Assembly (NCBI GenBank): GCA_018266295.1
Contig: JAFEAQ010000004.1
Location: 496,001-560,000 of the forward strand
Source of the DNA: Bdellovibrionales bacterium
GTDB taxonomy: Bacteria; Bdellovibrionota; Bdellovibrionia; Bdellovibrionales; Bdellovibrionaceae
Direction: 5' to 3'
DNA: 64,000 nucleotides
Under the pieces are notes generated by a model. That model worked only from the letters and a program-made list of their open reading frames with translations. It did not search any database and was not told where the DNA came from. Positions 1 through 64,000 of the stretch are shown piece by piece. Position numbers and translations under genes: made by a program. Each line of letters starts with the position of its first letter. Positions within the stretch are counted from its first letter, which is position 1.

Positions 1-1
1 A

Positions 2-103
2 ATGAAGGACGCGGATTTTTCAGAGTTAATTCAGGCCTTGTCAGACATGGATATTCACGTCCAAGATAAACAAGGGGAGACCGTTCGTATTTTCTGCGAA
101 TAA
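2..103 (+). CDS. C-terminal end of an unidentified gene
   Basis: An open frame enters from the left edge and ends at a TAA at 101-103, leaving 34 visible residues that finish in VRIFCE. The frame is only 23 bases upstream of the next gene start, so the two could be cotranscribed. The fragment is too short to assign a family. An ATG lies at base 2, but a true start further upstream, outside the window, is more likely. Confidence 0.5.
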   Translation: MKDADFSELIQALSDMDIHVQDKQGETVRIFCE

Positions 104-126
104 AGGTGCCCCATTATGAGGGGCCT

Positions 127-2256
127 ATGAAAATCTGGTTATTGGTTTTAAGTACATTTTTAATTCAATGCTCAACTTTAACCAATACCCCGTTCGTCGG
201 CCCACAAACTCGCGTGACCGCTTCAAGCAAAATGGTGCTGGATAAAAGCGGTTATCTTTATGACCCCCAAGATAAATCCTGTGACGGCTATCCACGCGTG
301 ATGGTTGAAACGATGCCGGGCACTTGCTTGGGGATGGTCCTACCGCGTGATCGCGCTCTCGATGCGGCCACTCAAAAAGGTTTTGTTAAACCACGGACCA
401 TTGTTCAGATTCCAAAGACAAACCAATTCCTCGTTGTCGATATGGGTGGGTGGAATCCAAAGAATGGCCGCTTATTTTGGCTTAAGCCTGGAAAAACAGG
501 TAACTATGAAATTCAGCTCTTAAAATTCGCTTTGGATAATCCCCATGGTTTGGCAATGGGACCTGATGGCTTCTACTACATCGGTGAAAAAACACAGATC
601 TCGAAATTTCATTTTGTGAATGGTCAAATTACCGATTGGCAAATCGTCATCGGAAATATTCCGCGCAAAGAGGGCTACATGCATCCTCTTTCACAATTTA
701 CCTTCGATCCACGTAACGGGGATCTCTACATCAACTCAGGCTCTCCGAGCGATCACTGTATTGTGCAAGGAACGGGTGCTTACAAGTCTTGTCCAGAAGA
801 GGCTGCTCAAGGAAATGGCGCTATCTACCGTATTCCGGGTGAGCAATTGAAACATCTTCCTGTCGGCGGGATTCGTTACTTCGAAGTGGCGGCCTCGGGT
901 CTTAGAAACTCCATGGCGATGGCGATCTCGTCGCAAGGATTTTTAATTCAAGGCGAAAACAGTCGCGACTTCCCCGAGCTTGAAGAACCTTATGAAGAGA
1001 TGAACTTGATTGATCTAGACAATAAACGTGGCCTTCATTATGGCTGGCCTTATTGTTATGACTTTCATGCAACGTCTCCGGAGTGGCTGTTCCCTGAAAA
1101 CAAAACTCTCCCGATTCATCAGCAGTTTAAAAAACCGATTGATTGCACTGCGACTGATCCCCAAGGGCCGGGCGATTACCAAGCACCACTGGCGTTGATG
1201 CCACCACATGTGGCGCCTCTTCATATGGCTTACTACCGCGGAAATCTTTTTAAAGATCTCTTTGGTGGAAAGTTGCTGGTCACGTGGCATGGGTATCAAC
1301 CCACAGGTCATCGTCTTGTGGCTTATCCTGTGGATAACCGCGGAGTGCCTGTTACAAAGCCAGTGGATAAAACAGCGGTTTTTAATTTCAACCAACCCGG
1401 TACTTGTCCGACGAAGAAGCTCTTTGCTCCCCATGGCGGAATGGATCGTCAAGCGCCGTATGAAGAAGTCATTTCTAAATGGAATGAAGTAAAGAATGTT
1501 CGCCCTAAGGGCGCACCAGTTGCGTTTACCGAAGCTGAAGATGGGTCTTTGTGGATTGTTGAAGATCGCGAGAACCGCACGATTCTGCGCTTAGCAAGAA
1601 CTCAAACTGCGAATTATCAAGAGTCTTGCAATAAAGATGCTGCGACAGCGATTGATCCGAGCATCGAGCTTCTTGCTTGGCGCTCAATGATCAAAGCCAA
1701 CCCGGCATTAGATCAGGGTTACAAGCAAGTGCAGGCGGAGCTCGTACAAAAATACTGTCTTGGCTGTCACGGAAATCTCGAAGCCGATGACATTGCAAAA
1801 GACAGATTCAGCAATTTAGATTTCCTCGTGAAGAACGAATGGATTCAGCCTAAGAATCTTGAACACAGTAAAATGTACGGTGCAATTGCAAGGGTTGAAG
1901 GTTATACGCCGATGCCTCCGGTGGATAAGCCTCAGTTCTATGGCACATCTGAAGGTGAGCGACTGAATAAGATTGTGTCCCAATGGATTCAATCCATGCC
2001 AACAGATGTGGAGAGCACATATGCGAGATTCACAATGGCTGACAAGCGCAATGTGCGTGCGGCAGCAGGGACTTCGGCGAAGGTTTGCGGTCAGCTGATG
2101 GCGGGCGATATCGTTTACATCGATCCACGTCCATCAACGATTGTCACTGCCAATAATATTAAATGGAGCCGAGTGTACTTGGTGCCATCGCATAGCCGTC
2201 TTTTTAAAGACGCATGTCCGGCACCAGAAGACGGTGTGTATTTCGTATCAAGATAA
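127..2256 (+). CDS. PQQ-type sugar dehydrogenase-like lipoprotein with cytochrome c and SH3-like tail
   Basis: About 709 residues. The start at 127 gives a lipoprotein signal ending in LIQC (Cys15), so the product is expected to be a lipid-anchored envelope protein. Residues ~60-500 resemble the six-bladed beta-propeller of glucose/sorbosone dehydrogenases (PQQ-dependent), with blade phrases such as NPHGLAMGPDGFYY and an ENSRDFPELEEPYEEMN segment. A single CxxCH haem motif (YCLGCHG, around residue 543) followed by MPPV as a possible axial Met ligand marks a fused cytochrome c domain. The last ~70 residues (NVRAAAGTSAKV...WSRVYLV) look like a bacterial SH3 domain. Family knowledge suggests substrate oxidation with electrons passed to the attached haem. 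The substrate cannot be read from the sequence. An upstream in-frame ATG at 106 would only add seven residues before the signal. Confidence 0.8.
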   Translation: MKIWLLVLSTFLIQCSTLTNTPFVGPQTRVTASSKMVLDKSGYLYDPQDKSCDGYPRVMVETMPGTCLGMVLPRDRALDAATQKGFVKPRTIVQIPKTNQFLVVDMGGWNPKNGRLFWLKPGKTGNYEIQLLKFALDNPHGLAMGPDGFYYIGEKTQISKFHFVNGQITDWQIVIGNIPRKEGYMHPLSQFTFDPRNGDLYINSGSPSDHCIVQGTGAYKSCPEEAAQGNGAIYRIPGEQLKHLPVGGIRYFEVAASGLRNSMAMAISSQGFLIQGENSRDFPELEEPYEEMNLIDLDNKRGLHYGWPYCYDFHATSPEWLFPENKTLPIHQQFKKPIDCTATDPQGPGDYQAPLALMPPHVAPLHMAYYRGNLFKDLFGGKLLVTWHGYQPTGHRLVAYPVDNRGVPVTKPVDKTAVFNFNQPGTCPTKKLFAPHGGMDRQAPYEEVISKWNEVKNVRPKGAPVAFTEAEDGSLWIVEDRENRTILRLARTQTANYQESCNKDAATAIDPSIELLAWRSMIKANPALDQGYKQVQAELVQKYCLGCHGNLEADDIAKDRFSNLDFLVKNEWIQPKNLEHSKMYGAIARVEGYTPMPPVDKPQFYGTSEGERLNKIVSQWIQSMPTDVESTYARFTMADKRNVRAAAGTSAKVCGQLMAGDIVYIDPRPSTIVTANNIKWSRVYLVPSHSRLFKDACPAPEDGVYFVSR

Positions 2257-2259
2257 AAA

Positions 2260-2748
2260 TTAGAACTCAGTGCCCGGAGGCGCATTCAAGCGGTCAAAGC
2301 CATGCGTTGCCGGGTTGTATTTGTAAATATTCAGCCGTGCGATCATCTGATCATCAAATGCCGGAGCAATAATCTCGAGAGTCCCGTCATTATCCACATC
2401 CGCAAGACCTAAGTTCGTCGCATTTCCCTTTAACTGAAAATAGGCATCACGTTTTTCCGGCAAAACAATTCTTGCCATGAGCGTGCTCTCTTCAGGTTTT
2501 TCGACATTGTAGACTTCGAGCACAAGCGTATCGCGCATTTGAATCTTTAAAACTGTGACATGCAGACCCTGGCCTGTCAGATCTCCAGAAACTTTGGCCA
2601 AGATGAGGCGTTGTTCCGGAAGAAAGAAATCCCGTACTCCCTGACGCCAGCTCGGGGTAATCGCCACGGCTGTGACGAGCAGAGCCAAAAGCAGCAGACC
2701 GCCAATGAGGAGACTTTCAGCAGAGAATGAGGATTTTTTAGATTCCAT
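2260..2748 (-). CDS. Membrane-anchored protein with a VCBS/FG-GAP-like segment
   Basis: 162 residues from the ATG at 2748. One N-terminal hydrophobic segment (about residues 12-33, rich in Leu/Ala) should anchor it in the inner membrane with the rest outside the cytoplasm. The C-terminal half contains LGLADVDNDGTLEIIAPAFD, which resembles the calcium-binding DxDxDG loop of FG-GAP/VCBS repeats, but only one copy is present. A longer start at 2784 is possible but overlaps the divergent nitroreductase start. The gene is convergent with the dehydrogenase gene upstream, only three bases apart. I do not recognise a specific function. Confidence 0.65.
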   Translation of the reverse strand: MESKKSSFSAESLLIGGLLLLALLVTAVAITPSWRQGVRDFFLPEQRLILAKVSGDLTGQGLHVTVLKIQMRDTLVLEVYNVEKPEESTLMARIVLPEKRDAYFQLKGNATNLGLADVDNDGTLEIIAPAFDDQMIARLNIYKYNPATHGFDRLNAPPGTEF

Positions 2749-2776
2749 AGGTGAAGTCTGCCACAAGTTTGTTAGA

Positions 2777-3385
2777 ATGAACACGATGAATAAAGAAGAT
2801 TTCTACAATTTGTTAAAGGCTCGCCGCTCGATTCGTAAATTTAAAAAAGACCCCGTTCCGAAAGAGGTCTTGGATCGCCTTCTCGCGGCGGCGATGGAAG
2901 CGCCTTCAGGAAAGAACCGTCAAAACTGGCGCTTCTTCGTCGTTCAAGGAGCAAAACGCGACGAGTACATGCAGTACTCGCAGAAATCGTGGCTTGGTAT
3001 TAAAGATGTTTTGCAAAAACGTTTGAAGCCTTCGCTCTATGATTTCACAGAGAGATTCTTCTTTACCCTCGGTGATGCGCCGGTTTTGATTTTTGCTTAT
3101 TCCCACAACGATAATGAAGAACGCTATCACACGAGCATTGGCAGTGTGTATATGGCTGTGGAAAACCTGAATCTTGCCTGCTTTGTTGAAGGCCTCGGTT
3201 GTTGCACAATGGGGGCGCCACTAGAAATCAAAGAGGAAGTAGATAAGTTCCTCGGCGTGGATCAGTTGCCTGAATACCAAAAGGGCGAACTAGAACTTCT
3301 TTGCGGCATCGTCGTTGGCTATCCCGATCACCAGCCACCGAAAGCGCCACGCCAGCTCGAAGGGCGTGTCACTTGGCTGGAGTAG
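2777..3385 (+). CDS. Nitroreductase family protein
   Basis: 202 residues (199 if the ATG at 2786 is used; neither start has a clear ribosome site). The N-terminus FYNLLKARRSIRKFKKDPVP and the following APSGKNRQNWRFFVVQG are the FMN-binding signature of the nitroreductase/NADH oxidase fold. The middle YMAVENLNLACFVEGLGCC and the late GIVVGYPD also match the family. Members are FMN-dependent, usually dimeric, cytoplasmic NAD(P)H oxidoreductases acting on nitro compounds, quinones or flavins; the substrate is not predictable. The gene is divergent from the preceding membrane protein, with the start codons about 28 bases apart. A second, unrelated-looking nitroreductase is encoded at 7620-8387. 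Confidence 0.88.
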   Translation: MNTMNKEDFYNLLKARRSIRKFKKDPVPKEVLDRLLAAAMEAPSGKNRQNWRFFVVQGAKRDEYMQYSQKSWLGIKDVLQKRLKPSLYDFTERFFFTLGDAPVLIFAYSHNDNEERYHTSIGSVYMAVENLNLACFVEGLGCCTMGAPLEIKEEVDKFLGVDQLPEYQKGELELLCGIVVGYPDHQPPKAPRQLEGRVTWLE

Positions 3386-3395
3386 CGAACGCGTG

Positions 3396-3419
3396 ACGAG
3401 AAAAGTACTTACTTCTCGT
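3396..3419 (-). terminator. Hairpin at the end of two convergent genes
   Basis: Arms ACGAGAA (3396-3402) and TTCTCGT (3413-3419) form a 7-bp stem between the nitroreductase stop and the stop of the reverse gene at 3409. There is no strong T-run on either strand, so termination is only a suggestion from the location. Confidence 0.3.
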
Positions 3420-4590
3420 TGATTGTGCTTAAAACATTTTTCTTACGGATCGTGACTTGAAGCTGTCTTGGATTACTTTGTGGTAGGATGAGCGAAAGCG
3501 TATTCTCGGCAAGAACAGAAAGTGCCGGACTTTTCGCAGCGACCTTTGTAATCAAAATCTTTAGATCTTCAGAGGCGGGTGCGAGCGTCCGTGCTTGAAG
3601 TAAACCGATTTTATTCGCCAAAAGACTTTCTGATGCGAGCAATTTTAAAATATCTTCATTTTTCCAATGATCGTTAATTGCAAACGAGTTATCGGCCTCT
3701 CCGTCGCAAACGAGTTCGGCTACATTATCACTGTGCTTTACTTGGCAAAGTCTTTCGAGTTGCATATAACTTGAAATGGTTTGATCAATAGTCTTCGAGG
3801 TGTCCGTTGAAGTGTACCATCGGGCCCATTCATCCACAGTCTTAATTTCTTCGGCTTTTTTCCAATCAGGCTTTCTGGAAGCGAGCTGACCCAAAAAAGT
3901 CGTGTTGACCGTTTCGATGGCTATTTTATATGAAACCAATCCAGCCAAAATAACGCCAATCATTGCACCAGCCAAAATTTTATTCTGCAGGCGGGGAGCT
4001 AAGCTGGTCTTTGCGAAATAGTCCGATTTCCATAAAATACAGAGCGCGAGAGCTGTGGCTACCATTGCTACCAAAGGGCTAAACGCAAAAAGCACGGCGA
4101 TTACAATAAGGACGACATATACTAATAAAAGAAATCCAAACCGTTTCGCTAAGACTTTCTTGGTGAGTGGCTCAAGTGCTATCCTTGGATTTCTGGTCAT
4201 AAAGAGACCAAGAAAAACGCAAAGGAACAACCAGAAAAACCCCAGTTTTGAATACAGTATATTTTCGAAGGGATCTAAAATAGGTTGCTGAGAAAAAGAA
4301 TCATTTCTTATCAACAAGTAGAATCCCATATTTAGTATTACGAGGCTAGAAACTCGAAGAGCATGTTCTTGCCAGGCCTTGCTGATTGAAGGGCAAATAG
4401 TTCTTAAAAATTGTGGTAAATTGGAATTTAAGTTTACCAAATAGCATACAAATAAAGAGGCTCCTAAACCAAAGGAGGCTAGGCTTGCACCAAATCCGAA
4501 TAGACGATCAAGACCTATTGTGAGGAGCCAAACTAAAAGAGATAAGATAAAACCAATCATTATGAACCGTAATCTGATCGACCACATCAT
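3409..4590 (-). CDS. Multi-pass membrane protein, probable partner of the adjacent ABC ATPase
   Basis: 393 residues. The first ~220 contain about six hydrophobic segments (for example GFILSLLVWLLTIGL near the N-terminus, then FWLFLCVFLGLF, FLLLVYVVLIVIAVLF and AGAMIGVILAGLV). Residues ~230-393 are hydrophilic, with a conserved-looking Trp/Tyr/Cys-containing helix-rich region. The start overlaps the stop of the ABC ATPase gene by four bases (ATGA), so the two are surely translated together. By position it is the permease of a two-gene ABC-2-like exporter, but I cannot match it to a named permease family. The gene uses more A/T than its neighbours, as in the runs near 4030-4330, which could reflect its hydrophobic content or acquisition. 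Confidence 0.7.
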   Translation of the reverse strand: MMWSIRLRFIMIGFILSLLVWLLTIGLDRLFGFGASLASFGLGASLFVCYLVNLNSNLPQFLRTICPSISKAWQEHALRVSSLVILNMGFYLLIRNDSFSQQPILDPFENILYSKLGFFWLFLCVFLGLFMTRNPRIALEPLTKKVLAKRFGFLLLVYVVLIVIAVLFAFSPLVAMVATALALCILWKSDYFAKTSLAPRLQNKILAGAMIGVILAGLVSYKIAIETVNTTFLGQLASRKPDWKKAEEIKTVDEWARWYTSTDTSKTIDQTISSYMQLERLCQVKHSDNVAELVCDGEADNSFAINDHWKNEDILKLLASESLLANKIGLLQARTLAPASEDLKILITKVAAKSPALSVLAENTLSLILPQSNPRQLQVTIRKKNVLSTINEK

Positions 4591-5447
4591 GCTGTCACCG
4601 TGCTTGTGAAATAAGTAGTCAACTCGCTGATCGTTAGTGCTCTACGGTCTACGTGCGCTTGGTAATCCGTCGTCAGATCTTTTTTTCGTACGATGAGCGT
4701 CCAGGAGCCATCCGCATTTTTATCTATAAAACGAAAACCTTTTTCTACAAGTCTTAAAGATTGTACTTCAGACTCGCTCGCTTTGATTTTTAGAAAATGC
4801 TGAGGAATCTCTTCGGCGGTGGCGGCGAACTCGATATGACCCTTTTCGAGAAAGCAAACGTCTGTGGCATAGCCTTGCAGTTCTCCGGCGATATTAGTAC
4901 TCATGATGATAAGACATCCACGAGTGCGTTCTTTTTCTAAGAAACGCATGAGCGTAACCCGTGAGCCGCTGTCGAGGACGGAGGTGATTTCATCAAGGAT
5001 ATAGATGCTGGGTTTCTTTGCAGCGTGAAGAGAGAACAGAGCTTTGGCTTTTTGCCCTCGAGAAAGATCCAATAGACTTTTTCCAAGATCGATCTCGAAT
5101 TGCTTTGCTAGGCTTTGGAAAAGATCAATATCATAGGCGGCATGGATGCGTGCGAACTCTCGCCCCCAAGTCTTCAAATCAATAGCGACGGGAAGAGCCA
5201 TTTCTTCGGTAATAAAAGCTATTTGCTGAGCAAGCTGAAGGCGTGGCGATCTGAGGGTTTGATTTTGAAAAAGAATATCTCCTGTTTCAAAAGGCTCATG
5301 CTGAGCCAGGAGTCGCATCAATGTCGATTTGCCTGATCCGTTTCTGCCGAGAAGTGCGACGAAGCGCCCCTTCTGAAATCGCAGATTCAAATCTGATAAG
5401 ACGGGCTGTTTGTTATAAATCTTTGAGAGGTTTACTAACTGATACAA
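4587..5447 (-). CDS. ABC transporter ATP-binding protein with altered Q- and H-loops
   Basis: 286 residues. Walker A is GRNGSGKST at residues 34-42, the signature is LSRGQ instead of LSGGQ, and Walker B is IYILDEITSVLD with Ile replacing the usual Pro. The Q-loop position reads FITEE rather than the usual PQE, and the switch position reads IIMSTN where most ABC ATPases have a His (STH). The fold is thus clear, but residues that normally sense gamma-phosphate and couple to the permease are changed. About 70 residues at the C-terminus form an extra domain, as in YtrB/CcmA-like ATPases. It lies directly upstream of its membrane partner, with a four-base overlap. A plausible ribosome site (AGGAGC) precedes the ATG at 5447. 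The changes suggest a specialised exporter or a non-transport role. Confidence 0.85.
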   Translation of the reverse strand: MYQLVNLSKIYNKQPVLSDLNLRFQKGRFVALLGRNGSGKSTLMRLLAQHEPFETGDILFQNQTLRSPRLQLAQQIAFITEEMALPVAIDLKTWGREFARIHAAYDIDLFQSLAKQFEIDLGKSLLDLSRGQKAKALFSLHAAKKPSIYILDEITSVLDSGSRVTLMRFLEKERTRGCLIIMSTNIAGELQGYATDVCFLEKGHIEFAATAEEIPQHFLKIKASESEVQSLRLVEKGFRFIDKNADGSWTLIVRKKDLTTDYQAHVDRRALTISELTTYFTSTVTA

Positions 5448-5550
5448 GCGAGCTCCTAAATTAATAGAGCTTCTAGTTTATGAAAACTCATTTCCTTTGA
5501 GAACTGGTTTGCCCTGAGCGCTCGACATAGGTCATAAACACGAGCTTTTT

Positions 5551-5691
5551 TTGTGTTCCCTACGCGTTGTGTGTAAAAAACCCAAAAATCGGAACAGAGT
5601 GTCCCGGAACTTAAATTCGGGACAAGATGTCCCGCTCACCCTCTAGACTTTCAAATGCACCTGCCATATTTCTCTTTGTGTTCCCGACGCG
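5551..5691. repeat. Pair of 16-base direct repeats
   Basis: TTGTGTTCCCTACGCG at 5551-5566 and TTGTGTTCCCGACGCG at 5676-5691 differ at one base and are 125 bases apart start to start. They flank the dyad pair at 5591-5633 in the 329-base gap between the divergent ABC operon and the secreted protein gene. The arrangement suggests regulator binding sites, but no regulator is known. Confidence 0.55.
5591..5633. promoter_or_regulatory. Two tandem GGRAC-N5-GTCCC dyads
   Basis: GGAACAGAGTGTCCC (5591-5605) and GGGACAAGATGTCCC (5619-5633) share the same half-site layout, 28 bases apart. The second is a perfect 5-bp dyad. GTCCCGGAA (5601-5609) and TTCGGGAC (5616-5623) can also pair with each other, so an RNA hairpin is an alternative reading. 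The site is about 145-185 bases upstream of the secreted protein start at 5777. The rest of the 5448-5776 gap holds the direct repeats and a leader with an AAGGAGA ribosome site. Confidence 0.5.
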
Positions 5692-5776
5692 GGAGAAAAT
5701 TGAAAAACAAGAAGTGGCAATTAAGCAGCTTCGAAAAAATAATAACCACCGAGTGAAATCGGTAAGGAGAAATAAA

Positions 5777-6262
5777 ATGAAAAAAATGATCTTGGCAATC
5801 GCGATGGTTTTGGGTGCATCTTCAGCGCACGCATTCACTTCACCAACTTGGGCTTGCTCTTTGAACTTCAACGGCGCAGCTAAAGGCCTTAAGGTTCTTG
5901 TTGGTGAGTACAAATTCTCTGGTAAAGGGAACCTTCTTTGCGCAACTCCAACGGGTCAAGTTGCTGACTACCCAGTAAATGTAACTATGGATGCAGCTCC
6001 ATTGTCTCCACAAGTTTCTTTCGGTTACATGAAACTTGCTGGTCAAGCAGTTGAGTTCTCATTGTTGAACCTTCAACCAGAAGACGTATTGGGTACTTAC
6101 TACGTAGCTCAAGGTCAAGCAGCAGTTGCTGGTGGCGTTGGTGTTATCGCGGCTACTAAAGTGGGTTTGCCACAATTGGCTATCCAAGTTTCTTTGCAAT
6201 TCGCTCGTGGTCTTGGTGTGAACTTGGGCCTCAACAAAATGCACATCGAGCTTGCTCAGTAA
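5777..6262 (+). CDS. Small secreted protein of unknown function
   Basis: 161 residues. The ATG at 5777 follows a strong ribosome site (AAGGAGA at 5763-5769) and opens a typical Sec signal peptide, MKKMILAIAMVLGASSAHA, with cleavage expected after residue 19. The mature ~142 residues contain two cysteines (in TWACSL and NLLCAT) that could form one disulfide, and a beta-rich pattern. Codon use is strongly biased to CTT/GTT/GCT/GGT, like the typA gene nearby, which suggests high expression. It has its own upstream region with repeats and its own terminator, so it is probably monocistronic. I do not recognise the family; an abundant periplasmic or outer-surface protein is the likeliest reading. 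Confidence 0.8.
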   Translation: MKKMILAIAMVLGASSAHAFTSPTWACSLNFNGAAKGLKVLVGEYKFSGKGNLLCATPTGQVADYPVNVTMDAAPLSPQVSFGYMKLAGQAVEFSLLNLQPEDVLGTYYVAQGQAAVAGGVGVIAATKVGLPQLAIQVSLQFARGLGVNLGLNKMHIELAQ

Positions 6263-6306
6263 TCTGTTAGCTAGGTTTGAAAATTAAATAATGAACGGCA
6301 ACAAAG

Positions 6307-6346
6307 GCCAGAGTGGTTTCAAGCGTCCCTCTGGCTTTTGTTTTTT
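6307..6346 (+). terminator. Rho-independent terminator of the secreted protein gene
   Basis: GCCAGAG (6307-6313) pairs with CTCTGGC (6329-6335); flanking ACAAA and TTTTGT extend the stem, and a T-rich run follows at 6336-6346. It sits 45 bases after the stop at 6262. Confidence 0.8.
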
Positions 6347-7523
6347 ATTTCTGAGGCGTTTTTTGAAACGCGCGAATCATCCCATAAACTTCCGGAGCCA
6401 TATAGCGCGGAAACAGATGATGCGAATTTTCGCCGTCGACAAAATCTAGACGGTGAGGAATGTTATCGATTTTTAGACGCTGATCGAATTCATAAAGCTG
6501 ACCGGGGATCACAAGCTTATCTTTATTGCCACCGATCACTTGCACCGGAGCTCCGAAGTCTTTCAGATCAGATGTCGTATCCAACAAATCGAAATCGCGA
6601 ATTCCCTTTGTCACGCGAATGGCGGCTTCAACTTGAATATCGATCGCTTTTAGCTCTTTCTCATTCAGAGCACTTTCATCTTTCTTGGTCATTGCAATGA
6701 AATACTTGCGATATGATTGTGACATGTATTTTTGCAAAATTGGATCCATGGCGAAGTCCTGCCACTGATCGACTTTAAAAGAGCTCGTCACGAAGTCATT
6801 CATGTAACGAATTCCCGCCGTCATTGCCCAAGTCATACTAAAAAGAGGATCCATGATATTCTTGACGACTTCGGGGTGAGCACCCATTTGCTCCATGGTT
6901 TTCGCCGTTTGGTGCAGTAAAAAGTCCGGGGACTGAAAATAGTTTTTTATAAACTTATCAATTCTTTGGACATACGGAGCCAGCATATGCAGTGAGCGTA
7001 CGTTGATTTTGTTTTTACCTTTGAGATGGCCAAGCTCCGCTGCAAGCCCATAGGAAATGCCGCCACCGTAGCTATGGCCGACAATGACAACGTCTTTGAT
7101 ATTGTTTTTCTGTAAGAGCTCTTTGATTACAATGATATTGTCTTTGTAGTACAGATCCCCCGGCAGATGTCCATCGTGAGTCGACATGTATCGTTGCAGC
7201 GTTTCGCCATGACCAAACAGATCAACTCGTAAAACACCAAACCCTTCAGCGTCAGCTAGGGCTGTGATTTGCTCCATCTTACTCATGTCATCACCAAGGC
7301 CGTGGATGATCAGCCACGTTGGCCCAGCTTTCTTCGCGGGCTTGTAATCAAAGGCCATTTCTTTTTTCAGAGTTGGCGAGCGAAAAATCTGCAAACCATT
7401 TTCAGAGAAATATTTTTTGCCACCAAATTGGGTGAAAACCAGTGAGCACATGGGCCCAGCTGCGAAGCCTTGAGAGATTCCAAAAAAGCAAATAAGCACA
7501 AGAGTAAGAAATATTGTTCTCAT
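6345..7523 (-). CDS. Exported alpha/beta hydrolase
   Basis: 392 residues from the ATG at 7523. The N-terminus MRTIFLTLVLICFFGISQGFA is a Sec signal peptide, so the enzyme should act in the periplasm or outside. The hydrolase fold is shown by WLIIHGLGDD (oxyanion strand), the nucleophile elbow GHSYGGG around residue 140, an acidic strand VQVIGGNKDKLV, and a late His in ENSHHLF. Family members are esterases, lipases or peptidases. The phrase 'LGDDMSKMEQITALADAEGFGVLRVDLFGHGE' region is typical of monoglyceride-lipase-like proteins. A longer start at 7568 would only add 15 residues before the signal. Substrate is unknown. Confidence 0.85.
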   Translation of the reverse strand: MRTIFLTLVLICFFGISQGFAAGPMCSLVFTQFGGKKYFSENGLQIFRSPTLKKEMAFDYKPAKKAGPTWLIIHGLGDDMSKMEQITALADAEGFGVLRVDLFGHGETLQRYMSTHDGHLPGDLYYKDNIIVIKELLQKNNIKDVVIVGHSYGGGISYGLAAELGHLKGKNKINVRSLHMLAPYVQRIDKFIKNYFQSPDFLLHQTAKTMEQMGAHPEVVKNIMDPLFSMTWAMTAGIRYMNDFVTSSFKVDQWQDFAMDPILQKYMSQSYRKYFIAMTKKDESALNEKELKAIDIQVEAAIRVTKGIRDFDLLDTTSDLKDFGAPVQVIGGNKDKLVIPGQLYEFDQRLKIDNIPHRLDFVDGENSHHLFPRYMAPEVYGMIRAFQKTPQK

Positions 7524-7619
7524 GCCTCTATCGTACCAAATACTAAGAGCAATAAGAAAGAGCCCCACGAAAACTTGACTGAAATCGGTATAAGTAAAAA
7601 CTCTATTTTGTGCTCAGAA

Positions 7620-8387
7620 CTAAATGGTTTTCACAAACAGCTCTTTAGTCCCGCGGATGCGTTGTCCGTAGACTCCATTAGGGGCGCGCTTTCCCGCGCT
7701 GATAACCATTGTGATACCGACTCCTCGAGGAAGTTTTAAAAGCTTTTTAACTCGGACTTCGTCAAAACCCTCCATCGGACAAGTGTCATAACCCGCGGCG
7801 CGGAAGGCGAGCATGAGATTTTCACAAGCAAGAGAAACCGTTTTTGTTGCCCACAAAAGATTTCCACTTTTGCCAAAGGGCCCACGGGGCATCACTCGGA
7901 AAAGACCGAGCACGGCAACAGCCAATGTTTTCAGCGGAGCCAAAATATTCAGCGGCCCATTGCCATAAACGAAAGGTACGAGCTTGTGATAGTAGCTCTT
8001 TACACTCGACGGAACTTTTTCTTGGCTCGCAAAGAAGTCGATGTTGATCTTTTGCCCCCGTTGCCAGTTATCGGGACGAGCCACACACACGATCAGCGTC
8101 GGAGCGGTCTTTGCCGCGGGCTGGTTGAGGCAATACTCTTTGAGTTTTTCAAGTTTATCGGCGGACTTCACCCAGTAGAAATCCCAGGGCTGCAAGTTCG
8201 AAGAGTTGGGAGCTAGTAACGCCAAATCCAGACACTTTTCCACAATAGCATCGGGGATTTTTTCGTCGGTAAAGACGCGGACGGAGCGGCGACTCTCGAC
8301 TACTTGAGAAAAGGCCTCAAAGTCACAGTCGATTGCAGGCTCAGAGTAAGTGGTTTCTAAGGGCTTATCGAATACACTGTCGGCCAT
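7620..8387 (-). CDS. Nitroreductase family protein (second copy type)
   Basis: 255 residues. The FMN-binding motif is SRRSVRVFTDEKIP followed by LALLAPNSSNLQPWDFYWV. A late ACENLMLAFRAAGYDTCPMEGFD matches the family's second conserved region, including the Gly-Tyr-Asp-Thr-Cys-Pro phrase common in long nitroreductases. It is about 50 residues longer than the one at 2777-3385 and carries an insert in the middle (about residues 95-165). Good ribosome site (GGAGG) before the ATG at 8387. It is divergent from dus. Expected to be a cytoplasmic NAD(P)H:FMN oxidoreductase with unknown substrate. Confidence 0.87.
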   Translation of the reverse strand: MADSVFDKPLETTYSEPAIDCDFEAFSQVVESRRSVRVFTDEKIPDAIVEKCLDLALLAPNSSNLQPWDFYWVKSADKLEKLKEYCLNQPAAKTAPTLIVCVARPDNWQRGQKINIDFFASQEKVPSSVKSYYHKLVPFVYGNGPLNILAPLKTLAVAVLGLFRVMPRGPFGKSGNLLWATKTVSLACENLMLAFRAAGYDTCPMEGFDEVRVKKLLKLPRGVGITMVISAGKRAPNGVYGQRIRGTKELFVKTI

Positions 8388-8434
8388 ATTTCCTCCGCTG
8401 TTGGGCTGAAAACTCTTATAGCGTATCTGAGGGT

Positions 8435-8464
8435 TGTGGGCATCCTAAACAAACTTATCCCACA
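8435..8464. repeat. Inverted repeat between nitroreductase and dus
   Basis: TGTGGG (8435-8440) and CCCACA (8459-8464) are perfect complements separated by 18 bases in the divergent promoter region. It may be an operator or chance. Confidence 0.3.
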
Positions 8465-8546
8465 GTAAAAACTTCAAATAAAATAATAACTTAACATGAA
8501 TCCTCTATCCCAAACACGGCCTTTTTGCTATACCCTGTGCCTTCGC

Positions 8547-9563
8547 ATGCATCCACTTGAAGCCTTAAAGCAGAATCCTTTTGTGCTAGCACCGATGGCG
8601 GGTATTACCGACCACGCTTTCCGCACGTTCATGAAAAAACGTGGGGCGAGTGTCGTTGTCACAGAACTCGTGAGCGCGACGGGCATTGAATACAAAAGCG
8701 AACGCACTCTCAAGCTGATGAGCTTTGATCCAACACAAAGACCGATTGGCATTCAACTCTTCGGTGAAGATCCTGAGACTATCGCAAAAGGCGCGCAAGT
8801 CGCTGAAGAGATGGGTGCGGACTTCGTCGACCTCAACTTCGGTTGTCCTGTGCCTAAAGTCGTTAAAAAGGGCGCGGGTTCTGGGATGCTTCGTGATTTG
8901 CCTCTGTTGGAGAAAGTTCTTCGCTCAACAGTGAATGCAGTGAAGATTCCAGTGACGATCAAGATCAGAACGGGTTGGGATGCGAATTCTTTGAATGCGC
9001 ATGATGTCTGCAATATCGCATACAACGAGGGTATTACTTGGGTTGCGATTCACGGTCGCACGCGCGCTCAATCTTATTCTGGTTGGGCTGATTGGGATTA
9101 CATCGCAGATGTAAAATCAAAAGCGAAGTTACCGATTTTAGGCAACGGAGATATTCTCACTCCTAAACAAGCGGTTCAACGTGTGAAAGAATCGGGCTGT
9201 GATGGCGTATTGATCGGCCGCGGCTGCTTAAAAAATCCACACATTTTTATGGATGCCTTAAGCCTGTGGAAAGGCGAAGAGATGTCTCAAGAGTTCTCTC
9301 GAGACTATTTGGGCCTTTTCCTAGACCTGAGAGAGGCTATCGTGGCGCATTGTGATGAGCATATCACCGGAATTCAGCTGCGAAAGTTTGCAGCTTGGTT
9401 CTCGACAGGGTATCCTGGCGCTTCCCAATTTCGAAAAAACTTATTCCAAACAAAATCTCATGATGAACTCATGGATCTAGCGACGGAATTTTTTAAAAGC
9501 ATTGGTACAATTGAACAAGAAGATACGAGCCATGAGGAATTCCTTATGGGCGGACACGGATAA
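8547..9563 (+). CDS. dus: tRNA-dihydrouridine synthase (DusB-like)
   Basis: 338 residues. It opens with APMAGITDHAFR, continues with DLNFGCPVPKV (the Cys of the GCP motif is the catalytic acid) and KKGAGSGMLRDL, and ends with FMN-phosphate contacts ILGNGDI and GVLIGRGCLKNPHIF. The enzyme reduces specific uridines in the tRNA D-arm using NADPH and FMN. An in-frame ATG at 8496 would add 17 residues that do not look conserved. At 8547 there is no ribosome site, but an extended -10-like TGCTATACC at 8527-8535 lies just upstream, so the mRNA could have a very short leader. It is followed 12 bases later by typA, and they probably form an operon. Confidence 0.93.
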   Translation: MHPLEALKQNPFVLAPMAGITDHAFRTFMKKRGASVVVTELVSATGIEYKSERTLKLMSFDPTQRPIGIQLFGEDPETIAKGAQVAEEMGADFVDLNFGCPVPKVVKKGAGSGMLRDLPLLEKVLRSTVNAVKIPVTIKIRTGWDANSLNAHDVCNIAYNEGITWVAIHGRTRAQSYSGWADWDYIADVKSKAKLPILGNGDILTPKQAVQRVKESGCDGVLIGRGCLKNPHIFMDALSLWKGEEMSQEFSRDYLGLFLDLREAIVAHCDEHITGIQLRKFAAWFSTGYPGASQFRKNLFQTKSHDELMDLATEFFKSIGTIEQEDTSHEEFLMGGHG

Positions 9564-9574
9564 AAGGAAAACAG

Positions 9575-11389
9575 ATGATTCAGGATCCAAAGAAAATTAG
9601 AAATATCGCAATTATCGCGCACGTCGATCATGGTAAGACTACCTTGGTTGACCACTTGATTAAGCAAGCCGGTACTTTCCGTGACAATGAGCACGTGGAA
9701 GAACGCTTGATGGACTCTATGGATCTTGAAAAAGAACGTGGTATCACGATCGCCGCGAAGAACGCGTCTTTCGTTTACAAAGATATCAAAGTTAACATCG
9801 TAGATACACCGGGACATAGTGACTTCGGTGGTGAAGTAGAACGTATCCTTAACATGGTTGATGGTTGTATCCTTCTTTGCGATGCTTCTGAAGGTCCACT
9901 TCCGCAAACTCGTTTCGTATTGAAAAAAGCTCTTGAGCAAAACCTCAAAGTCATCGTTTGTATCAACAAAATCGACCGTTCCGATGCTCGTATTCAAGAA
10001 GTTCATAACGAGCTTTTCGATTTGTTCATCGACCTCGATGCAACTGAAGAACAATGTGACTTCCACACCGTTTACGCAATCGCGCGTGAAGGTATGGCGA
10101 CACTCGATCCAAAAGTAAACACAGGTTCTTTGGAAGTATTGTACGATGCTATCGTAAACTTGGTTCCACCACCAAAGATCGAAGAAAATCATCCACTTCA
10201 AGTGATGGTTTCTAACATCTCTTACAACGACTACGTAGGTCGTTTGGCGATCGGCCGCATGCGTGCCGGTACTATCAAAGTAGGTGATGAAGTTCTTTGC
10301 GTTCAGGCGAACGTAGAAAAGAAAGTAAAAGTATCTGCTTTGTTCCAATACAAAGTGAACTCGCAAGTTCCAGCACAAGAAATCGGTGCCGGTGACATCG
10401 CAGTTATCGCAGGTATGGAAGACTTCACGATCGGTGACACTATCACTTCTGCAACAGACCCACGTCCACTTCCACGTATCCGCGTAGAAGAGCCGACAGT
10501 AGGTATGGTGTTCTCGGTAAATAACGGTCCATTCGCAGGGATGGAAGGTAAGAGCGTTACTTCTCGTAAGATCCTTGAGCGTCTTGAGCGCGAATTGTTG
10601 TACAATGTTGCGATCCGCGTAGAAAAAACTGACAACACCGATGCTTTCAAAGTTATCGGCCGTGGTGAGTTGCAATTGGGCGTTTTGATCGAGCAAATGC
10701 GCCGTGAAAACTTCGAGTTGCTAGTTTCAAAACCAACCGTTGTTATGAAAACTGAAAACGGTCAAAAAATGGAGCCAATGGAGATCGCGGTTATCGATAT
10801 CGAAGATCAGTTCGTTGGTGCTGTGACTGAGAAACTCGGTAAGCGTAAAGGTGTGATGACGAACATGGTTCAGAAAGGTTCTGGCCGTACTCGTTTGGAA
10901 TTCCGTATTCCTTCACGCGGTTTGATCGGTTACCGTTCAACATTCTTGACCGATACTCGCGGTACAGGTCTTTTGAATACTCAGTTTGATGGTTGGGACC
11001 AATACAAGGGCGAGATCGAGCACCGTATGAACGGCGCGATGATTTCTGACCGTAAAGGCCAAGCCACTGCATACGCGATCTGGAATCTTCAAGAGCGTGG
11101 GGTTATGTACGTAACTCATGGTCAAGATGTGTACGAAGGCATGATCGTCGGTGAGCACGCGAAGGAAAATGACCTCGAAGTGAACATCACTCGTGAGAAA
11201 AAGTTGACCAACGTACGTGCGTCGGGTTCTGATGAAGCTATCCGTCTCGTTCCAGTTCGTCCTATGACGTTGGAATCTGCGATGGAGTGGATTAAAGAAT
11301 CTGAGCTCATCGAAGTAACGCCTAAAAATATTCGTTTGCGTTGCCGCGAGCTGAGCCCTAACGCTCGTGCGAGAGCAGCGAAAGAATAA
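9575..11389 (+). CDS. typA: Ribosome-associated GTPase TypA/BipA
   Basis: 604 residues, full length for the family. GTPase motifs are [10 protein letters not shown] (G1), ERGITI (G2 area), [14 protein letters not shown] (G3) and NKIDR (G4). Elongation-factor-like domains II, III and V follow, then the TypA-specific C-terminal domain with [17 protein letters not shown]. The protein binds the 70S ribosome and aids 50S assembly and growth under stress. Ribosome site AAGGAAA lies six bases before the ATG. Codon use is strongly biased, as expected for a well-expressed translation protein. It sits between dus and an ABC exporter pair with gaps of 11 and 8 bases, so all may be cotranscribed. Confidence 0.98.
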
Positions 11390-11397
11390 CGTAGGTA

Positions 11398-12324
11398 ATG
11401 AGCCAAAAGATTGCCGTTGAACTCAAAGATCTCAAAAAGAAATATGACGAGAACTTTGTCGTCAACGGCATCAATCTAGAGATTCCTAAAGGCGAATGCT
11501 TTGGTTTGCTGGGTCCCAACGGAGCCGGCAAATCCACCACCATGAAGATGATGTATTGCAGTGCCCTTGTTACAAGCGGCGAACTCTACGTCCTCGGCCT
11601 AAATGTTAAGAAAAACTTCCGTGAAATTAAAAATCGAATTGGTGTGATCCCGCAAGAAGACGGTTTGGATCCAGACTTTAGCGTTCTGGAAAACCTGCTA
11701 GTCTATGCGAGCTATCATGAGATCCCTGCGCGTGCCGCTTCTGAGAAGGCTCAGGCTTTGCTGCGTGAAATGCGTCTTGAAGAATATGCGGATCGCTCTG
11801 TCGATACTCTGAGCGGCGGTATGAAGCGCCGCTTGGCGATTGCTCGCGGGCTTATGAATAGTCCAGAGCTCTTGTTCCTCGATGAGCCAACAACGGGCCT
11901 GGACCCGCAAGCGCGTTTGTGGATCTGGGATTTCATTAAACATCTTAAAGCGGAAAAATCGACTGTGATTTTAACGACTCACTACATGGAAGAGGCCGAA
12001 CGCCTCTGTGATCGTGTGGCGATTATGGATCACGGCCGTATCTTGGCTGTCGGTTCTCCGGCGGATTTGATTCTTGAGCATATCGGAATTGAAGTGGTTG
12101 AGTTTGAAACCAACCCTGTCGATTTAAATTACTACATCGGCCGCTTGAAAGAGGGCGGATACAGTTATCAAGTCATCCAGGACACTGTGATGATCTTGAT
12201 CAATCCAACTCAAGATGGCCGCAAGGCGATTGAGTTGATCGCCAGCGATAAAATCCTTATCCGTAAGCCGACGTTGAACGACGTTTTCTTGAAGCTTGCC
12301 GGTCATCAATTGAGGGACGAGTAA
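11398..12324 (+). CDS. ABC-2 type exporter, ATP-binding subunit (NodI-like)
   Basis: 308 residues. Walker A GPNGAGKST, Q-loop IPQEDGL, signature LSGGMKRRL, Walker B LLFLDEPTTGLD and switch LTTHYMEEAE are all intact, unlike the ATPase at 4587-5447. The LSGGMKRRL form and the C-terminal ~80-residue domain fit the NodI/DrrA drug or polysaccharide exporter group. It overlaps the permease gene by one base (TAATG). The substrate cannot be deduced. No secreted-product genes lie beside it. Confidence 0.95.
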   Translation: MSQKIAVELKDLKKKYDENFVVNGINLEIPKGECFGLLGPNGAGKSTTMKMMYCSALVTSGELYVLGLNVKKNFREIKNRIGVIPQEDGLDPDFSVLENLLVYASYHEIPARAASEKAQALLREMRLEEYADRSVDTLSGGMKRRLAIARGLMNSPELLFLDEPTTGLDPQARLWIWDFIKHLKAEKSTVILTTHYMEEAERLCDRVAIMDHGRILAVGSPADLILEHIGIEVVEFETNPVDLNYYIGRLKEGGYSYQVIQDTVMILINPTQDGRKAIELIASDKILIRKPTLNDVFLKLAGHQLRDE

Positions 12325-13112
12325 TGAAGTTCGTCGATATGATTCGTACGCCAAAGATGAATAGTGGCTTCTTACGGGTTTGGTCTCGTAATTTCCTTTA
12401 TTTCCGTAAAACTTGGACCGTATCCCTTTTTTGGGTTCTGTTGGAACCGCTCATGTACTTGGGTGCGATCGGTTTTGGTTTGGGTACGTTCGTCGCAAAT
12501 ATCGGCGGCCACTCGTATATTGATTTCTTCTTCCCAGGTTTGCTTTGTTCCACGGGTATGATGGTCGCTTTCTTTGAAGGCACGTACGGTGGCTTCACGA
12601 AGCTGACTCACCAAAGAACGTACGCAACGATCATGCTCACTCGTATCGGTCCTGAAGAGATCGCTCTTGGTGAACTCTTATGGGCGGGAACAAAGGGTTA
12701 CTTCAGTGTGATCGGGGTTGCTTTTGTGGCGTCGTTCTTCGGTTTGATCGACACATGGAGAATTCTGCCAGCCCTTTTGATTCTACTTTTGCTTTGCTGG
12801 CTGTTTGCTTCGCTGGCGATGATCATGACTTCGTATGCACGTAACTATGATTCTTTCATTTATTCGACTTCGGGTTTCATCGTACCGATGTCACTCTTTA
12901 GTGGAACTTACTTCCCGATTGATCAACTGCCAGGTGGATTAAAGTACGTTGCGTACCTTTTCCCACTGACCCATGCGGTTCAAGCTGTCCGTGGACTCTT
13001 GCAAGAGGGCTTCACGATGGCTGTCGGAATTCATACGCTGGTATTGTTGATTGCGGGAGTGCTCGCAATGAATATCGCAATCTATCGTATTCGCGGAAAA
13101 CTCCTCAAATAA
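12324..13112 (+). CDS. ABC-2 type exporter, permease subunit (NodJ-like)
   Basis: 262 residues with six predicted membrane spans, a FFFPGLLCSTGMM segment, and the SGTYFPIDQLPGGLKYVAYLFP-type motif near residue 195-215 that marks ABC-2 permeases. It starts inside the stop codon of its ATPase. The pair should form a dimeric exporter in the inner membrane. The stop lies three bases from the stop of the convergent transglycosylase gene, leaving no room for a separate terminator. Confidence 0.93.
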   Translation: MKFVDMIRTPKMNSGFLRVWSRNFLYFRKTWTVSLFWVLLEPLMYLGAIGFGLGTFVANIGGHSYIDFFFPGLLCSTGMMVAFFEGTYGGFTKLTHQRTYATIMLTRIGPEEIALGELLWAGTKGYFSVIGVAFVASFFGLIDTWRILPALLILLLLCWLFASLAMIMTSYARNYDSFIYSTSGFIVPMSLFSGTYFPIDQLPGGLKYVAYLFPLTHAVQAVRGLLQEGFTMAVGIHTLVLLIAGVLAMNIAIYRIRGKLLK

Positions 13113-13114
13113 AC

Positions 13115-13993
13115 TTAGAAGCCAGAGTCTTCTTCAGAGCCCAGATTTTCAAGTTCATCGAGAGTCGGCATGTCGGTTGTTTGTGGGCTGTTATTGCCAT
13201 CGACATTCTGACCTGAGTTCTCAATTTCTTGCAAATAGGCATCCATGGATCCACCACCCGGTGAGAAGAAACTATCTACCTTATACATAGCGGTATTGTA
13301 TTCATCCTCGGTGATGCGACTGTACTGATACATGTCCGTGACGATTTGCTTAATACGTTTGTGGGCGAAAGGAGTAAGCTCCTTGCGGAAGTAAGACTGG
13401 GAGTATTTCACCGGATTTGGCAGGATCATCGCCAAGAAAGCAGATTCAACCACATCGAGTTGTGCCGGAGTTTTTTTGAAGTAGAAGTGAGCTGCTTGTT
13501 TAACTCCGTAGATGTCTTTGCCGAACTCAACCACGTTTAAATAGCGCTCGAGGATTTCTTTTTTACTAAGGGTCTTTTCGATCTTCATAGTAATTACAAG
13601 CTCTAGTCCTTTACGGAGCAGAGTCTTGTCTTTATAGAGGAACATGTTTTTTGCAAGCTGTTGAGAAATCGTCGAGCCGCCTTTGGCGTAGGTGCCTTTT
13701 TCATAGTTTTTACGCGCATTTTCTTCGATGGATTTCCAGTCAAAGCCATTGTGTTCGTAGAATGAAGAGTCTTCGGTCAAAATCACAGTTTTTTGCAAGA
13801 GAGAAGAAATCTGTTTTAAGGGAACGTAATCTTTAGAGCCTGGGCATAAATTCACTTGATACATCGTCGTCACGACACAACCTTTGATTTGTTGTTCGCT
13901 CGGAATGTGTGAATAAATATAGGCGGCAAAAGAACCCGCGCCGACGATCGCGACTAAAAGAAGGATACCTACAATTTTAATTAGCTTTTTCAT
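13115..13993 (-). CDS. mtgA: Monofunctional peptidoglycan glycosyltransferase (GT51)
   Basis: 292 residues. One N-terminal membrane anchor (about residues 5-29) is followed by a GT51 domain: LTEDSSFYEHNGFDW carries the catalytic Glu, KGGSTISQQLAKNMFL is the second conserved motif, and RKGLELVITMKIEKTLSKKEILE and the YLNVVEFG phrase follow. No transpeptidase domain is present. It polymerises lipid II into glycan strands in the periplasm. The C-terminal ~45 residues are acidic and Asn/Gly rich, an extra tail not usual for MtgA. Its start overlaps the stop of the epimerase gene by four bases, making it the last gene of a three-gene envelope operon. Confidence 0.93.
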   Translation of the reverse strand: MKKLIKIVGILLLVAIVGAGSFAAYIYSHIPSEQQIKGCVVTTMYQVNLCPGSKDYVPLKQISSLLQKTVILTEDSSFYEHNGFDWKSIEENARKNYEKGTYAKGGSTISQQLAKNMFLYKDKTLLRKGLELVITMKIEKTLSKKEILERYLNVVEFGKDIYGVKQAAHFYFKKTPAQLDVVESAFLAMILPNPVKYSQSYFRKELTPFAHKRIKQIVTDMYQYSRITEDEYNTAMYKVDSFFSPGGGSMDAYLQEIENSGQNVDGNNSPQTTDMPTLDELENLGSEEDSGF

Positions 13994-14982
13994 TGGTGGC
14001 TCAGCAATCCATTATCTCTCATCCACTTTACACTACTTCGAATTGCTTCGCGAGCAGGACGCGGATTAAAGCCCAGTTCCTTTTTTGCTTTGCTGTTATC
14101 AAACCAGTGAAACATCGTGGCGGTCCAGGCGTTCTCAGTACTGAGCGAGCCTTTCATACCCATTGATTCCATAATGTCGCCAATTTTACCCAACGCAAAA
14201 ATTACGGCGGTCGGCATTTTGGTATTCGGAGCAGGTACGCCGGCTTCTTCCGCGATCAGGCGGAACAGCTCTTGGATCGTGATATTTTCTCCGGAAAGAA
14301 TGTATCTTTCACCGCTCCGGCCTTTCTTCCAAGCAGAAATAATTGCGTCGACAGCATCTTCAACGGCAACAATACTAACGCCACCGGAAGTATAGAACTT
14401 GAAATTTCCCTGAGCGACTTTTAACTGCGTTTTTCGGCTGCCTTTTTTGGCATCGCCTTCTCCATAGATCGTGCTCGGGTTCAAGATGACGCAATCAAGG
14501 CCTTTGTTCTTATGGGCCTCGAGAACGATTTTTTCAGCTTTACGTTTTGTCTCGAAATAACCGAGATCTAGCTTTCCAACATTGTACTCGGAGTCTTCAT
14601 TGAGAATTTGGTTCTTGTTGTATCCCGCACCCACGGCGACGACCGAAGAAAGAAATACTAAACGGCGAACGCCTTTTGTCAGGCAGGCATCCACCACATT
14701 TTCAGTCCCAAACACGTTGATCTTTTCCATTTTAGCGCGATCTGCTTTTTTGTAGGCAATCAATCCCGCAAGATGAAAGACGGTGTCCATACCGCCGAAG
14801 GTTTTGTACAAGCTATCGAGATCTGTAATGTCTCCGTAGACGTAGTTACAAGAGACACCGTTTAGTTCTGACAAGTCGCTTTGGGCGCGAACTAAGGCAT
14901 AGACCTCGTGTCCTTGCTTGACGAGAGCACGTGTGAGCCAGCTTCCTAAAAATCCGTTCGCACCTGTAACTAGAACTTTCAT
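13990..14982 (-). CDS. NAD(P)-dependent epimerase/dehydratase (extended SDR)
   Basis: 330 residues. The N-terminus VLVTGANGFLGSWLTRAL is the Rossmann GxxGxxG motif. FLSSVVAVGAG provides the catalytic Ser region, and YFETKRKAE carries the Tyr-x3-Lys pair. The overall pattern (NPSTIYGEGD, SGENITIQELF) is close to dihydroflavonol-reductase-like or hopanoid-associated sugar epimerases (HpnA-like). It is flanked by PAP2 and GT51 genes with four-base overlaps on both sides, so a role in envelope lipid or glycan metabolism is a reasonable inference. The substrate is unknown. Confidence 0.88.
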   Translation of the reverse strand: MKVLVTGANGFLGSWLTRALVKQGHEVYALVRAQSDLSELNGVSCNYVYGDITDLDSLYKTFGGMDTVFHLAGLIAYKKADRAKMEKINVFGTENVVDACLTKGVRRLVFLSSVVAVGAGYNKNQILNEDSEYNVGKLDLGYFETKRKAEKIVLEAHKNKGLDCVILNPSTIYGEGDAKKGSRKTQLKVAQGNFKFYTSGGVSIVAVEDAVDAIISAWKKGRSGERYILSGENITIQELFRLIAEEAGVPAPNTKMPTAVIFALGKIGDIMESMGMKGSLSTENAWTATMFHWFDNSKAKKELGFNPRPAREAIRSSVKWMRDNGLLSHQ

Positions 14983-15560
14983 GTCGTTACTTTTCTCTTT
15001 CTCCAGCGATTATAGAGTTCTTTCCCAAGAATACTATAAATCCATCCCATGATCCAACCCATGATACCACCTCCAACAACGTCAGAAGGGTAGTGAACAC
15101 CATTGTAAACACGGCTATAGGAAATCAAAGTCGCAGCTCCGTACATCACAAGACGGCTTTGTGGAAAAAACTCCGCGACATACTTTGCCAAACAAAACAT
15201 ATTCGCCGCATGATTTGAAGTGAAGCTATAGCCGCCGTAAGGGGAGCGAACAATGACCATCTCTTTGAGGTAGTCCCCGGGACGTGCGCGGGCGACATTT
15301 TTCTTGAAAACATGATTACCAACAAGATCTGAAGTTCCTAGAGCCAGCAAAAGACCTACAAAGAACATCAATCCGTACTTGCGATACTTCCAAAGAAAGA
15401 ATGAAAGCAAAGTCAGAACAATGAACACCATGAAGAGGGGACTTTTATGGAGATCAGTAATAGCCGGAAAAAAAGCATCCGCCCATGGGGCCGTCCATTG
15501 ACGGTTGATAAGTAAAAGAAGGCTTTTGTCCAGCTCGTACAGAAAATCCATATTTCCCAA
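14979..15560 (-). CDS. PAP2-family membrane phosphatase
   Basis: 193 residues with about five membrane spans. The three PAP2 motifs are visible: KNVARARP, the central SFTSNHAANMF (SNHA rather than the more usual SGH), and SRVYNGVHYPSDV. These supply the Lys/Arg, His and His/Asp residues of the phosphatase site facing the periplasm. Family members remove phosphate from undecaprenyl pyrophosphate, phosphatidylglycerol phosphate or lipid A. The SNHA form is more like lipid A phosphatases (LpxE/LpxF type) or BcrC-like enzymes. It leads the operon with the epimerase and the transglycosylase. The start may be at 15551 (MDFLYE). Confidence 0.9.
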   Translation of the reverse strand: MGNMDFLYELDKSLLLLINRQWTAPWADAFFPAITDLHKSPLFMVFIVLTLLSFFLWKYRKYGLMFFVGLLLALGTSDLVGNHVFKKNVARARPGDYLKEMVIVRSPYGGYSFTSNHAANMFCLAKYVAEFFPQSRLVMYGAATLISYSRVYNGVHYPSDVVGGGIMGWIMGWIYSILGKELYNRWRKRKVTT

Positions 15561-15640
15561 GGTAAATTCACCTCTTAAGAAAGTCTAGGAACAATGCTGC
15601 GACCGTGTCATTCCTGGGCCCCTATGTCACCATAGAGAAT

Positions 15641-16390
15641 ATGGATAAAGCGACGTGGTTTGGATTACTTATTGGCGTTGGTGGGATACTTCTGGCGAAT
15701 ACGCTTGATGGTGGTCATTTCGGTTCTTTGATGCAAGGAACCGCTGCGATGATTGTTATCGCTGGAACCTTGGGCGCTGTCATGGTGTCGAATAATTCTA
15801 AAGACATCAAACTCGGATTCCGGTTGGCTGGCGAGGCGTTCTCTGAAAAAGAGAGTGATATTGAATACAAAATCAATGAGATGGTCGATTACGCACGCAC
15901 TGTTCGCAAAGAAAATCTAATGGCATTGGAAGCTAAAATTCCAAAGGCGACAGATCCCCTGATTAAAGACATGCTCAGAGTGATCGTTGACGGCACAGAC
16001 CAAGTGATGACGAAAGAAATTTTCGAAAGCAAACTCCATGCAGAAGAAGACGAGTTGTTATCTGCGGCAAAGATCTGGAGTGATGCCGGTGGTTTTGCGC
16101 CTACCATTGGAATCCTCGGTGCGGTCCTTGGCTTGATCCACGTCATGGGCAATCTTTCTGACACCAGCAAGCTCGGTGCGGGGATTGCGGTTGCGTTCGT
16201 TGCGACGATTTATGGCGTCGGCTTTGCCAATCTGATTTTCTTACCGATCTCGAACAAAATTAAAAAGAAAATTGCATTGCGTATGAAAGAAAGAAGAGTT
16301 CTGCTAGAAGGCGGACTTTTAATTAATTCTTCACTCAGTACTATGTTGATTGACCAAAAATTAAGAGCGCTCGCTCACGAGCTTAAGTGA
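15641..16390 (+). CDS. motA: Flagellar-type stator protein MotA
   Basis: 249 residues from the ATG at 15641; a GTG at 15605 would give an unlikely hydrophilic extension. There are two hydrophobic spans near the N-terminus, a cytoplasmic loop rich in charged residues, and two spans with the conserved GGFAPTIGILGAVLGLIHVM, whose Pro and Gly are typical of MotA/PomA. With MotB it forms an ion-driven stator. MotB begins seven bases after the stop. No flagellar structural genes are nearby, so it may be one of several stator sets. Confidence 0.93.
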   Translation: MDKATWFGLLIGVGGILLANTLDGGHFGSLMQGTAAMIVIAGTLGAVMVSNNSKDIKLGFRLAGEAFSEKESDIEYKINEMVDYARTVRKENLMALEAKIPKATDPLIKDMLRVIVDGTDQVMTKEIFESKLHAEEDELLSAAKIWSDAGGFAPTIGILGAVLGLIHVMGNLSDTSKLGAGIAVAFVATIYGVGFANLIFLPISNKIKKKIALRMKERRVLLEGGLLINSSLSTMLIDQKLRALAHELK

Positions 16391-16396
16391 GGAAAG

Positions 16397-17146
16397 ATGA
16401 GGAGGCGTCATGAAGAGCATGAAAATCATGAAAGATGGCTGGTCTCTTATGCTGACTTTATCACTCTGCTTTTTGCTTTTTTTGTGGTTATGTACGCAAC
16501 TTCGACAAATAACGTCGACAAACAGAAAGAATTTGAGAATTCCGTCCGGGTCAACCTTCGGTTAAGCACCGGTGGCGCCGGCAAAGAAGGCGGCAGCCAA
16601 GTTCCAGACGCCGGTGAAATCATCGCAGAACATCTTCAAGGCACCGAGGGCCCACAAAGCTTTCCGAAACAAGGTAAGAGTGCCGAGGCCGCCGACTACA
16701 CGGCAAGATATCTAAGTAAGCAAATCAATGCCGAGACACAAAAAGCTTTGGGCTTGCAGGTTCGTCATGATGCCGTTGGGGTTCGTGTTTCTCTCGCAGC
16801 TTCAGCGATGTTCCCCGAGGGTGAATTCAAAATGAAGCGATCAGCTCTCGAGACTTTGAATAAGCTCGGCGAACTCCTCAAGCAAACCGATAAGAAGATC
16901 ATTATTGAAGGTCACACCGATGACCAACCGGCGGAGTCCGATAAGTTTGCCAGCAACTGGGAACTCGGCAGTCTTCGCGCGACGAGTGTTGTCCGTTATC
17001 TTATCAAGTATCAAAACATCGATCCGAAACGCATGGCTGCGATCTCGTATGCGGATCAGAAGCCACTCGTCCCGAATGATACTCCTGAACATCGAGCAGA
17101 GAACCGTCGTATCGAAGTTCTCATCGTTATTGACGAACCTAAATAG
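16397..17146 (+). CDS. motB: Stator protein MotB with OmpA-like peptidoglycan-binding domain
   Basis: 249 residues. The single span SYADFITLLFAFFVVMYATS contains the ion-binding Asp at residue 20. A linker of about 90 residues rich in Gly and Lys leads to an OmpA C-terminal domain with IIEGHTDDQPAES and NWELGSLRATSVVRYL, which grips peptidoglycan. The short cytoplasmic head (HEEHENHERW) is His/Glu rich. The ribosome site GGAAAG precedes the ATG. Whether H+ or Na+ is used cannot be decided. Confidence 0.94.
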   Translation: MRRRHEEHENHERWLVSYADFITLLFAFFVVMYATSTNNVDKQKEFENSVRVNLRLSTGGAGKEGGSQVPDAGEIIAEHLQGTEGPQSFPKQGKSAEAADYTARYLSKQINAETQKALGLQVRHDAVGVRVSLAASAMFPEGEFKMKRSALETLNKLGELLKQTDKKIIIEGHTDDQPAESDKFASNWELGSLRATSVVRYLIKYQNIDPKRMAAISYADQKPLVPNDTPEHRAENRRIEVLIVIDEPK

Positions 17147-17231
17147 AGCCTGTTTTTTCATCAAATCTTCTTGCGACCGTCACTGACGGACTTGAGCGTT
17201 CACTCTATAAAAATCTTATGGAGGGATGTTT

Positions 17232-18545
17232 ATGAAAAGCAAAGAGGTTACAAATATTTGGAAGGTCATCGCCGCTTCCAGTGCGGGCACTCTGATTGAG
17301 TGGTATGACTTCTACATCTTCGGTTCACTCGCGACGATTATTGCAGCCCATTTTTTTCCTAAGGACAATCCAACCGTTGCGCTCTTAAGTACGCTGGCCA
17401 CTTTTGCAACGGGATTCATCGTGCGACCTTTCGGTGCTTTGGTTTTCGGACGGGTCGGTGATGTCGTCGGCAGAAAGTATGCGTTCATGGTGACATTGAT
17501 CATCATGGGTCTTTCAACGACAGCGATCGGTTTTCTTCCAAACTATGAACAAATCGGAATACTCGCGCCGATCTGCCTTTTGTTACTTCGTCTATTGCAA
17601 GGTCTTGCATTGGGTGGTGAGTACGGCGGTGCTGCGACCTACGTTGCTGAACATAGTCCCGATGGGAAACGCGGGTACTACACAAGTTACATTCAAACAA
17701 CGGCAACTCTAGGTTTGTTCGTATCTCTTGGTGTGATTCTCGCGACGCGCTTGGGACTCGGTGAAGATACTTTTAAAGACTGGGGATGGCGGTTGCCGTT
17801 CTTGATATCAATTGTTCTCGTGATTTTTTCATACCTCATTCGTCGTCGTATGTCGGAATCTCCGGTTTTCTTGGAAATGAAATCGAGTGGGAAGGCCTCA
17901 AAAAGTCCCTTGCGTGATAGCTTCCTAGTTCCAGAGAATAGAAATCTGGTTTTGTTGGCACTCTTTGGTGCGACGGCAGGCCAAGGGGTTGTGTGGTACA
18001 CTGGTCAGTTCTATGCACTTTACTTCTTGCAGACGGTGCTAAAAGTCGACTTCGTTCTAGCGAATAAAATTATCGCGGTCGCTTTGCTCTTCGGGACGCC
18101 GTTCTTTATCGTCTTCGGTGGACTGTCAGATAAAATCGGCAGAAAGAAAATCATGCTGACGGGGATGGTGATTGCCGCTCTGACTTATATTCCAATCTAT
18201 CAAGGAATGGAACACTATGCGACTTTGCCGGAGGGGCCTGATGCCACGATGTTAACTGTGCTAGTTTTCATCCAAGTAATCTACGTCACAATGGTCTACG
18301 GACCGATTGCCGCGTTCTTGGTGGAGCTCTTCCCGACCCATATTCGGTATACGTCGATGTCACTGCCTTATCATATCGGTAACGGGGTTTTCGGGGGGTT
18401 GGTTCCGTTCATCGGAACAGCGATTGTGGCTTCAACCGGAAATCATTTTGCGGGTTTGATTTATCCGATCTGTGTGGCTCTGGCAACAGCCATCATTGGT
18501 GGGATCTTCATTAAAGAAAAACGCAATGTGAAATGGCATAGCTAG
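17232..18545 (+). CDS. MHS-family major facilitator transporter
   Basis: 437 residues from the ATG at 17232, chosen because GGAGG (17220-17224) is seven bases upstream; an ATG at 17226 is too close. The opening SSAGTLIEWYDFYIFGSLA is the hallmark of the metabolite:H+ symporter (MHS) group (ShiA, KgtP, ProP). FGRVGDVVGRKYAF and GGLSDKIGRKKIM are the paired MFS loop 2-3 and 8-9 motifs, and LQGLALGGEYGGAATYVAEH is the central motif. Twelve spans are expected. The likely substrate is an organic acid, dicarboxylate or osmolyte. It has its own terminator. Confidence 0.93.
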   Translation: MKSKEVTNIWKVIAASSAGTLIEWYDFYIFGSLATIIAAHFFPKDNPTVALLSTLATFATGFIVRPFGALVFGRVGDVVGRKYAFMVTLIIMGLSTTAIGFLPNYEQIGILAPICLLLLRLLQGLALGGEYGGAATYVAEHSPDGKRGYYTSYIQTTATLGLFVSLGVILATRLGLGEDTFKDWGWRLPFLISIVLVIFSYLIRRRMSESPVFLEMKSSGKASKSPLRDSFLVPENRNLVLLALFGATAGQGVVWYTGQFYALYFLQTVLKVDFVLANKIIAVALLFGTPFFIVFGGLSDKIGRKKIMLTGMVIAALTYIPIYQGMEHYATLPEGPDATMLTVLVFIQVIYVTMVYGPIAAFLVELFPTHIRYTSMSLPYHIGNGVFGGLVPFIGTAIVASTGNHFAGLIYPICVALATAIIGGIFIKEKRNVKWHS

Positions 18546-18552
18546 AAAATAA

Positions 18553-18580
18553 AAAGAGCCCTCTTTCGGAGGGCTCTTTC
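18553..18580. terminator. Bidirectional terminator
   Basis: AAAGAGCCCTC (18553-18563) and GAGGGCTCTTT (18569-18579) form a perfect 11-bp stem with a 5-base loop. It lies between the transporter and the convergent exported protein gene; the A/T tails on both sides suit both directions. Confidence 0.92.
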
Positions 18581-18602
18581 TTACCAAAAATAAACTAAGA
18601 TA

Positions 18603-19313
18603 CTATACGCATTTCAAGATTTTGCGGATGATTTCCATCGCTTTATCTTTTGAAACACCAACTTTACCATCAGCGTTTTTAGCCGAAGCCATGATTGATT
18701 GAACGAAAGCTGAATTGATTGATTCAGCTGTCGGAGCTTTTTCACCCAATTTGTTCAAAGAAGCAGTGAACATATCTCTCTCAGCAGTCTCGTAAGACAA
18801 TGGCTTATCAAGGATTGCGATCATTTTAGTCAAAGCGTCACCAGACTCTTTGAACTCAGTTTCAGACAACTCAGTTGAGCTTTTCTTTTCACCGATCAAA
18901 TCCATGTTAGTCAAAAGTTTCGTAGCAGATTCTACGTAGTTACGGATAGAAACAGACTCAGCATCTGTCTTGCCGGCAGTACCGTTTTTAGCAGCCAACA
19001 ACACATTCAAAGTGCTGATAACATCTACTTTCTGAGCTTTACCAGAAGAAATGTAAGATTTGAGAGTGTTCTTTTCTTTATTAGTAAGACCGAGGTCATC
19101 CATCGTCTTATCTTGTTGTTTCAGAGCTTCAGCAGTTTCAAGACTAGAAGCTTTTACTTTACCGCTTTTTACAGAGGCTTTGAACTCTTCGATTTGTTTC
19201 ATGTAATCAACTACCACCTCTTTTGGAGATCTCACGGCTGTAGAGCCCGCGAAAGCGTTGAAAGAGATAACGGAAGTCATGATCATCATTCCTACGATAA
19301 ATTGCTTTTTCAT
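18603..19313 (-). CDS. Exported helical protein of unknown function (236 aa)
   Basis: 236 residues. MKKQFIVGMMIMTSVISFNAFA is a Sec signal peptide, and ribosome site AAGGAGC precedes the ATG. The mature part is almost entirely charged/Ser/Ala-rich helix-forming sequence. One Cys sits at the penultimate position (ending KCV). No family is recognised. It lies 65 bases downstream of the 932-residue exported protein and on the same strand, so the two may act together or share transcription. Confidence 0.75.
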   Translation of the reverse strand: MKKQFIVGMMIMTSVISFNAFAGSTAVRSPKEVVVDYMKQIEEFKASVKSGKVKASSLETAEALKQQDKTMDDLGLTNKEKNTLKSYISSGKAQKVDVISTLNVLLAAKNGTAGKTDAESVSIRNYVESATKLLTNMDLIGEKKSSTELSETEFKESGDALTKMIAILDKPLSYETAERDMFTASLNKLGEKAPTAESINSAFVQSIMASAKNADGKVGVSKDKAMEIIRKILKCV

Positions 19314-19378
19314 TTTGAAGCTCCTTTATTCTTGGTATTCGTTTTAACAGTTAGTAATTATTTCAAGATCTATTCCAA

Positions 19379-22177
19379 TTATTTAGAGTCCGGATATCTC
19401 GCCGTTCCCGCCATATTGCCATACATTGACAACTCCTGGCTGAGTGACTGTAGAAGTTCTAGACAAGTAACGGCCAGCGCCTTCTGGTCGTCTTTCAAAG
19501 TCACAAGTGAATTCGAAGACTCAATAGCAGCCTCAGAACCTGGGACCGCAGGCATTGCGAAGGCATCCTGAGCTTTTTGAGCTTTCTTAATACCCAAAAG
19601 ATCACTGAACTCCGTCAATTTACTTTCGATGGCTTTCAATTGATTTTGATACTCCTCTGTCTTAACAGATTGAGTTCTTGCTTTCTGAATGAGACCGTTC
19701 ATCAGAGCAAACTGATTATCGAGTTCTTTTTGAATCTTTAAGCTACGAACGTCAGCATTGGGGTTTCTGCTCGTCAACGTATTGAAATCAAAGCGCGGCG
19801 CATACGCGAGGTAAGCTAATACAGGTTTTTTGCTCATATTATAGGAAGCAATAGTCACACTCGTCTTAGGATCTACGTCCGCAGAGAAGTACTGCTGAGG
19901 TAAATCCTTTTTATTGCTTGCCTTATAAGAGTCTTTCAAGATCTCACCCAATACGAGCGAGTACATGCGTGCTTCTTGGAAGGCCGCAATCATCGCACCG
20001 TTTGAAATCAAACCACGGTTCCATGAACTATTCTTAGTTTCATTCAAACCTTTATAGAGTTTAGCAATGATACCTTTGTAAGACTGACCGAAGCTTTGGA
20101 AGGCCGTCTTCAGTTCAGCCTCGGTATGGCTTTCCCACCAATTGTTAAAGTCCTTGCTAACTTCTGGATTGATATTTCCACGTAAGAAATCAGGAGCGGT
20201 TTTATAGCTGCCGACAGGCAAGTTGTACAAGCGCTCAGCGCCCACCGCATTCGCAACGGCACCATAGCAAAGTCTTTCTTTGGCTTCGTCTTCTAAAGTA
20301 ATTGTTGGTGCACTGAACTTCGCGGGGAAGCCTTTCGTAATGCTGATTGTTTTCTCATTTCTTGTAACGTCAGGGCCGCACATCATTTGCACGATGAAGT
20401 AGTCAGCAACTGTCGGCGTCTTAAAGAAACCGTTGTATTTATCCAACTGAACATTTTTGTATGGCTCCATCATGCTCGGAGACATCATCATCGTCGCAGC
20501 AAAACCACGACCTTTTTCAAACATTGGATTTGGATCGCCTAGCATCGCAGCTACTTTATAAAGTTCACGGCCGAAATCCATCGAACCCACAACTGTTTGT
20601 GAGTATTTTCTGCGGGCATCATTCAGTTCAAGAATTGCTTTACCTTGAGTAGAGGCATCGCCCGAAATAAGACCGGTTTGGATCTTAGTCATGATGTCTG
20701 TTTGGTACTTAATAAACCCTAATTTTTTATAGTATCCATTTTGTAAGTTCTCGGCGATGAAAGCGCCAACGTCTTTTGCCGTTTCAATTTGCATCTTTTC
20801 AATGCGCTCTGGACGAGTGAAATAATTGTCTTCATTGCCATCAGCCAAGTTTTTAGGTTTTACACCATAAAGCGGGTAAAGGCGGTCAATACCTGAATCT
20901 TTTGGTGACAGAAGTTCTTTGACATAAATGTCGTAGAAATTGAAAGAGGCCGTATAGTTCGAAGTCAGCTCTCCTAAGAAACCAGACCAAGCTTGGTGAG
21001 CCATGTATGCTTCTGAAAGGTTGTTCACACGCCAAGCGCTCATCTTCTTAGAAAAGTCGCGGAGATTTTGATTGAGCTCATCCGTTTTGCCGGACCATTG
21101 AGATTTCTTTTGTGCTTCAATACCGGCGACGATGTCATCGTTAAGACCGACAAATTCTTTTCCATCGAAGTAGTTTTTCCAAGCATAGGAAATGTAGTGT
21201 TCCAATTTCATCTGAACAACGGTAAAGAGGGCCGCATTCACACCACTAGAAGCGAGTGTAATCAGCCAGCGTGCACCTTTCACTTCAAGACCGCCCGGCA
21301 TCAACAACGTTGCGAGCTCGATACCAACGACTCTGAGAACGGCACCAACCGCCAAACGTGCACCAGTCACAACTAAGAAAGACCCTAAAAGGGAAGCAAT
21401 GCCCGGGCCTTCAAGGATTTTCTTGTCTACGACGAGATATTTGTATGCGCCATCGCAAGGATTATCGACGCCTTCAGTTTTTTCGCCTTTAAATACAGAA
21501 GCTGCGCAAGCACGGATGTGCGGATCGCTAACGACTTGAGTGAAATAGCCCTGAACCGCCATACCGACAGTCATCCCCAGCATACCAATCGGCATGCCGA
21601 GCTTTGGACGTTTCAACCACATGTTCAAAACGTTTGATGTAACGCCTTGAGAATACATAAACATGAAGAAACCCAATTGACCCACAGGAGAAAGACTGTG
21701 CTCAATATGTTGTTTCATGCCTACAGGATTATCAGCATAGTTCGTCAAAAGCTGAACAGCGGTCATACCGCCCAAAGCGAGGAAGAAGGCTGCGGACTCC
21801 ACCGGGAATGATTTCCAGGCGTGCATCGCGGATTCCTTATTCGCGATTTTTAAGTTTGCCATGCCGGCACGCAATTTTGAATTTAGCGTGCTTGGCGAAT
21901 ATTCCATCAGAGATTTTTGATCGCGAAGAGCAACCTCACCGACAACTTTTTTAGTTTCGCGGTCGACGAAGTACATTTTGTTATTTTTAAGATCCAAGCG
22001 AGAGTCGTAGTTCATCTTTGCTGCGTAATCGGATAAGGCAGCAGCACTTTTCTGACCCTCTTGAGTCAGTTTGCCGTCTTCCACTTCAAGGCCTGGAGTG
22101 GCCGCATGAGAAATAGCAGGCGCCAAGACCATTTGGGCTATTACAAAGTAACTAGCAATGATTTTGGACCAATTCAT
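19379..22177 (-). CDS. Large exported/membrane protein of unknown function (932 aa)
   Basis: 932 residues. The signal peptide MNWSKIIASYFVIAQMVLAPAISHA is followed by a hydrophilic ~80-residue stretch. Then come several hydrophobic segments between about residues 120 and 330 (FPVESAAFFLALGGMTAVQLL, LGFFMFMYSQGV, IGMLGMTVGMAVQGYF, IASLLGSFLVVTGARLAVGAVLRVVG). The remaining ~600 residues are soluble, helix-rich and low in Cys, with an acidic/Gln-rich end. Two Cys pairs occur in the early soluble loop (RACAASVF and DNPCDGAY). The gene is intact. I cannot assign a family. The combination of cleavable signal, membrane core and long soluble domain suggests a large envelope assembly. Confidence 0.78.
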   Translation of the reverse strand: MNWSKIIASYFVIAQMVLAPAISHAATPGLEVEDGKLTQEGQKSAAALSDYAAKMNYDSRLDLKNNKMYFVDRETKKVVGEVALRDQKSLMEYSPSTLNSKLRAGMANLKIANKESAMHAWKSFPVESAAFFLALGGMTAVQLLTNYADNPVGMKQHIEHSLSPVGQLGFFMFMYSQGVTSNVLNMWLKRPKLGMPIGMLGMTVGMAVQGYFTQVVSDPHIRACAASVFKGEKTEGVDNPCDGAYKYLVVDKKILEGPGIASLLGSFLVVTGARLAVGAVLRVVGIELATLLMPGGLEVKGARWLITLASSGVNAALFTVVQMKLEHYISYAWKNYFDGKEFVGLNDDIVAGIEAQKKSQWSGKTDELNQNLRDFSKKMSAWRVNNLSEAYMAHQAWSGFLGELTSNYTASFNFYDIYVKELLSPKDSGIDRLYPLYGVKPKNLADGNEDNYFTRPERIEKMQIETAKDVGAFIAENLQNGYYKKLGFIKYQTDIMTKIQTGLISGDASTQGKAILELNDARRKYSQTVVGSMDFGRELYKVAAMLGDPNPMFEKGRGFAATMMMSPSMMEPYKNVQLDKYNGFFKTPTVADYFIVQMMCGPDVTRNEKTISITKGFPAKFSAPTITLEDEAKERLCYGAVANAVGAERLYNLPVGSYKTAPDFLRGNINPEVSKDFNNWWESHTEAELKTAFQSFGQSYKGIIAKLYKGLNETKNSSWNRGLISNGAMIAAFQEARMYSLVLGEILKDSYKASNKKDLPQQYFSADVDPKTSVTIASYNMSKKPVLAYLAYAPRFDFNTLTSRNPNADVRSLKIQKELDNQFALMNGLIQKARTQSVKTEEYQNQLKAIESKLTEFSDLLGIKKAQKAQDAFAMPAVPGSEAAIESSNSLVTLKDDQKALAVTCLELLQSLSQELSMYGNMAGTARYPDSK

Positions 22178-22230
22178 GGGCTCTCCTAAAACACGTATGG
22201 GTGCTTACAAAGGTATAAAGCAAGGCCGAT

Positions 22231-22274
22231 GCCTGGTTATATTTGAATAGAGGCGTCTCAGAGTGAGACCAGGC
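22231..22274. repeat. Nested inverted repeats in the divergent promoter region
   Basis: GCCTGGT (22231-22237) matches ACCAGGC (22268-22274), and inside it GTCTC (22255-22259) matches GAGAC (22265-22269). The inner and outer arms share two bases, so the two pairings compete. It lies between the 932-residue gene and the DUF2799-like gene. Confidence 0.4.
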
Positions 22275-22302
22275 CCTAATTTGTCTATCCCGTGTTAGAT
22301 GT

Positions 22303-22330
22303 GTGACATTCGAAGGGGTTTTAGTAAAAT
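22303..22330 (+). promoter_or_regulatory. Promoter giving a possibly leaderless mRNA
   Basis: GTGACA (22303-22308), a 16-base spacer and TAAAAT (22325-22330) fit sigma-70 spacing. The expected start of transcription falls at about 22337, which is the A of the next gene's ATG. No ribosome site is seen before that ATG. Confidence 0.45.
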
Positions 22331-22336
22331 CTCATT

Positions 22337-23134
22337 ATGAGACATTTCATAGCTGGGTTTTTAGTTCTATTGACGGTGGGTTGTTCAAACTGGGCGTTGA
22401 AAGAGCGCTGTGAAAAAACCAACTGGTTTAATTACTCTCAACAAGTGGCTTTCGAAGGAAAGTATCTCGAAGAAGACGGCTTCGTGAAGGCCTGCAAAAA
22501 GCTCGATTTAACAAGTGCTGTGCAATTGGATCTAGGATTCAAACAGGGCCGCGAAAAAATGTGTCAGTATGACGAGATTTACGCCCGCGCTAAAGAAGGC
22601 GTTCCGGTGTTCTTTAAATTCTGTGATGGCCTTGAAATGAACCAGATGAAAAGTCTCTATCAAAAGGGTCTTCTGACATATTGTACGAAAGAAAAAGGAT
22701 ATACGTTTGGTAAAGCGGGAAAGATCTATCAAAATCTTTGCTCACCTGAGCAAGAAAAGGTCTTTTTGCCGGGTTTCTATCAAGGTCGCAGAGAATACTT
22801 AACTTCCTATATTGCGGAACAACGTGCGAGTCTCGATAAAATTAAGGCATTAGAAGCAGGCTACGCCCAGACCGAAAGAAATCTTCAGAGCGAGTATTCA
22901 ACACTCCCTTCAAATGCTCAAGAGTGCCACTCACAGAGTGTTTACAATGAATCAAGCAAGCAGAACGAGTACAAGACTGTCTGCGAAGAAGCTTTTTACA
23001 TTCGCAGCCGCCGCTCAGATCTTTGGTCAAAGATGGACGATATTCGCTCAAGACTCAGCGAACTTAGAAACGACTGGCGTGAAACCGACGAAAGCATCAA
23101 GAAAGCGCAAGTCTCGCTGAACGAGCTGCCATAA
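22337..23134 (+). CDS. DUF2799-like lipoprotein
   Basis: 265 residues. Lipoprotein signal ends at Cys16 (LLTVGCSNW). The body matches the DUF2799 pattern known from small lipoproteins: repeated W-x2-G/YxEGxxDG-type phrases, here NYSQQVAFEGKYLEEDGF, LGFKQGREKMC, TYCTKEKGYTFGKAG and LPGFYQGRREYL. A C-terminal coiled-coil of about 90 residues (from TSYIAEQRASLDKIKAL onward) is an addition. Several Cys residues in the first half may form disulfides. No function is known. No ribosome site is present. Confidence 0.75.
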   Translation: MRHFIAGFLVLLTVGCSNWALKERCEKTNWFNYSQQVAFEGKYLEEDGFVKACKKLDLTSAVQLDLGFKQGREKMCQYDEIYARAKEGVPVFFKFCDGLEMNQMKSLYQKGLLTYCTKEKGYTFGKAGKIYQNLCSPEQEKVFLPGFYQGRREYLTSYIAEQRASLDKIKALEAGYAQTERNLQSEYSTLPSNAQECHSQSVYNESSKQNEYKTVCEEAFYIRSRRSDLWSKMDDIRSRLSELRNDWRETDESIKKAQVSLNELP

Positions 23135-23142
23135 ATAAAAAA

Positions 23143-23165
23143 CCCACGCTTTTGACGTGGGCTTT
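23143..23165. terminator. Bidirectional terminator
   Basis: CCCACG (23143-23148) pairs with CGTGGG (23156-23161). The T-run is CTTTT on the + strand and, on the - strand, an A-rich tract gives TTTTTTATTT, so it best serves the convergent cyclophilin gene. Confidence 0.8.
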
Positions 23166-23188
23166 TAGATTCAGATTGTAAACCGAAA

Positions 23189-23923
23189 TTATTTCTTTTC
23201 GATTTTCAAGTGCTTGATCACGATGTCTTCAACCGGGCGATCCATTGCGCCTGTTGGAGCTTTAGAGATGCTATCAACGACATCCATACCTTCGATCACT
23301 TCACCGAACACTGTGTGTTTGCCATCCAACCAAGGAGTTGCAGCCACAGTCACGAAGAACTGAGAACCGTTTGTGTTAGGTCCGGCATTCGCCATAGAAA
23401 GGATGCCTGGTTTAGTGTGCTTAGGAGCATCCGCTGGAAACTCATCTTCGAAACGGTAACCTGGGCCGCCAGTACCAGTTCCAAGTGGGTCACCACCTTG
23501 GATCATGAAGTTAGGGATGACGCGGTGGAATTTCAAACCATCATAGAATGGCTTTTTAACTTTGTTGCCAGTTTTAGGATCCGTCCACTCTTTAGTGCCT
23601 TCAGCAAGACCCACGAAGTTCTCAACTGTTTTTGGAGCTTTATCAGCGAAAAGTTTAACTTTGAATGTGCCTTTGTTGGTTTCGAATACTGCGATCATGT
23701 CTTTTCCTTTTTTATCGTCTTTTTTTGTCGCTTTGGACTTCTTCTCTTTTTTATCTGCTTTTGAAGTCTCTTTACTGTCTTTGCCTTCTGCCTTTTCTAC
23801 TTTCGTAGTGTCCGCTGGGGCTGCCGCTTTCTCTTCTGCTTTTGAGTGGAAACTGAAGGCCGTTAAGATAAAGGCCAAAACGTAGATCCACAAAATCTTC
23901 TTTAGATGAATGCGATTAATCAC
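23189..23923 (-). CDS. Exported cyclophilin-type peptidyl-prolyl isomerase
   Basis: 244 residues. An N-terminal hydrophobic signal (about residues 9-27) precedes a very lysine-rich, low-complexity linker (about residues 28-75; repeated [10 protein letters not shown]-like units). The cyclophilin domain follows, with [21 protein letters not shown], the [25 protein letters not shown] segment and the [12 protein letters not shown] phrase, so the catalytic Arg, Phe and His of the family are present. It should assist folding of exported proteins. The gene follows glnE by 22 bases on the same strand, at the end of the tol run. Confidence 0.92.
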
Positions 23924-23945
23924 ATAAACTCCTTCATAAAAATGC

Positions 23946-26375
23946 TTATGAGCTAGGATTTAGTATCTTTGACCGTCTGCGGGGGTCAAGTCGATTAAGT
24001 ACCTGTAAATTCTCAGAGATTAGTAAACTTAGTTCGTTTTCAAGCGCCTGCGGAGTTGCTTGGAGCGCCTTAGCAAGCTGCTGAAATGATTCATGATTTA
24101 TTTGTACTTTTGCGCCGCCCTCGGTCGACACAAGTTGCAGCATTTGTTCCATTTGACGCAGGCGTAGATAATGACGCTGCAATGACTGGGTGCCAGCAAT
24201 TTCAGAGAGAAAATTCATCGTACTTGGACCCTTAATGGGGATCAATTTGTTGAGCACTTCGGCTTGCGAAAAGAGCTCAATATCCAGCATCCCACCCTCA
24301 GCATACTTCAAATCAATCGAGTCCGGTGCGAATCGCACGAGACCTTGGCGAACTTTCTCGAGTTCTTGTAAGTCCGCATCCGTGAGGGCTTTTTTCCGCA
24401 ATTTGGATTGCAGATTTTCTTTCTGGGGATTCAGCCAATGAGCCTTCAAGTAAGCTTGGCGTTCCCAGGGCTGAGCTTCATGATCGAGATAGTCTAAAAG
24501 CTGTTGTTCTGAAATAACAAAGGGCCCGGCTTTGCCTGAAGGCTTCAGTCGGGTATCAATTGCATAGATACTGCCGCCTTTTCTAGTTTCGGTGAGGCGG
24601 TTGATAAAACGGCGAGCGATCTTACCGTCCGTTTCGTTAGGATCTTCCGGAGTTACAAAGATGAAATCAAGGTCTGAGCGGAAGCCAAGTTCTCTTCCGC
24701 CCCATTTTCCGAGGCAGAGAATCTCAATCTTTGAAGGGAACTCCTTCTTGAGTTCTTCCAACAACGTGGTGGTGATTTCGTCAGCCGTGGCACTGACATT
24801 GGCTTGTAGCTCCTCAATGTTTTTGTCTTCAAGATAGTGAGAACCATTAATAAGCTCACCGAGCAGACGTTTTTCAACAAGCTGCTCAAGCAAAATGGAT
24901 AAATCATCCTTTTGCAGTTCTTGTGAACGATAGACATAGCTATCTATAAGTTCCGGCCGAGAACTCAGGATCTGCGATAAATAAGGCGAATGACCGAAAA
25001 GCCACGCAAGCTCATCCATCAAGTTCTTATTGCGAACCAGTAGGGTAAAGAAGCTGGCTTTAGCACGGGTGGATTTAATGAACTCCTTCAAATGCTGAAG
25101 AGCTTTATCCGTATCACCTTTTTGTTTCTCTAAAGTTTCGTAGAACTCATTCAGGAATTGCAAACGAGCTTGCTCATCGCGCTCTTTATGGCGAGAAAGA
25201 ACTTCGATTTGCAGAATCTCCTGCCAGACTTCTTGGGAAGACGTGTTCTGCAAAGTCACCGTCGTCAGTTTGTCGGAGGCTTTACCCAAGAGAGTACTGA
25301 CGATCTGGTCACAGCGATTAAAATCCTTCTCAAGATTTGCAGTGATCGCAGAGCCCCAGCTTGGCAGCAGTGTTTTCTTTTCAAGCAGGTGAGTTTGCTC
25401 ATCATTCTGTGCTTGAACGAAGTTTTCAAGCTGGCGGAGCTGCCAATAGTGTTTCTTTAAAAACTGCGCATCTACCGCCGGAAGGATTTTAGTTTCCTCC
25501 AGCAATGTCAGTGCGTGATCGGTCGATGCGACCTGGAGATTTGGATTCTTTCCGCCGTGAATGACTTGCATCGCATGGACGAAAAGTTCCACATCACGAA
25601 TACCACCAACGCCGAGTTTCAGATCCCAAACGGAATCCGTCGAATTCGGTGAATAGTGCTGACGGATTTTAGCCCGCATGGATTTTAGGTCTTCTAAGAG
25701 CGTATAATCAAGGTGCTTACGGTAAGTGAACTTCTTCGCGAAAGCGGCAACTTGTGAAATCAATCCTGAGTCACCGGCAACACCGACGAGGCGAACAAAC
25801 GCAAGACGTTCCCAGGTTTCGCCATAGTTTCCGTAATAATCCACGAACTGATCCAGAGTCGGGATGAGCGGGCCTTGGCGACCTCCGGGGCGAAGATCAA
25901 AATCAACTCGAAAAAGAAATCCGCGGGGAGTTCTTTCAGTCAGAGTTTTTTGAAAAAGGCGCAGAGCTTTTAAGTGCTGAGCATCGGCTTCTTGCGCGAC
26001 GATCATCAAATCCACATCCGAACTTAAATTCAGTTCTTGTGAACCCAACTTACCTAAAGCAAAGAGCGCGACCGCACTTTGTCCGAAGCATTCATTAAAG
26101 ACGTCTTTGAGAAGATCATTCGCGAACTGACTCCAAGTATGGCAAACGGTTTTGGAATCAGCAGTGTCAAGGATAGTACCGAGGGCCGCGGACATCCAAG
26201 TGGAGGTTCGCTGCTGATGACGGCTTTGGTCCGGAGAAAAACTGAACTGAGCGTAGTGAGAAAGAGCCGACGAAAATTTTTCGGCCCCCGAAATCTCGGA
26301 GGCCGAATATGAAGAAACAGGTTTTAAACTACTCAAAGTTATTAGACCACTTTGGCTTGTAGTAATTCGCATCAT
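23946..26375 (-). CDS. glnE: Glutamate-ammonia ligase adenylyltransferase GlnE
   Basis: Up to 809 residues, shorter than the ~940 of E. coli. Two nucleotidyltransferase motifs are intact: [19 protein letters not shown] (deadenylylating half) and [19 protein letters not shown] (adenylylating half), with the linker FLRRVRxxLRL-like region represented by [13 protein letters not shown] and [13 protein letters not shown]. The enzyme adjusts glutamine synthetase activity to nitrogen status. The start is uncertain: ATG 26375 overlaps tolB by 47 bases, and the next good candidate is ATG 26195. The hairpin at 26280-26308 lies between these and may be a terminator of tolB, favouring the later start. 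Confidence 0.9.
26280..26308 (-). terminator. Hairpin just after tolB
   Basis: On the - strand, TTCGGCCTCCGA pairs with TTCGGGGGCCGAA around a 3-base loop, about 22-50 bases past the tolB stop. A short A-run then TTTT follows. If glnE starts at 26375 this lies inside glnE, where it would code for [10 protein letters not shown] weak terminator or attenuator is possible. Confidence 0.4.
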
Positions 26376-27741
26376 CTAAAGTCACGCGGCGCTCTTCAGT
26401 GCCGTCAACCGTAGAGATATAGATCTGGTTTTTACCAGTGCGATTGCTTGTGTACATAACGAAGCGGCCATCGGGAGAGAAGCTTGGATCTTCATTCGTG
26501 GACCATTTGCCGTTAGTCTTCTTCGCAGAAGTCAGGCGGATCATGTTCGTCCCATCGGCATTCATCACAAAAATATCGAAGTGATCCTCACTTTGGCCGG
26601 CAAAAGCAATCTTCTTACCATCCGGAGACCAGGCCGGTGTTGAGTTGTAAACGCCGGCGAAAGTGATGCGTTTCACATTAGAACCGTCCGCGCCCATTGT
26701 GTAAATCATCGGGCGACCGCTACGATCTGATGAGAATGCCACTTTACTGCCATCGGGGCTGACGGCTGGTTCAACGTTCATCGCACTGTTAGGGCCATTC
26801 GTAATTTTGCCCTGAAGAGTTCCATCAAAAGACATTTTATAGAGGTCCGGAGCACCTTGCTGAGAGATCGTCAGAAAGATGGTTTTATTGTCTGGAGCAA
26901 AGCAAGCTCCTGAGTTCAGACCTTGACGGAAAGAGATCAAATCGCGTTTACCGGTTTGAATGTTGTACAAGAACATGTCGGCATTACGCATTTTAGTCTT
27001 AGAGCGAACGACATAAGACGTGTAAGCAATACGCTTTCCATCCGGAGACCACGCCGGAGATAAAGAGATAGACTTGTGGCTTGTGATTTTCTCAGGATTT
27101 GCGCCATCCCAGTCCATAATGAAGATCTCTTTGTAGTCGCCTTGGCCTTTGTCACTGCCAACAACAATCTTAGAAAGGAACATGCCGGTTTTACCGGTGA
27201 GGGCTTCAAGAACATCATTCGAGAATGTATGAGCCAATTTGCGAGTGCTTGAAATCGGGCCTTTATACTTCTTACCCATGACAAGCTGAGATTTACCAAC
27301 GTGGTAAACATAAGCTTCCATATTCACTTCGCCTCCAGCGAGGAAGAAGCCTGCGCGGATCAGGAACTCAGCACCGATTGTACTCCAGCTTTGGAATTTG
27401 AAGCCGTTGGCTTCACCTGGAGCCGGGCGAAGACCGACTTTAGAAGTGTCTTCGAGGAAAGCTTTCTGCGGGATCATCTGGAAGAATGCAGAAACCGTCA
27501 GGTCATTATTGATAGTGTTGTAAAGGTCAGCGCCGACAGTTTGATATGAACCCGAAGGGCTGCCTTGGTAGTTCAGCGCCGGAAAAGCTAAAAGGCTCTT
27601 CTTAGTGCGAGCTTCGCCCAACTTAATGTCGGAAGAAACGGCGCCGGCGGCAGGTGCCGCGGATGGTTCGCGGCCTTCTTCTTGGGCGAAAGCGCCATAA
27701 CAAGACAGGGTTGCGATAACTACGATCAAAAACTTAAGCAT
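26329..27741 (-). CDS. tolB: Tol-Pal system translocation protein TolB
   Basis: 470 residues. The Sec signal ends near YGAFA. The N-terminal domain (about residues 40-185) binds partners, followed by a six-bladed WD40-like propeller with repeated [30 protein letters not shown] and [17 protein letters not shown] units. It works in the periplasm, linking inner-membrane TolQRA to Pal. It is 17 bases downstream of the tolA-like gene. The Pal gene is not in the window; glnE follows instead. Confidence 0.96.
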
Positions 27742-27758
27742 GAAATGCTCCTTCCGTT

Positions 27759-28583
27759 CTATTCAGGAAAGCCAATCACGAGGCCGCTCACGGCCACGAT
27801 ACTTACAAATTTTTCCGGAGGTGCTGCAAATGGCGCAGCTTTATCAATCGCCTCCAGAGCTTGTTCATCATAATTTGGGTTACCACTAGATAAAATAATT
27901 TCACGAGACAGGATCTGTCCCTTCTCATCTATTTTTAAGCGCACCTGGGCGCGGAGAGGTTTCTTTGACAACCATTCAGGCAAAAACCAATTCTGCTTGA
28001 TTTGATGATCAAGAGAAGAAAGATAACTATCGTGTTGGAGCTTATCGAGGCCTTTGAGGGCTGTTCCAGGTGACAAAATATTGCCTTTGATTTTTGTCGC
28101 TGAGGATTTAGTGTCGCCAACGCCAGCCATCTTGGCTTTAGATTCTTTTTCCTTTTCAGCCGCTTCCTCTTTCATTTTTTCGATCGCGGCCATGGCTTTC
28201 AATTTCTCGAGGGCTTCTTTTTGCTTATTCTTTTCTTTATTCAGATTGATAGCTTCGGCGTCTTTTTTCGGCGGAGCTTTGACCGGCTTTTCAGCCTTTT
28301 CTACTTTAGCTTCTTTTGGAGGAGCCTTCGGAGCCGGTTCCGGTTTTGGCGGAGCAGGCTTTGCAGCTTCTTCTTGTTTTGGTGGAAGCTGTTGGTCTTG
28401 CATTTTATCAGGCAGGCCCACGAGGTCTACGCGAACTGCTGCTGAATAATCGATTTTTTCAGGAGTAAAAAACGCCGCGCGAACAGTAAAGATCGCAACT
28501 AAAGCTGCGTGAAGGCCAAGAGAGACCTTCAGGCCCTTCAACAAATCGTCATCTTTAATGAGGCGTTTATTAGCAGTACTCAC
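27759..28583 (-). CDS. tolA: TolA-like protein with TonB-type C-terminal domain
   Basis: 274 residues. A single N-terminal membrane span ([22 protein letters not shown]) anchors it. Residues ~70-160 form a Pro/Ala/Lys/Glu-rich stalk with repeated [20 protein letters not shown] units. The C-terminal ~90 residues form a TonB_C/TolA domain: [32 protein letters not shown], and [15 protein letters not shown]. It is energised by TolQR and reaches toward the outer membrane. The stop codon of tolR overlaps its start by four bases. The domain order supports TolA rather than TonB given the neighbours. Confidence 0.92.
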
Positions 28584-28999
28584 TTGTCTTTAGGTACCGT
28601 GATCAATCCGATATTGAATACACCGGCTGCACGAATCTCGCCCATAGCTTCGGCCACAAAACCATAGTCCACTTTTCGATCAGCCTGGATGTACACTTGT
28701 TTGTTCTTACGATTTTGAAAGATGGCTTTAATTTTAGAGCGGAGATCCGCCATAGCAATATTTTGCTTACCAGCCGTCATCTTCTGACCGGCATCAATCA
28801 CTAAAACAAAAGGCTCATCATTCAACTCAACACCTGCCGAAGAGGTCTTTGGCAGATCCACTTCGATCCCTTGTTGCATCAGCGGAGTGGTCACCATGAA
28901 CATGATGAGCAGAACCAGCATGACGTCAACTAGCGGGGTGACGTTGATTTCACTGAGGGTTGCGCGACTTTTTGAGCCGCCGCCAGAACTCATTCCCAT
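28580..28999 (-). CDS. tolR: Biopolymer transport protein TolR/ExbD
   Basis: 139 residues. LSEINVTPLVDVMLVLLIMFMVT is the single span with the ion-coupling Asp at residue 25. The periplasmic domain contains YIQADRKVDYGFVAEAMGEIRAAG typical of TolR. It pairs with TolQ, whose gene ends 14 bases upstream. Confidence 0.96.
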   Translation of the reverse strand: MGMSSGGGSKSRATLSEINVTPLVDVMLVLLIMFMVTTPLMQQGIEVDLPKTSSAGVELNDEPFVLVIDAGQKMTAGKQNIAMADLRSKIKAIFQNRKNKQVYIQADRKVDYGFVAEAMGEIRAAGVFNIGLITVPKDK

Positions 29000-29013
29000 G
29001 ATTATCCCTGTAG

Positions 29014-29769
29014 CTACTCAGCTTTGAAGAAGTTTCTTTTTACGATATTCAAAAAGTCAGCGCTGAAATTATTCAATTCAATTTCTTCGCGGCGAACACG
29101 CGCGACGAAGTTGTTGTACAAGATCACGGCTGGAATCGCGGCAGCCAAGCCAATCGCCGTTGCAATGAGGGCCTCAGAGATCCCGGGAGCAACAACCGCT
29201 AAACTTGCGTTTCCAGTAGCACCAATTTTATGGAAAGAACCCATAATCCCCCAAACGGTTCCAAAGAGACCGATGAAAGGGCCGGTACTGCCTGTGGTTG
29301 CAAGCACTGTCAGGCGGGTTTCCATTTTAGCGATTTCGTTTTCAGTCGCTTTGCGGATGGAACGTTCCAAGTTATCAAGACCTGATAACTGAGGTTTGTC
29401 GTCGCTGTTCTTGCTCACAAGCGGAGAGTCTGCGAGTTTTTTCATTTCAAGATAAGCAGACTTAAAGATACGCGCCATGCTGCTCGCAGGATAGTCATCG
29501 ATGTCTCCGTAAAGAGTATCGAATGAACTCACTTTCCAGAATTTATTCGTGAATTGCTCATTGGCTTCGCGAAGTTGTTTCAGCTGACGATATTTCGTGT
29601 AGGCAATCGCCCAGCAGAAAACAGAAAGTCCCACGAGAATGAGCAGAGTTAACTGCACGACGGGACTAGCTTGAGTAAGAGCATCCATCGCACTTGTATT
29701 AATAGCAACTTGTGGAGGAGCAGCGTGAGCAGATTCGACTAGAAAATTGATTGGTATATTCATAGACAT
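29014..29769 (-). CDS. tolQ: Proton channel subunit TolQ/ExbB
   Basis: 251 residues from ATG 29769 (ATG 29763 also possible; a TTG further up would add five residues). Three spans: one near residues 45-65 (LTLLILVGLSVFCWAIAYT), and two in the second half within GSTGPFIGLFGTVWGIMGSFHKIG and ISEALIATAIGLAAAIPAVILYNN. The conserved GTVWGI and GLAAAIPA motifs mark the MotA/TolQ/ExbB channel. With TolR it uses the proton gradient to drive TolA. Confidence 0.96.
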   Translation of the reverse strand: MSMNIPINFLVESAHAAPPQVAINTSAMDALTQASPVVQLTLLILVGLSVFCWAIAYTKYRQLKQLREANEQFTNKFWKVSSFDTLYGDIDDYPASSMARIFKSAYLEMKKLADSPLVSKNSDDKPQLSGLDNLERSIRKATENEIAKMETRLTVLATTGSTGPFIGLFGTVWGIMGSFHKIGATGNASLAVVAPGISEALIATAIGLAAAIPAVILYNNFVARVRREEIELNNFSADFLNIVKRNFFKAE

Positions 29770-29814
29770 TAAGGCTAAAACCAAAACGTCCAGTCGGCAA
29801 CCCAGAATGCAAGA

Positions 29815-30684
29815 CTATGGTCTAGACCAATCTAAATAATCACTGAGATTCTCGATAATTATCCCATCAGCTTTCATGCGTAGGGCGTCATCAAATTCTT
29901 TTTTATCGAGTGCAGGGCCTAAGATAATTTTCTTTTTACGTCTGCGAACTTCTTCGAGTGTAGTTTCATGAAATGCAGGGCGTCCGAGCAAAACAAACGG
30001 AGAGATAAAAACATCTCCTTTAAATGGAGTGGCCGGCAAAATCCACATCGATTCAAAAGTAAGGAAGCGCATTAGATCCGCTTGGCTGCAACCAAAGAGC
30101 CAAAAGGGTTCAAGCTCCTTCACGCTTGTCATGATGACATTGTAATTGGACTGCAGAAGAATTCGCTTTTCAGGCGAAAGACCTTTCAAGGTTTCAACAA
30201 GTCCGGTGTGCACGCCTTCCACATTGTCTAAAATGTTCAGGATAAATTTTTGCTCAGGGTATTTTGCTACGACATCACGTAGTTCGCGGATATCCGGATG
30301 GGTGTTCTTCAACTGTTGAAGCGTATAACCCATTGGTTTTGGGCCACGATAAGCTTCAATCGACATTTGCTTCGGGTCCAAATCTGTCGAGAAAACGATG
30401 ATCTTCTTATCGCTGGTGGTTTCGACATCCAACCAAAACAACACATCGGGTTTTGCTTTGAGAGCGTCCTCGAGTTCTTTTTCCGTTTGAACCTTCACGA
30501 TAATCGCCAGTGTCGCCACGTTTTCAAAGAACGGATGCTGGAAATCCGGGTACTGCTGACTCATCCCCCAAAGGCGGGAGGTGAGCAAAACAACAAACAA
30601 AACAACGATGGAAACGACACTGATAAACAGAACTCTCATAGTGCTAATGGGTCTATCATGAAGGGGTCTTTGAAGCATCTTCAT
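29815..30684 (-). CDS. Membrane-anchored GDPD-like protein with a divergent active site
   Basis: 289 residues. An N-terminal anchor (about residues 17-40) is followed by a domain with the shape of glycerophosphodiester phosphodiesterase: FWLDVETTSDKKIIVFSTDLD corresponds to the family's ELDVxxTxDxxxVxxHDxxL region, YTLQQLKN and REL...VVAKYPEQKFILNI follow, and the end IGPALDKKEFDDALRMKADGIIIENLSDYL is typical. The usual HRG at the start of the domain is absent (IIVKVQTEKEL), and the active His after VVFH is Ser/Thr. It thus may bind rather than cleave lipid head groups. The gene lies 45 bases upstream of tolQ on the same strand. Confidence 0.75.
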   Translation of the reverse strand: MKMLQRPLHDRPISTMRVLFISVVSIVVLFVVLLTSRLWGMSQQYPDFQHPFFENVATLAIIVKVQTEKELEDALKAKPDVLFWLDVETTSDKKIIVFSTDLDPKQMSIEAYRGPKPMGYTLQQLKNTHPDIRELRDVVAKYPEQKFILNILDNVEGVHTGLVETLKGLSPEKRILLQSNYNVIMTSVKELEPFWLFGCSQADLMRFLTFESMWILPATPFKGDVFISPFVLLGRPAFHETTLEEVRRRKKKIILGPALDKKEFDDALRMKADGIIIENLSDYLDWSRP

Positions 30685-30803
30685 TAAGTAAGGCTTTTTG
30701 AGCCCGGATTAGCTCCATTATGGAACCATCTTGGGCTTCCGGTTTATTTGCTTAAATACATGAAATATTTAGCCATTTTAAAAATCTTAAAAAACCTGTA
30801 ATA

Positions 30804-30822
30804 TACGCTAAAAAAAGGCGTA
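30804..30822. promoter_or_regulatory. Possible operator upstream of the suf operon
   Basis: TACGC (30804-30808) and GCGTA (30818-30822) form an inverted repeat with a 9-base A-rich centre, next to a -10-like TAATAT (30799-30804). It lies 89 bases upstream of the Rrf2 gene, where an autoregulating Rrf2 protein could bind. The rest of the 30685-30910 gap is A/T-rich; ACACTTTC and GAAGTGTT near 30866-30896 could pair close to the ribosome site. Confidence 0.35.
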
Positions 30823-30910
30823 CTTACTTCTTGCGCTTTAGAATTCTTTCATTTAGTTTGCATCACACTTTCACTCCGTTAACGACCTGGAAGTGTTGAG
30901 GATAGGACCT

Positions 30911-31375
30911 ATGAACAAACTCAATCGCAAACTCGAATATGCTCTGATGGCTTTAAAGCACATGAGCGCAAAAATACCGGGTGAGCTCACATCAGCCAAA
31001 GAAGTGTCTGAACAATTCAGCACTCCGTTTGATGCTACCGCACGCGTAATGCAGGCGATGGCCCAAAAGGGACTTCTGCGTGCCGAGCATGGAGCTTTCG
31101 GTGGTTATCAAATCACGAAAGATCTTAGCAAGGTCACGATGCTCCAACTTCTAGAGATCATCGAAGGTCCTACGGCGATGGTGAAGTGCATGTACAAGGA
31201 AAGCCCTTGTGAAATTCAAGGCACGTGCAACATCGTTTCTCCAGTTCAGCTTTTACAATCAAAACTGAATGAATTCTACGGCAACATCACTCTGAAAGAG
31301 CTTCTCTTGGAAGCGGCTAGCGGAGCTAAAGTAGCGAAGCGCAAACCAGTAGCAGAGGAGGCGCTCAATGGATAA
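30911..31375 (+). CDS. Rrf2-family transcription regulator with IscR-like cysteines
   Basis: 154 residues from the ATG at 30911, preceded by AGGA. The N-terminal winged helix ([52 protein letters not shown]) matches the Rrf2 family. Cysteines at 93, 100 and 106 ([15 protein letters not shown]) mirror the Cys92/98/104 triad of IscR that holds a [2Fe-2S] cluster. It overlaps sufB by eight bases, so it very likely senses iron-sulfur status and controls the operon it leads. An upstream in-frame start at 30893 lacks a ribosome site. Confidence 0.92.
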
Positions 31376-32816
31376 TTCGACAAAACCGGCACAAACTCTG
31401 CCGGATACAGAGTACAAATGGGGTTTCACGACCGATATCGAAACCGATACGGTTGGTAAAGGTCTCAATGAAGATGTCATTCGTTTGATCTCTTCAAAGA
31501 AAAACGAACCAGAGTGGATGCTTGATTATCGTCTGAAAGCTTTCCGCTATTGGATGACTCTCACTGAGCCGACGTGGGCGCATGTGAATTATCCTAAGAT
31601 CGATTTCCAGGATATTTGCTATTACTCGGCTCCGAAGAAAAAAGCCGACGGTCCAAAATCCATGGACGAGCTCGATCCTGAGTTGATTAAGACTTTTGAA
31701 AAGCTCGGTATTCCACTGACTGAGCAAAAACGTATTTCCGGCATCGCGGTTGATGTGGTGTTTGACTCCGTCTCTGTCGGTACGACTCATAACGAAGTGC
31801 TTGAGAAGGCGGGCGTGATTTTCTGCTCGATCTCTGAAGCGATTCAAAAGCATCCAGATCTCGTTAAAAAATACTTGGGCTCCGTTGTGCCAATTACTGA
31901 CAACTACTATGCGGCTTTGAATGCGGCGGTCTTTACAGACGGTTCTTTCTGCTACATTCCTAAAGGCGTTCGTTGTCCAATCGATCTTTCGACTTACTTC
32001 CGTATCAACGCAAAAGATACCGGTCAGTTCGAGCGCACCTTGCTTGTGTGTGACGAAGGCGGTTACGTGAATTATCTCGAGGGCTGTACAGCGCCTCAGC
32101 GTGACGAAAATCAATTGCATGCGGCAGTGGTTGAGCTTGTTGCCATGGAAAAGTCTGAGATCAAATACTCGACAGTTCAAAACTGGTACACGGGCGATAA
32201 AGAAGGTAAGGGTGGTATCTACAACTTCGTAACGAAGCGTGGAAAGGCCGTTGGTAAGCATTCAAAAATTTCTTGGACGCAAGTGGAGTCCGGCTCTGCA
32301 ATTACTTGGAAGTATCCTTCCGTGATCTTGCAAGGCGACTACTCTGAAGGTGCTTTCTATTCTGTAGCCCTCACACATGATTACATGCAGGCAGATACTG
32401 GCACGAAGATGATTCATATCGGTAAAAACACGAAGAGCACGATCATCTCGAAGGGTATTTCGACAGGTCACTCTTCGAATGCTTATCGTGGCCAAGTAAA
32501 AGTCATGGCTTCGGCTGAAAACGCACGTAACTACTCACAGTGTGATTCTATGCTTGTGGGTGATCAGTGCAGTGCTCACACTTATCCATATATTGAAGTG
32601 AAAAACAAATCCGCGACATTAGAGCACGAAGCAACTACTTCGCGCATCAGTGAAGATCAGATCTTCTATCTGCAATCGCGCGGTCTCAACATGGAGCAAA
32701 CAATCTCTATGTTGGTCAATGGATTCTGTAAGGAAGTGTTTAAAGAGCTTCCTTTAGAGTTCTCTGTTGAAGCTGTGAAATTAATCGAAATGAAACTAGA
32801 AAATTCAGTTGGGTAA
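31368..32816 (+). CDS. sufB: Iron-sulfur scaffold protein SufB
   Basis: 482 residues, full length. [26 protein letters not shown] at the start and [30 protein letters not shown] and [23 protein letters not shown] are SufB signatures, the last with the conserved Cys that holds the nascent cluster. The strong ribosome site AGAGGAGG lies six bases before the ATG at 31368. It forms a SufBC2D scaffold with the next two products. Confidence 0.98.
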
Positions 32817-32820
32817 TAAG

Positions 32821-33573
32821 ATGTTAGAAATTAAGAATCTCCAAGCTAAAGTCGAAGAAAAAGAAATCCTTAAAGGTTTGAACCTCACAGTGAAAGCTGG
32901 CGAAGTTCACGCGATCATGGGCCCGAACGGCTCTGGTAAATCGACACTTTCTAAAGTCCTTGCCGGCCACCCAGCATACGAAGTCACTGGCGGCGAAGTT
33001 AAATACGAAATCAACTTCCAAATGACGAACTTGCTCGATATGGCTCCGGATGAGCGCGCTAAAGAGGGCGTGTTCTTGGCATTCCAATATCCGATCGAAG
33101 TTCCAGGTATCAGCAATTTCAATTTCTTGCATACGTCATTCAACGCGGTTTTGACTCACCAAGGTTCTGAACCAATGAATGAAGCTGATTTTCGCGTTTA
33201 CGTTGAAGAGAAAATGAAGCTTGTCTCTATGAAGAAGGACTTCCTCGAGCGTCCAGTCAACGTTGGTTTCTCTGGCGGCGAAAAGAAGCGTAATGAAATT
33301 TTGCAAATGGCAGTCCTTGCTCCGCGCTTGGCTTTGCTTGACGAGACAGATTCTGGTTTGGATATCGATGCTCTTCGTATCGTTGCTGAAGGTGTGAATA
33401 AACTCCGCCGTAAAGACAATGCGATTGTGTTGGTAACGCACTATCAACGTCTTCTTCATTACATTAAGCCTGATTTCGTGCACGTGTTGGCAAACGGTAA
33501 AATCATCGAGACCGGTGATTACAAGCTTGCTGAAACTCTCGAAGAGCGTGGTTACGACTGGTTGGTGGGTTAA
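32821..33573 (+). CDS. sufC: Fe-S assembly ATPase SufC
   Basis: 250 residues from ATG 32821; the upstream TTG at 32809 would overlap sufB and is less likely. Walker A GPNGSGKST, the GFSGGEKKRNEILQMA signature and LALLDETDSGLDIDALRIV Walker B with LVTHYQRLL match SufC. It is a non-transport ABC ATPase that powers remodelling of SufBD. It starts four bases after sufB's stop. Confidence 0.98.
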   Translation: MLEIKNLQAKVEEKEILKGLNLTVKAGEVHAIMGPNGSGKSTLSKVLAGHPAYEVTGGEVKYEINFQMTNLLDMAPDERAKEGVFLAFQYPIEVPGISNFNFLHTSFNAVLTHQGSEPMNEADFRVYVEEKMKLVSMKKDFLERPVNVGFSGGEKKRNEILQMAVLAPRLALLDETDSGLDIDALRIVAEGVNKLRRKDNAIVLVTHYQRLLHYIKPDFVHVLANGKIIETGDYKLAETLEERGYDWLVG

Positions 33574-33578
33574 TAACT

Positions 33579-34850
33579 ATGAACTTATTGAGCCACTTCG
33601 ACAAATTTGCTTCTCAAACTCCGGCGACGGGCGGGGCGCAAACTTTGCGTGCCAAAGCGCTTGAGTTTTTGAATGCAAAAGGTCTTCCGACCCGCAAGGA
33701 CGAAGACTGGAAATACACAAGCCTCAAGGTGCTGAACGACGAAAGCTTCGTTCCAGCAGGCCTTGAAGTTACTCAGCCAACGCACGAAACGATGAAGGCG
33801 ATTCAAGCTAAATTGAATCCTGAATTTATCAACATCGTTTTCCACAACGGTCAGTTCAATAAGACACTTTCTTCTGTCGAAGAGTTGCCAGCCGGTGTGA
33901 AGTTCACCGAGGGCAAAGACGTTGTGGCGACGGACTTCAAAGATTCCTTCGAGGCTTTGAACGTTGCTTACTTCACAAAAAACTACACACTAGAGATTTC
34001 CCCAGAAACCTCTGTGGATAAAGCTGTGAACTTTGTGTTTTACAGCTCGGCTGAGGGCACTTCGGCTGTCATGGTGAACCCACGCGTGACAATCAAAGCC
34101 GGTAAAATGTCTTCGACTAAGTATCTTGAATCTTACTATGGTCAAAGAGATGTCCGCTATTTTGTGAATCCACAAGTGGATGTCGAAGTCGCTGAATCTG
34201 CAAAGCTCATTTACGTGCGCTTGCAGGCAGAAGGCTCTATGGCTGTGAACGTAGGTCGCACGAACTTTACTCTGGGTAAGGCATCCCACGTGCATAGCCT
34301 TGCTTTCTCGACTGGTGGAATTCTTGCTCGTCACAGTTTGACGGCTGAAATGAAGGCTCCTGAGGCGTTCGGTGTGTTTGATGGCGTTTATGTGACTAAA
34401 GGCAACCAAGTGGTCGACAACACCACTGTGATTGATCACCAAGTGGGCGCTTGTAATACCTCTCAGCACTACAAAGGTATTTTGGCGGATGCTTCCCGTG
34501 CCGTGTTTAACGGTAAAGTCATTATCCGTCAGGGCGCGATGAAAGCGAACTCTGAGCAGCTCAATAACAACTTATTGTTAAGCCGCGAGGCGGAAGCCGA
34601 CAGCAAACCGCAATTAGAGGTTTATGCTGATGACGTCAAAGCAGGTCACGGTTCGACAGTGGGTCAGCTCAATCAAGAAGAGCTCTTCTATTTGCAAAGC
34701 CGTGCAATTTCAGCAGATATCGCGGTTCCGATGATGAGCTTTGGTTATGCATCTGAATTAATTTACAAATTAGAGAATGAAGAATTGCAAAATTGGTTGA
34801 ATAAGGAGCTTCGTGAGGCCTTCCAAGGTCTCCAAGTTGCGTTAAAGTAA
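33579..34850 (+). CDS. sufD: Fe-S assembly protein SufD
   Basis: 423 residues. The SufBD core is visible from GLPTRKDEDWKYTSL at the start to AVFNGKVIIRQGAMKANSEQ, ADDVKAGHGSTVGQLNQEELFYLQSR and the end. The conserved His in KAGHGSTVG is expected at the SufB-SufD interface where the cluster forms. It is six bases from sufC and two from sufS. Confidence 0.97.
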   Translation: MNLLSHFDKFASQTPATGGAQTLRAKALEFLNAKGLPTRKDEDWKYTSLKVLNDESFVPAGLEVTQPTHETMKAIQAKLNPEFINIVFHNGQFNKTLSSVEELPAGVKFTEGKDVVATDFKDSFEALNVAYFTKNYTLEISPETSVDKAVNFVFYSSAEGTSAVMVNPRVTIKAGKMSSTKYLESYYGQRDVRYFVNPQVDVEVAESAKLIYVRLQAEGSMAVNVGRTNFTLGKASHVHSLAFSTGGILARHSLTAEMKAPEAFGVFDGVYVTKGNQVVDNTTVIDHQVGACNTSQHYKGILADASRAVFNGKVIIRQGAMKANSEQLNNNLLLSREAEADSKPQLEVYADDVKAGHGSTVGQLNQEELFYLQSRAISADIAVPMMSFGYASELIYKLENEELQNWLNKELREAFQGLQVALK

Positions 34851-34851
34851 T

Positions 34852-36078
34852 ATGAAGCAAGATCCGGTTTTTGAAAAAGTACGCGCTCAGTTCCCGGCCC
34901 TGACTCAAAAAGTGCATGGCAAGGACTGGATTTACCTCGACAGTGCAGCAACCACTCTGAAGCCAGAAGTTGTGGCCGAGCGTATTTACCGTTTTAACCA
35001 GTACGAAGTTTCTAACGTTCACCGTGGCGCCCATCACATTGCCGATAAAGCGACGGTGAACTACGAAAACGCACGTGCAGCGGTTGCGAAATTCTTGGGT
35101 GCAAAAACTCAGGACGAAATTGTTTTTGTTCGTGGTACGACTGAGGCTATTAATCTTGCGGCCTTTAGCTATGCTCGTAGCATCCTCAAAGAAGGCGATG
35201 AGATTTTAGTTACCGTGATGGAGCATCATGCGAACATCGTTCCTTGGCAAATCGTTGCTGAAGAAAAGAAAGCCAAAGTCATCGCGGTAGATGTGAAAGA
35301 TAACGGCGAGCTGGATCTTGAGGATTTCAAAAAGAAATTGAACTCAAAAACCAAAATCTTTGCTTTCACTGCGTGCTCTAACACACTAGGCACCGTGAAT
35401 GACATGAAAGCCCTGACAGCAGCGGCTCACAAGGTGGGGGCGAAGGTCCTTATTGATGGGGCGCAGATCGTTTCTCAAGAGGCTGTGAACGTTCAGGACA
35501 TCGATTGTGACTTCTTTGCGTTCTCGGGGCACAAGATCTTTGCACCGTTTGGTATTGGTGTCCTCTTTGGCAAAAAAGATCTTTTGGATCAAATGCCTCC
35601 ATATCAAGGTGGCGGCAGCATGATTTCTAAGGTGAGTTTCGAGAAAACCACTTTCAACGAAGCTCCTTTCCGTTTTGAAGCAGGGACTCCGAATGTTGAA
35701 GGAGCCATTGCTTTGCATGCGGCCCTTGATTTCGTGAACTCGATTGGTTTTGATAAAATTAAGACTCATAAAAAGCAGCTCTTAGAAGCAGCCACCGAAG
35801 GCCTTCAGAAAATTCCTGGAGTCCGCATTATTGGGACGGCTCCCCATAAAGGGCCTGTTTTGAGTTTTGTTTTGGAAGGCGCGCATCACTCGGATGTGGG
35901 CCAAGTCTTGGATCAGCAGGGGATTGCAGTCCGTGCAGGACACCATTGCTGCCAGCCACTGATGGCGCGTTTCGGGATTACCGGAACTGTCAGAGCTTCT
36001 TTTTCAGTTTATAATAATATGCAAGATGTTGAGAGCTTTTTGAAAGCCGTTAAAAAAGCTCAGGAGTTATTTCAATGA
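34852..36078 (+). CDS. sufS: Cysteine desulfurase SufS
   Basis: 408 residues. Class V aminotransferase fold with LDSAATTLKP at the start, the PLP-Lys in FFAFSGHKIFAPFGIGVLFGK, and the active-site loop AVRAGHHCCQPLM. The loop has two adjacent Cys where most SufS have one followed by Ala. It mobilises sulfur from cysteine. No sufE or sufU is present in the window, so either a partner is elsewhere or the neighbouring Nfu-like protein is involved. Confidence 0.97.
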   Translation: MKQDPVFEKVRAQFPALTQKVHGKDWIYLDSAATTLKPEVVAERIYRFNQYEVSNVHRGAHHIADKATVNYENARAAVAKFLGAKTQDEIVFVRGTTEAINLAAFSYARSILKEGDEILVTVMEHHANIVPWQIVAEEKKAKVIAVDVKDNGELDLEDFKKKLNSKTKIFAFTACSNTLGTVNDMKALTAAAHKVGAKVLIDGAQIVSQEAVNVQDIDCDFFAFSGHKIFAPFGIGVLFGKKDLLDQMPPYQGGGSMISKVSFEKTTFNEAPFRFEAGTPNVEGAIALHAALDFVNSIGFDKIKTHKKQLLEAATEGLQKIPGVRIIGTAPHKGPVLSFVLEGAHHSDVGQVLDQQGIAVRAGHHCCQPLMARFGITGTVRASFSVYNNMQDVESFLKAVKKAQELFQ

Positions 36079-36635
36079 GCGCGCAAGATGTACTAATCCG
36101 AATTCAGGCGACTCCAAATCCAGCAGCATGGAAGTTTGTTTTGGACCGTGCGGTTTTGACCGAGGGCAAAGCGACTTACTCGAGTGTTGAAGAGGCTGCG
36201 AACAATCGCTTGGCTGCAGGGATTTTCGAAGTTCCGGGTGTGAAGCAGGTTCACTACTTCCAAAATGTGATTACGGTGACTCATACTTTCGATGCTGATC
36301 CAGATGAAGTGCAAAAAGCAGTTTGCGCTGTAATTCAGACTCGCATGGCGGTTCATGACCCAAATCAAACACAGGTTGACGAAAAGAAACTTCGTCGTCA
36401 GAGCCAGTCGCCTGAGATCCAACAAATCGAAGAGATTTTGGATCGTACAGTTCGTCCAGGCTTGCAAGGCGATGGTGGTGACTTGGATGTTGTGAGCTAC
36501 GAAAACAACAAGCTCACGGTTTACTATCAAGGTGCGTGCGGAACTTGCCCGAGTGCTACGACGGGCACTTTGATGGCGATCGAAGGCATTCTCCGGGATG
36601 AATACAACCCGGAAATCGAAGTGATTGCTTTGTAA
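36075..36635 (+). CDS. nfuA: Nfu-type Fe-S carrier
   Basis: 186 residues. An N-terminal Nfu_N domain (about residues 6-90: IQATPNPAAWKFVLDRAVL) is followed by a NifU C-terminal domain with the metal-binding pair in YYQGACGTCPSATTGTLMAIEG (CxxC). It should deliver preassembled clusters to client proteins. Its ATG overlaps the sufS stop by four bases. Composition and order fit an operon of regulator, scaffold, sulfur donor and carrier. Confidence 0.94.
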   Translation: MSAQDVLIRIQATPNPAAWKFVLDRAVLTEGKATYSSVEEAANNRLAAGIFEVPGVKQVHYFQNVITVTHTFDADPDEVQKAVCAVIQTRMAVHDPNQTQVDEKKLRRQSQSPEIQQIEEILDRTVRPGLQGDGGDLDVVSYENNKLTVYYQGACGTCPSATTGTLMAIEGILRDEYNPEIEVIAL

Positions 36636-36637
36636 GA

Positions 36638-37225
36638 TTATTTAGTTTCAGAATCTTTTTCTTTGGCTTCTTCAGCTGCAGCTTTAGCCTGCGCCTGAAG
36701 ATCCATCACGCGAGCCTCCATTGTTTCTTCTGGGCGGCTCACCACCACTGCAGAAGCTGTTAATGGCATATTCGAAGTCGTGATTTGTGTTTTGAGTGAA
36801 ATCAACTTTTGCGCATCACGCGAAAAGCCCTTCACAAGAATGCTAACCTGTTGCGCTTTTCCGAGGGAAATATTCGCTAACGTATCCGCTTGCGGGCCAC
36901 GCACGAGCTCGACACCCGCGGGTAAAGACCATTCATAGCTGAGAGGAGTGTCTGCAGACAGGTACTGAGTAATGAAGCCAACAAGTTCCACCACTTCTGT
37001 ATTGCTCTCGGGATAAGACTCAGGTCCGACGATCTCAATCGTCATAGCGGCTGCTTGCTTACCGATCATCAAGCCATGAGCTTGATAGGGCTCAATGCTC
37101 GCGATCGAACGATGCACCTTGTGCTCTTGCATGTAGACCAATGCGGAGCCAATGATCCCCAAGGCGAGTGGACTTAAAAGAATCAACTTGGTTCTATTAA
37201 ATTTCTTTACTGAGGTACTAGGCAT
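36638..37225 (-). CDS. Membrane-anchored protein of unknown function
   Basis: 195 residues. One N-terminal span (about residues 11-29, LILLSPLALGIIGSALVYM) with the rest outside. The middle (about residues 60-160) is a beta-rich domain, with VVELVGFITQYLSADTPLSYEWSLPAGVELVRG reading like an immunoglobulin-like fold. An Ala/Glu/Lys-rich tail of about 25 residues ends it. The start overlaps the stop of the metallopeptidase gene by 19 bases, so the two are translationally linked. No family is recognised. The stop is two bases from the stop of nfuA. Confidence 0.7.
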   Translation of the reverse strand: MPSTSVKKFNRTKLILLSPLALGIIGSALVYMQEHKVHRSIASIEPYQAHGLMIGKQAAAMTIEIVGPESYPESNTEVVELVGFITQYLSADTPLSYEWSLPAGVELVRGPQADTLANISLGKAQQVSILVKGFSRDAQKLISLKTQITTSNMPLTASAVVVSRPEETMEARVMDLQAQAKAAAEEAKEKDSETK

Positions 37226-39078
37226 GATGTCACCGTCGAGCTTGTGCCGATATATAAATAATAATTAGCTGTGCCATTGAGGCTTGCCGAAGTCTTACCA
37301 TACGTCGACGCTTTAACATCGATCATGTAGTAACCCGCGGGCAAACCACTCATATCCACAACTTCTATTTCATTGGTTGAGCCAGTATTGAGAGTCTTAC
37401 TCTTACGAACCATTGTCGAGTTGCTGAAGCTTGCTTGGGCCTCTTGAATTTCTTCAGAGTAGTAGTAACCATCCGAGTAAACATAAAGATTCATATCAAT
37501 GATATTCGCACCGGAGTTCCGGGATTTTAAAACGATCTGTTTGCCGGAACCATCATAATAATAAGCGTAGAAATCATTCGACATGAGTTGATTCGAGCGA
37601 TCGTAGTTCAGGCTTTGATCTGCCACGGGGCTCATGGCAATTTCAGAGCAGGAAGTCGTGCCGTCGGTGGCAATGAAACGGCCATAAAGTGATGTATCTT
37701 TTTTCTGATTCTCTTCTGTAATCACAGAGGTCCATGTCGCCATACCTTGACTTGAGTAGCTCGAAGTCAGAGTTGTATTTAGAATGCTGTTATACAGACC
37801 AAAGTTAATAAACTTGTAAGTCGAAGATGTACGCAAAGCCTTAAACGCATCCCAGATCGCAGCAAACGGAATACCGCTGGCATTCGTCATACTCTTAAAG
37901 AGAGTGCGAGAAATCGAGAACTCACGGAAGACGCCTTCATTGGTGGAGGCCTTATCGTAAACCGCTGCAGAATTGAGCTCTGAAAGATCGCGATTGATTT
38001 GAATACCGTAAGAAGATCCGGAGCCTTCGACAGAGTCATTACCAAAACCAACGGTGTCGACATAACCCGTCCAGCCACTGGAGCCTTTTTTGGGCCCGGA
38101 GTATGAACTGTTATAAACGATATTGTTTTGAACGGCTGCTTGGAAGTAGTTCGCCCAGCCTTCACTCCACGCTAAACGCGGATCGATGATGAAGTTACCG
38201 TTGTGCGATCCGCCCGGAGTATCGGAGCGGCCATAATGAGCTTCTAAGAAATGGCCGTATTCGTGCAAGATGACAGAGTCATCGAAATGATCAGTATCAG
38301 AGGCTTTCACGTCACCGTTCTTACCGCCGAGAATATACAAACGGTCTTCAGAAGCGACATAGAAAGACGCGAGCACGCTCGGAGCATTGTAATAAGAGTA
38401 AGGATTGAAACCTTGTTTCCAGAAGACAGAAACTTTATCTGCAACGAAGCTCGTTTGCGAAGTATTGCCGCGGATAAATTCATTGGCCCAGAAGATATCA
38501 GCCAAGATATTGAATGCGCCTCCTGAAAGGTCGCTGTCTTCACTGATACGAGCGCTTGCTACAAACGGAGTTGGAATAGCCACCGAAGTAGCAGACGCAG
38601 AAATCGTAAACTGTTTTGAGATTGAGTAGGGTAGCGCAGAGTAGATGTCCTTGAGAACGCTTGCCTTCACTTTGCTACTCATGGAGCGCGAAAAAACTTG
38701 CACATAGTAGGTACCGGCCACTTGAGGCACTGCCAAGCTGAAAGCACCCAGAGAGTCAGTCTCGCCACACTGAATAGTGTTGCCAGAACTATCTACGATA
38801 TGAACCTCGGCATAGGTCACGCCTTTAGAAACCGGGTTACCATAAAGACCTTTGTTCGAAGTCAGTACCAAAGGACGATATTGGAAAGTCGCTGTCCCGG
38901 TGATGGTCGTGGTCGCGCCAGAGTAGGAAGTTGCTTGAGCAGCTCCGCAATATGCGCTTTCGGGATTTTGAGTATAGTCATTATTATCTGGTTCAAGAGC
39001 GTTTTGACAGCCCGTGAGCAGAATGAAAAACGCAAAGATGTACCAGCAGAGCTGATGGTGCCTACTTCTTAAGTCCAT
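37207..39078 (-). CDS. Zinc metallopeptidase-like lipoprotein
   Basis: 623 residues. Lipoprotein signal ending in LLTGC (Cys24). Residues ~60-130 form an Ig-like domain (YRPLVLTSNKGLYGNP...). A DSVILHEYGHFLEAHYG segment gives the HExxH zinc motif (His272-His276), and the following AWSEGWANYFQA contains a Glu that could be the third ligand. This matches gluzincin-like peptidases of uncharacterised type. The C-terminal ~140 residues form a beta-rich jelly-roll-like domain of the kind found after secreted peptidases. A role in prey or surface protein turnover is speculation. The paired 195-residue protein follows. Confidence 0.8.
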   Translation of the reverse strand: MDLRSRHHQLCWYIFAFFILLTGCQNALEPDNNDYTQNPESAYCGAAQATSYSGATTTITGTATFQYRPLVLTSNKGLYGNPVSKGVTYAEVHIVDSSGNTIQCGETDSLGAFSLAVPQVAGTYYVQVFSRSMSSKVKASVLKDIYSALPYSISKQFTISASATSVAIPTPFVASARISEDSDLSGGAFNILADIFWANEFIRGNTSQTSFVADKVSVFWKQGFNPYSYYNAPSVLASFYVASEDRLYILGGKNGDVKASDTDHFDDSVILHEYGHFLEAHYGRSDTPGGSHNGNFIIDPRLAWSEGWANYFQAAVQNNIVYNSSYSGPKKGSSGWTGYVDTVGFGNDSVEGSGSSYGIQINRDLSELNSAAVYDKASTNEGVFREFSISRTLFKSMTNASGIPFAAIWDAFKALRTSSTYKFINFGLYNSILNTTLTSSYSSQGMATWTSVITEENQKKDTSLYGRFIATDGTTSCSEIAMSPVADQSLNYDRSNQLMSNDFYAYYYDGSGKQIVLKSRNSGANIIDMNLYVYSDGYYYSEEIQEAQASFSNSTMVRKSKTLNTGSTNEIEVVDMSGLPAGYYMIDVKASTYGKTSASLNGTANYYLYIGTSSTVTSCLVPQ

Positions 39079-39592
39079 GTCTTAATTATCGGCCCTAACG
39101 AGACCTAGCTGAACGCCTCGTCTCATAATAGGTCGAGGAAAAACGAACATTTTGCTGTCGAATTTCGAGGGGAACTGTCGATGATTTAAACGATTCCCGA
39201 GTGAAACGCCTCAAAAACAGGAGTATGGAAATCGGACAGTCGAGTCGAGACGAGAGCGTGGAAAATATGAGTTGAAATATGGATAGGATTTTTTTTCGAG
39301 CTTTTTAGGTTGTCAGAATTTTCATCGAGAGAAATAAAAAAAGGCTCGATGGCTACTCTGAAACATAAACCTGTTTTCGCTAAAGTGGGTGGCCATGGTA
39401 ACAACTTTAGGCTTCTCAGTACGAGCTGAGCTTGCACACCATTGTCAGGGACAGCCCCCTATTCAATGCTCATAAGGTTTATTTTCGATTGAGCTTTACG
39501 CCGTCGAACCCTAAAACCATTGTCATCTATACCGCGAAAAAAAGCAATCGGGCCAGACTCGTGCCAATACGTTTTTGTCCGATAAGCGGAAT
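39079..39592. other. Long intergenic region with several possible RNA hairpins
   Basis: 514 bases without a supported gene; the - strand 83-codon frame at 39186-39437 has no ribosome site or family features. Complementary pairs include GAGAC/GTCTC and overlapping GACCTA/TAGGTC between 39101 and 39136, GGGAA (39170-39174)/TTCCC (39194-39198), CTAAAGT (39380-39386)/ACTTTAG (39404-39410) and CTCAG (39415-39419)/CTGAG (39426-39430). The first set lies in the 5' leader of the - strand peptidase gene. The last two are upstream of the + strand gene at 39593. Confidence 0.5.
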
Positions 39593-39808
39593 ATGACGCC
39601 AGAAAAATTGGATTTTTTCTTCCCATTTATCGTTTTTTTCTATGGACTCCTGATTCTAGTTGTGCTGGAAAACCCAGCCCTCGTAAAGATCGGGGAGGAG
39701 CGTCTGGGCGCGGCTTTCCAGCAGATGAGTCGTCACAAAGGACTTGCTTGGATTTGCTTTTTTGTTGGGGGCCTTTGGTCAATCCAAAATGTCTATTTGA
39801 CTCTCTAG
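39593..39808 (+). CDS. Small two-span membrane protein
   Basis: 71 residues from ATG 39593; a TTG at 39575 would add six hydrophilic residues. Two hydrophobic segments (FFFPFIVFFYGLLILVVL and LAWICFFVGGLWSIQNVYL) flank a short charged loop with EERLGAAFQQMSRHKG. It begins the run leading to xseA, 26 bases downstream. No family recognised. An inner-membrane protein with both ends on the same side is predicted. Confidence 0.6.
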   Translation: MTPEKLDFFFPFIVFFYGLLILVVLENPALVKIGEERLGAAFQQMSRHKGLAWICFFVGGLWSIQNVYLTL

Positions 39809-39834
39809 GATGCCTTCATTAAGGTCGTCCCCAG

Positions 39835-41238
39835 ATGGCCGATCAAACAGAATCAAAACCATTACTTAAGACAGATTTGGGTGCGAAGCTGACTGCTCCA
39901 ATGACGGATGTCGTGGAAAGTTCGGAACCCCATGTTCTCACGATCGAAGAGCTCAACCTTTCGATCAAGCGTTCTCTTGAAGGTCAATTTAGTCTCATTT
40001 GGGTGCGCGGCGAGATCTCAAATTTCAAAGCACATACTTCGGGACATTTTTACTTTTCTCTCAAAGATGCGAAATCTCAAATTAGCGCGGTGATGTTCCG
40101 CGGGCACAATTCAAAATTGCGCTTCAAGCCGACGGATGGGATGGAAGTCATCGTTCGCGGCCGCATCTCTGTGTATGAACCACGTGGAAACTATCAGATC
40201 CTTTGCGAAATGATGGAGCCTGTGGGCGCCGGCGCTCTTCAAAAAGCGTTTGAGCAATTGAAATTGAAACTAAAGGGTGAGGGTCTTTTCGAGGCCACTC
40301 GTAAACGCCCGATTCCGCACATGCCTCGTCATGTGGCGATTGTGACTTCACCAACGGGCGCTGCGATCCGCGATATTCTGAACATTCTTTCGCGCCGGGC
40401 TCCTTGGTTGCCAGTCACTGTCGTCCCAACGGTTGTTCAGGGCGAGAGTGCAGCTCCGAAAATTTGTGAAGCCTTCTTGACTGCTCAGAAACTACCAAAC
40501 GTTGATGTGATCATTGTTGGCCGTGGCGGCGGTTCGATTGAAGATATGTGGTGCTTTAACGACGAAAAGCTGGCGCGTTTGATTGCGGCGTCTCCGATTC
40601 CGACAATCTCAGCAGTCGGTCACGAAATCGACTTCACGATTGCAGACTTCGTAGCCGATTTGCGCGCGCCGACTCCTTCGGCAGCGGCAGAGCTTGTGGC
40701 GAAGAGTTCCCAGGAACTCACCACGAAGTTGCAGCAGCAAGAACGCTTGCTGAAGCTCAATATGCAGAAGTACTTCAAAGCACTTGAGCAAAAGTGGCAG
40801 TTGTTGACCAAAGGCCTCGTTGATCCGCAAAAGAAATTGCAGGATCTCATTCTTCGCAACGATGACTTGGTTGAGCGTTTGCAAATGGCACAAGATCGTT
40901 CATTGTCTGAACGCCGCTATAAATTGCAAATTTTAGAAAAGCGTATGGGGTCTCCGCAGGAGCTCATCCAGCGCAAAGTCAAAGAACTCGAATACCTCAC
41001 TCAGCGTATGAACAAAGGCGTGAGTGTTTCCATCGAGCGCAAGAAAGCTCTGTGGAACAAATGGTGCTCGGTGCTCGATAGCATGAGCCCACTCAAAGTT
41101 GTTGAGCGCGGATATTCGATTGTGAAAAAAGACAGCGAAGTGATTAAGAGTGCTGATCAGGTGAAGACCGGCGATCAAGTGCAGATCACATTGGCTCACG
41201 GGCAGCTTGAAGCCCGCATTGAAAAAGTAATTAAGTAA
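39835..41238 (+). CDS. xseA: Exodeoxyribonuclease VII large subunit
   Basis: 467 residues. OB-fold N-terminus (FSLIWVRGEISNFKAHTSGHFYFSLKD), the catalytic core VAIVTSPTGAAIRDILNILSRR, VIIVGRGGGSIEDMWCFNDE, and AVGHEIDFTIADFVADLRAPTPSAAAEL, then a coiled-coil and a C-terminal domain. With XseB it degrades single-stranded DNA to oligonucleotides. The first 30 residues are extra compared with typical XseA. xseB follows 11 bases later. Confidence 0.97.
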   Translation: MADQTESKPLLKTDLGAKLTAPMTDVVESSEPHVLTIEELNLSIKRSLEGQFSLIWVRGEISNFKAHTSGHFYFSLKDAKSQISAVMFRGHNSKLRFKPTDGMEVIVRGRISVYEPRGNYQILCEMMEPVGAGALQKAFEQLKLKLKGEGLFEATRKRPIPHMPRHVAIVTSPTGAAIRDILNILSRRAPWLPVTVVPTVVQGESAAPKICEAFLTAQKLPNVDVIIVGRGGGSIEDMWCFNDEKLARLIAASPIPTISAVGHEIDFTIADFVADLRAPTPSAAAELVAKSSQELTTKLQQQERLLKLNMQKYFKALEQKWQLLTKGLVDPQKKLQDLILRNDDLVERLQMAQDRSLSERRYKLQILEKRMGSPQELIQRKVKELEYLTQRMNKGVSVSIERKKALWNKWCSVLDSMSPLKVVERGYSIVKKDSEVIKSADQVKTGDQVQITLAHGQLEARIEKVIK

Positions 41239-41249
41239 GGGAGTGCCCT

Positions 41250-41474
41250 ATGGATTTCGAAAAAAAATTAGGCCGTCTCGAAGAGATCGTCAATAAAATG
41301 GAAAAAGGCGACCTCGCTTTGGAAGAGTCTTTGAAGCTCTTCGAAGAAGGCGTGAAACTTTCTCGTGAGTGCCACCAGAAGTTGAACGATGCTGAATCGA
41401 AAGTGAAGTTGTTGGTCAGTATGGACCAAAATGGCAACGCGAACACAGTGAACTTTGTTCCTGACGAGAACTAG
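41250..41474 (+). CDS. xseB: Exodeoxyribonuclease VII small subunit
   Basis: 74 residues of the usual XseB form: DFEKKLGRLEEIVNKMEKGDLALEESLKLFEEGVKL. It forms a long helical hairpin that packs on XseA in a ratio of several to one. It is joined to xseA and ispA by short gaps; this xseB-ispA order is common in bacteria. Confidence 0.97.
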   Translation: MDFEKKLGRLEEIVNKMEKGDLALEESLKLFEEGVKLSRECHQKLNDAESKVKLLVSMDQNGNANTVNFVPDEN

Positions 41475-41482
41475 GATTTCTT

Positions 41483-42346
41483 TTGGACCTTATGATTCAG
41501 TTCGAAGAAGAGCTTAAGCAACGTATCGCCCTGGTGGATAATTACATTCAGGAATACTTTTCTTCGCTGGATTTGCCCCTAGGCTCTGCGATCACGGAAC
41601 TCAAAGAGTCCATGTACTATTCCGCAGGAAGCGGCGGTAAACGCTTCCGTCCGGTTCTGTCGCTTCTCGTGGCGGAACTTTTTTCAGTGCCCGCTTCACG
41701 TGTTCTGCCGTTTGCAGCAGCCGTTGAATTCATTCACACATACTCTTTGATTCACGATGATCTACCTTGTATGGACAACGACGATTATCGTCGTGGCAAG
41801 CCGACCAATCACAAAGTTTATGGCGAAACCACAGCGCTCTTAGCGGGCGATGCGCTTCTGACGGAAGCTTTTCTGGCAATTACTAAAGGCTACAAAGACA
41901 ACGGATTCTTAGCGTCTCAGCTCTGTGACCTGCTTTCGCGTGCAGCTGGCGTGCGTGGTATGGTCGGCGGCCAGGCGATTGATTTGAAAGCAAAGAACCT
42001 CACCGTCGAAGAGCTTACGCATTTACATAACCTTAAAACCGGCCGCATGATCCAAGTCGCCGCGGAAGGCGCCGCAGTTGTTGCCGGCGCGAGTCCTGCT
42101 GAGATGGATAGCCTTGCGAAATTCGGTGAGTACCTAGGTTTAGCTTTCCAAGTGGCAGACGACATTCTTGATCATGGTGAAAAGGACCAAGAAGCTCGTA
42201 GCTTCACAGGGCTTCTCGGTGTTGATGGAACTAAGAAATATCTGAAAGAGATCAGCGATAAAGCTCTTAAAGAGTTGCATAAGATCCCGACTCGCTCGGT
42301 GATCCTCGAGCACATGATTGAATTCAATCAACAGCGTAACAAATAA
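41483..42346 (+). CDS. ispA: Polyprenyl diphosphate synthase (IspA-like)
   Basis: 287 residues if the TTG at 41483 is used; AGGA at 41473-41476 is six bases upstream of it, while the ATG at 41492 is 15 bases away, so the TTG is favoured. Motifs: GGKRFRPVLSLLV, first Asp-rich region HDDLPCMDNDDYRRGKPTNH, and second DDILDHGEKD. The enzyme condenses IPP with allylic diphosphates to make farnesyl or geranylgeranyl diphosphate for quinones and undecaprenyl carriers. It overlaps tlyA by one base. Confidence 0.95.
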   Translation: MDLMIQFEEELKQRIALVDNYIQEYFSSLDLPLGSAITELKESMYYSAGSGGKRFRPVLSLLVAELFSVPASRVLPFAAAVEFIHTYSLIHDDLPCMDNDDYRRGKPTNHKVYGETTALLAGDALLTEAFLAITKGYKDNGFLASQLCDLLSRAAGVRGMVGGQAIDLKAKNLTVEELTHLHNLKTGRMIQVAAEGAAVVAGASPAEMDSLAKFGEYLGLAFQVADDILDHGEKDQEARSFTGLLGVDGTKKYLKEISDKALKELHKIPTRSVILEHMIEFNQQRNK

Positions 42347-43107
42347 TGAGATTAGATCTTTATCTGGTACAAAAGCAGCTCGCTTCTTCACGCTCGCATG
42401 CGCAGGAGCTGATTCATGCTGGTCAGGTGTTCGTTCTCAAAAATAACCACAAAGTCATTTTAAAGAAGCCCAATCACCAAGTTGACGAAGCTCAAGACCA
42501 AGTATTTGTGGAAGAAGGACCTGCGAACCGGTTCGTGTCCCGTGGCGGTTTGAAACTCGAAGGCGCACTTGCGCACTGTCATTTGTCGGTGCAAGGATTG
42601 AAGGTTCTTGATGTCGGTATTTCCACCGGCGGTTTTAGTGACTGTTTACTCCAGTCGGGGGCGATGTCGGTTCTTGGAGTGGATGTCGGTCATGGACAAT
42701 TGCATTCGTCCCTTGTAACGCATCCACGCTTGCAACATATCGAGGGTTTGAATGCCCGTGAGATCGATCAGAATCCTCAGGTGCGTGAGAAAATGCCTCC
42801 GGAAGGCTTCGATCTTATCGTCATGGATGTTTCTTTTATTTCGATCAGTTTGATTATTCCGAAGCTAGTGGTTTTAGTAAAACCCGGGGGCTTTTTGCTG
42901 AGCCTTGTAAAGCCGCAGTTCGAAGTCGGCCCCGAAGGTCTTGGTAAAGGTGGCCTCGTGAAAGATCCTGGACTCTATTCCGTAGTTGAAGATAAAGTGA
43001 GAAATCTTTGTCAGAGCTCTGGGATGAGCGTGAAGGATTATTTTAATTCACCGATTGAGGGAAAAGATGGCAACAGGGAATTTTTCATTTTTGCTCAAAA
43101 AGTTTAG
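42346..43107 (+). CDS. tlyA: TlyA-family rRNA methyltransferase
   Basis: 253 residues. N-terminal S4 RNA-binding domain (RLDLYLVQKQLASSRSHAQELIHAGQVF) and a FtsJ-like SAM domain (LDVGISTGGFSDCLLQSGA, VDVGHGQL, FDLIVMDVSFISI). Family members are 2'-O-methyltransferases of rRNA, sometimes called haemolysins. The 3' end overlaps the start of the lipoprotein gene by 41 bases. Confidence 0.94.
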   Translation: MRLDLYLVQKQLASSRSHAQELIHAGQVFVLKNNHKVILKKPNHQVDEAQDQVFVEEGPANRFVSRGGLKLEGALAHCHLSVQGLKVLDVGISTGGFSDCLLQSGAMSVLGVDVGHGQLHSSLVTHPRLQHIEGLNAREIDQNPQVREKMPPEGFDLIVMDVSFISISLIIPKLVVLVKPGGFLLSLVKPQFEVGPEGLGKGGLVKDPGLYSVVEDKVRNLCQSSGMSVKDYFNSPIEGKDGNREFFIFAQKV

Positions 43108-44071
43108 CCCGTTATTTTTAAGTTTCGTCGTCTTGGCAGCCTGCCAAAATCTTCGTACTCGCGAAGATATCAAAAATGAACAACAGGAAGAAGAGCGCGC
43201 AGAAACTCCATCAGGGCCCGTCCAGCCACCAAAGTACGAAGGACAAATTCCTTCACAACCTCAGCCTCCTGCGACGCAACCCGCACCTCCAGTGTCGTCT
43301 CCGATTCCGGCAATTCCTAAAATCGGCTTGATCCTTGGCCCAGGTGGAGCCCGTGCTTACGGTCACATTGGCGCGCTACAAAACCTCAGCCGCCTCAAAG
43401 TACCGATTTATGCGACTGTCGGTATTGAGTGGGGCGCCCCGGCGGCAGCGCTTTTATCCTCTAAGGGACAAGTCTATGATGTTGAGTGGCAGATGTTTAA
43501 GTTGAAGGATGATGAGCTTTCTAAAAAATCCCTCATCGGTTCTTCAGGCAAAACAGACGTGACGGCGTTGAAAGAGTTTTTCCAAACCGCTTTTGGCAAC
43601 CAACGCGTCGAGAGCTTCCGCCATCCATTTGGATGTCCGGCTTACAACATCGCTAAGAACCAGGTGTATATGATGAGCCGTGGTCAGGTGGAACAACTCA
43701 TGCCTTACTGCTTGCCGTATCCACCGATGTTCAAGGCTTACAATCGCAACGTCAGTGCGGTTCGTGAGTTGAAGATGGCGGCCGACTACCTCCGCTCGCA
43801 AGGTGCGAACTACATTGTCCTTGTAAACGTATTAGGTCGTGATGCCGGCCGCAGATCTCTGGTAAGAGATGCTGACAGTGCCGAGTCCGTGATGTGGTCG
43901 GAGCTTGCAAGCTTCTACGCAAAACAACAGCCGGGCATTGATGCGGCGATTGCGGTGGACTTGGATGGTTACATGGTAACTGATTTTGAAAAACGCAGAG
44001 AGATCATGCAAAAGGGCGCAGAGGTTTCTCAGAAGAGTATTGAAACTTGGGCCCGCAAATTAGGTTTCTAA
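43067..44071 (+). CDS. Patatin-like lipoprotein lacking the catalytic dyad
   Basis: 334 residues from the ATG at 43067, which has GAGGGA just upstream inside tlyA. Lipoprotein signal ends at Cys26 (LAAC). A Pro/Gln-rich linker (about residues 50-85) leads to a patatin-like domain. The oxyanion loop GPGGAR is kept (residues 91-96), but the nucleophile elbow reads GIEWG (119-123) where active enzymes have GxSxG, so Ser is replaced by Glu. The DG[GA] that should hold the Asp is also missing (YNRNVSAVREL). It is therefore probably a pseudo-enzyme on the envelope. It is followed by pepP after 15 bases and clearly belongs to the xse-isp-tly operon. Confidence 0.85.
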   Translation: MATGNFSFLLKKFSPLFLSFVVLAACQNLRTREDIKNEQQEEERAETPSGPVQPPKYEGQIPSQPQPPATQPAPPVSSPIPAIPKIGLILGPGGARAYGHIGALQNLSRLKVPIYATVGIEWGAPAAALLSSKGQVYDVEWQMFKLKDDELSKKSLIGSSGKTDVTALKEFFQTAFGNQRVESFRHPFGCPAYNIAKNQVYMMSRGQVEQLMPYCLPYPPMFKAYNRNVSAVRELKMAADYLRSQGANYIVLVNVLGRDAGRRSLVRDADSAESVMWSELASFYAKQQPGIDAAIAVDLDGYMVTDFEKRREIMQKGAEVSQKSIETWARKLGF

Positions 44072-44086
44072 GAAAAGGATAGAGCT

Positions 44087-45403
44087 ATGAGAAAACCAAC
44101 GGAAGACGTCAGAATTTTCGCAGAACGCAGACAGCGTATCGGCCAGGACTTACAAGGTTCTGCATTGATCGTGGCGGCTCATCCTGAGCATATCCGCAAT
44201 CACGACGTCGGCTATGCTTATCGCCAAGACTCTAATATGTATTACTTAACTGGTTTTGAAGAGCCAGAAAGCATTTTGATTTTCCGTCCTGGTTTGCAGC
44301 CAGAAACTGTGATGTTCGTGCGTCGTCGCGATAAAGAGCGTGAGACTTGGGATGGCTTCCGCTATGGACCTGAAGGTGTTGAGCGTGAATACAAAATTGA
44401 TAAAGCTTATCCCATCGACGAGTTCATGGTGCATGCGCCGGCTTTGCTCAAAGAAGTTGAAAAGGTTTACTACGCTCTTTACAAAAACCCAGAAGCGGAC
44501 CAAAAAGTTCAGGCTTGTTTAGAGCGTGTAAAAGCGATGCAAGGGCGTACAGGCTATGGATTGCTACCAATCCACGATGCTGACACAATGCTTGGCGAAT
44601 ATCGTGTTATCAAGTCTGAGATGGAACTCACAAACCTCCGCGAAGCTTGCGAGATCTCTGCTCAAGCTCACTTGGCAGCGATGCGCTTTACTCGCCCGGG
44701 TGTGACTGAGCGTCAGGTTCAAGGCGTTCTTGCTCACAACTTTTTTATGAAGGGTGCAGCTCGTGAAGGTTACAACTACATCGTTGCCAGTGGGAACTCA
44801 GCGACGACTTTGCATTATAACTTTAACGATCAACCTTGCCGTGATGGCGATCTGCTTTTGATCGATGCGGGTGCTGAGTACAACTACTACACAGGCGATA
44901 TCACGCGCACTTACCCAGTGAATGGTAAGTTCACAGATGAGCAAGCTCGTGTATACCAAGGTGTTTTGAATGTTCAAAAGCAAATCATCGAGTACGTCAA
45001 ACCAGGTATCGTGTTTAAAGACTTGCACGACATGGGAACGTCTTTGTTGACGGACTTGATGTTGGAGCTTGGTTTGTTGTCAGGCCGTAAAGAGGATTTG
45101 ATTTCTTCGCTTCAGCAGAAACGTTATTACCCCCATGGCATCGGTCACTGGTTGGGTATGGACGTGCACGATGCGGGTCTTTACTTCAAAAAAGGCGTGC
45201 CTCGTGAAGTGGTACCAAACATGTGCTTTACGATCGAGCCAGGTTTGTACATCCCTGCGGATGATATAAGCGCACCTCAGAAGTATCGCGGTATCGGTAT
45301 CCGTATCGAGGATAATATCCGTGTGACTTCTAGCGGATCTGAAAACATGACTTCTTCCGTACCAAAAGAAATTGCGGATATTGAAAAGGTTGTCGGTAAA
45401 TAG
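44087..45403 (+). CDS. pepP: Xaa-Pro aminopeptidase (aminopeptidase P)
   Basis: 438 residues. N-terminal creatinase-like domain with YLTGFEEPESILIFRPG, and a metallopeptidase domain with metal ligands in LLIDAGAEYNYYTGDITRTYPV (two Asp), GIGHWLGMDVHD (His), FTIEPGLYI (Glu) and GIRIEDNIRVT (Glu). Removes N-terminal residues preceding proline. The ribosome site AAAGGA is near 44073. It ends the operon, followed by the hairpins at 45415-45493. Confidence 0.96.
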   Translation: MRKPTEDVRIFAERRQRIGQDLQGSALIVAAHPEHIRNHDVGYAYRQDSNMYYLTGFEEPESILIFRPGLQPETVMFVRRRDKERETWDGFRYGPEGVEREYKIDKAYPIDEFMVHAPALLKEVEKVYYALYKNPEADQKVQACLERVKAMQGRTGYGLLPIHDADTMLGEYRVIKSEMELTNLREACEISAQAHLAAMRFTRPGVTERQVQGVLAHNFFMKGAAREGYNYIVASGNSATTLHYNFNDQPCRDGDLLLIDAGAEYNYYTGDITRTYPVNGKFTDEQARVYQGVLNVQKQIIEYVKPGIVFKDLHDMGTSLLTDLMLELGLLSGRKEDLISSLQQKRYYPHGIGHWLGMDVHDAGLYFKKGVPREVVPNMCFTIEPGLYIPADDISAPQKYRGIGIRIEDNIRVTSSGSENMTSSVPKEIADIEKVVGK

Positions 45404-45414
45404 GAAGCGGCATA

Positions 45415-45447
45415 CGCACCTTAGGTGCGAATAGCGCTACTTCGCTA
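45415..45447. repeat. Two tandem small palindromes after pepP
   Basis: CGCACCTTAGGTGCG (45415-45429) is perfect with a one-base centre. TAGCG (45432-45436) and CGCTA (45443-45447) form a second 5-bp stem. They lie directly before the terminator. Possible mRNA 3'-end structures or protein sites. Confidence 0.4.
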
Positions 45448-45467
45448 ATAAGAATGTTCTGAGGGGG

Positions 45468-45493
45468 AAGGTCGCTTGCGAGCGGCCTTTTTT
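45468..45493 (+). terminator. Rho-independent terminator of the xseA-pepP operon
   Basis: AAGGTCGC pairs with GCGGCCTT (one G-T wobble), followed by a T-run (45488-45493). It lies 65 bases after the pepP stop and overlaps the end of the convergent esterase gene. Confidence 0.85.
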
Positions 45494-46499
45494 ATTTACC
45501 CCAGGCTTTATGAAGCCAAACCCAAACATCAAGGCGGCGTGGGGCTAAATCGAAGTGCGTCCCATTGAATTCATTGTAGTGGTGCTTGATCTTCTTTGTT
45601 TTCAGCCACTGGTGCAACTGGCGGCAGCCTAGGTGCAGATCGAATTGATCTTTGTTGCCGACATCAATGTAAAGTGCTGTTAGCTTTTTAAGGCCTACAA
45701 GACGCTTTGGTAAAAACACCAAGGGATCTTTCTCTTGAAACTTTTTCCACACTGCGGGATTGCGTACGCCTGTATAAGAATCAATTGGCAAAGCTCCGTC
45801 GGCGTAGCAAAGACTCATGCCGACGGCGTTGACGATCGGACCAAAGTTTTTGTTTTTCTTAAGCCGTCCACTTTGCAGTTCTTTGAGAAGGCCTTTGGGG
45901 CCCCCGAACTGATTCCACTCATTTAAAGCTTTATAGTATTCTGGGAGTAGACTCGCCTCAAAGAAACAATCCGGCGCAAGAGCCGCAACCATTCCGAAAG
46001 TCTCTGGAAACTTCGAACCTAAGTGAAGCGCGCCGTAACCGCCGCTGCTTCCGCCAGTAACACACCAATGCTTTGCATGGGGGCTAACGTCGTAGCACTG
46101 CTGAACAGCAAGGACGAGTTCCTTCATGAGGTAGTCTTCATAGCGGCCTTGGGCGCTGTTAATGAATTGAGATCCTCCCCACGAAGTCATAGCATCGGCA
46201 AAAACATACAATGCATGGGGTGCCTTCTTTGCGCTGACCGCATGATCAATATTTTGCGCAGTATTGAGTTCACCAAAACGAGGAGAAAAAGAATCTGGTC
46301 CATTTCCCATAAGTCCTGCCAGAATCCAAACCACCGGAAGTGGTCCTTCGGCATCTTTCGGAATTAAAACGGGATTGCGACGAAGAGTCGGGTCTTTGAG
46401 GGAGTTTCCCTTCAAGCAATCACTCTCGATCTGCAGGGTTTCAACGTGGAAGTTTTTAAGATCCAGGGCTGACAGCTGATCGAGAATGGTGATTTTCAT
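45492..46499 (-). CDS. Esterase of the S-formylglutathione hydrolase / antigen 85 type
   Basis: 335 residues, no signal peptide. The nucleophile motif is VTGGSSGGYGALHLG, and the rest of the triad may be the Asp in YIDVGNKDQFDLHLG and the His in NEFNGTHFDLAP. The fold and the phrase GGYGALHLGSKFPETFGMVAALAPD fit esterase-D-like enzymes. The adjacent HAD gene begins right after its ATG on the same strand, only one base apart. Substrate unknown. Confidence 0.86.
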   Translation of the reverse strand: MKITILDQLSALDLKNFHVETLQIESDCLKGNSLKDPTLRRNPVLIPKDAEGPLPVVWILAGLMGNGPDSFSPRFGELNTAQNIDHAVSAKKAPHALYVFADAMTSWGGSQFINSAQGRYEDYLMKELVLAVQQCYDVSPHAKHWCVTGGSSGGYGALHLGSKFPETFGMVAALAPDCFFEASLLPEYYKALNEWNQFGGPKGLLKELQSGRLKKNKNFGPIVNAVGMSLCYADGALPIDSYTGVRNPAVWKKFQEKDPLVFLPKRLVGLKKLTALYIDVGNKDQFDLHLGCRQLHQWLKTKKIKHHYNEFNGTHFDLAPRRLDVWVWLHKAWGK

Positions 46500-47243
46500 T
46501 TAGATGAACCTATGGTGAAGCCAAGCTTTTTGCTCAGCGATTTTTAGAAGATCATTTTCCGTCTTAAAGAGTCTGTCATCTTGATTTGCAGCACTGACGG
46601 CCATTGCCAGGCTCGTTGCTGAATTCAGGAGTTGGAAGTCGCCCATGGTGTTTCCAGACGCAAAGAATGGTTTTTTGCCATCTGTGTACTCTAGCAAGGC
46701 TTCGACCTTACCCATTTGGTAGGTGATAACACCTTTTTGCGTTTCGGTGACAAGGCCGTTTTCAAGCGTCGTCTCTACGCCAATGACTGCGTCCGCATCC
46801 AGTCCTAGAAGTTTTGCTCCAGGTTCCACAGCCCATTTGACGGAAGCCGTGATGATGTAAACTTTGACGCCCTTACTTTTGAAAAGCTCGATGATCTTTC
46901 TTTGCTCTTCAAAAACCGGAACGGGTGCTGCGGCCTTTGCTGCGGCATCAGCCCATTGCTGAACAGTTTCGAGTTTTTGTCCTTTGTTAATTTGCGCGAG
47001 CCACAAGTAAGCCACCGTTGGGTCTTGCTTCTTGAGATCCAGGTAATGTTCCCACGCATCCGCCGGAAGACTGACAAGCTTATTGTCGATTTGGTATTGG
47101 AAAAAGGTTTCGCCAAGATCGATATCCCACAAAGTTCCGTCGGCGTCGAAAGCCGCGACTGGCTCGGCATCTTTTGCCAACGCATAGTCCAGTGCGGTAT
47201 TGATTCTGTCCCAAATTTCTTTTGAATAAGCTTTGTATTTCAT
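46500..47243 (-). CDS. HAD-superfamily phosphatase (phosphoserine-phosphatase-like)
   Basis: 247 residues. Motif I AAFDADGTLWDIDLGETF has the nucleophile Asp and the DxDGT pattern. Motif II is YIITASVKW, and motif III is ASGNTMGDFQLLNSATSLAM. A cap of helices lies between I and II. Likely removes phosphate from a small metabolite, for example phosphoserine or a sugar phosphate. It is the upstream gene of a two-gene reverse operon with the esterase. Confidence 0.88.
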   Translation of the reverse strand: MKYKAYSKEIWDRINTALDYALAKDAEPVAAFDADGTLWDIDLGETFFQYQIDNKLVSLPADAWEHYLDLKKQDPTVAYLWLAQINKGQKLETVQQWADAAAKAAAPVPVFEEQRKIIELFKSKGVKVYIITASVKWAVEPGAKLLGLDADAVIGVETTLENGLVTETQKGVITYQMGKVEALLEYTDGKKPFFASGNTMGDFQLLNSATSLAMAVSAANQDDRLFKTENDLLKIAEQKAWLHHRFI

Positions 47244-47309
47244 AGCGTCTTAGTATGAAATAGGATCATTGAATTGACAAGCTATGCTTCCTACAGGAGA
47301 CCTCGCAAA

Positions 47310-47789
47310 ATGGCCCTTTTTTGCCGGATCGTTCAACTCCAAGACCTTGACGAAATTCTCGATTTTGAAAACAAAAAACTACAAGAGCAAATCCCGGATG
47401 AGATGGAGCGCACCCTCGCAAGTTGGAACGCACGATGGCGTAAAGAGGCCCTCGAACACTATCTGAAACTAGGTTGGTCCTTCATCGCACGTGACAAAGA
47501 CAAACCCAGTAACTTTTCTGACGAAGGTTTGATGGTCGGATATTTCATTGCCCAGCCATTATTGTTCCTAGACGGCCAGACGCAAAGTCTTTGGGTAGAG
47601 CATTTGGCCTATGCGTCCTTGCAAGCGCGGGATGAGCTTTGCGAGCTTGCTTACAAACTTTCCCGTGAAAAGCATTTCCAAAAAGTTTTCTTCCCGAATA
47701 TCGCTGGAATCACCAACTCCATCTCAGCCTTCAAAGCCGAAGCATGGAATCCCGGCGTGATGAGTGTTAAAACCACAAAGGCGAAGTAA
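47310..47789 (+). CDS. GNAT-like acetyltransferase, tentative
   Basis: 159 residues from ATG 47310, with AGGAGA at 47295-47300; a TTG at 47274 would add 12 residues. The pattern MVGYFIAQPLLFLDGQTQSLWVEHLAYASLQARDELCELAYKL resembles the central strand and helix of GNAT N-acetyltransferases, and the start has VQLQDLDEILDFENKKL. The Gly-rich CoA loop is poor (QARDEL), so the enzyme activity is unsure. It is two bases before glpD and probably cotranscribed. Confidence 0.6.
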   Translation: MALFCRIVQLQDLDEILDFENKKLQEQIPDEMERTLASWNARWRKEALEHYLKLGWSFIARDKDKPSNFSDEGLMVGYFIAQPLLFLDGQTQSLWVEHLAYASLQARDELCELAYKLSREKHFQKVFFPNIAGITNSISAFKAEAWNPGVMSVKTTKAK

Positions 47790-47791
47790 TC

Positions 47792-49426
47792 ATGAAAAGA
47801 TTTTCTCATTACGAGCGCGGTCAGAATATTCAAACGATGCAGGACGAAGTTTTCGATCTTTGCATTATCGGCGGAGGCATTAACGGTGCCGGTGTTGCTC
47901 GCGATGCTGCCAGCCGCGGAATGAAGGTGGCGCTTGTTGAAGCTAGTGATTTTGCGTCGGGCACATCGTCTCGTTCAAGCAAACTCATTCACGGGGGAAT
48001 CCGTTACCTAGAAAACATGGAGTTTCATCTAGTTTTCGAGGCGCTGAACGAAAGAACGCGCCTTTTCGAGATGGCTCCGCACCTGGTGCATCCGCTGCGT
48101 TTTATGATTCCGCTCTATGAGAACAGCCGTGTCGGCATGTTCAAAATGGGTCTTGGCATGTGGTTGTATGATGCTTTGGCGCTCTTCCAGGCTCCTGAAA
48201 TGCATGAACGTCTGAACGCGGATGAGTCTATGCGACGTATGCCGGCGCTTGCGCCAAAGGATCTTCGCGGTTCCTACATCTACTCAGATGCCTACATGGA
48301 TGACGACCGTCTGGTTCACGAAACTTTACGTTCTGCCGTGGAAATGGGTGCTGTTGCCGCAAACTTTGTGAAAGCAACCGGAGCGGCATTTAATAGCGCC
48401 GGGAAAATCGAAGCCGTCGAGTGTGAAGACAAACTCAGTCAGAAAAAATTCAAAATCCGCGCTAAGCATGTTGTTAGTTGTGTCGGCCCATGGACAGATG
48501 ATCTCGGTCACAAGCTTTTCCGTCAGTGGAAAGACATTCTTCGCCCGACCAAAGGGATTCATCTCACTTTGCAGAAATCTCGGTTGCCTCTGACGAGCGC
48601 CGTAGTAATGGCGGCCGAGAAGAGCGATCGGATTGTTTTCGGTATTCCACGCCACGAGATGGTCGTGATTGGCACCACCGACACGGATTACAAAGAGCTA
48701 CCGGATGGGGTTGTGGCAACTCCAGAAGATGTGAAATACCTGTTGGAGGTGACTCATCAGTACTTCCCCGGAGCTCAAATCACCGAAAAAGACATCGTTG
48801 CAACTTATGCGGGAGTTCGTCCGCTCGTGAAGGATGAGTCTTCCTCTGAGGGCAAAACCAGCCGTGAGCATACGATCCTTGATGATGAGCGTGGAATCAC
48901 GCTTGTTGCCGGCGGGAAGTATACGACCTATCGCCTCATGTCAGAGCAGGTTGTTTCGCACAGTTTGAAGTCATTTAACTTCGATGAGCGCGTGAAGTTC
49001 TCGAAGAGTGATACAACCAAGGCGTTGAACCAGTACACAGACGTAAATTCGTTTAATCAGTCCTTGGTGATGACATCGGTTTGGGCTCGCGAAACAGGCA
49101 GACCTGAGTCGGATATACAAAAATTAGCTGAGCGCTACGGGATGGAAGCCGCGGAAATCCTGCATTTCTACCCAGCGCACTACAATTACTGGCAACTCGA
49201 AGCAGCTCAGGCTATCGACCATACTTTGTGTTTGAATCTAACGGATTTTTACTCTCGCAGAGTGCCTTTATTTCTAGCAGACCCTCAGCACGGATTGCCT
49301 CAACTAGAGAGTATTTGCGAAGTTTTCCGAGAGAAACTCTCTTGGTCAGACTCTGAAACGCAAAAACAAAAAGAAGCTTTGAGCTCTTACATGGACCGAG
49401 AGCTGGCTTGGCGAGCGAAGCTTTAG
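47792..49426 (+). CDS. glpD: FAD-dependent glycerol-3-phosphate dehydrogenase
   Basis: 544 residues. FAD Rossmann motif DLCIIGGGINGAGVARDAASRGMKVALVEASDFASGTSSRSSKLIHGGIRYLE, conserved substrate-binding GTTDTDY and AGVRPLVKD, and a C-terminal domain (helical) after GGKYTTYRLMSEQV. Peripheral inner-membrane enzyme feeding electrons from glycerol-3-phosphate to quinone. It is not accompanied by glpK or glpF here. An upstream promoter region is not seen, so it may depend on the GNAT-like gene. Confidence 0.95.
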   Translation: MKRFSHYERGQNIQTMQDEVFDLCIIGGGINGAGVARDAASRGMKVALVEASDFASGTSSRSSKLIHGGIRYLENMEFHLVFEALNERTRLFEMAPHLVHPLRFMIPLYENSRVGMFKMGLGMWLYDALALFQAPEMHERLNADESMRRMPALAPKDLRGSYIYSDAYMDDDRLVHETLRSAVEMGAVAANFVKATGAAFNSAGKIEAVECEDKLSQKKFKIRAKHVVSCVGPWTDDLGHKLFRQWKDILRPTKGIHLTLQKSRLPLTSAVVMAAEKSDRIVFGIPRHEMVVIGTTDTDYKELPDGVVATPEDVKYLLEVTHQYFPGAQITEKDIVATYAGVRPLVKDESSSEGKTSREHTILDDERGITLVAGGKYTTYRLMSEQVVSHSLKSFNFDERVKFSKSDTTKALNQYTDVNSFNQSLVMTSVWARETGRPESDIQKLAERYGMEAAEILHFYPAHYNYWQLEAAQAIDHTLCLNLTDFYSRRVPLFLADPQHGLPQLESICEVFREKLSWSDSETQKQKEALSSYMDRELAWRAKL

Positions 49427-49493
49427 ACCAAGACTTGCAGACAAATGTTGGCGCATCGTGACGTAATCTCTCGCAAGAAGCTAAATATCTGCA

Positions 49494-49522
49494 TTGACTC
49501 CCGTTTTTGTGGAATCTAGACT
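49494..49522 (+). promoter_or_regulatory. Sigma-70-type promoter of mreB
   Basis: TTGACT (49494-49499), a 17-base spacer, and TAGACT (49517-49522), 32 bases before the mreB ATG with a GAGAG ribosome site in between. The best-formed promoter in the window. Confidence 0.7.
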
Positions 49523-49536
49523 TTACTCAAACTTAA

Positions 49537-50598
<1,062 letters not shown>

Positions 50599-50606
50599 GG
50601 AATTGA

Positions 50607-51074
50607 ATGGGTGAATCCGAAGTTAAATCCATAGCCCTGTTTTTCTTCTTTGCTTTTTTAGATGATCGCAGGGCGCTGGAAGCTTCAACCCAGGCAATTT
50701 CTCTCTGTTCCGATAAAAAGAAAAAAAATCCGCAGTTCAATAGCAATGTTTTAATTGTGATGTCGACGTTCTCTGTTTGGACGAAACATCACCTCAAGCT
50801 CAATCGTGGAAATCCAAATATTTCGACGGACGCCGGTTGGATGATGCCGACAGATTTAGACTTGGGCCCTTGGCGCGAGTTCCAAAAATTGGCGACCCAA
50901 GATGAGTTGCTGGCGGTGATTTGGTCTAAGATTCTCGAGATTCCAGAGAAAGACATCGCCCAAGGTCTTGGGATTTCTGAAGGCACAGTTCGCTACCGTT
51001 TAGGTCGTGCCCTCCGAAAGCTTGGTTCTATGGCTCAAGGGGTTTCTACTAAGAAACTAAATGCGGTAAAATAA
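50607..51074 (+). CDS. Sigma-factor-like protein with region 4 only
   Basis: 155 residues with AAGGA before the ATG. The C-terminal ~60 residues (FQKLATQDELLAVIWSKILEIPEKDIAQGLGISEGTVRYRLGRALRKLG) fit a sigma-70 region 4 helix-turn-helix. The N-terminal part (SIALFFFFAFLDDRRALEASTQAISLC) only faintly resembles sigma region 2, and the typical -10 contacts are not visible. It is thus either a divergent ECF sigma factor or a DNA-binding regulator made from a sigma domain. It is followed after four bases by an anti-sigma-like membrane protein, which favours the ECF reading. Confidence 0.8.
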   Translation: MGESEVKSIALFFFFAFLDDRRALEASTQAISLCSDKKKKNPQFNSNVLIVMSTFSVWTKHHLKLNRGNPNISTDAGWMMPTDLDLGPWREFQKLATQDELLAVIWSKILEIPEKDIAQGLGISEGTVRYRLGRALRKLGSMAQGVSTKKLNAVK

Positions 51075-51078
51075 GAAT

Positions 51079-52104
51079 ATGTCTGAAGATACAAACCGTC
51101 TCGCACTCTCAAAAAAAGGTCAGCGCCAAGTGACTCCGTTTACCGGCAATGAGCTTCTTTACGATTACATGAGTGGCATCCTCGACGAGGAAAGAAAAAA
51201 AGCGGTTGAAGCTCACATGGAAAGCTCGCGGGAGGCGCAGTTGGATTTTCAAAAAATCCAAATTGGTCAGCAGTACGCAGAGAAGATGCGCCAGATTACC
51301 GTCTCGCATGCTCTTCAAGAACGCTTGGGTGCGCCTTCGTCTTATCTTTCAGTGCTCTTTAGAAAATCGAAATTTGATCAGTGGCCCGTGGGTTTAAAGT
51401 GGGGCTTAGAAGCTCTCGTTGTTGTCTTTGTCGTCGTGACAGTTTTGACAGTGGCTCCATGGGAAAAAGTAATGAAGCTTCGCCTGTCGACGGGGTCTGA
51501 TGTTGTGTTGACTGAGCTGAACAAGTCTCAAGTAAAACAACCTCCACAAGAAGCACCTGAGACGACGGAAACTCCACAGTTTGTCGATGAAGGTATCAAA
51601 GCAAAAGAAGCAGCAGCAACTCCGGCTCCGGCAGTGGCGGCGACAACTGCAACGGCTGCGAAGCCTCAACCGACGGCAACTCCGGCGGCCGTAGCGAAAG
51701 CAACTCCGGCTCCGACACCAACTAAAGCTCCGGCGAAAGTCGCGGCGGCAACTGCGGCCAGCGAAGACGACTCAGAAGAAGAAAGTACCGAGTCGGGTAA
51801 AGCAAGTACTGGTTATTTGTACCGTGGTCAGATCGCGGTAACGAATCTAGATGCTGTTGGTCCTAAAATTAAAGATAAGATCATTGAACTGGGTGGACGT
51901 AAGGCCGGGGAAGTTGAACTCGGTTGGCAGAAAACCCAAGGGTCCGCATATTTCCACTTCACAATTCCCGAGGCAAAATACGCTGAATTACAGGCCTTCC
52001 TCTCTGAGTACGGAAAGGCTAAAATCAGTAAGGATAAGCATCCGCGTGTGATGCCAGATGGGATCATCCGCTTAATTATCACTGTTGATGAAGCGAAGAA
52101 GTGA
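51079..52104 (+). CDS. Anti-sigma-like membrane protein
   Basis: 341 residues. The N-terminal domain (LLYDYMSGILDEERKKAVEAHMESS) resembles zinc-finger or ASD anti-sigma domains but has no Cys/His zinc set. One span (WGLEALVVVFVVVTVLTVAPW, about residues 112-132) follows. A long Ala/Pro/Thr linker (about 170-230) crosses the periplasm to a C-terminal domain of about 100 residues (GYLYRGQIAVTNLDAVGPKIKDKIIELGG...) like DUF4349. This is what a stress-sensing anti-sigma factor would look like. The stop overlaps the GTG start of the sensor kinase by four bases. Confidence 0.72.
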   Translation: MSEDTNRLALSKKGQRQVTPFTGNELLYDYMSGILDEERKKAVEAHMESSREAQLDFQKIQIGQQYAEKMRQITVSHALQERLGAPSSYLSVLFRKSKFDQWPVGLKWGLEALVVVFVVVTVLTVAPWEKVMKLRLSTGSDVVLTELNKSQVKQPPQEAPETTETPQFVDEGIKAKEAAATPAPAVAATTATAAKPQPTATPAAVAKATPAPTPTKAPAKVAAATAASEDDSEEESTESGKASTGYLYRGQIAVTNLDAVGPKIKDKIIELGGRKAGEVELGWQKTQGSAYFHFTIPEAKYAELQAFLSEYGKAKISKDKHPRVMPDGIIRLIITVDEAKK

Positions 52105-54059
52105 AGCAACTAAAGAAAAAACCTAAAAGATCATTAAGAACCATCTTGATAGTTTGGTTCTTGTTATTCTCGGTCATTCCTTTGGCCTTCGTGACCGTAT
52201 ACTCAATGATGAAGTACGAGAAAGCTCTGGATCGTGAGCTTGCTCAGCGTCTTTCCGGCAATGCCCGTGAAATCAATGTGATCTTCAGCGAGTATCGCGC
52301 CAACCTTCAGCAAAAACGTGACAAGTATATTCGCGACCCGAACTTGATTTATCACCTCACCGTGGGTGATGCGAATACGATCCGTAATATCGCCACACAG
52401 TGGTTGCGCTCGGATTTCACTTCAAGCCTTACGTTTTTTAGCCGTGACGCAAAAATGGTGGTGAGTGTTTTCAAAGATGAAAAAGGCGAAGTCAGAAATT
52501 TTGCTCCAGCCGGTCAGGCGGTTTTCCTCAATAACCGTTACGTTGAAATGTTTAAAAACCAAAAAGAAGTGGGCTCGATTGAGTTCTCTGAACAGCACAA
52601 GACTTCGTTGTTACTAATTTCGCGTGTAACCAACGGGGCGGGGAAGATCGTTGGTTACTTCGAGCAGATCATTGATCTTGATAAAGGTTTCATGAACCGC
52701 CTGAAAGCGCGCATGAAGCTTGAAGTGATGTTCTTTAAAGATACCGGTCAACTGATGATGGCAAGTCATCCTGATTTTTACCTTTATAAAAAAGACTTTT
52801 TTGAGCCCTACTTCCAAGCGGGGCGTGATCCGTTTTTTGATTTAAATATCCGCACGATGCCTTACGGGTTTTTGGTGGCGCCCCTTGAGTGGGAGCCGGC
52901 AAAAATCTACGTCGCCTTGGGAGCTTCAAAAAGTGAAGCTAAAGAAGTCCTTCGTAATGTGAACTTTGCCTTTGCCTCGGTCGTTTTGGTGATCATTATC
53001 TTGCTGTTCATTACGATTCTGGTGGCCAGTAACTGGGTGCTGAAGCCGCTTTATGAATTGGTCGAAGCTCTTCAGCGCTTTGAAACCAGCGAAAGCTCGG
53101 CCGAGATTCCGGTAAAGAATGACACAGAGATCGGGCTTCTAACTGCGAGCTTTAACGAAATGAGCCGTAGGATTAACCAAGCCAGAAACGAATTGAAGAA
53201 GAAAATCTTTGAGCTCGAAGGTGCCAACCAAGAACTCAAAGACACTCAGGCAAAACTGGTTCACTCAGCGAAGATGATTAGTCTCGGTCAGCTGGTGGCC
53301 GGGGTTGCGCATGAATTGAATAACCCGATCGGTTTCATTTCAAGCAATATGACTCACTTGCGTGACTATTCTGAAAAGCTCATCAAGCTCGTTGATACCG
53401 CCGAGACAAATCCGACAGCCCTTCCTGCGATGAAAGATGAGCTTGAGTACGATTACATCGTAAAAGATATGCCCAAACTGATTGCCTCTTGCGAAGATGG
53501 TGCACGCCGAACGAAAGACATTGTTTTGGGTCTTAGAAATTTCTCGCGACTTGAAGAGGCCAAGCTCAAAGAGATCGACATTCATGAATCCCTCGATACG
53601 ACGCTGAACTTGCTTGCGGGCGAAATAAAAAACCGTGTCGAGATTCATAAACAGTACGAACCGATTCCGCATGTGGCGTGCTATGCCAGTCAGATCAATC
53701 AGGTCTTGATGAACATTCTGTCGAATGCGCTTCAGGCGATTGAAGGCCCAGGACACATTTGGATTTCAACAATGGCTTTGCGTGGAACCGCTGACAAGAA
53801 TGGCAAAGTACAGGTTTCGATTCAAGATAGCGGGAAGGGGATGAGTCCCGAAGTTCTCGAAAAGATTTTCGATCCGTTCTTTACCACCAAAGGCGTCGGC
53901 CAAGGAACAGGTTTGGGCCTCAGTATTTCCTATGGCATTTTGCAAAGTCACGGGGGCGAAATCCAAGTTCGTTCGGAAGTTGGTGTTGGAACAGAGTTCA
54001 CGGTGATCATTCCGGTGTATCCTCCGGCGAGCCGTCTGGCGAAGAAAGATGAAAATTGA
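52101..54059 (+). CDS. Membrane sensor histidine kinase
   Basis: 652 residues starting at GTG 52101, within the stop of the preceding gene. TM1 ([19 protein letters not shown]) and TM2 ([20 protein letters not shown], about residues 290-313) enclose a ~260-residue periplasmic sensor. A HAMP linker, coiled-coil and HisKA domain with phospho-accepting His404 (AHELNNPIG) follow. The ATPase domain has [12 protein letters not shown] (N-box), [10 protein letters not shown] and [21 protein letters not shown] (G-boxes). No response regulator gene is next to it. It belongs to the NtrB-like or HKI4-like class. Confidence 0.93.
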
Positions 54060-54112
54060 TCCAAATCCGGGATCAAAGTCCAGGAAACCCACTAAAAATG
54101 TCTTCGGGTTTT

Positions 54113-54130
54113 CCGATAAGAACATATCGG
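54113..54130 (+). repeat. Hairpin by the ribosome site of the next gene
   Basis: CCGATA (54113-54118) and TATCGG (54125-54130) are perfect partners, ending at the first G of the GGGAGA ribosome site (54129-54134). Possible control of translation of the gene at 54138. Confidence 0.4.
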
Positions 54131-54137
54131 GAGATTT

Positions 54138-54725
54138 ATGGTTCAGAAGGAAAAAAAGGACAAATCCCACTTGTTAGGGCTCGCATTGCTGTTGCTTGCG
54201 GGGTTCTTTATTTTCTTGTTCTTGCTTCCGGATGGTAAGAAGTCGCAAGGCACGATGGGGGCCGCTCAATCCAAAGAGTTTGAAGAAAAGGTGAATAAAC
54301 ATCTCTTCCGTACTTCTCAACAAATCGAGCTTTCGCGCGAAAAGATGGAAATCGAAGCGGCCAAAATCGAGAACCAGGGTTTAGGCACTGGTAAGCAGAA
54401 AGAGGAAATGCATAAGCTGGATTTCTCTGCGGACCCTCGGGCTGAAGCGCTCATTCGTGAGTTGGGCCGGGGCGACAAAGAGTCAAATGGTCCAACGAAC
54501 GCGGACGAGCAGGTTCAAGCCGACTTGTTCGAGGCGCAGCAAAACGAAGAATATTCCGAGGCTTATAAGAAGGAATACGCCCGCCAATTCGTAGAAAATG
54601 CCCGAAAAGCAGGCTATTTGATCAAGCTCAGTGACGATTACAAAGTAATCTCTGTAAAGCAAATCCGTAAGCCCGCCGACAGCTACGAGCTGTTTAATAA
54701 GTCCTCAGGCAGCGGCGCACAGTAG
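54138..54725 (+). CDS. Membrane-anchored, coiled-coil protein of unknown function
   Basis: 195 residues. A single span near the N-terminus (LLGLALLLLAGFFIFLFLLP) and a long helical, charged body rich in Glu/Lys/Gln, ending in a small domain (RKAGYLIKLSDDYKVISVKQIRKP). No family recognised. It lies between the sensor kinase and the LpoB-like gene, with a 93-base gap to the latter. Confidence 0.7.
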   Translation: MVQKEKKDKSHLLGLALLLLAGFFIFLFLLPDGKKSQGTMGAAQSKEFEEKVNKHLFRTSQQIELSREKMEIEAAKIENQGLGTGKQKEEMHKLDFSADPRAEALIRELGRGDKESNGPTNADEQVQADLFEAQQNEEYSEAYKKEYARQFVENARKAGYLIKLSDDYKVISVKQIRKPADSYELFNKSSGSGAQ

Positions 54726-54780
54726 GGCGCTGCGCAGGTTCAAGTCTTGAATATTACTAGGAAGATTCTATTCTAGTAGG

Positions 54781-54795
54781 GTACACAATATGTAC
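54781..54795. promoter_or_regulatory. GTACA-N5-TGTAC dyad before the LpoB-like gene
   Basis: GTACA (54781-54785) and TGTAC (54791-54795) form a perfect dyad. Just upstream is a second imperfect pair, TACTAG (54755-54760) with CTAGTA (54773-54778). The dyad precedes the TATAAA (54797-54802) and the GGTGGAGG ribosome site. Confidence 0.4.
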
Positions 54796-54818
54796 ATATA
54801 AACTAGGGTGGAGGTATT

Positions 54819-55430
54819 ATGAATCGCCTGGTGAAAACTGTTACAACGGTAGTGGTCGCAACTCTGTCAGCAATGATCCTTTCAAGCTGCGGCGAAAAAG
54901 CTTTCGTAAAAGGTGATTACGAAGATCCAGAAAAAACAAACCTGATGAACGACCAATGGTCTGAAACAGACATGCAAAATGTTGTTAAAGACTTGGTTGC
55001 AAGCCTCGCTGGCCACCCATCAATCAAAGACGCAAAAAACCCACCAGTTGTGATGGTGACTCAATTGCAAAACAAAACTAGCGAACACATCGACACTCAA
55101 AGTGTGATGGACATGGTTCGCGTTGATTTGATGAAAACCGGCAAAGTCGGTTTCATCGACAAAGAAGCGCGCCAAGACATCGCTGACGAGTACAACTACC
55201 AAAACTCAGGCATGGTTGCTAAGGAATCTAAAAAAGGTCCTGGCGGTCAGACGGGCGCAGACTTCATCATCAACGGTCGCTTGGATTCTATCGTTCAAGA
55301 AGTCGGCAAAGATAAGACTGTGTACTACAAAGTGACTTTGAACATGACGAACTTGAAAACCGGCATGATCGTTTGGTCTGATAATAAGCAAATCCGTAAA
55401 GCTTACAAAAAGAAAACTATCGGTCTGTAA
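54819..55430 (+). CDS. LpoB-like penicillin-binding protein activator lipoprotein
   Basis: 203 residues. Lipoprotein signal ends at Cys24 (LSSCGEK). The domain VVMVTQLQNKTSEHIDTQSVMDMVRVDLMKTGKVGFIDKE matches LpoB/YcfM-type proteins, outer-membrane lipoproteins that reach through the periplasm and stimulate class A PBPs. Its codon bias suggests decent expression. A strong ribosome site is present. The following COG3014-like lipoprotein fits the arrangement seen in several proteobacteria. Confidence 0.87.
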   Translation: MNRLVKTVTTVVVATLSAMILSSCGEKAFVKGDYEDPEKTNLMNDQWSETDMQNVVKDLVASLAGHPSIKDAKNPPVVMVTQLQNKTSEHIDTQSVMDMVRVDLMKTGKVGFIDKEARQDIADEYNYQNSGMVAKESKKGPGGQTGADFIINGRLDSIVQEVGKDKTVYYKVTLNMTNLKTGMIVWSDNKQIRKAYKKKTIGL

Positions 55431-55433
55431 GAC

Positions 55434-56699
55434 ATGATTTTATTTTTAAAAAGATCCGCCGTCTTGGCGGGTCTTTTTTTAATCAGTTTAAGCACGATTT
55501 CCTGTGCTACCTATCAAAGTAAAGTAGCTCCATCTCGCACTTACCTTGAAAACGGCGAATACGATCTCGCTGAAAAATCCCTCCAGCCACTTGCCGAAAA
55601 GAAAGACGGAGACCAGTTGGTTTATCTCCTCGATTATTCCGTGGCTTTGCAAATGGGCGGGAAAATCAAAGAAAGCGCCCAGGCTTTGCAACAAGCCGAT
55701 CGCCTAGCCGAAGTTCAAGATTATACTTCGCTTTCGCGTGAGGCCGGCTCCTTATTGTTGAATCAAGAAATGGTTCAATACAAAGGGGATTCTTTTGAAA
55801 AATTCTATATCAATGCTTATGCGGCACTCAATTATCTCGAACTCGGTCAGCTCGATGAAGCGTTGGTCGAAACCCGCCGCATGAACGAAAAATACGTCAA
55901 AATTAACAGCGAAGACCGCAAAACTTTCGAGAAAAACGTCTTTGGTAAATATCTCTCGGCCATGATTTGGGAAGCCAATAAAAACTGGGATGATGCGTAC
56001 ATTGCTTACAACGAAGCTTATAAACTCGATCCGACAATTCCATTTATTGGTGCGGACCTGATCCGTTCTTCCAAGCGCGCTCGTCGTATGGATACTTATC
56101 AGCAATGGAAGAAGTCCTTCCCGCAAGTAACTGAGAAAAAAGAATGGTATGATAAAAACTACGGCGAACTCGTCATCATTTACGAACAAGGCTGGGGCCC
56201 GCGCAAAGTGCAAATCGGTGGCCCGGGGATCTATGCCGGTGGGTACAATCCGCCGATTTTGCAGCCGGTTCGAAACAAAGTGATCGGCATGAAGGCCGCG
56301 ATCTCCGGAGTCGGCGAGTTTGAAAGCCGCACGGTTTACGACGTAGAGCACGCAGCGATCGAAACTTTGCAGCATGACTACGCTTGGTTGTCGGCAAAAC
56401 GTATCGGCGCTTTTGCAACGAAAGAGGTCGTTGCCGACCAAATTCGCCAGAAGAACGAAGCCCTCGGAAATGTTGCGTGGCTTGCAATGCAGCTCTCTGA
56501 GCGCGCGGATCTTCGTCAGTGGTCGACTCTGCCGCAGACGGTGCAACTTGTTCGCGTTCCTTTAAAAGTCGGTACTTATAATGTGAATCTACAGGGCATT
56601 TCTTCCCGTGGAGACCTCAGCACGGACGGTAAGGCCTTCTCGAACGTGGTTATCAAATCTCAAGGCATCACTTTCTTGCGCTGGCGCACACTCAAGTAA
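55434..56699 (+). CDS. TPR-containing lipoprotein, COG3014-like
   Basis: 421 residues. Lipoprotein signal ends at Cys24 (STISCATY). The first ~240 residues are helical repeats (TYLENGEYDLAEKSLQPLAEKK, FYINAYAALNYLELGQLDEALVETRRMNEK, DPTIPFIGADLIRSSKRAR). The C-terminal half (GELVIIYEQGWGPRKVQIGGPGIYAG...) is a distinct domain. The pairing with LpoB suggests a linked role in PBP control, but the function is not known. Three bases separate the two genes. Confidence 0.82.
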   Translation: MILFLKRSAVLAGLFLISLSTISCATYQSKVAPSRTYLENGEYDLAEKSLQPLAEKKDGDQLVYLLDYSVALQMGGKIKESAQALQQADRLAEVQDYTSLSREAGSLLLNQEMVQYKGDSFEKFYINAYAALNYLELGQLDEALVETRRMNEKYVKINSEDRKTFEKNVFGKYLSAMIWEANKNWDDAYIAYNEAYKLDPTIPFIGADLIRSSKRARRMDTYQQWKKSFPQVTEKKEWYDKNYGELVIIYEQGWGPRKVQIGGPGIYAGGYNPPILQPVRNKVIGMKAAISGVGEFESRTVYDVEHAAIETLQHDYAWLSAKRIGAFATKEVVADQIRQKNEALGNVAWLAMQLSERADLRQWSTLPQTVQLVRVPLKVGTYNVNLQGISSRGDLSTDGKAFSNVVIKSQGITFLRWRTLK

Positions 56700-56740
56700 T
56701 TTTCTTCTAAAGAATTTTACCTACGAAATTTCCAAATAGT

Positions 56741-56770
56741 TAGACTTCAAATTGTTTGAGCCGATATACT
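56741..56770 (+). promoter_or_regulatory. Promoter giving a possibly leaderless chaA mRNA
   Basis: TAGACT (56741-56746), 18-base spacer, TATACT (56765-56770). The start would fall at the ATG at 56777. No ribosome site is seen there. Confidence 0.4.
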
Positions 56771-56776
56771 CCGGCC

Positions 56777-57859
56777 ATGTCAGTACTAAAAAATCTCAAT
56801 GTCTTCCATCTTGCTTCTCTTATCTGTATTGGCGCTTTTGCGCTCTTAAAACTGGCTGATACTCTCAGTATCGGTATGGTGATTCTGACCGGTCTTTTAT
56901 TCGCGGTCGCAGTTTTGACCTCGATCCATCACGCTGAAAGCATCGCCGAAAAATTCGGTCCCGCTTTAGGGACCTTGATCCTTGCAATCGCAGTCACCGT
57001 CATCGAAGTGGGCCTCATCGTAAATATGATGGCGACAGCCACGTCGGGTGGGGCGGAAATCGCCCGCGACACAGTTTTCTCAGCAGTGATCGTCGTCACT
57101 AACGGCATTACCGGATTCTGCTTTCTCCTTGGAGGACTTCGCTACAAAGAACTCGGTTTCCGCGTTGAAGGAACAAGCTCATTACTCGCAGTCCTAGCAA
57201 CACTCGTGACGATCAGCCTGGTCCTTCCGAACTTCACAACCACAACACCAGCAGCAACTTACTCCAGCGCCCAGCTTGTTTTCGTCTCAATCGTCTCGGT
57301 AGTATTGTATGCGACTCTCGTGATCGCGCAGACAGTGACTCATAAAGATTACTTCGCAGAATCAGACACACAAAAAGAAATCATCCACACCGAAAAGCCA
57401 TCGGGAATCATGACTTTGTTAAACGCAATTTGTCTGATCATCAGTTTGATGGCGGTAATTGGTCTGGCAAAAACCCTGAGTCCTTCAATTGAAAGCGGTC
57501 TCGTTGCTGTCGGTGCACCAAGATCAACACTTGGTATTATCTTGGCATTGTTAGTCTTATTGCCAGAAGCAGGCTCTGCACTGAAAGCAGCACGAGCGAA
57601 CCAACTGCAGACAAGTTTGAACCTAGCTCTCGGCTCAGGCGCAGCCAGTGTGGCTTTGACGATCCCAGTGATCGCATTCTACTCCATCTTCGCAGAAAAA
57701 CAGGTCGCCTTGGGCCTCGACGCCAAAGGCATGGCCTTCCTCGCACTTACATTCATCGTAAGCGGATTGACCTTAGGAACAGGGAAGACGGCAGCGCTAA
57801 AGGGAATCGTGCACTTAATGATTCTCTTCTCGTACATCTCACTGACGTTCATGCCTTAA
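56777..57859 (+). CDS. chaA: Calcium/proton antiporter ChaA
   Basis: 360 residues from ATG 56777; a TTG at 56756 is less likely. About 11 hydrophobic spans. The conserved stretches LGTLILAIAVTVIEVGLIVNMMA (with the acidic Glu) and LVLLPEAGSALKAARANQLQTSLNLALGSGAASVALTIPVIA (second acidic motif) match the CaCA family, cation/proton antiporter. It likely exports Ca2+ or Na+/K+ from the cytoplasm. A terminator follows. Confidence 0.92.
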   Translation: MSVLKNLNVFHLASLICIGAFALLKLADTLSIGMVILTGLLFAVAVLTSIHHAESIAEKFGPALGTLILAIAVTVIEVGLIVNMMATATSGGAEIARDTVFSAVIVVTNGITGFCFLLGGLRYKELGFRVEGTSSLLAVLATLVTISLVLPNFTTTTPAATYSSAQLVFVSIVSVVLYATLVIAQTVTHKDYFAESDTQKEIIHTEKPSGIMTLLNAICLIISLMAVIGLAKTLSPSIESGLVAVGAPRSTLGIILALLVLLPEAGSALKAARANQLQTSLNLALGSGAASVALTIPVIAFYSIFAEKQVALGLDAKGMAFLALTFIVSGLTLGTGKTAALKGIVHLMILFSYISLTFMP

Positions 57860-57878
57860 TTGCATGCGCACAGAAATA

Positions 57879-57910
57879 AAAAAGGCCCCGAGTTTCCTCA
57901 GAGCCTTTTT
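57879..57910. terminator. Bidirectional terminator between chaA and the PhaR-like gene
   Basis: AAAAAGGCCCCGAG (57879-57892) and CTCAGAGCCTTTTT (57897-57910) around TTTC. Two C-A mismatches in the + transcript become G-U pairs in the - transcript, so it works best for the PhaR-like gene. Confidence 0.85.
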
Positions 57911-57944
57911 GAACTACGAAAAGCTTTTCTAAAATGATTGGATT

Positions 57945-58508
57945 CTAGTTGTTCAAGCTTGGGTTGCTAGAAGGAAGATTTGGAGTTTCCTCTTCGTTCT
58001 GAGCACCAGGAAGAACAGTTGCCTTTTCAGCAGCTGCTTTCGCAGTTGTATCTGGATTGTAACGAGTCGCTGCATTAGCAACGCGGTTCTCAAGATTTTG
58101 TTTCACGTCATCAGCAGAAACGCGCTCAACATTTGCGATGTTAGCCGCTTGCTTAGTCATGTAGTCTTGAGGGAAAGCGCCCAATTTAGCGAGGTAGTTT
58201 GAAATGCTACCGTTGCCGTTTTGGATGATTTCGCGAAGTGTGAAAAGAGGAGCATATTGAGATGCTTTCTTTTCTGCTTCGAAAATGATTTGAGTCAATG
58301 TTGCAGCAGTAATGTCGTTTTTAGACTTATTGTCGATAACCATTACTTCTTCGTTTGTACGAATCATTTTAGCGATATCGTCCAAAGTCACGTAGCAAGA
58401 TTGCTGAGTATCATAGAGCTTTCTGTTTTGATAGCGCTTGATAATTTTGACTTTTGAGTTTTGTTTAGAAGTCAGTGTTTCGTTTTGGTTGATCAAAGTG
58501 CCTCCCAT
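57945..58508 (-). CDS. PhaR-like polyhydroxyalkanoate regulator
   Basis: 187 residues. The N-terminal DNA-binding domain RYQNRKLYDTQQSCYVTLDDIAKMIRTNEEVMVIDNKSKNDITAATLTQIIFEAE is a clear PHB/PHA accumulation regulator signature. The C-terminal ~80 residues are an Ala/Asn-rich helical tail. The ATG at 58508 is followed at once by GGGAGG, a ribosome-site sequence, so the TTG at 58496 could be the real start. No PHA synthase or phasin is in the window, so the target may be other genes. Confidence 0.85.
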   Translation of the reverse strand: MGGTLINQNETLTSKQNSKVKIIKRYQNRKLYDTQQSCYVTLDDIAKMIRTNEEVMVIDNKSKNDITAATLTQIIFEAEKKASQYAPLFTLREIIQNGNGSISNYLAKLGAFPQDYMTKQAANIANVERVSADDVKQNLENRVANAATRYNPDTTAKAAAEKATVLPGAQNEEETPNLPSSNPSLNN

Positions 58509-58865
58509 TGGAAAGTCTACTTGGTTTTAGAACTTATCTTTCAGGACCTGCCTTAGCATTTGGCAAAAATCCTGACCCCTTTTTAGTTTCCCTACCGCAT
58601 CAAGAGGTCTACAGAAACTTGTTTTATTCAGCATTCTGCTGACTCATAAAGCGGCAGTTGGCGGCAACCTAACCCCACCGCCACCCCTTGTCAAGGGGTC
58701 GTAATCTCAAATAAAAAAACGCCATGCGACACAAAGTTTGACAAAAAAACAGGCATTTTCGGTCAACGAAAAAAATTCGTTCTGGTTTATGACAAAGGTC
58801 TAAAGTTTAGTTTTCGACTGGCCGAAATACTAGTTATCACAAACCCTTTGCGAGCCGGTAATTTA
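58509..58865. other. Divergent intergenic region with a 17-base palindrome
   Basis: 357 bases between the PhaR-like and pseudopilin-like genes. ACCCCTTG (58683-58690) and CAAGGGGT (58692-58699) form a perfect interrupted palindrome. TTGACA at 58738-58743 is -35-like, but no good -10 lies at the right distance. A/T-rich tracts lie at 58710-58790. No gene is seen. Confidence 0.5.
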
Positions 58866-59372
58866 ATGAAAATTCAATCAAAACAAAGACTTAGCTATAA
58901 GAACATTGTCTTCATGTCGAGTCTCGCAGGCCTTCTTGGCTTTATGGCGGTCCCTAGCTGGACCAAGCAAAGGGACGAAGACCGGATTCTCAGCGCCAAA
59001 CGCCACGCCGAAGTCCTTGGTTACCAAGTATTTGAAATCTATCGCGAAGCGGCAAGAAATACACACCCAGAAAATACAAACTCCCGTGCACCTGCTTCGG
59101 TAGGGCCTTCGGAGGGGGAAGCTCTCAATTTTCGTGATGCTGGCAGCATTGGTAATGATCCCTGGGGTCAGCCGTATCGTTACAAAATCCTTAGCGCTAA
59201 CTCGACCAATAGCGGGGAGCCTATGAGGGTTCAGATCTGGTCGGCAGGGCCTAACAAGGTCTTTGAAACCGACGACAAGCCGGGTGTGCCTGCAGAAAGC
59301 TATAAGGGCGATGATGTCGGTGTGGTGCTCTCGATGAGCCATCTGTCTGGTAATAGACCTGCCGAACAGTAA
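58866..59372 (+). CDS. Pseudopilin-like (GspG-like) protein without prepilin site
   Basis: 168 residues. The N-terminal span (IVFMSSLAGLLGFMAVPSW) is followed by a helix, and the C-terminal part DPWGQPYRYKILSAN...RVQIWSAGPNKVFETDD...KGDDVGVVLS matches the conserved tail of type II secretion major pseudopilins, including the DxxDD calcium site. The usual leader with Gly before Phe-Thr-Leu-Ile-Glu is absent, so it would not be cut by prepilin peptidase. Start 58866 was chosen since it gives a standard lead-in. The rest of the secretion system is not nearby. Confidence 0.75.
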   Translation: MKIQSKQRLSYKNIVFMSSLAGLLGFMAVPSWTKQRDEDRILSAKRHAEVLGYQVFEIYREAARNTHPENTNSRAPASVGPSEGEALNFRDAGSIGNDPWGQPYRYKILSANSTNSGEPMRVQIWSAGPNKVFETDDKPGVPAESYKGDDVGVVLSMSHLSGNRPAEQ

Positions 59373-59448
59373 GACCTAAGTCGCAATTAATCCGATCTGA
59401 CTAAAAATTCAGCAATTTCGTTTAAGCACCGCTCTAGAGGCTCCGAAA

Positions 59449-59460
59449 AGTCATATGACT
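59449..59460. promoter_or_regulatory. Perfect 12-base palindrome before the TPR lipoprotein gene
   Basis: AGTCATATGACT ends directly before the AAGGAG ribosome site (59461-59466) of the gene at 59472. Could be an operator or a small RNA hairpin. Confidence 0.4.
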
Positions 59461-59471
59461 AAGGAGTTTTC

Positions 59472-61328
59472 ATGCTTCACCGCTCAACAAAGTCCGCGCT
59501 CATAGCTACAGCCTTACTTACACTCTCGGCCTGCGCAACAATGCAGGATTCAGATAAAGCTCAGTACTACGATGCGGCTTTCAACGATAAGAATCGGGCA
59601 CCGGCAGCTTTCACTCCGCAACTTCTCACTGGCGGTGAGGGAACAACGACTGTGTTGGATCCTCTCTATCTCCGTACGCAAGCTGATTACTACTTTGCGA
59701 TGGGTGAGTCCTACAGCCTTGACGGCAATCACAGCAAAGCGATCGATGCGTTCAAGATGACTTTGCTCTACGATCAAGACTCAGCAATGGTGAATATTCG
59801 TTTGGCGACAGAGTACTTCAAAACGGCTCAGTTCACAGAGGCTTTGACTCAAGCGGAAGAAGCGATTCGCAAAGATCCAAAAAATACCGAAGGCCGTTTG
59901 CTCTTGGGTGGTTTGTATCTTTCTTTGAAACTTTTCCCGAAAGCGATTGCCCAGTACGAATATGTTTTGAAGATTCAACCAAACAATGTTGAAGCTCCGG
60001 TTTACTTGGGTGCCGCTTACACTGAGATCAAACAGTACGACAAAGCTGTGAAGTTCTTCGATGCTTTATTGAAGAATGACGACTATGCGACTCCGCACTT
60101 GGCTTGGTACTATATTGGCCGCGTGCGCGCAGATCAAAAAGGCGAAAACTATCAAAAGGCTGCAATCAAAGCTTATCAAAAAGCGATTGAGTTGAAGCCG
60201 GACTTCTTGGACGCATACCAAGCAATTGCTTCTTACTACATCCAAAAAGGACAAGAAAGCCAAGCGTTGGCTCTCTATAAGAAGTATCAAAAGGAGCAAG
60301 GCCCCAACGCAAAAGTGGCTGAGATTCTCGCGCAAATGTATGTTGAGAATGAACAGTACGATTTGGCTTACGAGCAATATCAAATTCTTGAAGGAAGCTC
60401 TGAAGACACGCTCAACATCAAACTCAAAATGGCTTTGATCTTGATCGAAAGAAAAGACTTCGCGAAAGCGGCTGCGAAACTGGAAGATATCCTTCGTGAT
60501 GCCCCTGAGTCTGACAAAATCCGCTTCTACTTAGCAGCGGTTTATGAAGAGACTAAAGAATTCGACAAGGCCGTAGCGCAATTCAAGAAAATTCCAGCAG
60601 CAAGCCAGTTCTATGGTGAAGCAATGGTTCACACGGCTTATATCATGAAGAACAAAGGCCGCGTGAGCGAAGCCATCGAGGTCGTTGAAGGTGCTTTGAA
60701 AGAACGTAAAGACCAAGCTCAGCTCTATGCAATGTATGCTTCGTTGCTTGATGAGCGCGGTGACTACAATAAAGCTCTAAATATGCTGACAGATGCAGTT
60801 GAGAAGTTCCCAGAGAGCGCTCAATTGAGATTTTACTACGGTACTCTTTATGATCGCACAGGTAAAAAAGACCGCGTGATCACAGAAATGAAAAAGGTAC
60901 TTGAGCTTGACCCAAAACATGTGCAAGCGATGAACTACTTGGCTTTCACTTGGGCTGAAGGCAACACGAACCTTCCGGAAGCGGAAAAAATGGCTCGTAA
61001 TGCTCTGATGATCGAACCAAAAGATGGTTACATCATGGATACACTCGGCTGGATCTTGTACAAACAAGGTCGCTTCAATGAAGCCGTGAAAGTTTTGGAA
61101 GCAGCTTTCAAAAATCAATCGTCAGTGAGCATTATCGCTGAACACTTGGGTGATGCTTACTATAAGCACCAAATGATTGAGAAGGCGAAAAAGATGTACA
61201 TGAAAGCCGCGGACCTTGAATCTGATTCTAAAAAGGTTGAGGGCATCCGTGCGAAGATCACAGCGATCGAAAAACAACAAATTCCTACTGAGCTGCGCAT
61301 GCCAGCATCTACAGGAACTGATCGCTAA
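59472..61328 (+). CDS. TPR-repeat lipoprotein
   Basis: 618 residues. Lipoprotein signal ends at Cys21 (LSAC). From about residue 70 to 590 there are repeated TPR units (for example AIDAFKMTLLYDQDSAMVNIRLATEYFKTAQ; LPKAIAQYEYVLKIQPNNVEAPVYLGAAYTE; KALNMLTDAVEKFPESAQLRFYYGTLYDR). Such proteins serve as scaffolds in the envelope. It follows a palindrome and ribosome site and precedes a LolB-like lipoprotein after 49 bases. Confidence 0.87.
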   Translation: MLHRSTKSALIATALLTLSACATMQDSDKAQYYDAAFNDKNRAPAAFTPQLLTGGEGTTTVLDPLYLRTQADYYFAMGESYSLDGNHSKAIDAFKMTLLYDQDSAMVNIRLATEYFKTAQFTEALTQAEEAIRKDPKNTEGRLLLGGLYLSLKLFPKAIAQYEYVLKIQPNNVEAPVYLGAAYTEIKQYDKAVKFFDALLKNDDYATPHLAWYYIGRVRADQKGENYQKAAIKAYQKAIELKPDFLDAYQAIASYYIQKGQESQALALYKKYQKEQGPNAKVAEILAQMYVENEQYDLAYEQYQILEGSSEDTLNIKLKMALILIERKDFAKAAAKLEDILRDAPESDKIRFYLAAVYEETKEFDKAVAQFKKIPAASQFYGEAMVHTAYIMKNKGRVSEAIEVVEGALKERKDQAQLYAMYASLLDERGDYNKALNMLTDAVEKFPESAQLRFYYGTLYDRTGKKDRVITEMKKVLELDPKHVQAMNYLAFTWAEGNTNLPEAEKMARNALMIEPKDGYIMDTLGWILYKQGRFNEAVKVLEAAFKNQSSVSIIAEHLGDAYYKHQMIEKAKKMYMKAADLESDSKKVEGIRAKITAIEKQQIPTELRMPASTGTDR

Positions 61329-61340
61329 GAACATTATTCC

Positions 61341-61369
61341 TTGTCAAATCTGAAAACGCTTCATTATCC
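61341..61369 (+). promoter_or_regulatory. Promoter giving a possibly leaderless mRNA
   Basis: TTGTCA (61341-61346), a 17-base spacer and TTATCC (61364-61369), eight bases before the next ATG at 61378. No ribosome site is visible there. Confidence 0.4.
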
Positions 61370-61377
61370 TTGAGATC

Positions 61378-62010
61378 ATGAAGCGTTTATTTTTTTTATT
61401 ACCATTGATGGGTCTTTTAATTTCATGTGCTACTGCTCCTAAAGCGCCACCGGTTGCGCCGGGCAGTTTGAAACAAGCTCAATGGGATACCAAAGCTGTC
61501 ATTCGCGATATCAAAGCCAACAAATCTCACTCCGTTGATATTGAAATTGCCGGTGATTATCCGGGAAAGCTTCGTATGGATGTGAAAGCGTTCATGGGAA
61601 CGTCTGTTGCAAGTCTTGCTTTGAATAACGACGATATTCGCTATGCGATTTACCCTCAGAAAAAGTTCTTTGAAGGAAAAGCGAACGAAGGCTCCTTCAT
61701 GCCTTTGATGAATGTTCCTCTTCACCCGCGAAATTTTATGAGCATTGCCTATGACCTGCCGATGAGAGGAACCGGCTGGGACTGCAAAAAGGACCCATCG
61801 GGTTTACCAAGCGAGTGTGATCAGGCTTCGAAGGGAGTCAAAGTCCAATGGACCGACCGAACCCCTGAGGGACAGAAAAAGGTGCTCATCAGCGGCCCTA
61901 CGTTCGAGATGAGATGGCTCTTTAAGCCACCCCAGACTGAAGTCCAGTTCAAGGATGAAACGTTCTCTCTTGAGGCTCCAGCCGAGTTCAAAACAATACA
62001 GCTCAAATAA
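61378..62010 (+). CDS. LolB-like outer-membrane lipoprotein
   Basis: 210 residues. Lipoprotein signal ends at Cys17 (LISCATAP). The mature domain has a LolA/LolB-like pattern: GDYPGKLRMDVKAFMGTSVASLALNNDDIRYAIYPQKKFFEGKANEG, and Trp/Pro-rich strands (EMRWLFKPPQTEVQFKDETFSLEAP). A role in lipoprotein handling is possible. It follows the TPR lipoprotein, which in many bacteria lies beside lolB. The Cys pair (WDCKKDPSGLPSECDQ) may form a disulfide. Confidence 0.68.
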   Translation: MKRLFFLLPLMGLLISCATAPKAPPVAPGSLKQAQWDTKAVIRDIKANKSHSVDIEIAGDYPGKLRMDVKAFMGTSVASLALNNDDIRYAIYPQKKFFEGKANEGSFMPLMNVPLHPRNFMSIAYDLPMRGTGWDCKKDPSGLPSECDQASKGVKVQWTDRTPEGQKKVLISGPTFEMRWLFKPPQTEVQFKDETFSLEAPAEFKTIQLK

Positions 62011-62080
62011 ACATAAGAGTTAATACTTAAAAAATTATTAAAGAGTTTCTAACCATCTTAGATTGAGATAGCATCTATAT

Positions 62081-62106
62081 ATAGAGGGGCCTCATTGCCT
62101 CTCTAT
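62081..62106 (+). promoter_or_regulatory. Stem-loop in the prkA leader
   Basis: ATAGAGGGGC (62081-62090) pairs with GCCTCTCTAT (62097-62106), one G-U wobble, loop of six, then TTTT. It lies 46 bases before the prkA ATG. A weak terminator/attenuator or protein site is possible. Confidence 0.45.
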
Positions 62107-62151
62107 TTTGAGCCACTAGACCGTGGAGCAACTCTTCACAAGGAGTGTACT

Positions 62152-64000
62152 ATGGCCTCACCTTTAGATCTGAAGCAAATCGTTACAAATTGGCAGAATT
62201 CCGGCGAGCGCGTGAATGCCCACTGGTCAGGAAGTTTTGATGATTATTTGGCTCTTGTAAAAAAGAACCCAAAAGTCACTCGCAATGCCTATCAACGTCT
62301 CTATGACATGATCATGGAAGCGGGCACTGAAGACTACATCGACTTCAAAAAACAAGTGACTCGTTATAAGTTTTTTGACGATGCTGCCAACAACGGTAAA
62401 GACGCGGTCTTTGGGTTGGACGTTGCCTTGATGAAACTTGTGAACGTACTTAGAGCTGCTTCACTCGGCTACGGTACGGAAAAACGTGTGATCCTGCTTC
62501 ACGGTCCGGTGGGAAGTGCGAAATCTACGATTTGCCGTATGATCAAAAAAGGTCTTGAGGCTTATTCGAAATCAGACTCCGGTGCACTTTACACTTTTGA
62601 ATGGGTGGATGAAGAAGGTAAGCTCGATGGTCTTCTCGGTAAAGGCGTGAAGGCCTTCCAAAGCCCGATGCATGAAGAACCTTTGTTGCTTATTCCTGAA
62701 GAACTTCGTCCAAAAATTTGTGAAGAGTTGAATCGCGGTCAAGAAGGCACGTTCCGCGTGCACATTGATGGTGAACTTAGCCCGCCAAGCCGCTTTATCT
62801 TCCGTGCTTTGATGGATCGCTATCATGGTGATCTAATGAAAGTTCTTTCTCACGTTCGTGTGAAACGTATGTTCTTGTCAGAAGCAGATCGTATCGGTAT
62901 CGGTACCTTCCAGCCGAAAGATGAAAAGAACCAAGACTCTACAGAGCTCACTGGTGATATCAACTATCGTAAGATTGCTGAGTACGGTTCGGATTCAGAT
63001 CCGCGTGCTTTCAACTTCGATGGTGAGTTCAACGTTGCCAATCGTGGGATCATCGAGTTCGTCGAGGTGCTGAAGCTCGACGTTGCGTTCTTGTATGACC
63101 TTTTGGGTGCATCCCAAGAGCATAGAGTAAAACCTAAGAAGTTTGCTCAAACTCATATCGATGAAGTGATCATCGGTCACACGAATGAGCCTGAGTATCG
63201 CCGGCTTCAAGACAATGAGTTCATGGAAGCCCTCCGTGACCGTACTGTGAAGATCGATATTCCGTACATCACTCGTTGGAAAGAAGAAGTGAATATCTAT
63301 AAAAAGGATTTCAACTCTCAGAAACTGAGAGGCATCAGTATTGCTCCGCACACGATTGAAATGGCGGCAATGTGGGCAATCCTGACTCGTTTGGAAAAAC
63401 CTAAGAAGGCGAACCTCACGAGATTGCAAAAACTGAAACTCTATAACGGTAAAACATTACCGAATTATACTGAAGACAACGTCAAAGAGCTCCGTAAGGA
63501 GACTATGCGCGAAGGTCTCGAGGGGATTTCTCCTCGTTACATCCAGGATAAGCTTTCGAATGCGCTTGTGGCGGCTCAGCAGAACAACAAAGGTTCTGTG
63601 AATCCGTTCATGGTTTTGAATGAGCTTGAGTCGGGCCTTAAAAACCACTCGCTCCTTTCAAACGAAGAGCTGAAAGCGGATTACCGCGAACTCTTGGGTG
63701 TTGTGAAACAGGAATACGAAGAGATCATTAAAGCGGAAGTACAAAGAGCGATCAGCGCCGATGAAAGTGCGCTTCAACGTCTTTGTGCGAACTACATCGA
63801 TAACGTAAAGGCTTACACTCAGAAGGAAAAAGTCCGTAACCAGTTTACTGGTCAGGATGATGAGCCGGATGAGCGCCTGATGCGTTCAATCGAAGAGAAG
63901 ATCGAAATTCCTGAGTCTCGCAAAGACGATTTCCGTCGCGAGATCATGAATTACATCGGTGCTTTGGCGATTGAAGGTAAGAAGTTCAATTACAAAATGA
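62152..64000 (+). CDS. prkA: PrkA-family serine protein kinase, N-terminal 616 residues
   Basis: The gene runs off the right edge; 616 codons are open. AAGGAG (62140-62145) precedes the ATG at 62152. The AAA+-like N-terminal part contains the P-loop GPVGSAKST at residues 118-126, and the phrases [18 protein letters not shown] and [24 protein letters not shown] match PrkA. Family members phosphorylate or degrade targets under stress or nutrient limitation. It often pairs with YeaH and SpoVR genes, which would lie beyond the window. Confidence 0.95.

Follow-up and report, generated by a model that had tools for sequence, protein, structure and literature searches.

Pilins and pseudopilins are defined by a cleavable class III leader, and prepilin peptidase needs glycine at position -1. 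The minor pseudopilin GspK (XcpX) is without Glu at +5, yet it is cleaved after glycine and placed at the tip. For the major pseudopilin GspG, a review states that altering the coordinating aspartates of the V. cholerae protein impairs the system (PMC10574481). Among TPR lipoproteins, the P. aeruginosa gene lbcA shares an operon with lolB, as given in the extract of PMC6050968.

Here we describe a gene whose product appears to be a GspG-derived protein that has left filament assembly. It lies in the window, by which we mean the whole stretch of 64,000 nucleotides of Bdellovibrionales DNA that was analysed. The descent of the protein from GspG, the pattern of its leader residues on a tree and the synteny of its locus were all established by computation. 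We found no mention of the window gene among the papers listed for pseudopilins in Bdellovibrio and for unprocessed pseudopilins, and the extracts of PMC6561027 and PMC2797640 held nothing pertinent to it.

The window gene and its kinship to GspG

The gene begins with an ATG at 58866, ends with a stop codon at 59370-59372 and has a product of 168 aa. A first-pass annotation, which had read here a pseudopilin-like protein without a prepilin leader at 58866-59372, had these coordinates right. The features of the gene are as follows.

58866..59372, + strand: leaderless GspG-derived membrane protein, 168 aa (frame listing; weak T2SSG and TIGR01710 matches; hhalign to GspG-like proteins)
58887..58892, + strand: codons for R8-L9, aligned to the prepilin cleavage pair Gly(-1)/Phe(+1) (hhalign; family alignment; structural alignment)
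58902..58904, + strand: codon for N13, aligned to prepilin Glu(+5) (hhalign; family alignment, with Asp in 40 of 84 members)
58905..58961, + strand: hydrophobic stretch, predicted membrane anchor, residues 14-32 (read from sequence and hydropathy; inside the model-predicted helix 11-64)
59085..59099, + strand: R-x-x-A-S family signature, residues 74-78 (R in 84 of 84 members, A in 82, S in 82; aligned to R-Y-P-T-S of a GspG-like protein)
59157..59168, + strand: DPWG motif common to GspG, residues 98-101 (family alignment)
59241..59315, + strand: tail SxGPN ... GDD, counterpart of the GspG calcium loop, with Asn at the first acidic position (family alignment; PDB profile alignment)

The N-terminus of the protein is basic (MKIQSKQR), and the motifs of its head domain read RAPAS, DPWGQPY, SAGPN and GDD. 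The GspG-type tail that had been noticed on first pass is weak by single-sequence searches but clear with a family profile. Taken alone, the window protein matches Pfam T2SSG (PF08334) with E 0.044 and 14.3 bits, under the cut-off of 21, and NCBIfam TIGR01710 with E 0.0045 and 17 bits, under the cut-off of 88.85, so that routine annotation would probably miss it. Among the 22 proteins that form the rows of our family profile A1, PF08334 recognises 7 and TIGR01710 recognises 6 at E<=0.01. We also fetched 20 GspG-like loci, all of which carry prepilin sites except L042; profile A2 comprises 17 of these (L041, L045 and L046 dropped) and A3 comprises 16 (L042 dropped too). Aligned by hhalign to the 16 GspG-like proteins with intact prepilin sites, A1 gave a probability of 98.8% and E 5.9e-17 over 114 columns, with the homology spanning both the helix and the C-terminal domain. 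This profile-profile comparison rules out chance similarity to GspG.

The same alignment pairs R8 with Gly-1, L9 with Phe+1, N13 with Glu+5 and RAPAS with R-Y-P-T-S. At the prepilin positions the window protein thus has Arg(-1), Leu(+1) and Asn(+5) as against the Gly, Phe and Glu expected of a GspG class III leader, and the family alignment places R8, L9 and N13 in the same way, in agreement with the earlier statement that the cleavage motif is absent. In structural alignments with three filament entries, the aligned part began at residue 9 of the model, paired with residue 1 of the chain. When the family profile was run against the PDB by hmmsearch, the first match was 'General secretion pathway protein G' (5wda, E 0.0026), and the +1 column of the profile (position 12) lines up with the first residue of its chain. 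That search found nine sequences at E<=1. Three are ATP synthase subunit b proteins, presumably brought in by the long helix; one is a geopilin, and the other five are of the GspG type or from type II secretion.

Could a different start supply the leader? The first-pass annotation had named such a start as the outcome that would speak against it, and no start codon restores a leader. Upstream, no stop interrupts the frame as far as about 58653, the only starts ahead of the helix are TTG 58848 and ATG 58866, and the residue at -1 is the same for both. An alternative start as the explanation of the missing leader is ruled out, since either codon leaves the residues beside the helix unchanged. 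Furthermore, in the orthologues L003 and L004 an in-frame stop lies one codon away from the ATG, which makes a longer leader impossible there.

Structure prediction, proposed on first pass as a check, gave a long N-terminal helix and three or four strands, a pseudopilin-like outline at low confidence. AlphaFold, given 17 GspG-like proteins as alignment, returned a helix over residues 11-64 and three strands at a mean pLDDT of 65; the single-sequence model, at a mean pLDDT of 47, breaks the helix in two and has four strands, ordered as in the guided model. Foldseek found no match of the model in the PDB at E<=0.001, and VIA-align over Foldseek's 82 chains put T2SS pseudopilin entries in the top six rows (Z 4.8-6.0), followed closely by a type IVb pilus at 4.7. 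As the guiding alignment consisted of pseudopilins, the models are weak as independent evidence.

Leader residues across the family

With the window protein alone as query, 36 of the 59 genomes of relatives gave matches at E<=0.01. Profile A1 reaches 98 of 140 genomes of the order at E<=1e-3 and 86 of 140 at E<=1e-12, the smaller figure being the 98 listed genomes minus the 12 with a best E above 1e-12. The matches in these 12 are weak, and at least some of them are canonical GspG, since those at G041:C122, G047:C18, G118:C24 and G123:C16 coincide with places found by the GspG model. Three genomes sampled elsewhere in the class (f11) all carry the family, with E 2.8e-25 or better, and a sample of the phylum gave matches at E<=1e-8 in 51 of its 240 genomes, only two of them outside the class. 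Those two matches resemble ordinary prepilins (L133, with A before LTLIE; L134, with G before FTLIE), and in these samples the family is essentially confined to one class, presumably Bdellovibrionia. The 86 distinct frames minus these two prepilins leave 84 sequences, which include six non-syntenic paralogues and were drawn from part of the matching genomes; the identity of 21 orthologues to the window protein is 23-41%.

Most orthologues, which the first-pass annotation had suggested checking for the cleavage motif, are without it. Position -1 is Gly in 7 of the 84 distinct sequences, Ala in 5 and Glu in 29, the rest having Arg, Thr, Gln, Tyr, Ser, Leu, Val, Pro or others, and at +5 there are 40 sequences with Asp, 21 with Gly, 10 with Ser and a single one with Glu. 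The carriers of Gly-1 are three sequences of f11 (NQGLTSFD, NQGFTSFD and NHGFTSFD) plus those of f2, f3 and f9, and all seven also have Asp5. Asp5 occurs without Gly-1 in all syntenic-type sequences of f4, f5, f8 and f10 (14, 1, 3 and 10, respectively); it is lost in f6 (2/2) and in most of f1, the family of the window (Asp or Glu in 5 of 41). Both Gly-1 and Asp5 are missing from the window protein.

We placed these residues on a tree of the PhaR and TPR proteins encoded by the neighbouring genes (78 rows, one per locus), which was made by a quick method with SH-aLRT support only and has three long branches, including the f9 row. The Gly-1 rows form the outgroup and early branches of this tree. 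Parsimony on it requires at least 2 changes for Gly-1 and at least 4 for Asp/Glu5 and gives no direction of change; the outgroup position of the Gly-1 rows and the source of the family in GspG both point to loss. The leader seems to have been lost stepwise within the family, the direction being one that we infer from these two indications. The state without a leader is probably derived within the family, and it may not hold for every orthologue.

With the leader missing, no start that repairs it and most orthologues without Gly-1, an uncleaved, membrane-anchored protein is the natural reading of the window sequence. It is also what the first-pass annotation had concluded, adding that the protein may represent a new role of the fold; these three observations support the anchored reading, with the new role a putative one, and the leaders of the early orthologues are near-complete (G before FTSFD). 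For the window protein itself we infer a single-pass topology and escape from cleavage.

A different outcome would be that prepilin peptidase makes a noncanonical cut before residue 9, with Arg or Glu at -1, and that the protein is an unusual minor pseudopilin. The combination of Gly-1 and Asp5 in seven early-branching members and the presence of Ala-1 in 5 of 84 are in keeping with this, but elsewhere in the family E, R, T, Q, Y, S, L, V, P and further residues are found at -1, a variety not expected of a protease site. The source genome, which has one A24 prepilin peptidase gene, offers a further contrast. Its 24 N_methyl matches include 17 over the cut-off, and 17 of these 17 confident prepilins have Gly-1 and Glu5, a figure to be read as a contrast and not as a census, since the N_methyl model favours that motif; the 7 matches below the cut-off all have Gly-1. 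We judge a noncanonical cut to be improbable.

The calcium site that the first-pass annotation had seen in the tail is only partly retained. On general knowledge of GspG and the PDB profile alignment, we take positions 130, 149 and 150 to be the GspG calcium ligands. The Asp pair of the tail is kept, with Asp at the D149 position in 76 of 84 members and at the D150 position in 73 of 84, but at position 130 the Asp of the aligned GspG is replaced by Asn in the window protein and in 58 of 84 members; 17 have Asp. Judged by its residues, calcium binding by the window protein is plausible.

The conserved locus and the paralogues

Three further genes of the window belong to the setting of the family.

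57945..58508, - strand: divergent PhaR-type regulator, conserved neighbour (PHB_acc_N, E 9.7e-29)
59472..61328, + strand: TPR lipoprotein, conserved neighbour on the same strand as the window gene (best natural PDB relative PA4667/LbcA)
61378..62010, + strand: small lipoprotein, in the slot held by lolB after lbcA in Pseudomonas (no family match)

Between the divergent PhaR-type regulator and the co-directional TPR lipoprotein gene sit 77 of the 84 distinct sequences. The one other of the 78 syntenic-type sequences, L132, has the PhaR gene and no TPR gene, at a contig end, and the remaining six, which have neither neighbour, are paralogues elsewhere. Measured up to the first ATG of its frame, the TPR gene follows at 50-210 bp in 66 of the 74 loci that allow a measurement, which does not prove a single operon. 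The TPR lipoprotein matches PA4667 (LbcA) with E 2.3e-30 over residues 261-591, a score to be seen in the light of TPR repeats matching broadly and of engineered TPRs scoring higher. For the small lipoprotein, identity with LolB is unsupported, as neither an 8-row profile nor the family searches gave a match. Across one set of syntenic loci the PhaR-type regulator is 57-93% identical and better conserved than its neighbours there. Of the locus tags Bd0213-Bd0224, Bd0223 alone led to a published statement. According to the extract of PMC12546842, Bd0223 is a granule-associated regulator that is up more than 4-fold during growth in prey, and we would equate Bd0223 with this PhaR-type neighbour gene.

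About 54 of the 140 genomes of the order have no convincing family match. Eighteen of them were checked for the TPR gene, which was present in 17, and 16 loci were read: in 15 of the 16 PhaR adjoins TPR directly, and the sixteenth has no PhaR, apparently at a contig end. The family gene is thus dispensable, and the TPR lipoprotein works without it. Its absence from this spot in several genera is clean, as it might be for a decaying, functionless remnant of a pseudopilin. Such a remnant is highly improbable in view of conservation throughout the class, with R74 kept in 84 of 84 members and with 82 of 84 having the signature's A, likewise its S, and likewise D98, at an identity of 23-41% to the window protein in the 21 orthologues. 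The conserved motifs and the kept locus likewise make a pseudogene unlikely.

The locus also bears on whether the protein has kept a role in type II secretion, where, uncleaved in the membrane, it could be a platform or regulator and, by contacting GspG-like surfaces, cap, prime or limit the pseudopilus. Its head retains the GspG features DPWG, SxG and GDD, and a partner is available, since the GspG model finds a match (E<=1e-6) in every one of the 102 high-quality genomes of the order. As all of them have such a match, co-occurrence cannot separate a role in type II secretion from another. The location is less favourable to such a role: the 77 distinct loci lie between PhaR-type and TPR lipoprotein genes, the window gene with these same flanks is outside any gsp operon, and the canonical GspG of the genome, at C11:82181, is on a contig other than that of the window. 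The distribution differs too, with the family unconvincing or missing in about 54 of 140 genomes as against a GspG-model match in 137 of 140 (above the curated cut-off in 103). A retained function in secretion is, in our view, unlikely, while being the most serious rival.

The six non-syntenic paralogues (L016, L030, L153, L126, L128 and L129), none of which has Gly-1, have a setting of their own: 6 of 6 come directly after the gene of a TSP1 (thrombospondin type 1) repeat lipoprotein. The repeats were recognised by Pfam in two of the six pairs and by tblastn to those two in the remaining four. The lipoprotein also has a DxSxS-containing domain, for which Pfam gave no match and which we take to be von Willebrand A-like. 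The converse does not hold: the paralogue is present at only 4 of 30 fetched TSP1-lipoprotein loci, although 106 of 143 genomes have relatives of the lipoprotein. The pairs of TSP1 lipoprotein and leaderless paralogue lie at L204:3762-6144, L205:3471-5741, L206:4517-6376, L207:4380-6350, L208:4990-7001 and L129:2434-4765, in families f1 and f4, with a spacing from overlap to 36 bp. In the source genome the TSP1 lipoprotein finds five matches with its C-terminal part, among them G000:C8:206676, C8:56192, C6:207560 and C6:325534.

Two further observations concern other GspG-like proteins. The source genome encodes a second leaderless one, of 135 aa (L203:2846-3253, that is, G000:C19, ~265845-266252; T2SSG E 1.1e-12), directly after the gene of an RHS-repeat protein (L203:73-2832); it is possibly an immunity or accessory gene and another non-filament use of the fold. 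GspG-model matches also fall in open frames of 417-853 aa (G132:C42:29930-30400, G042:C93:54987-55463, G103:C41:181693-182166 and G113:C48:7680-8150), which are perhaps fusions.

A putative role and comparison with known systems

The best explanation, and one that we consider probable, is that the window protein is a duplicated GspG-type pseudopilin that is no longer a prepilin and has become an uncleaved inner-membrane protein. In the ancestor of the class the leader would probably already have been altered at +5, from Glu to Asp. Gly(-1) would then have been lost in about two events, and in the family of the window most of Asp+5 would have decayed as well. Such losses are what one expects once neither processing of the N-terminus nor the filament contact between Phe1 and Glu5 is of importance. 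Insertion would be prepilin-like, with the basic N-terminus cytoplasmic, a helix at about residues 14-32 and the GspG-like head periplasmic. The product would never be cut, methylated or drawn into the pseudopilus, and would remain a single-pass protein of the inner membrane. There it may act as a periplasmic partner or scaffold of the adjoining lipoprotein, the LbcA-like TPR protein or, for the paralogue, the TSP1-repeat protein. The two separate links to lipoprotein genes lead us to prefer this as the most likely role, by way of a guess. Against this picture stand the seven members that still look cleavable (Gly-1, Asp5), which suggest that a class-wide role may tolerate processing.

A broader proposal is more doubtful, and we offer it tentatively. 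The class may have repurposed the type IV pilin or pseudopilin fold as a lipoprotein partner that is fixed permanently in the inner membrane, outside filaments, with an LbcA-like TPR scaffold that maybe governs the turnover of cell-wall hydrolases and a TSP1 branch, its processing signal having been lost through Glu5 to Asp, then Gly-1, then Asp5. A class-wide syntenic family that retains the GspG head, and whose leader seems to decay in steps that can be read, amounts to a natural experiment on what each of the leader residues is needed for, and it suggests a use of the pseudopilin fold outside filaments.

Among described systems, the LbcA (PA4667)-lolB pair of Pseudomonas aeruginosa resembles this locus in having a TPR lipoprotein gene followed by a small lipoprotein gene. 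It differs in that the extract of its description mentions no pseudopilin-like gene, and the small lipoprotein here has no LolB match. A protein from a Verrucomicrobiaceae MAG (L042:3836-4279) likewise combines a membrane helix with a GspG tail and has no prepilin site; it is a single sequence, in which the leader was perhaps lost independently of the window family. GspK (XcpX), as generally understood, shares with the window protein the lack of Glu+5, and the window protein additionally lacks Gly-1. The nearest relative is the major pseudopilin GspG/PulG/EpsG (TIGR01710, PF08334), to which the window protein is alike in its N-terminal hydrophobic helix, DPWG turn, SxG and Asp-rich C-terminal loop, and from which it is set apart by the loss of Gly-1, Phe+1 and Glu+5, its scores below the cut-offs, its other location and an RxxAS signature of its own.
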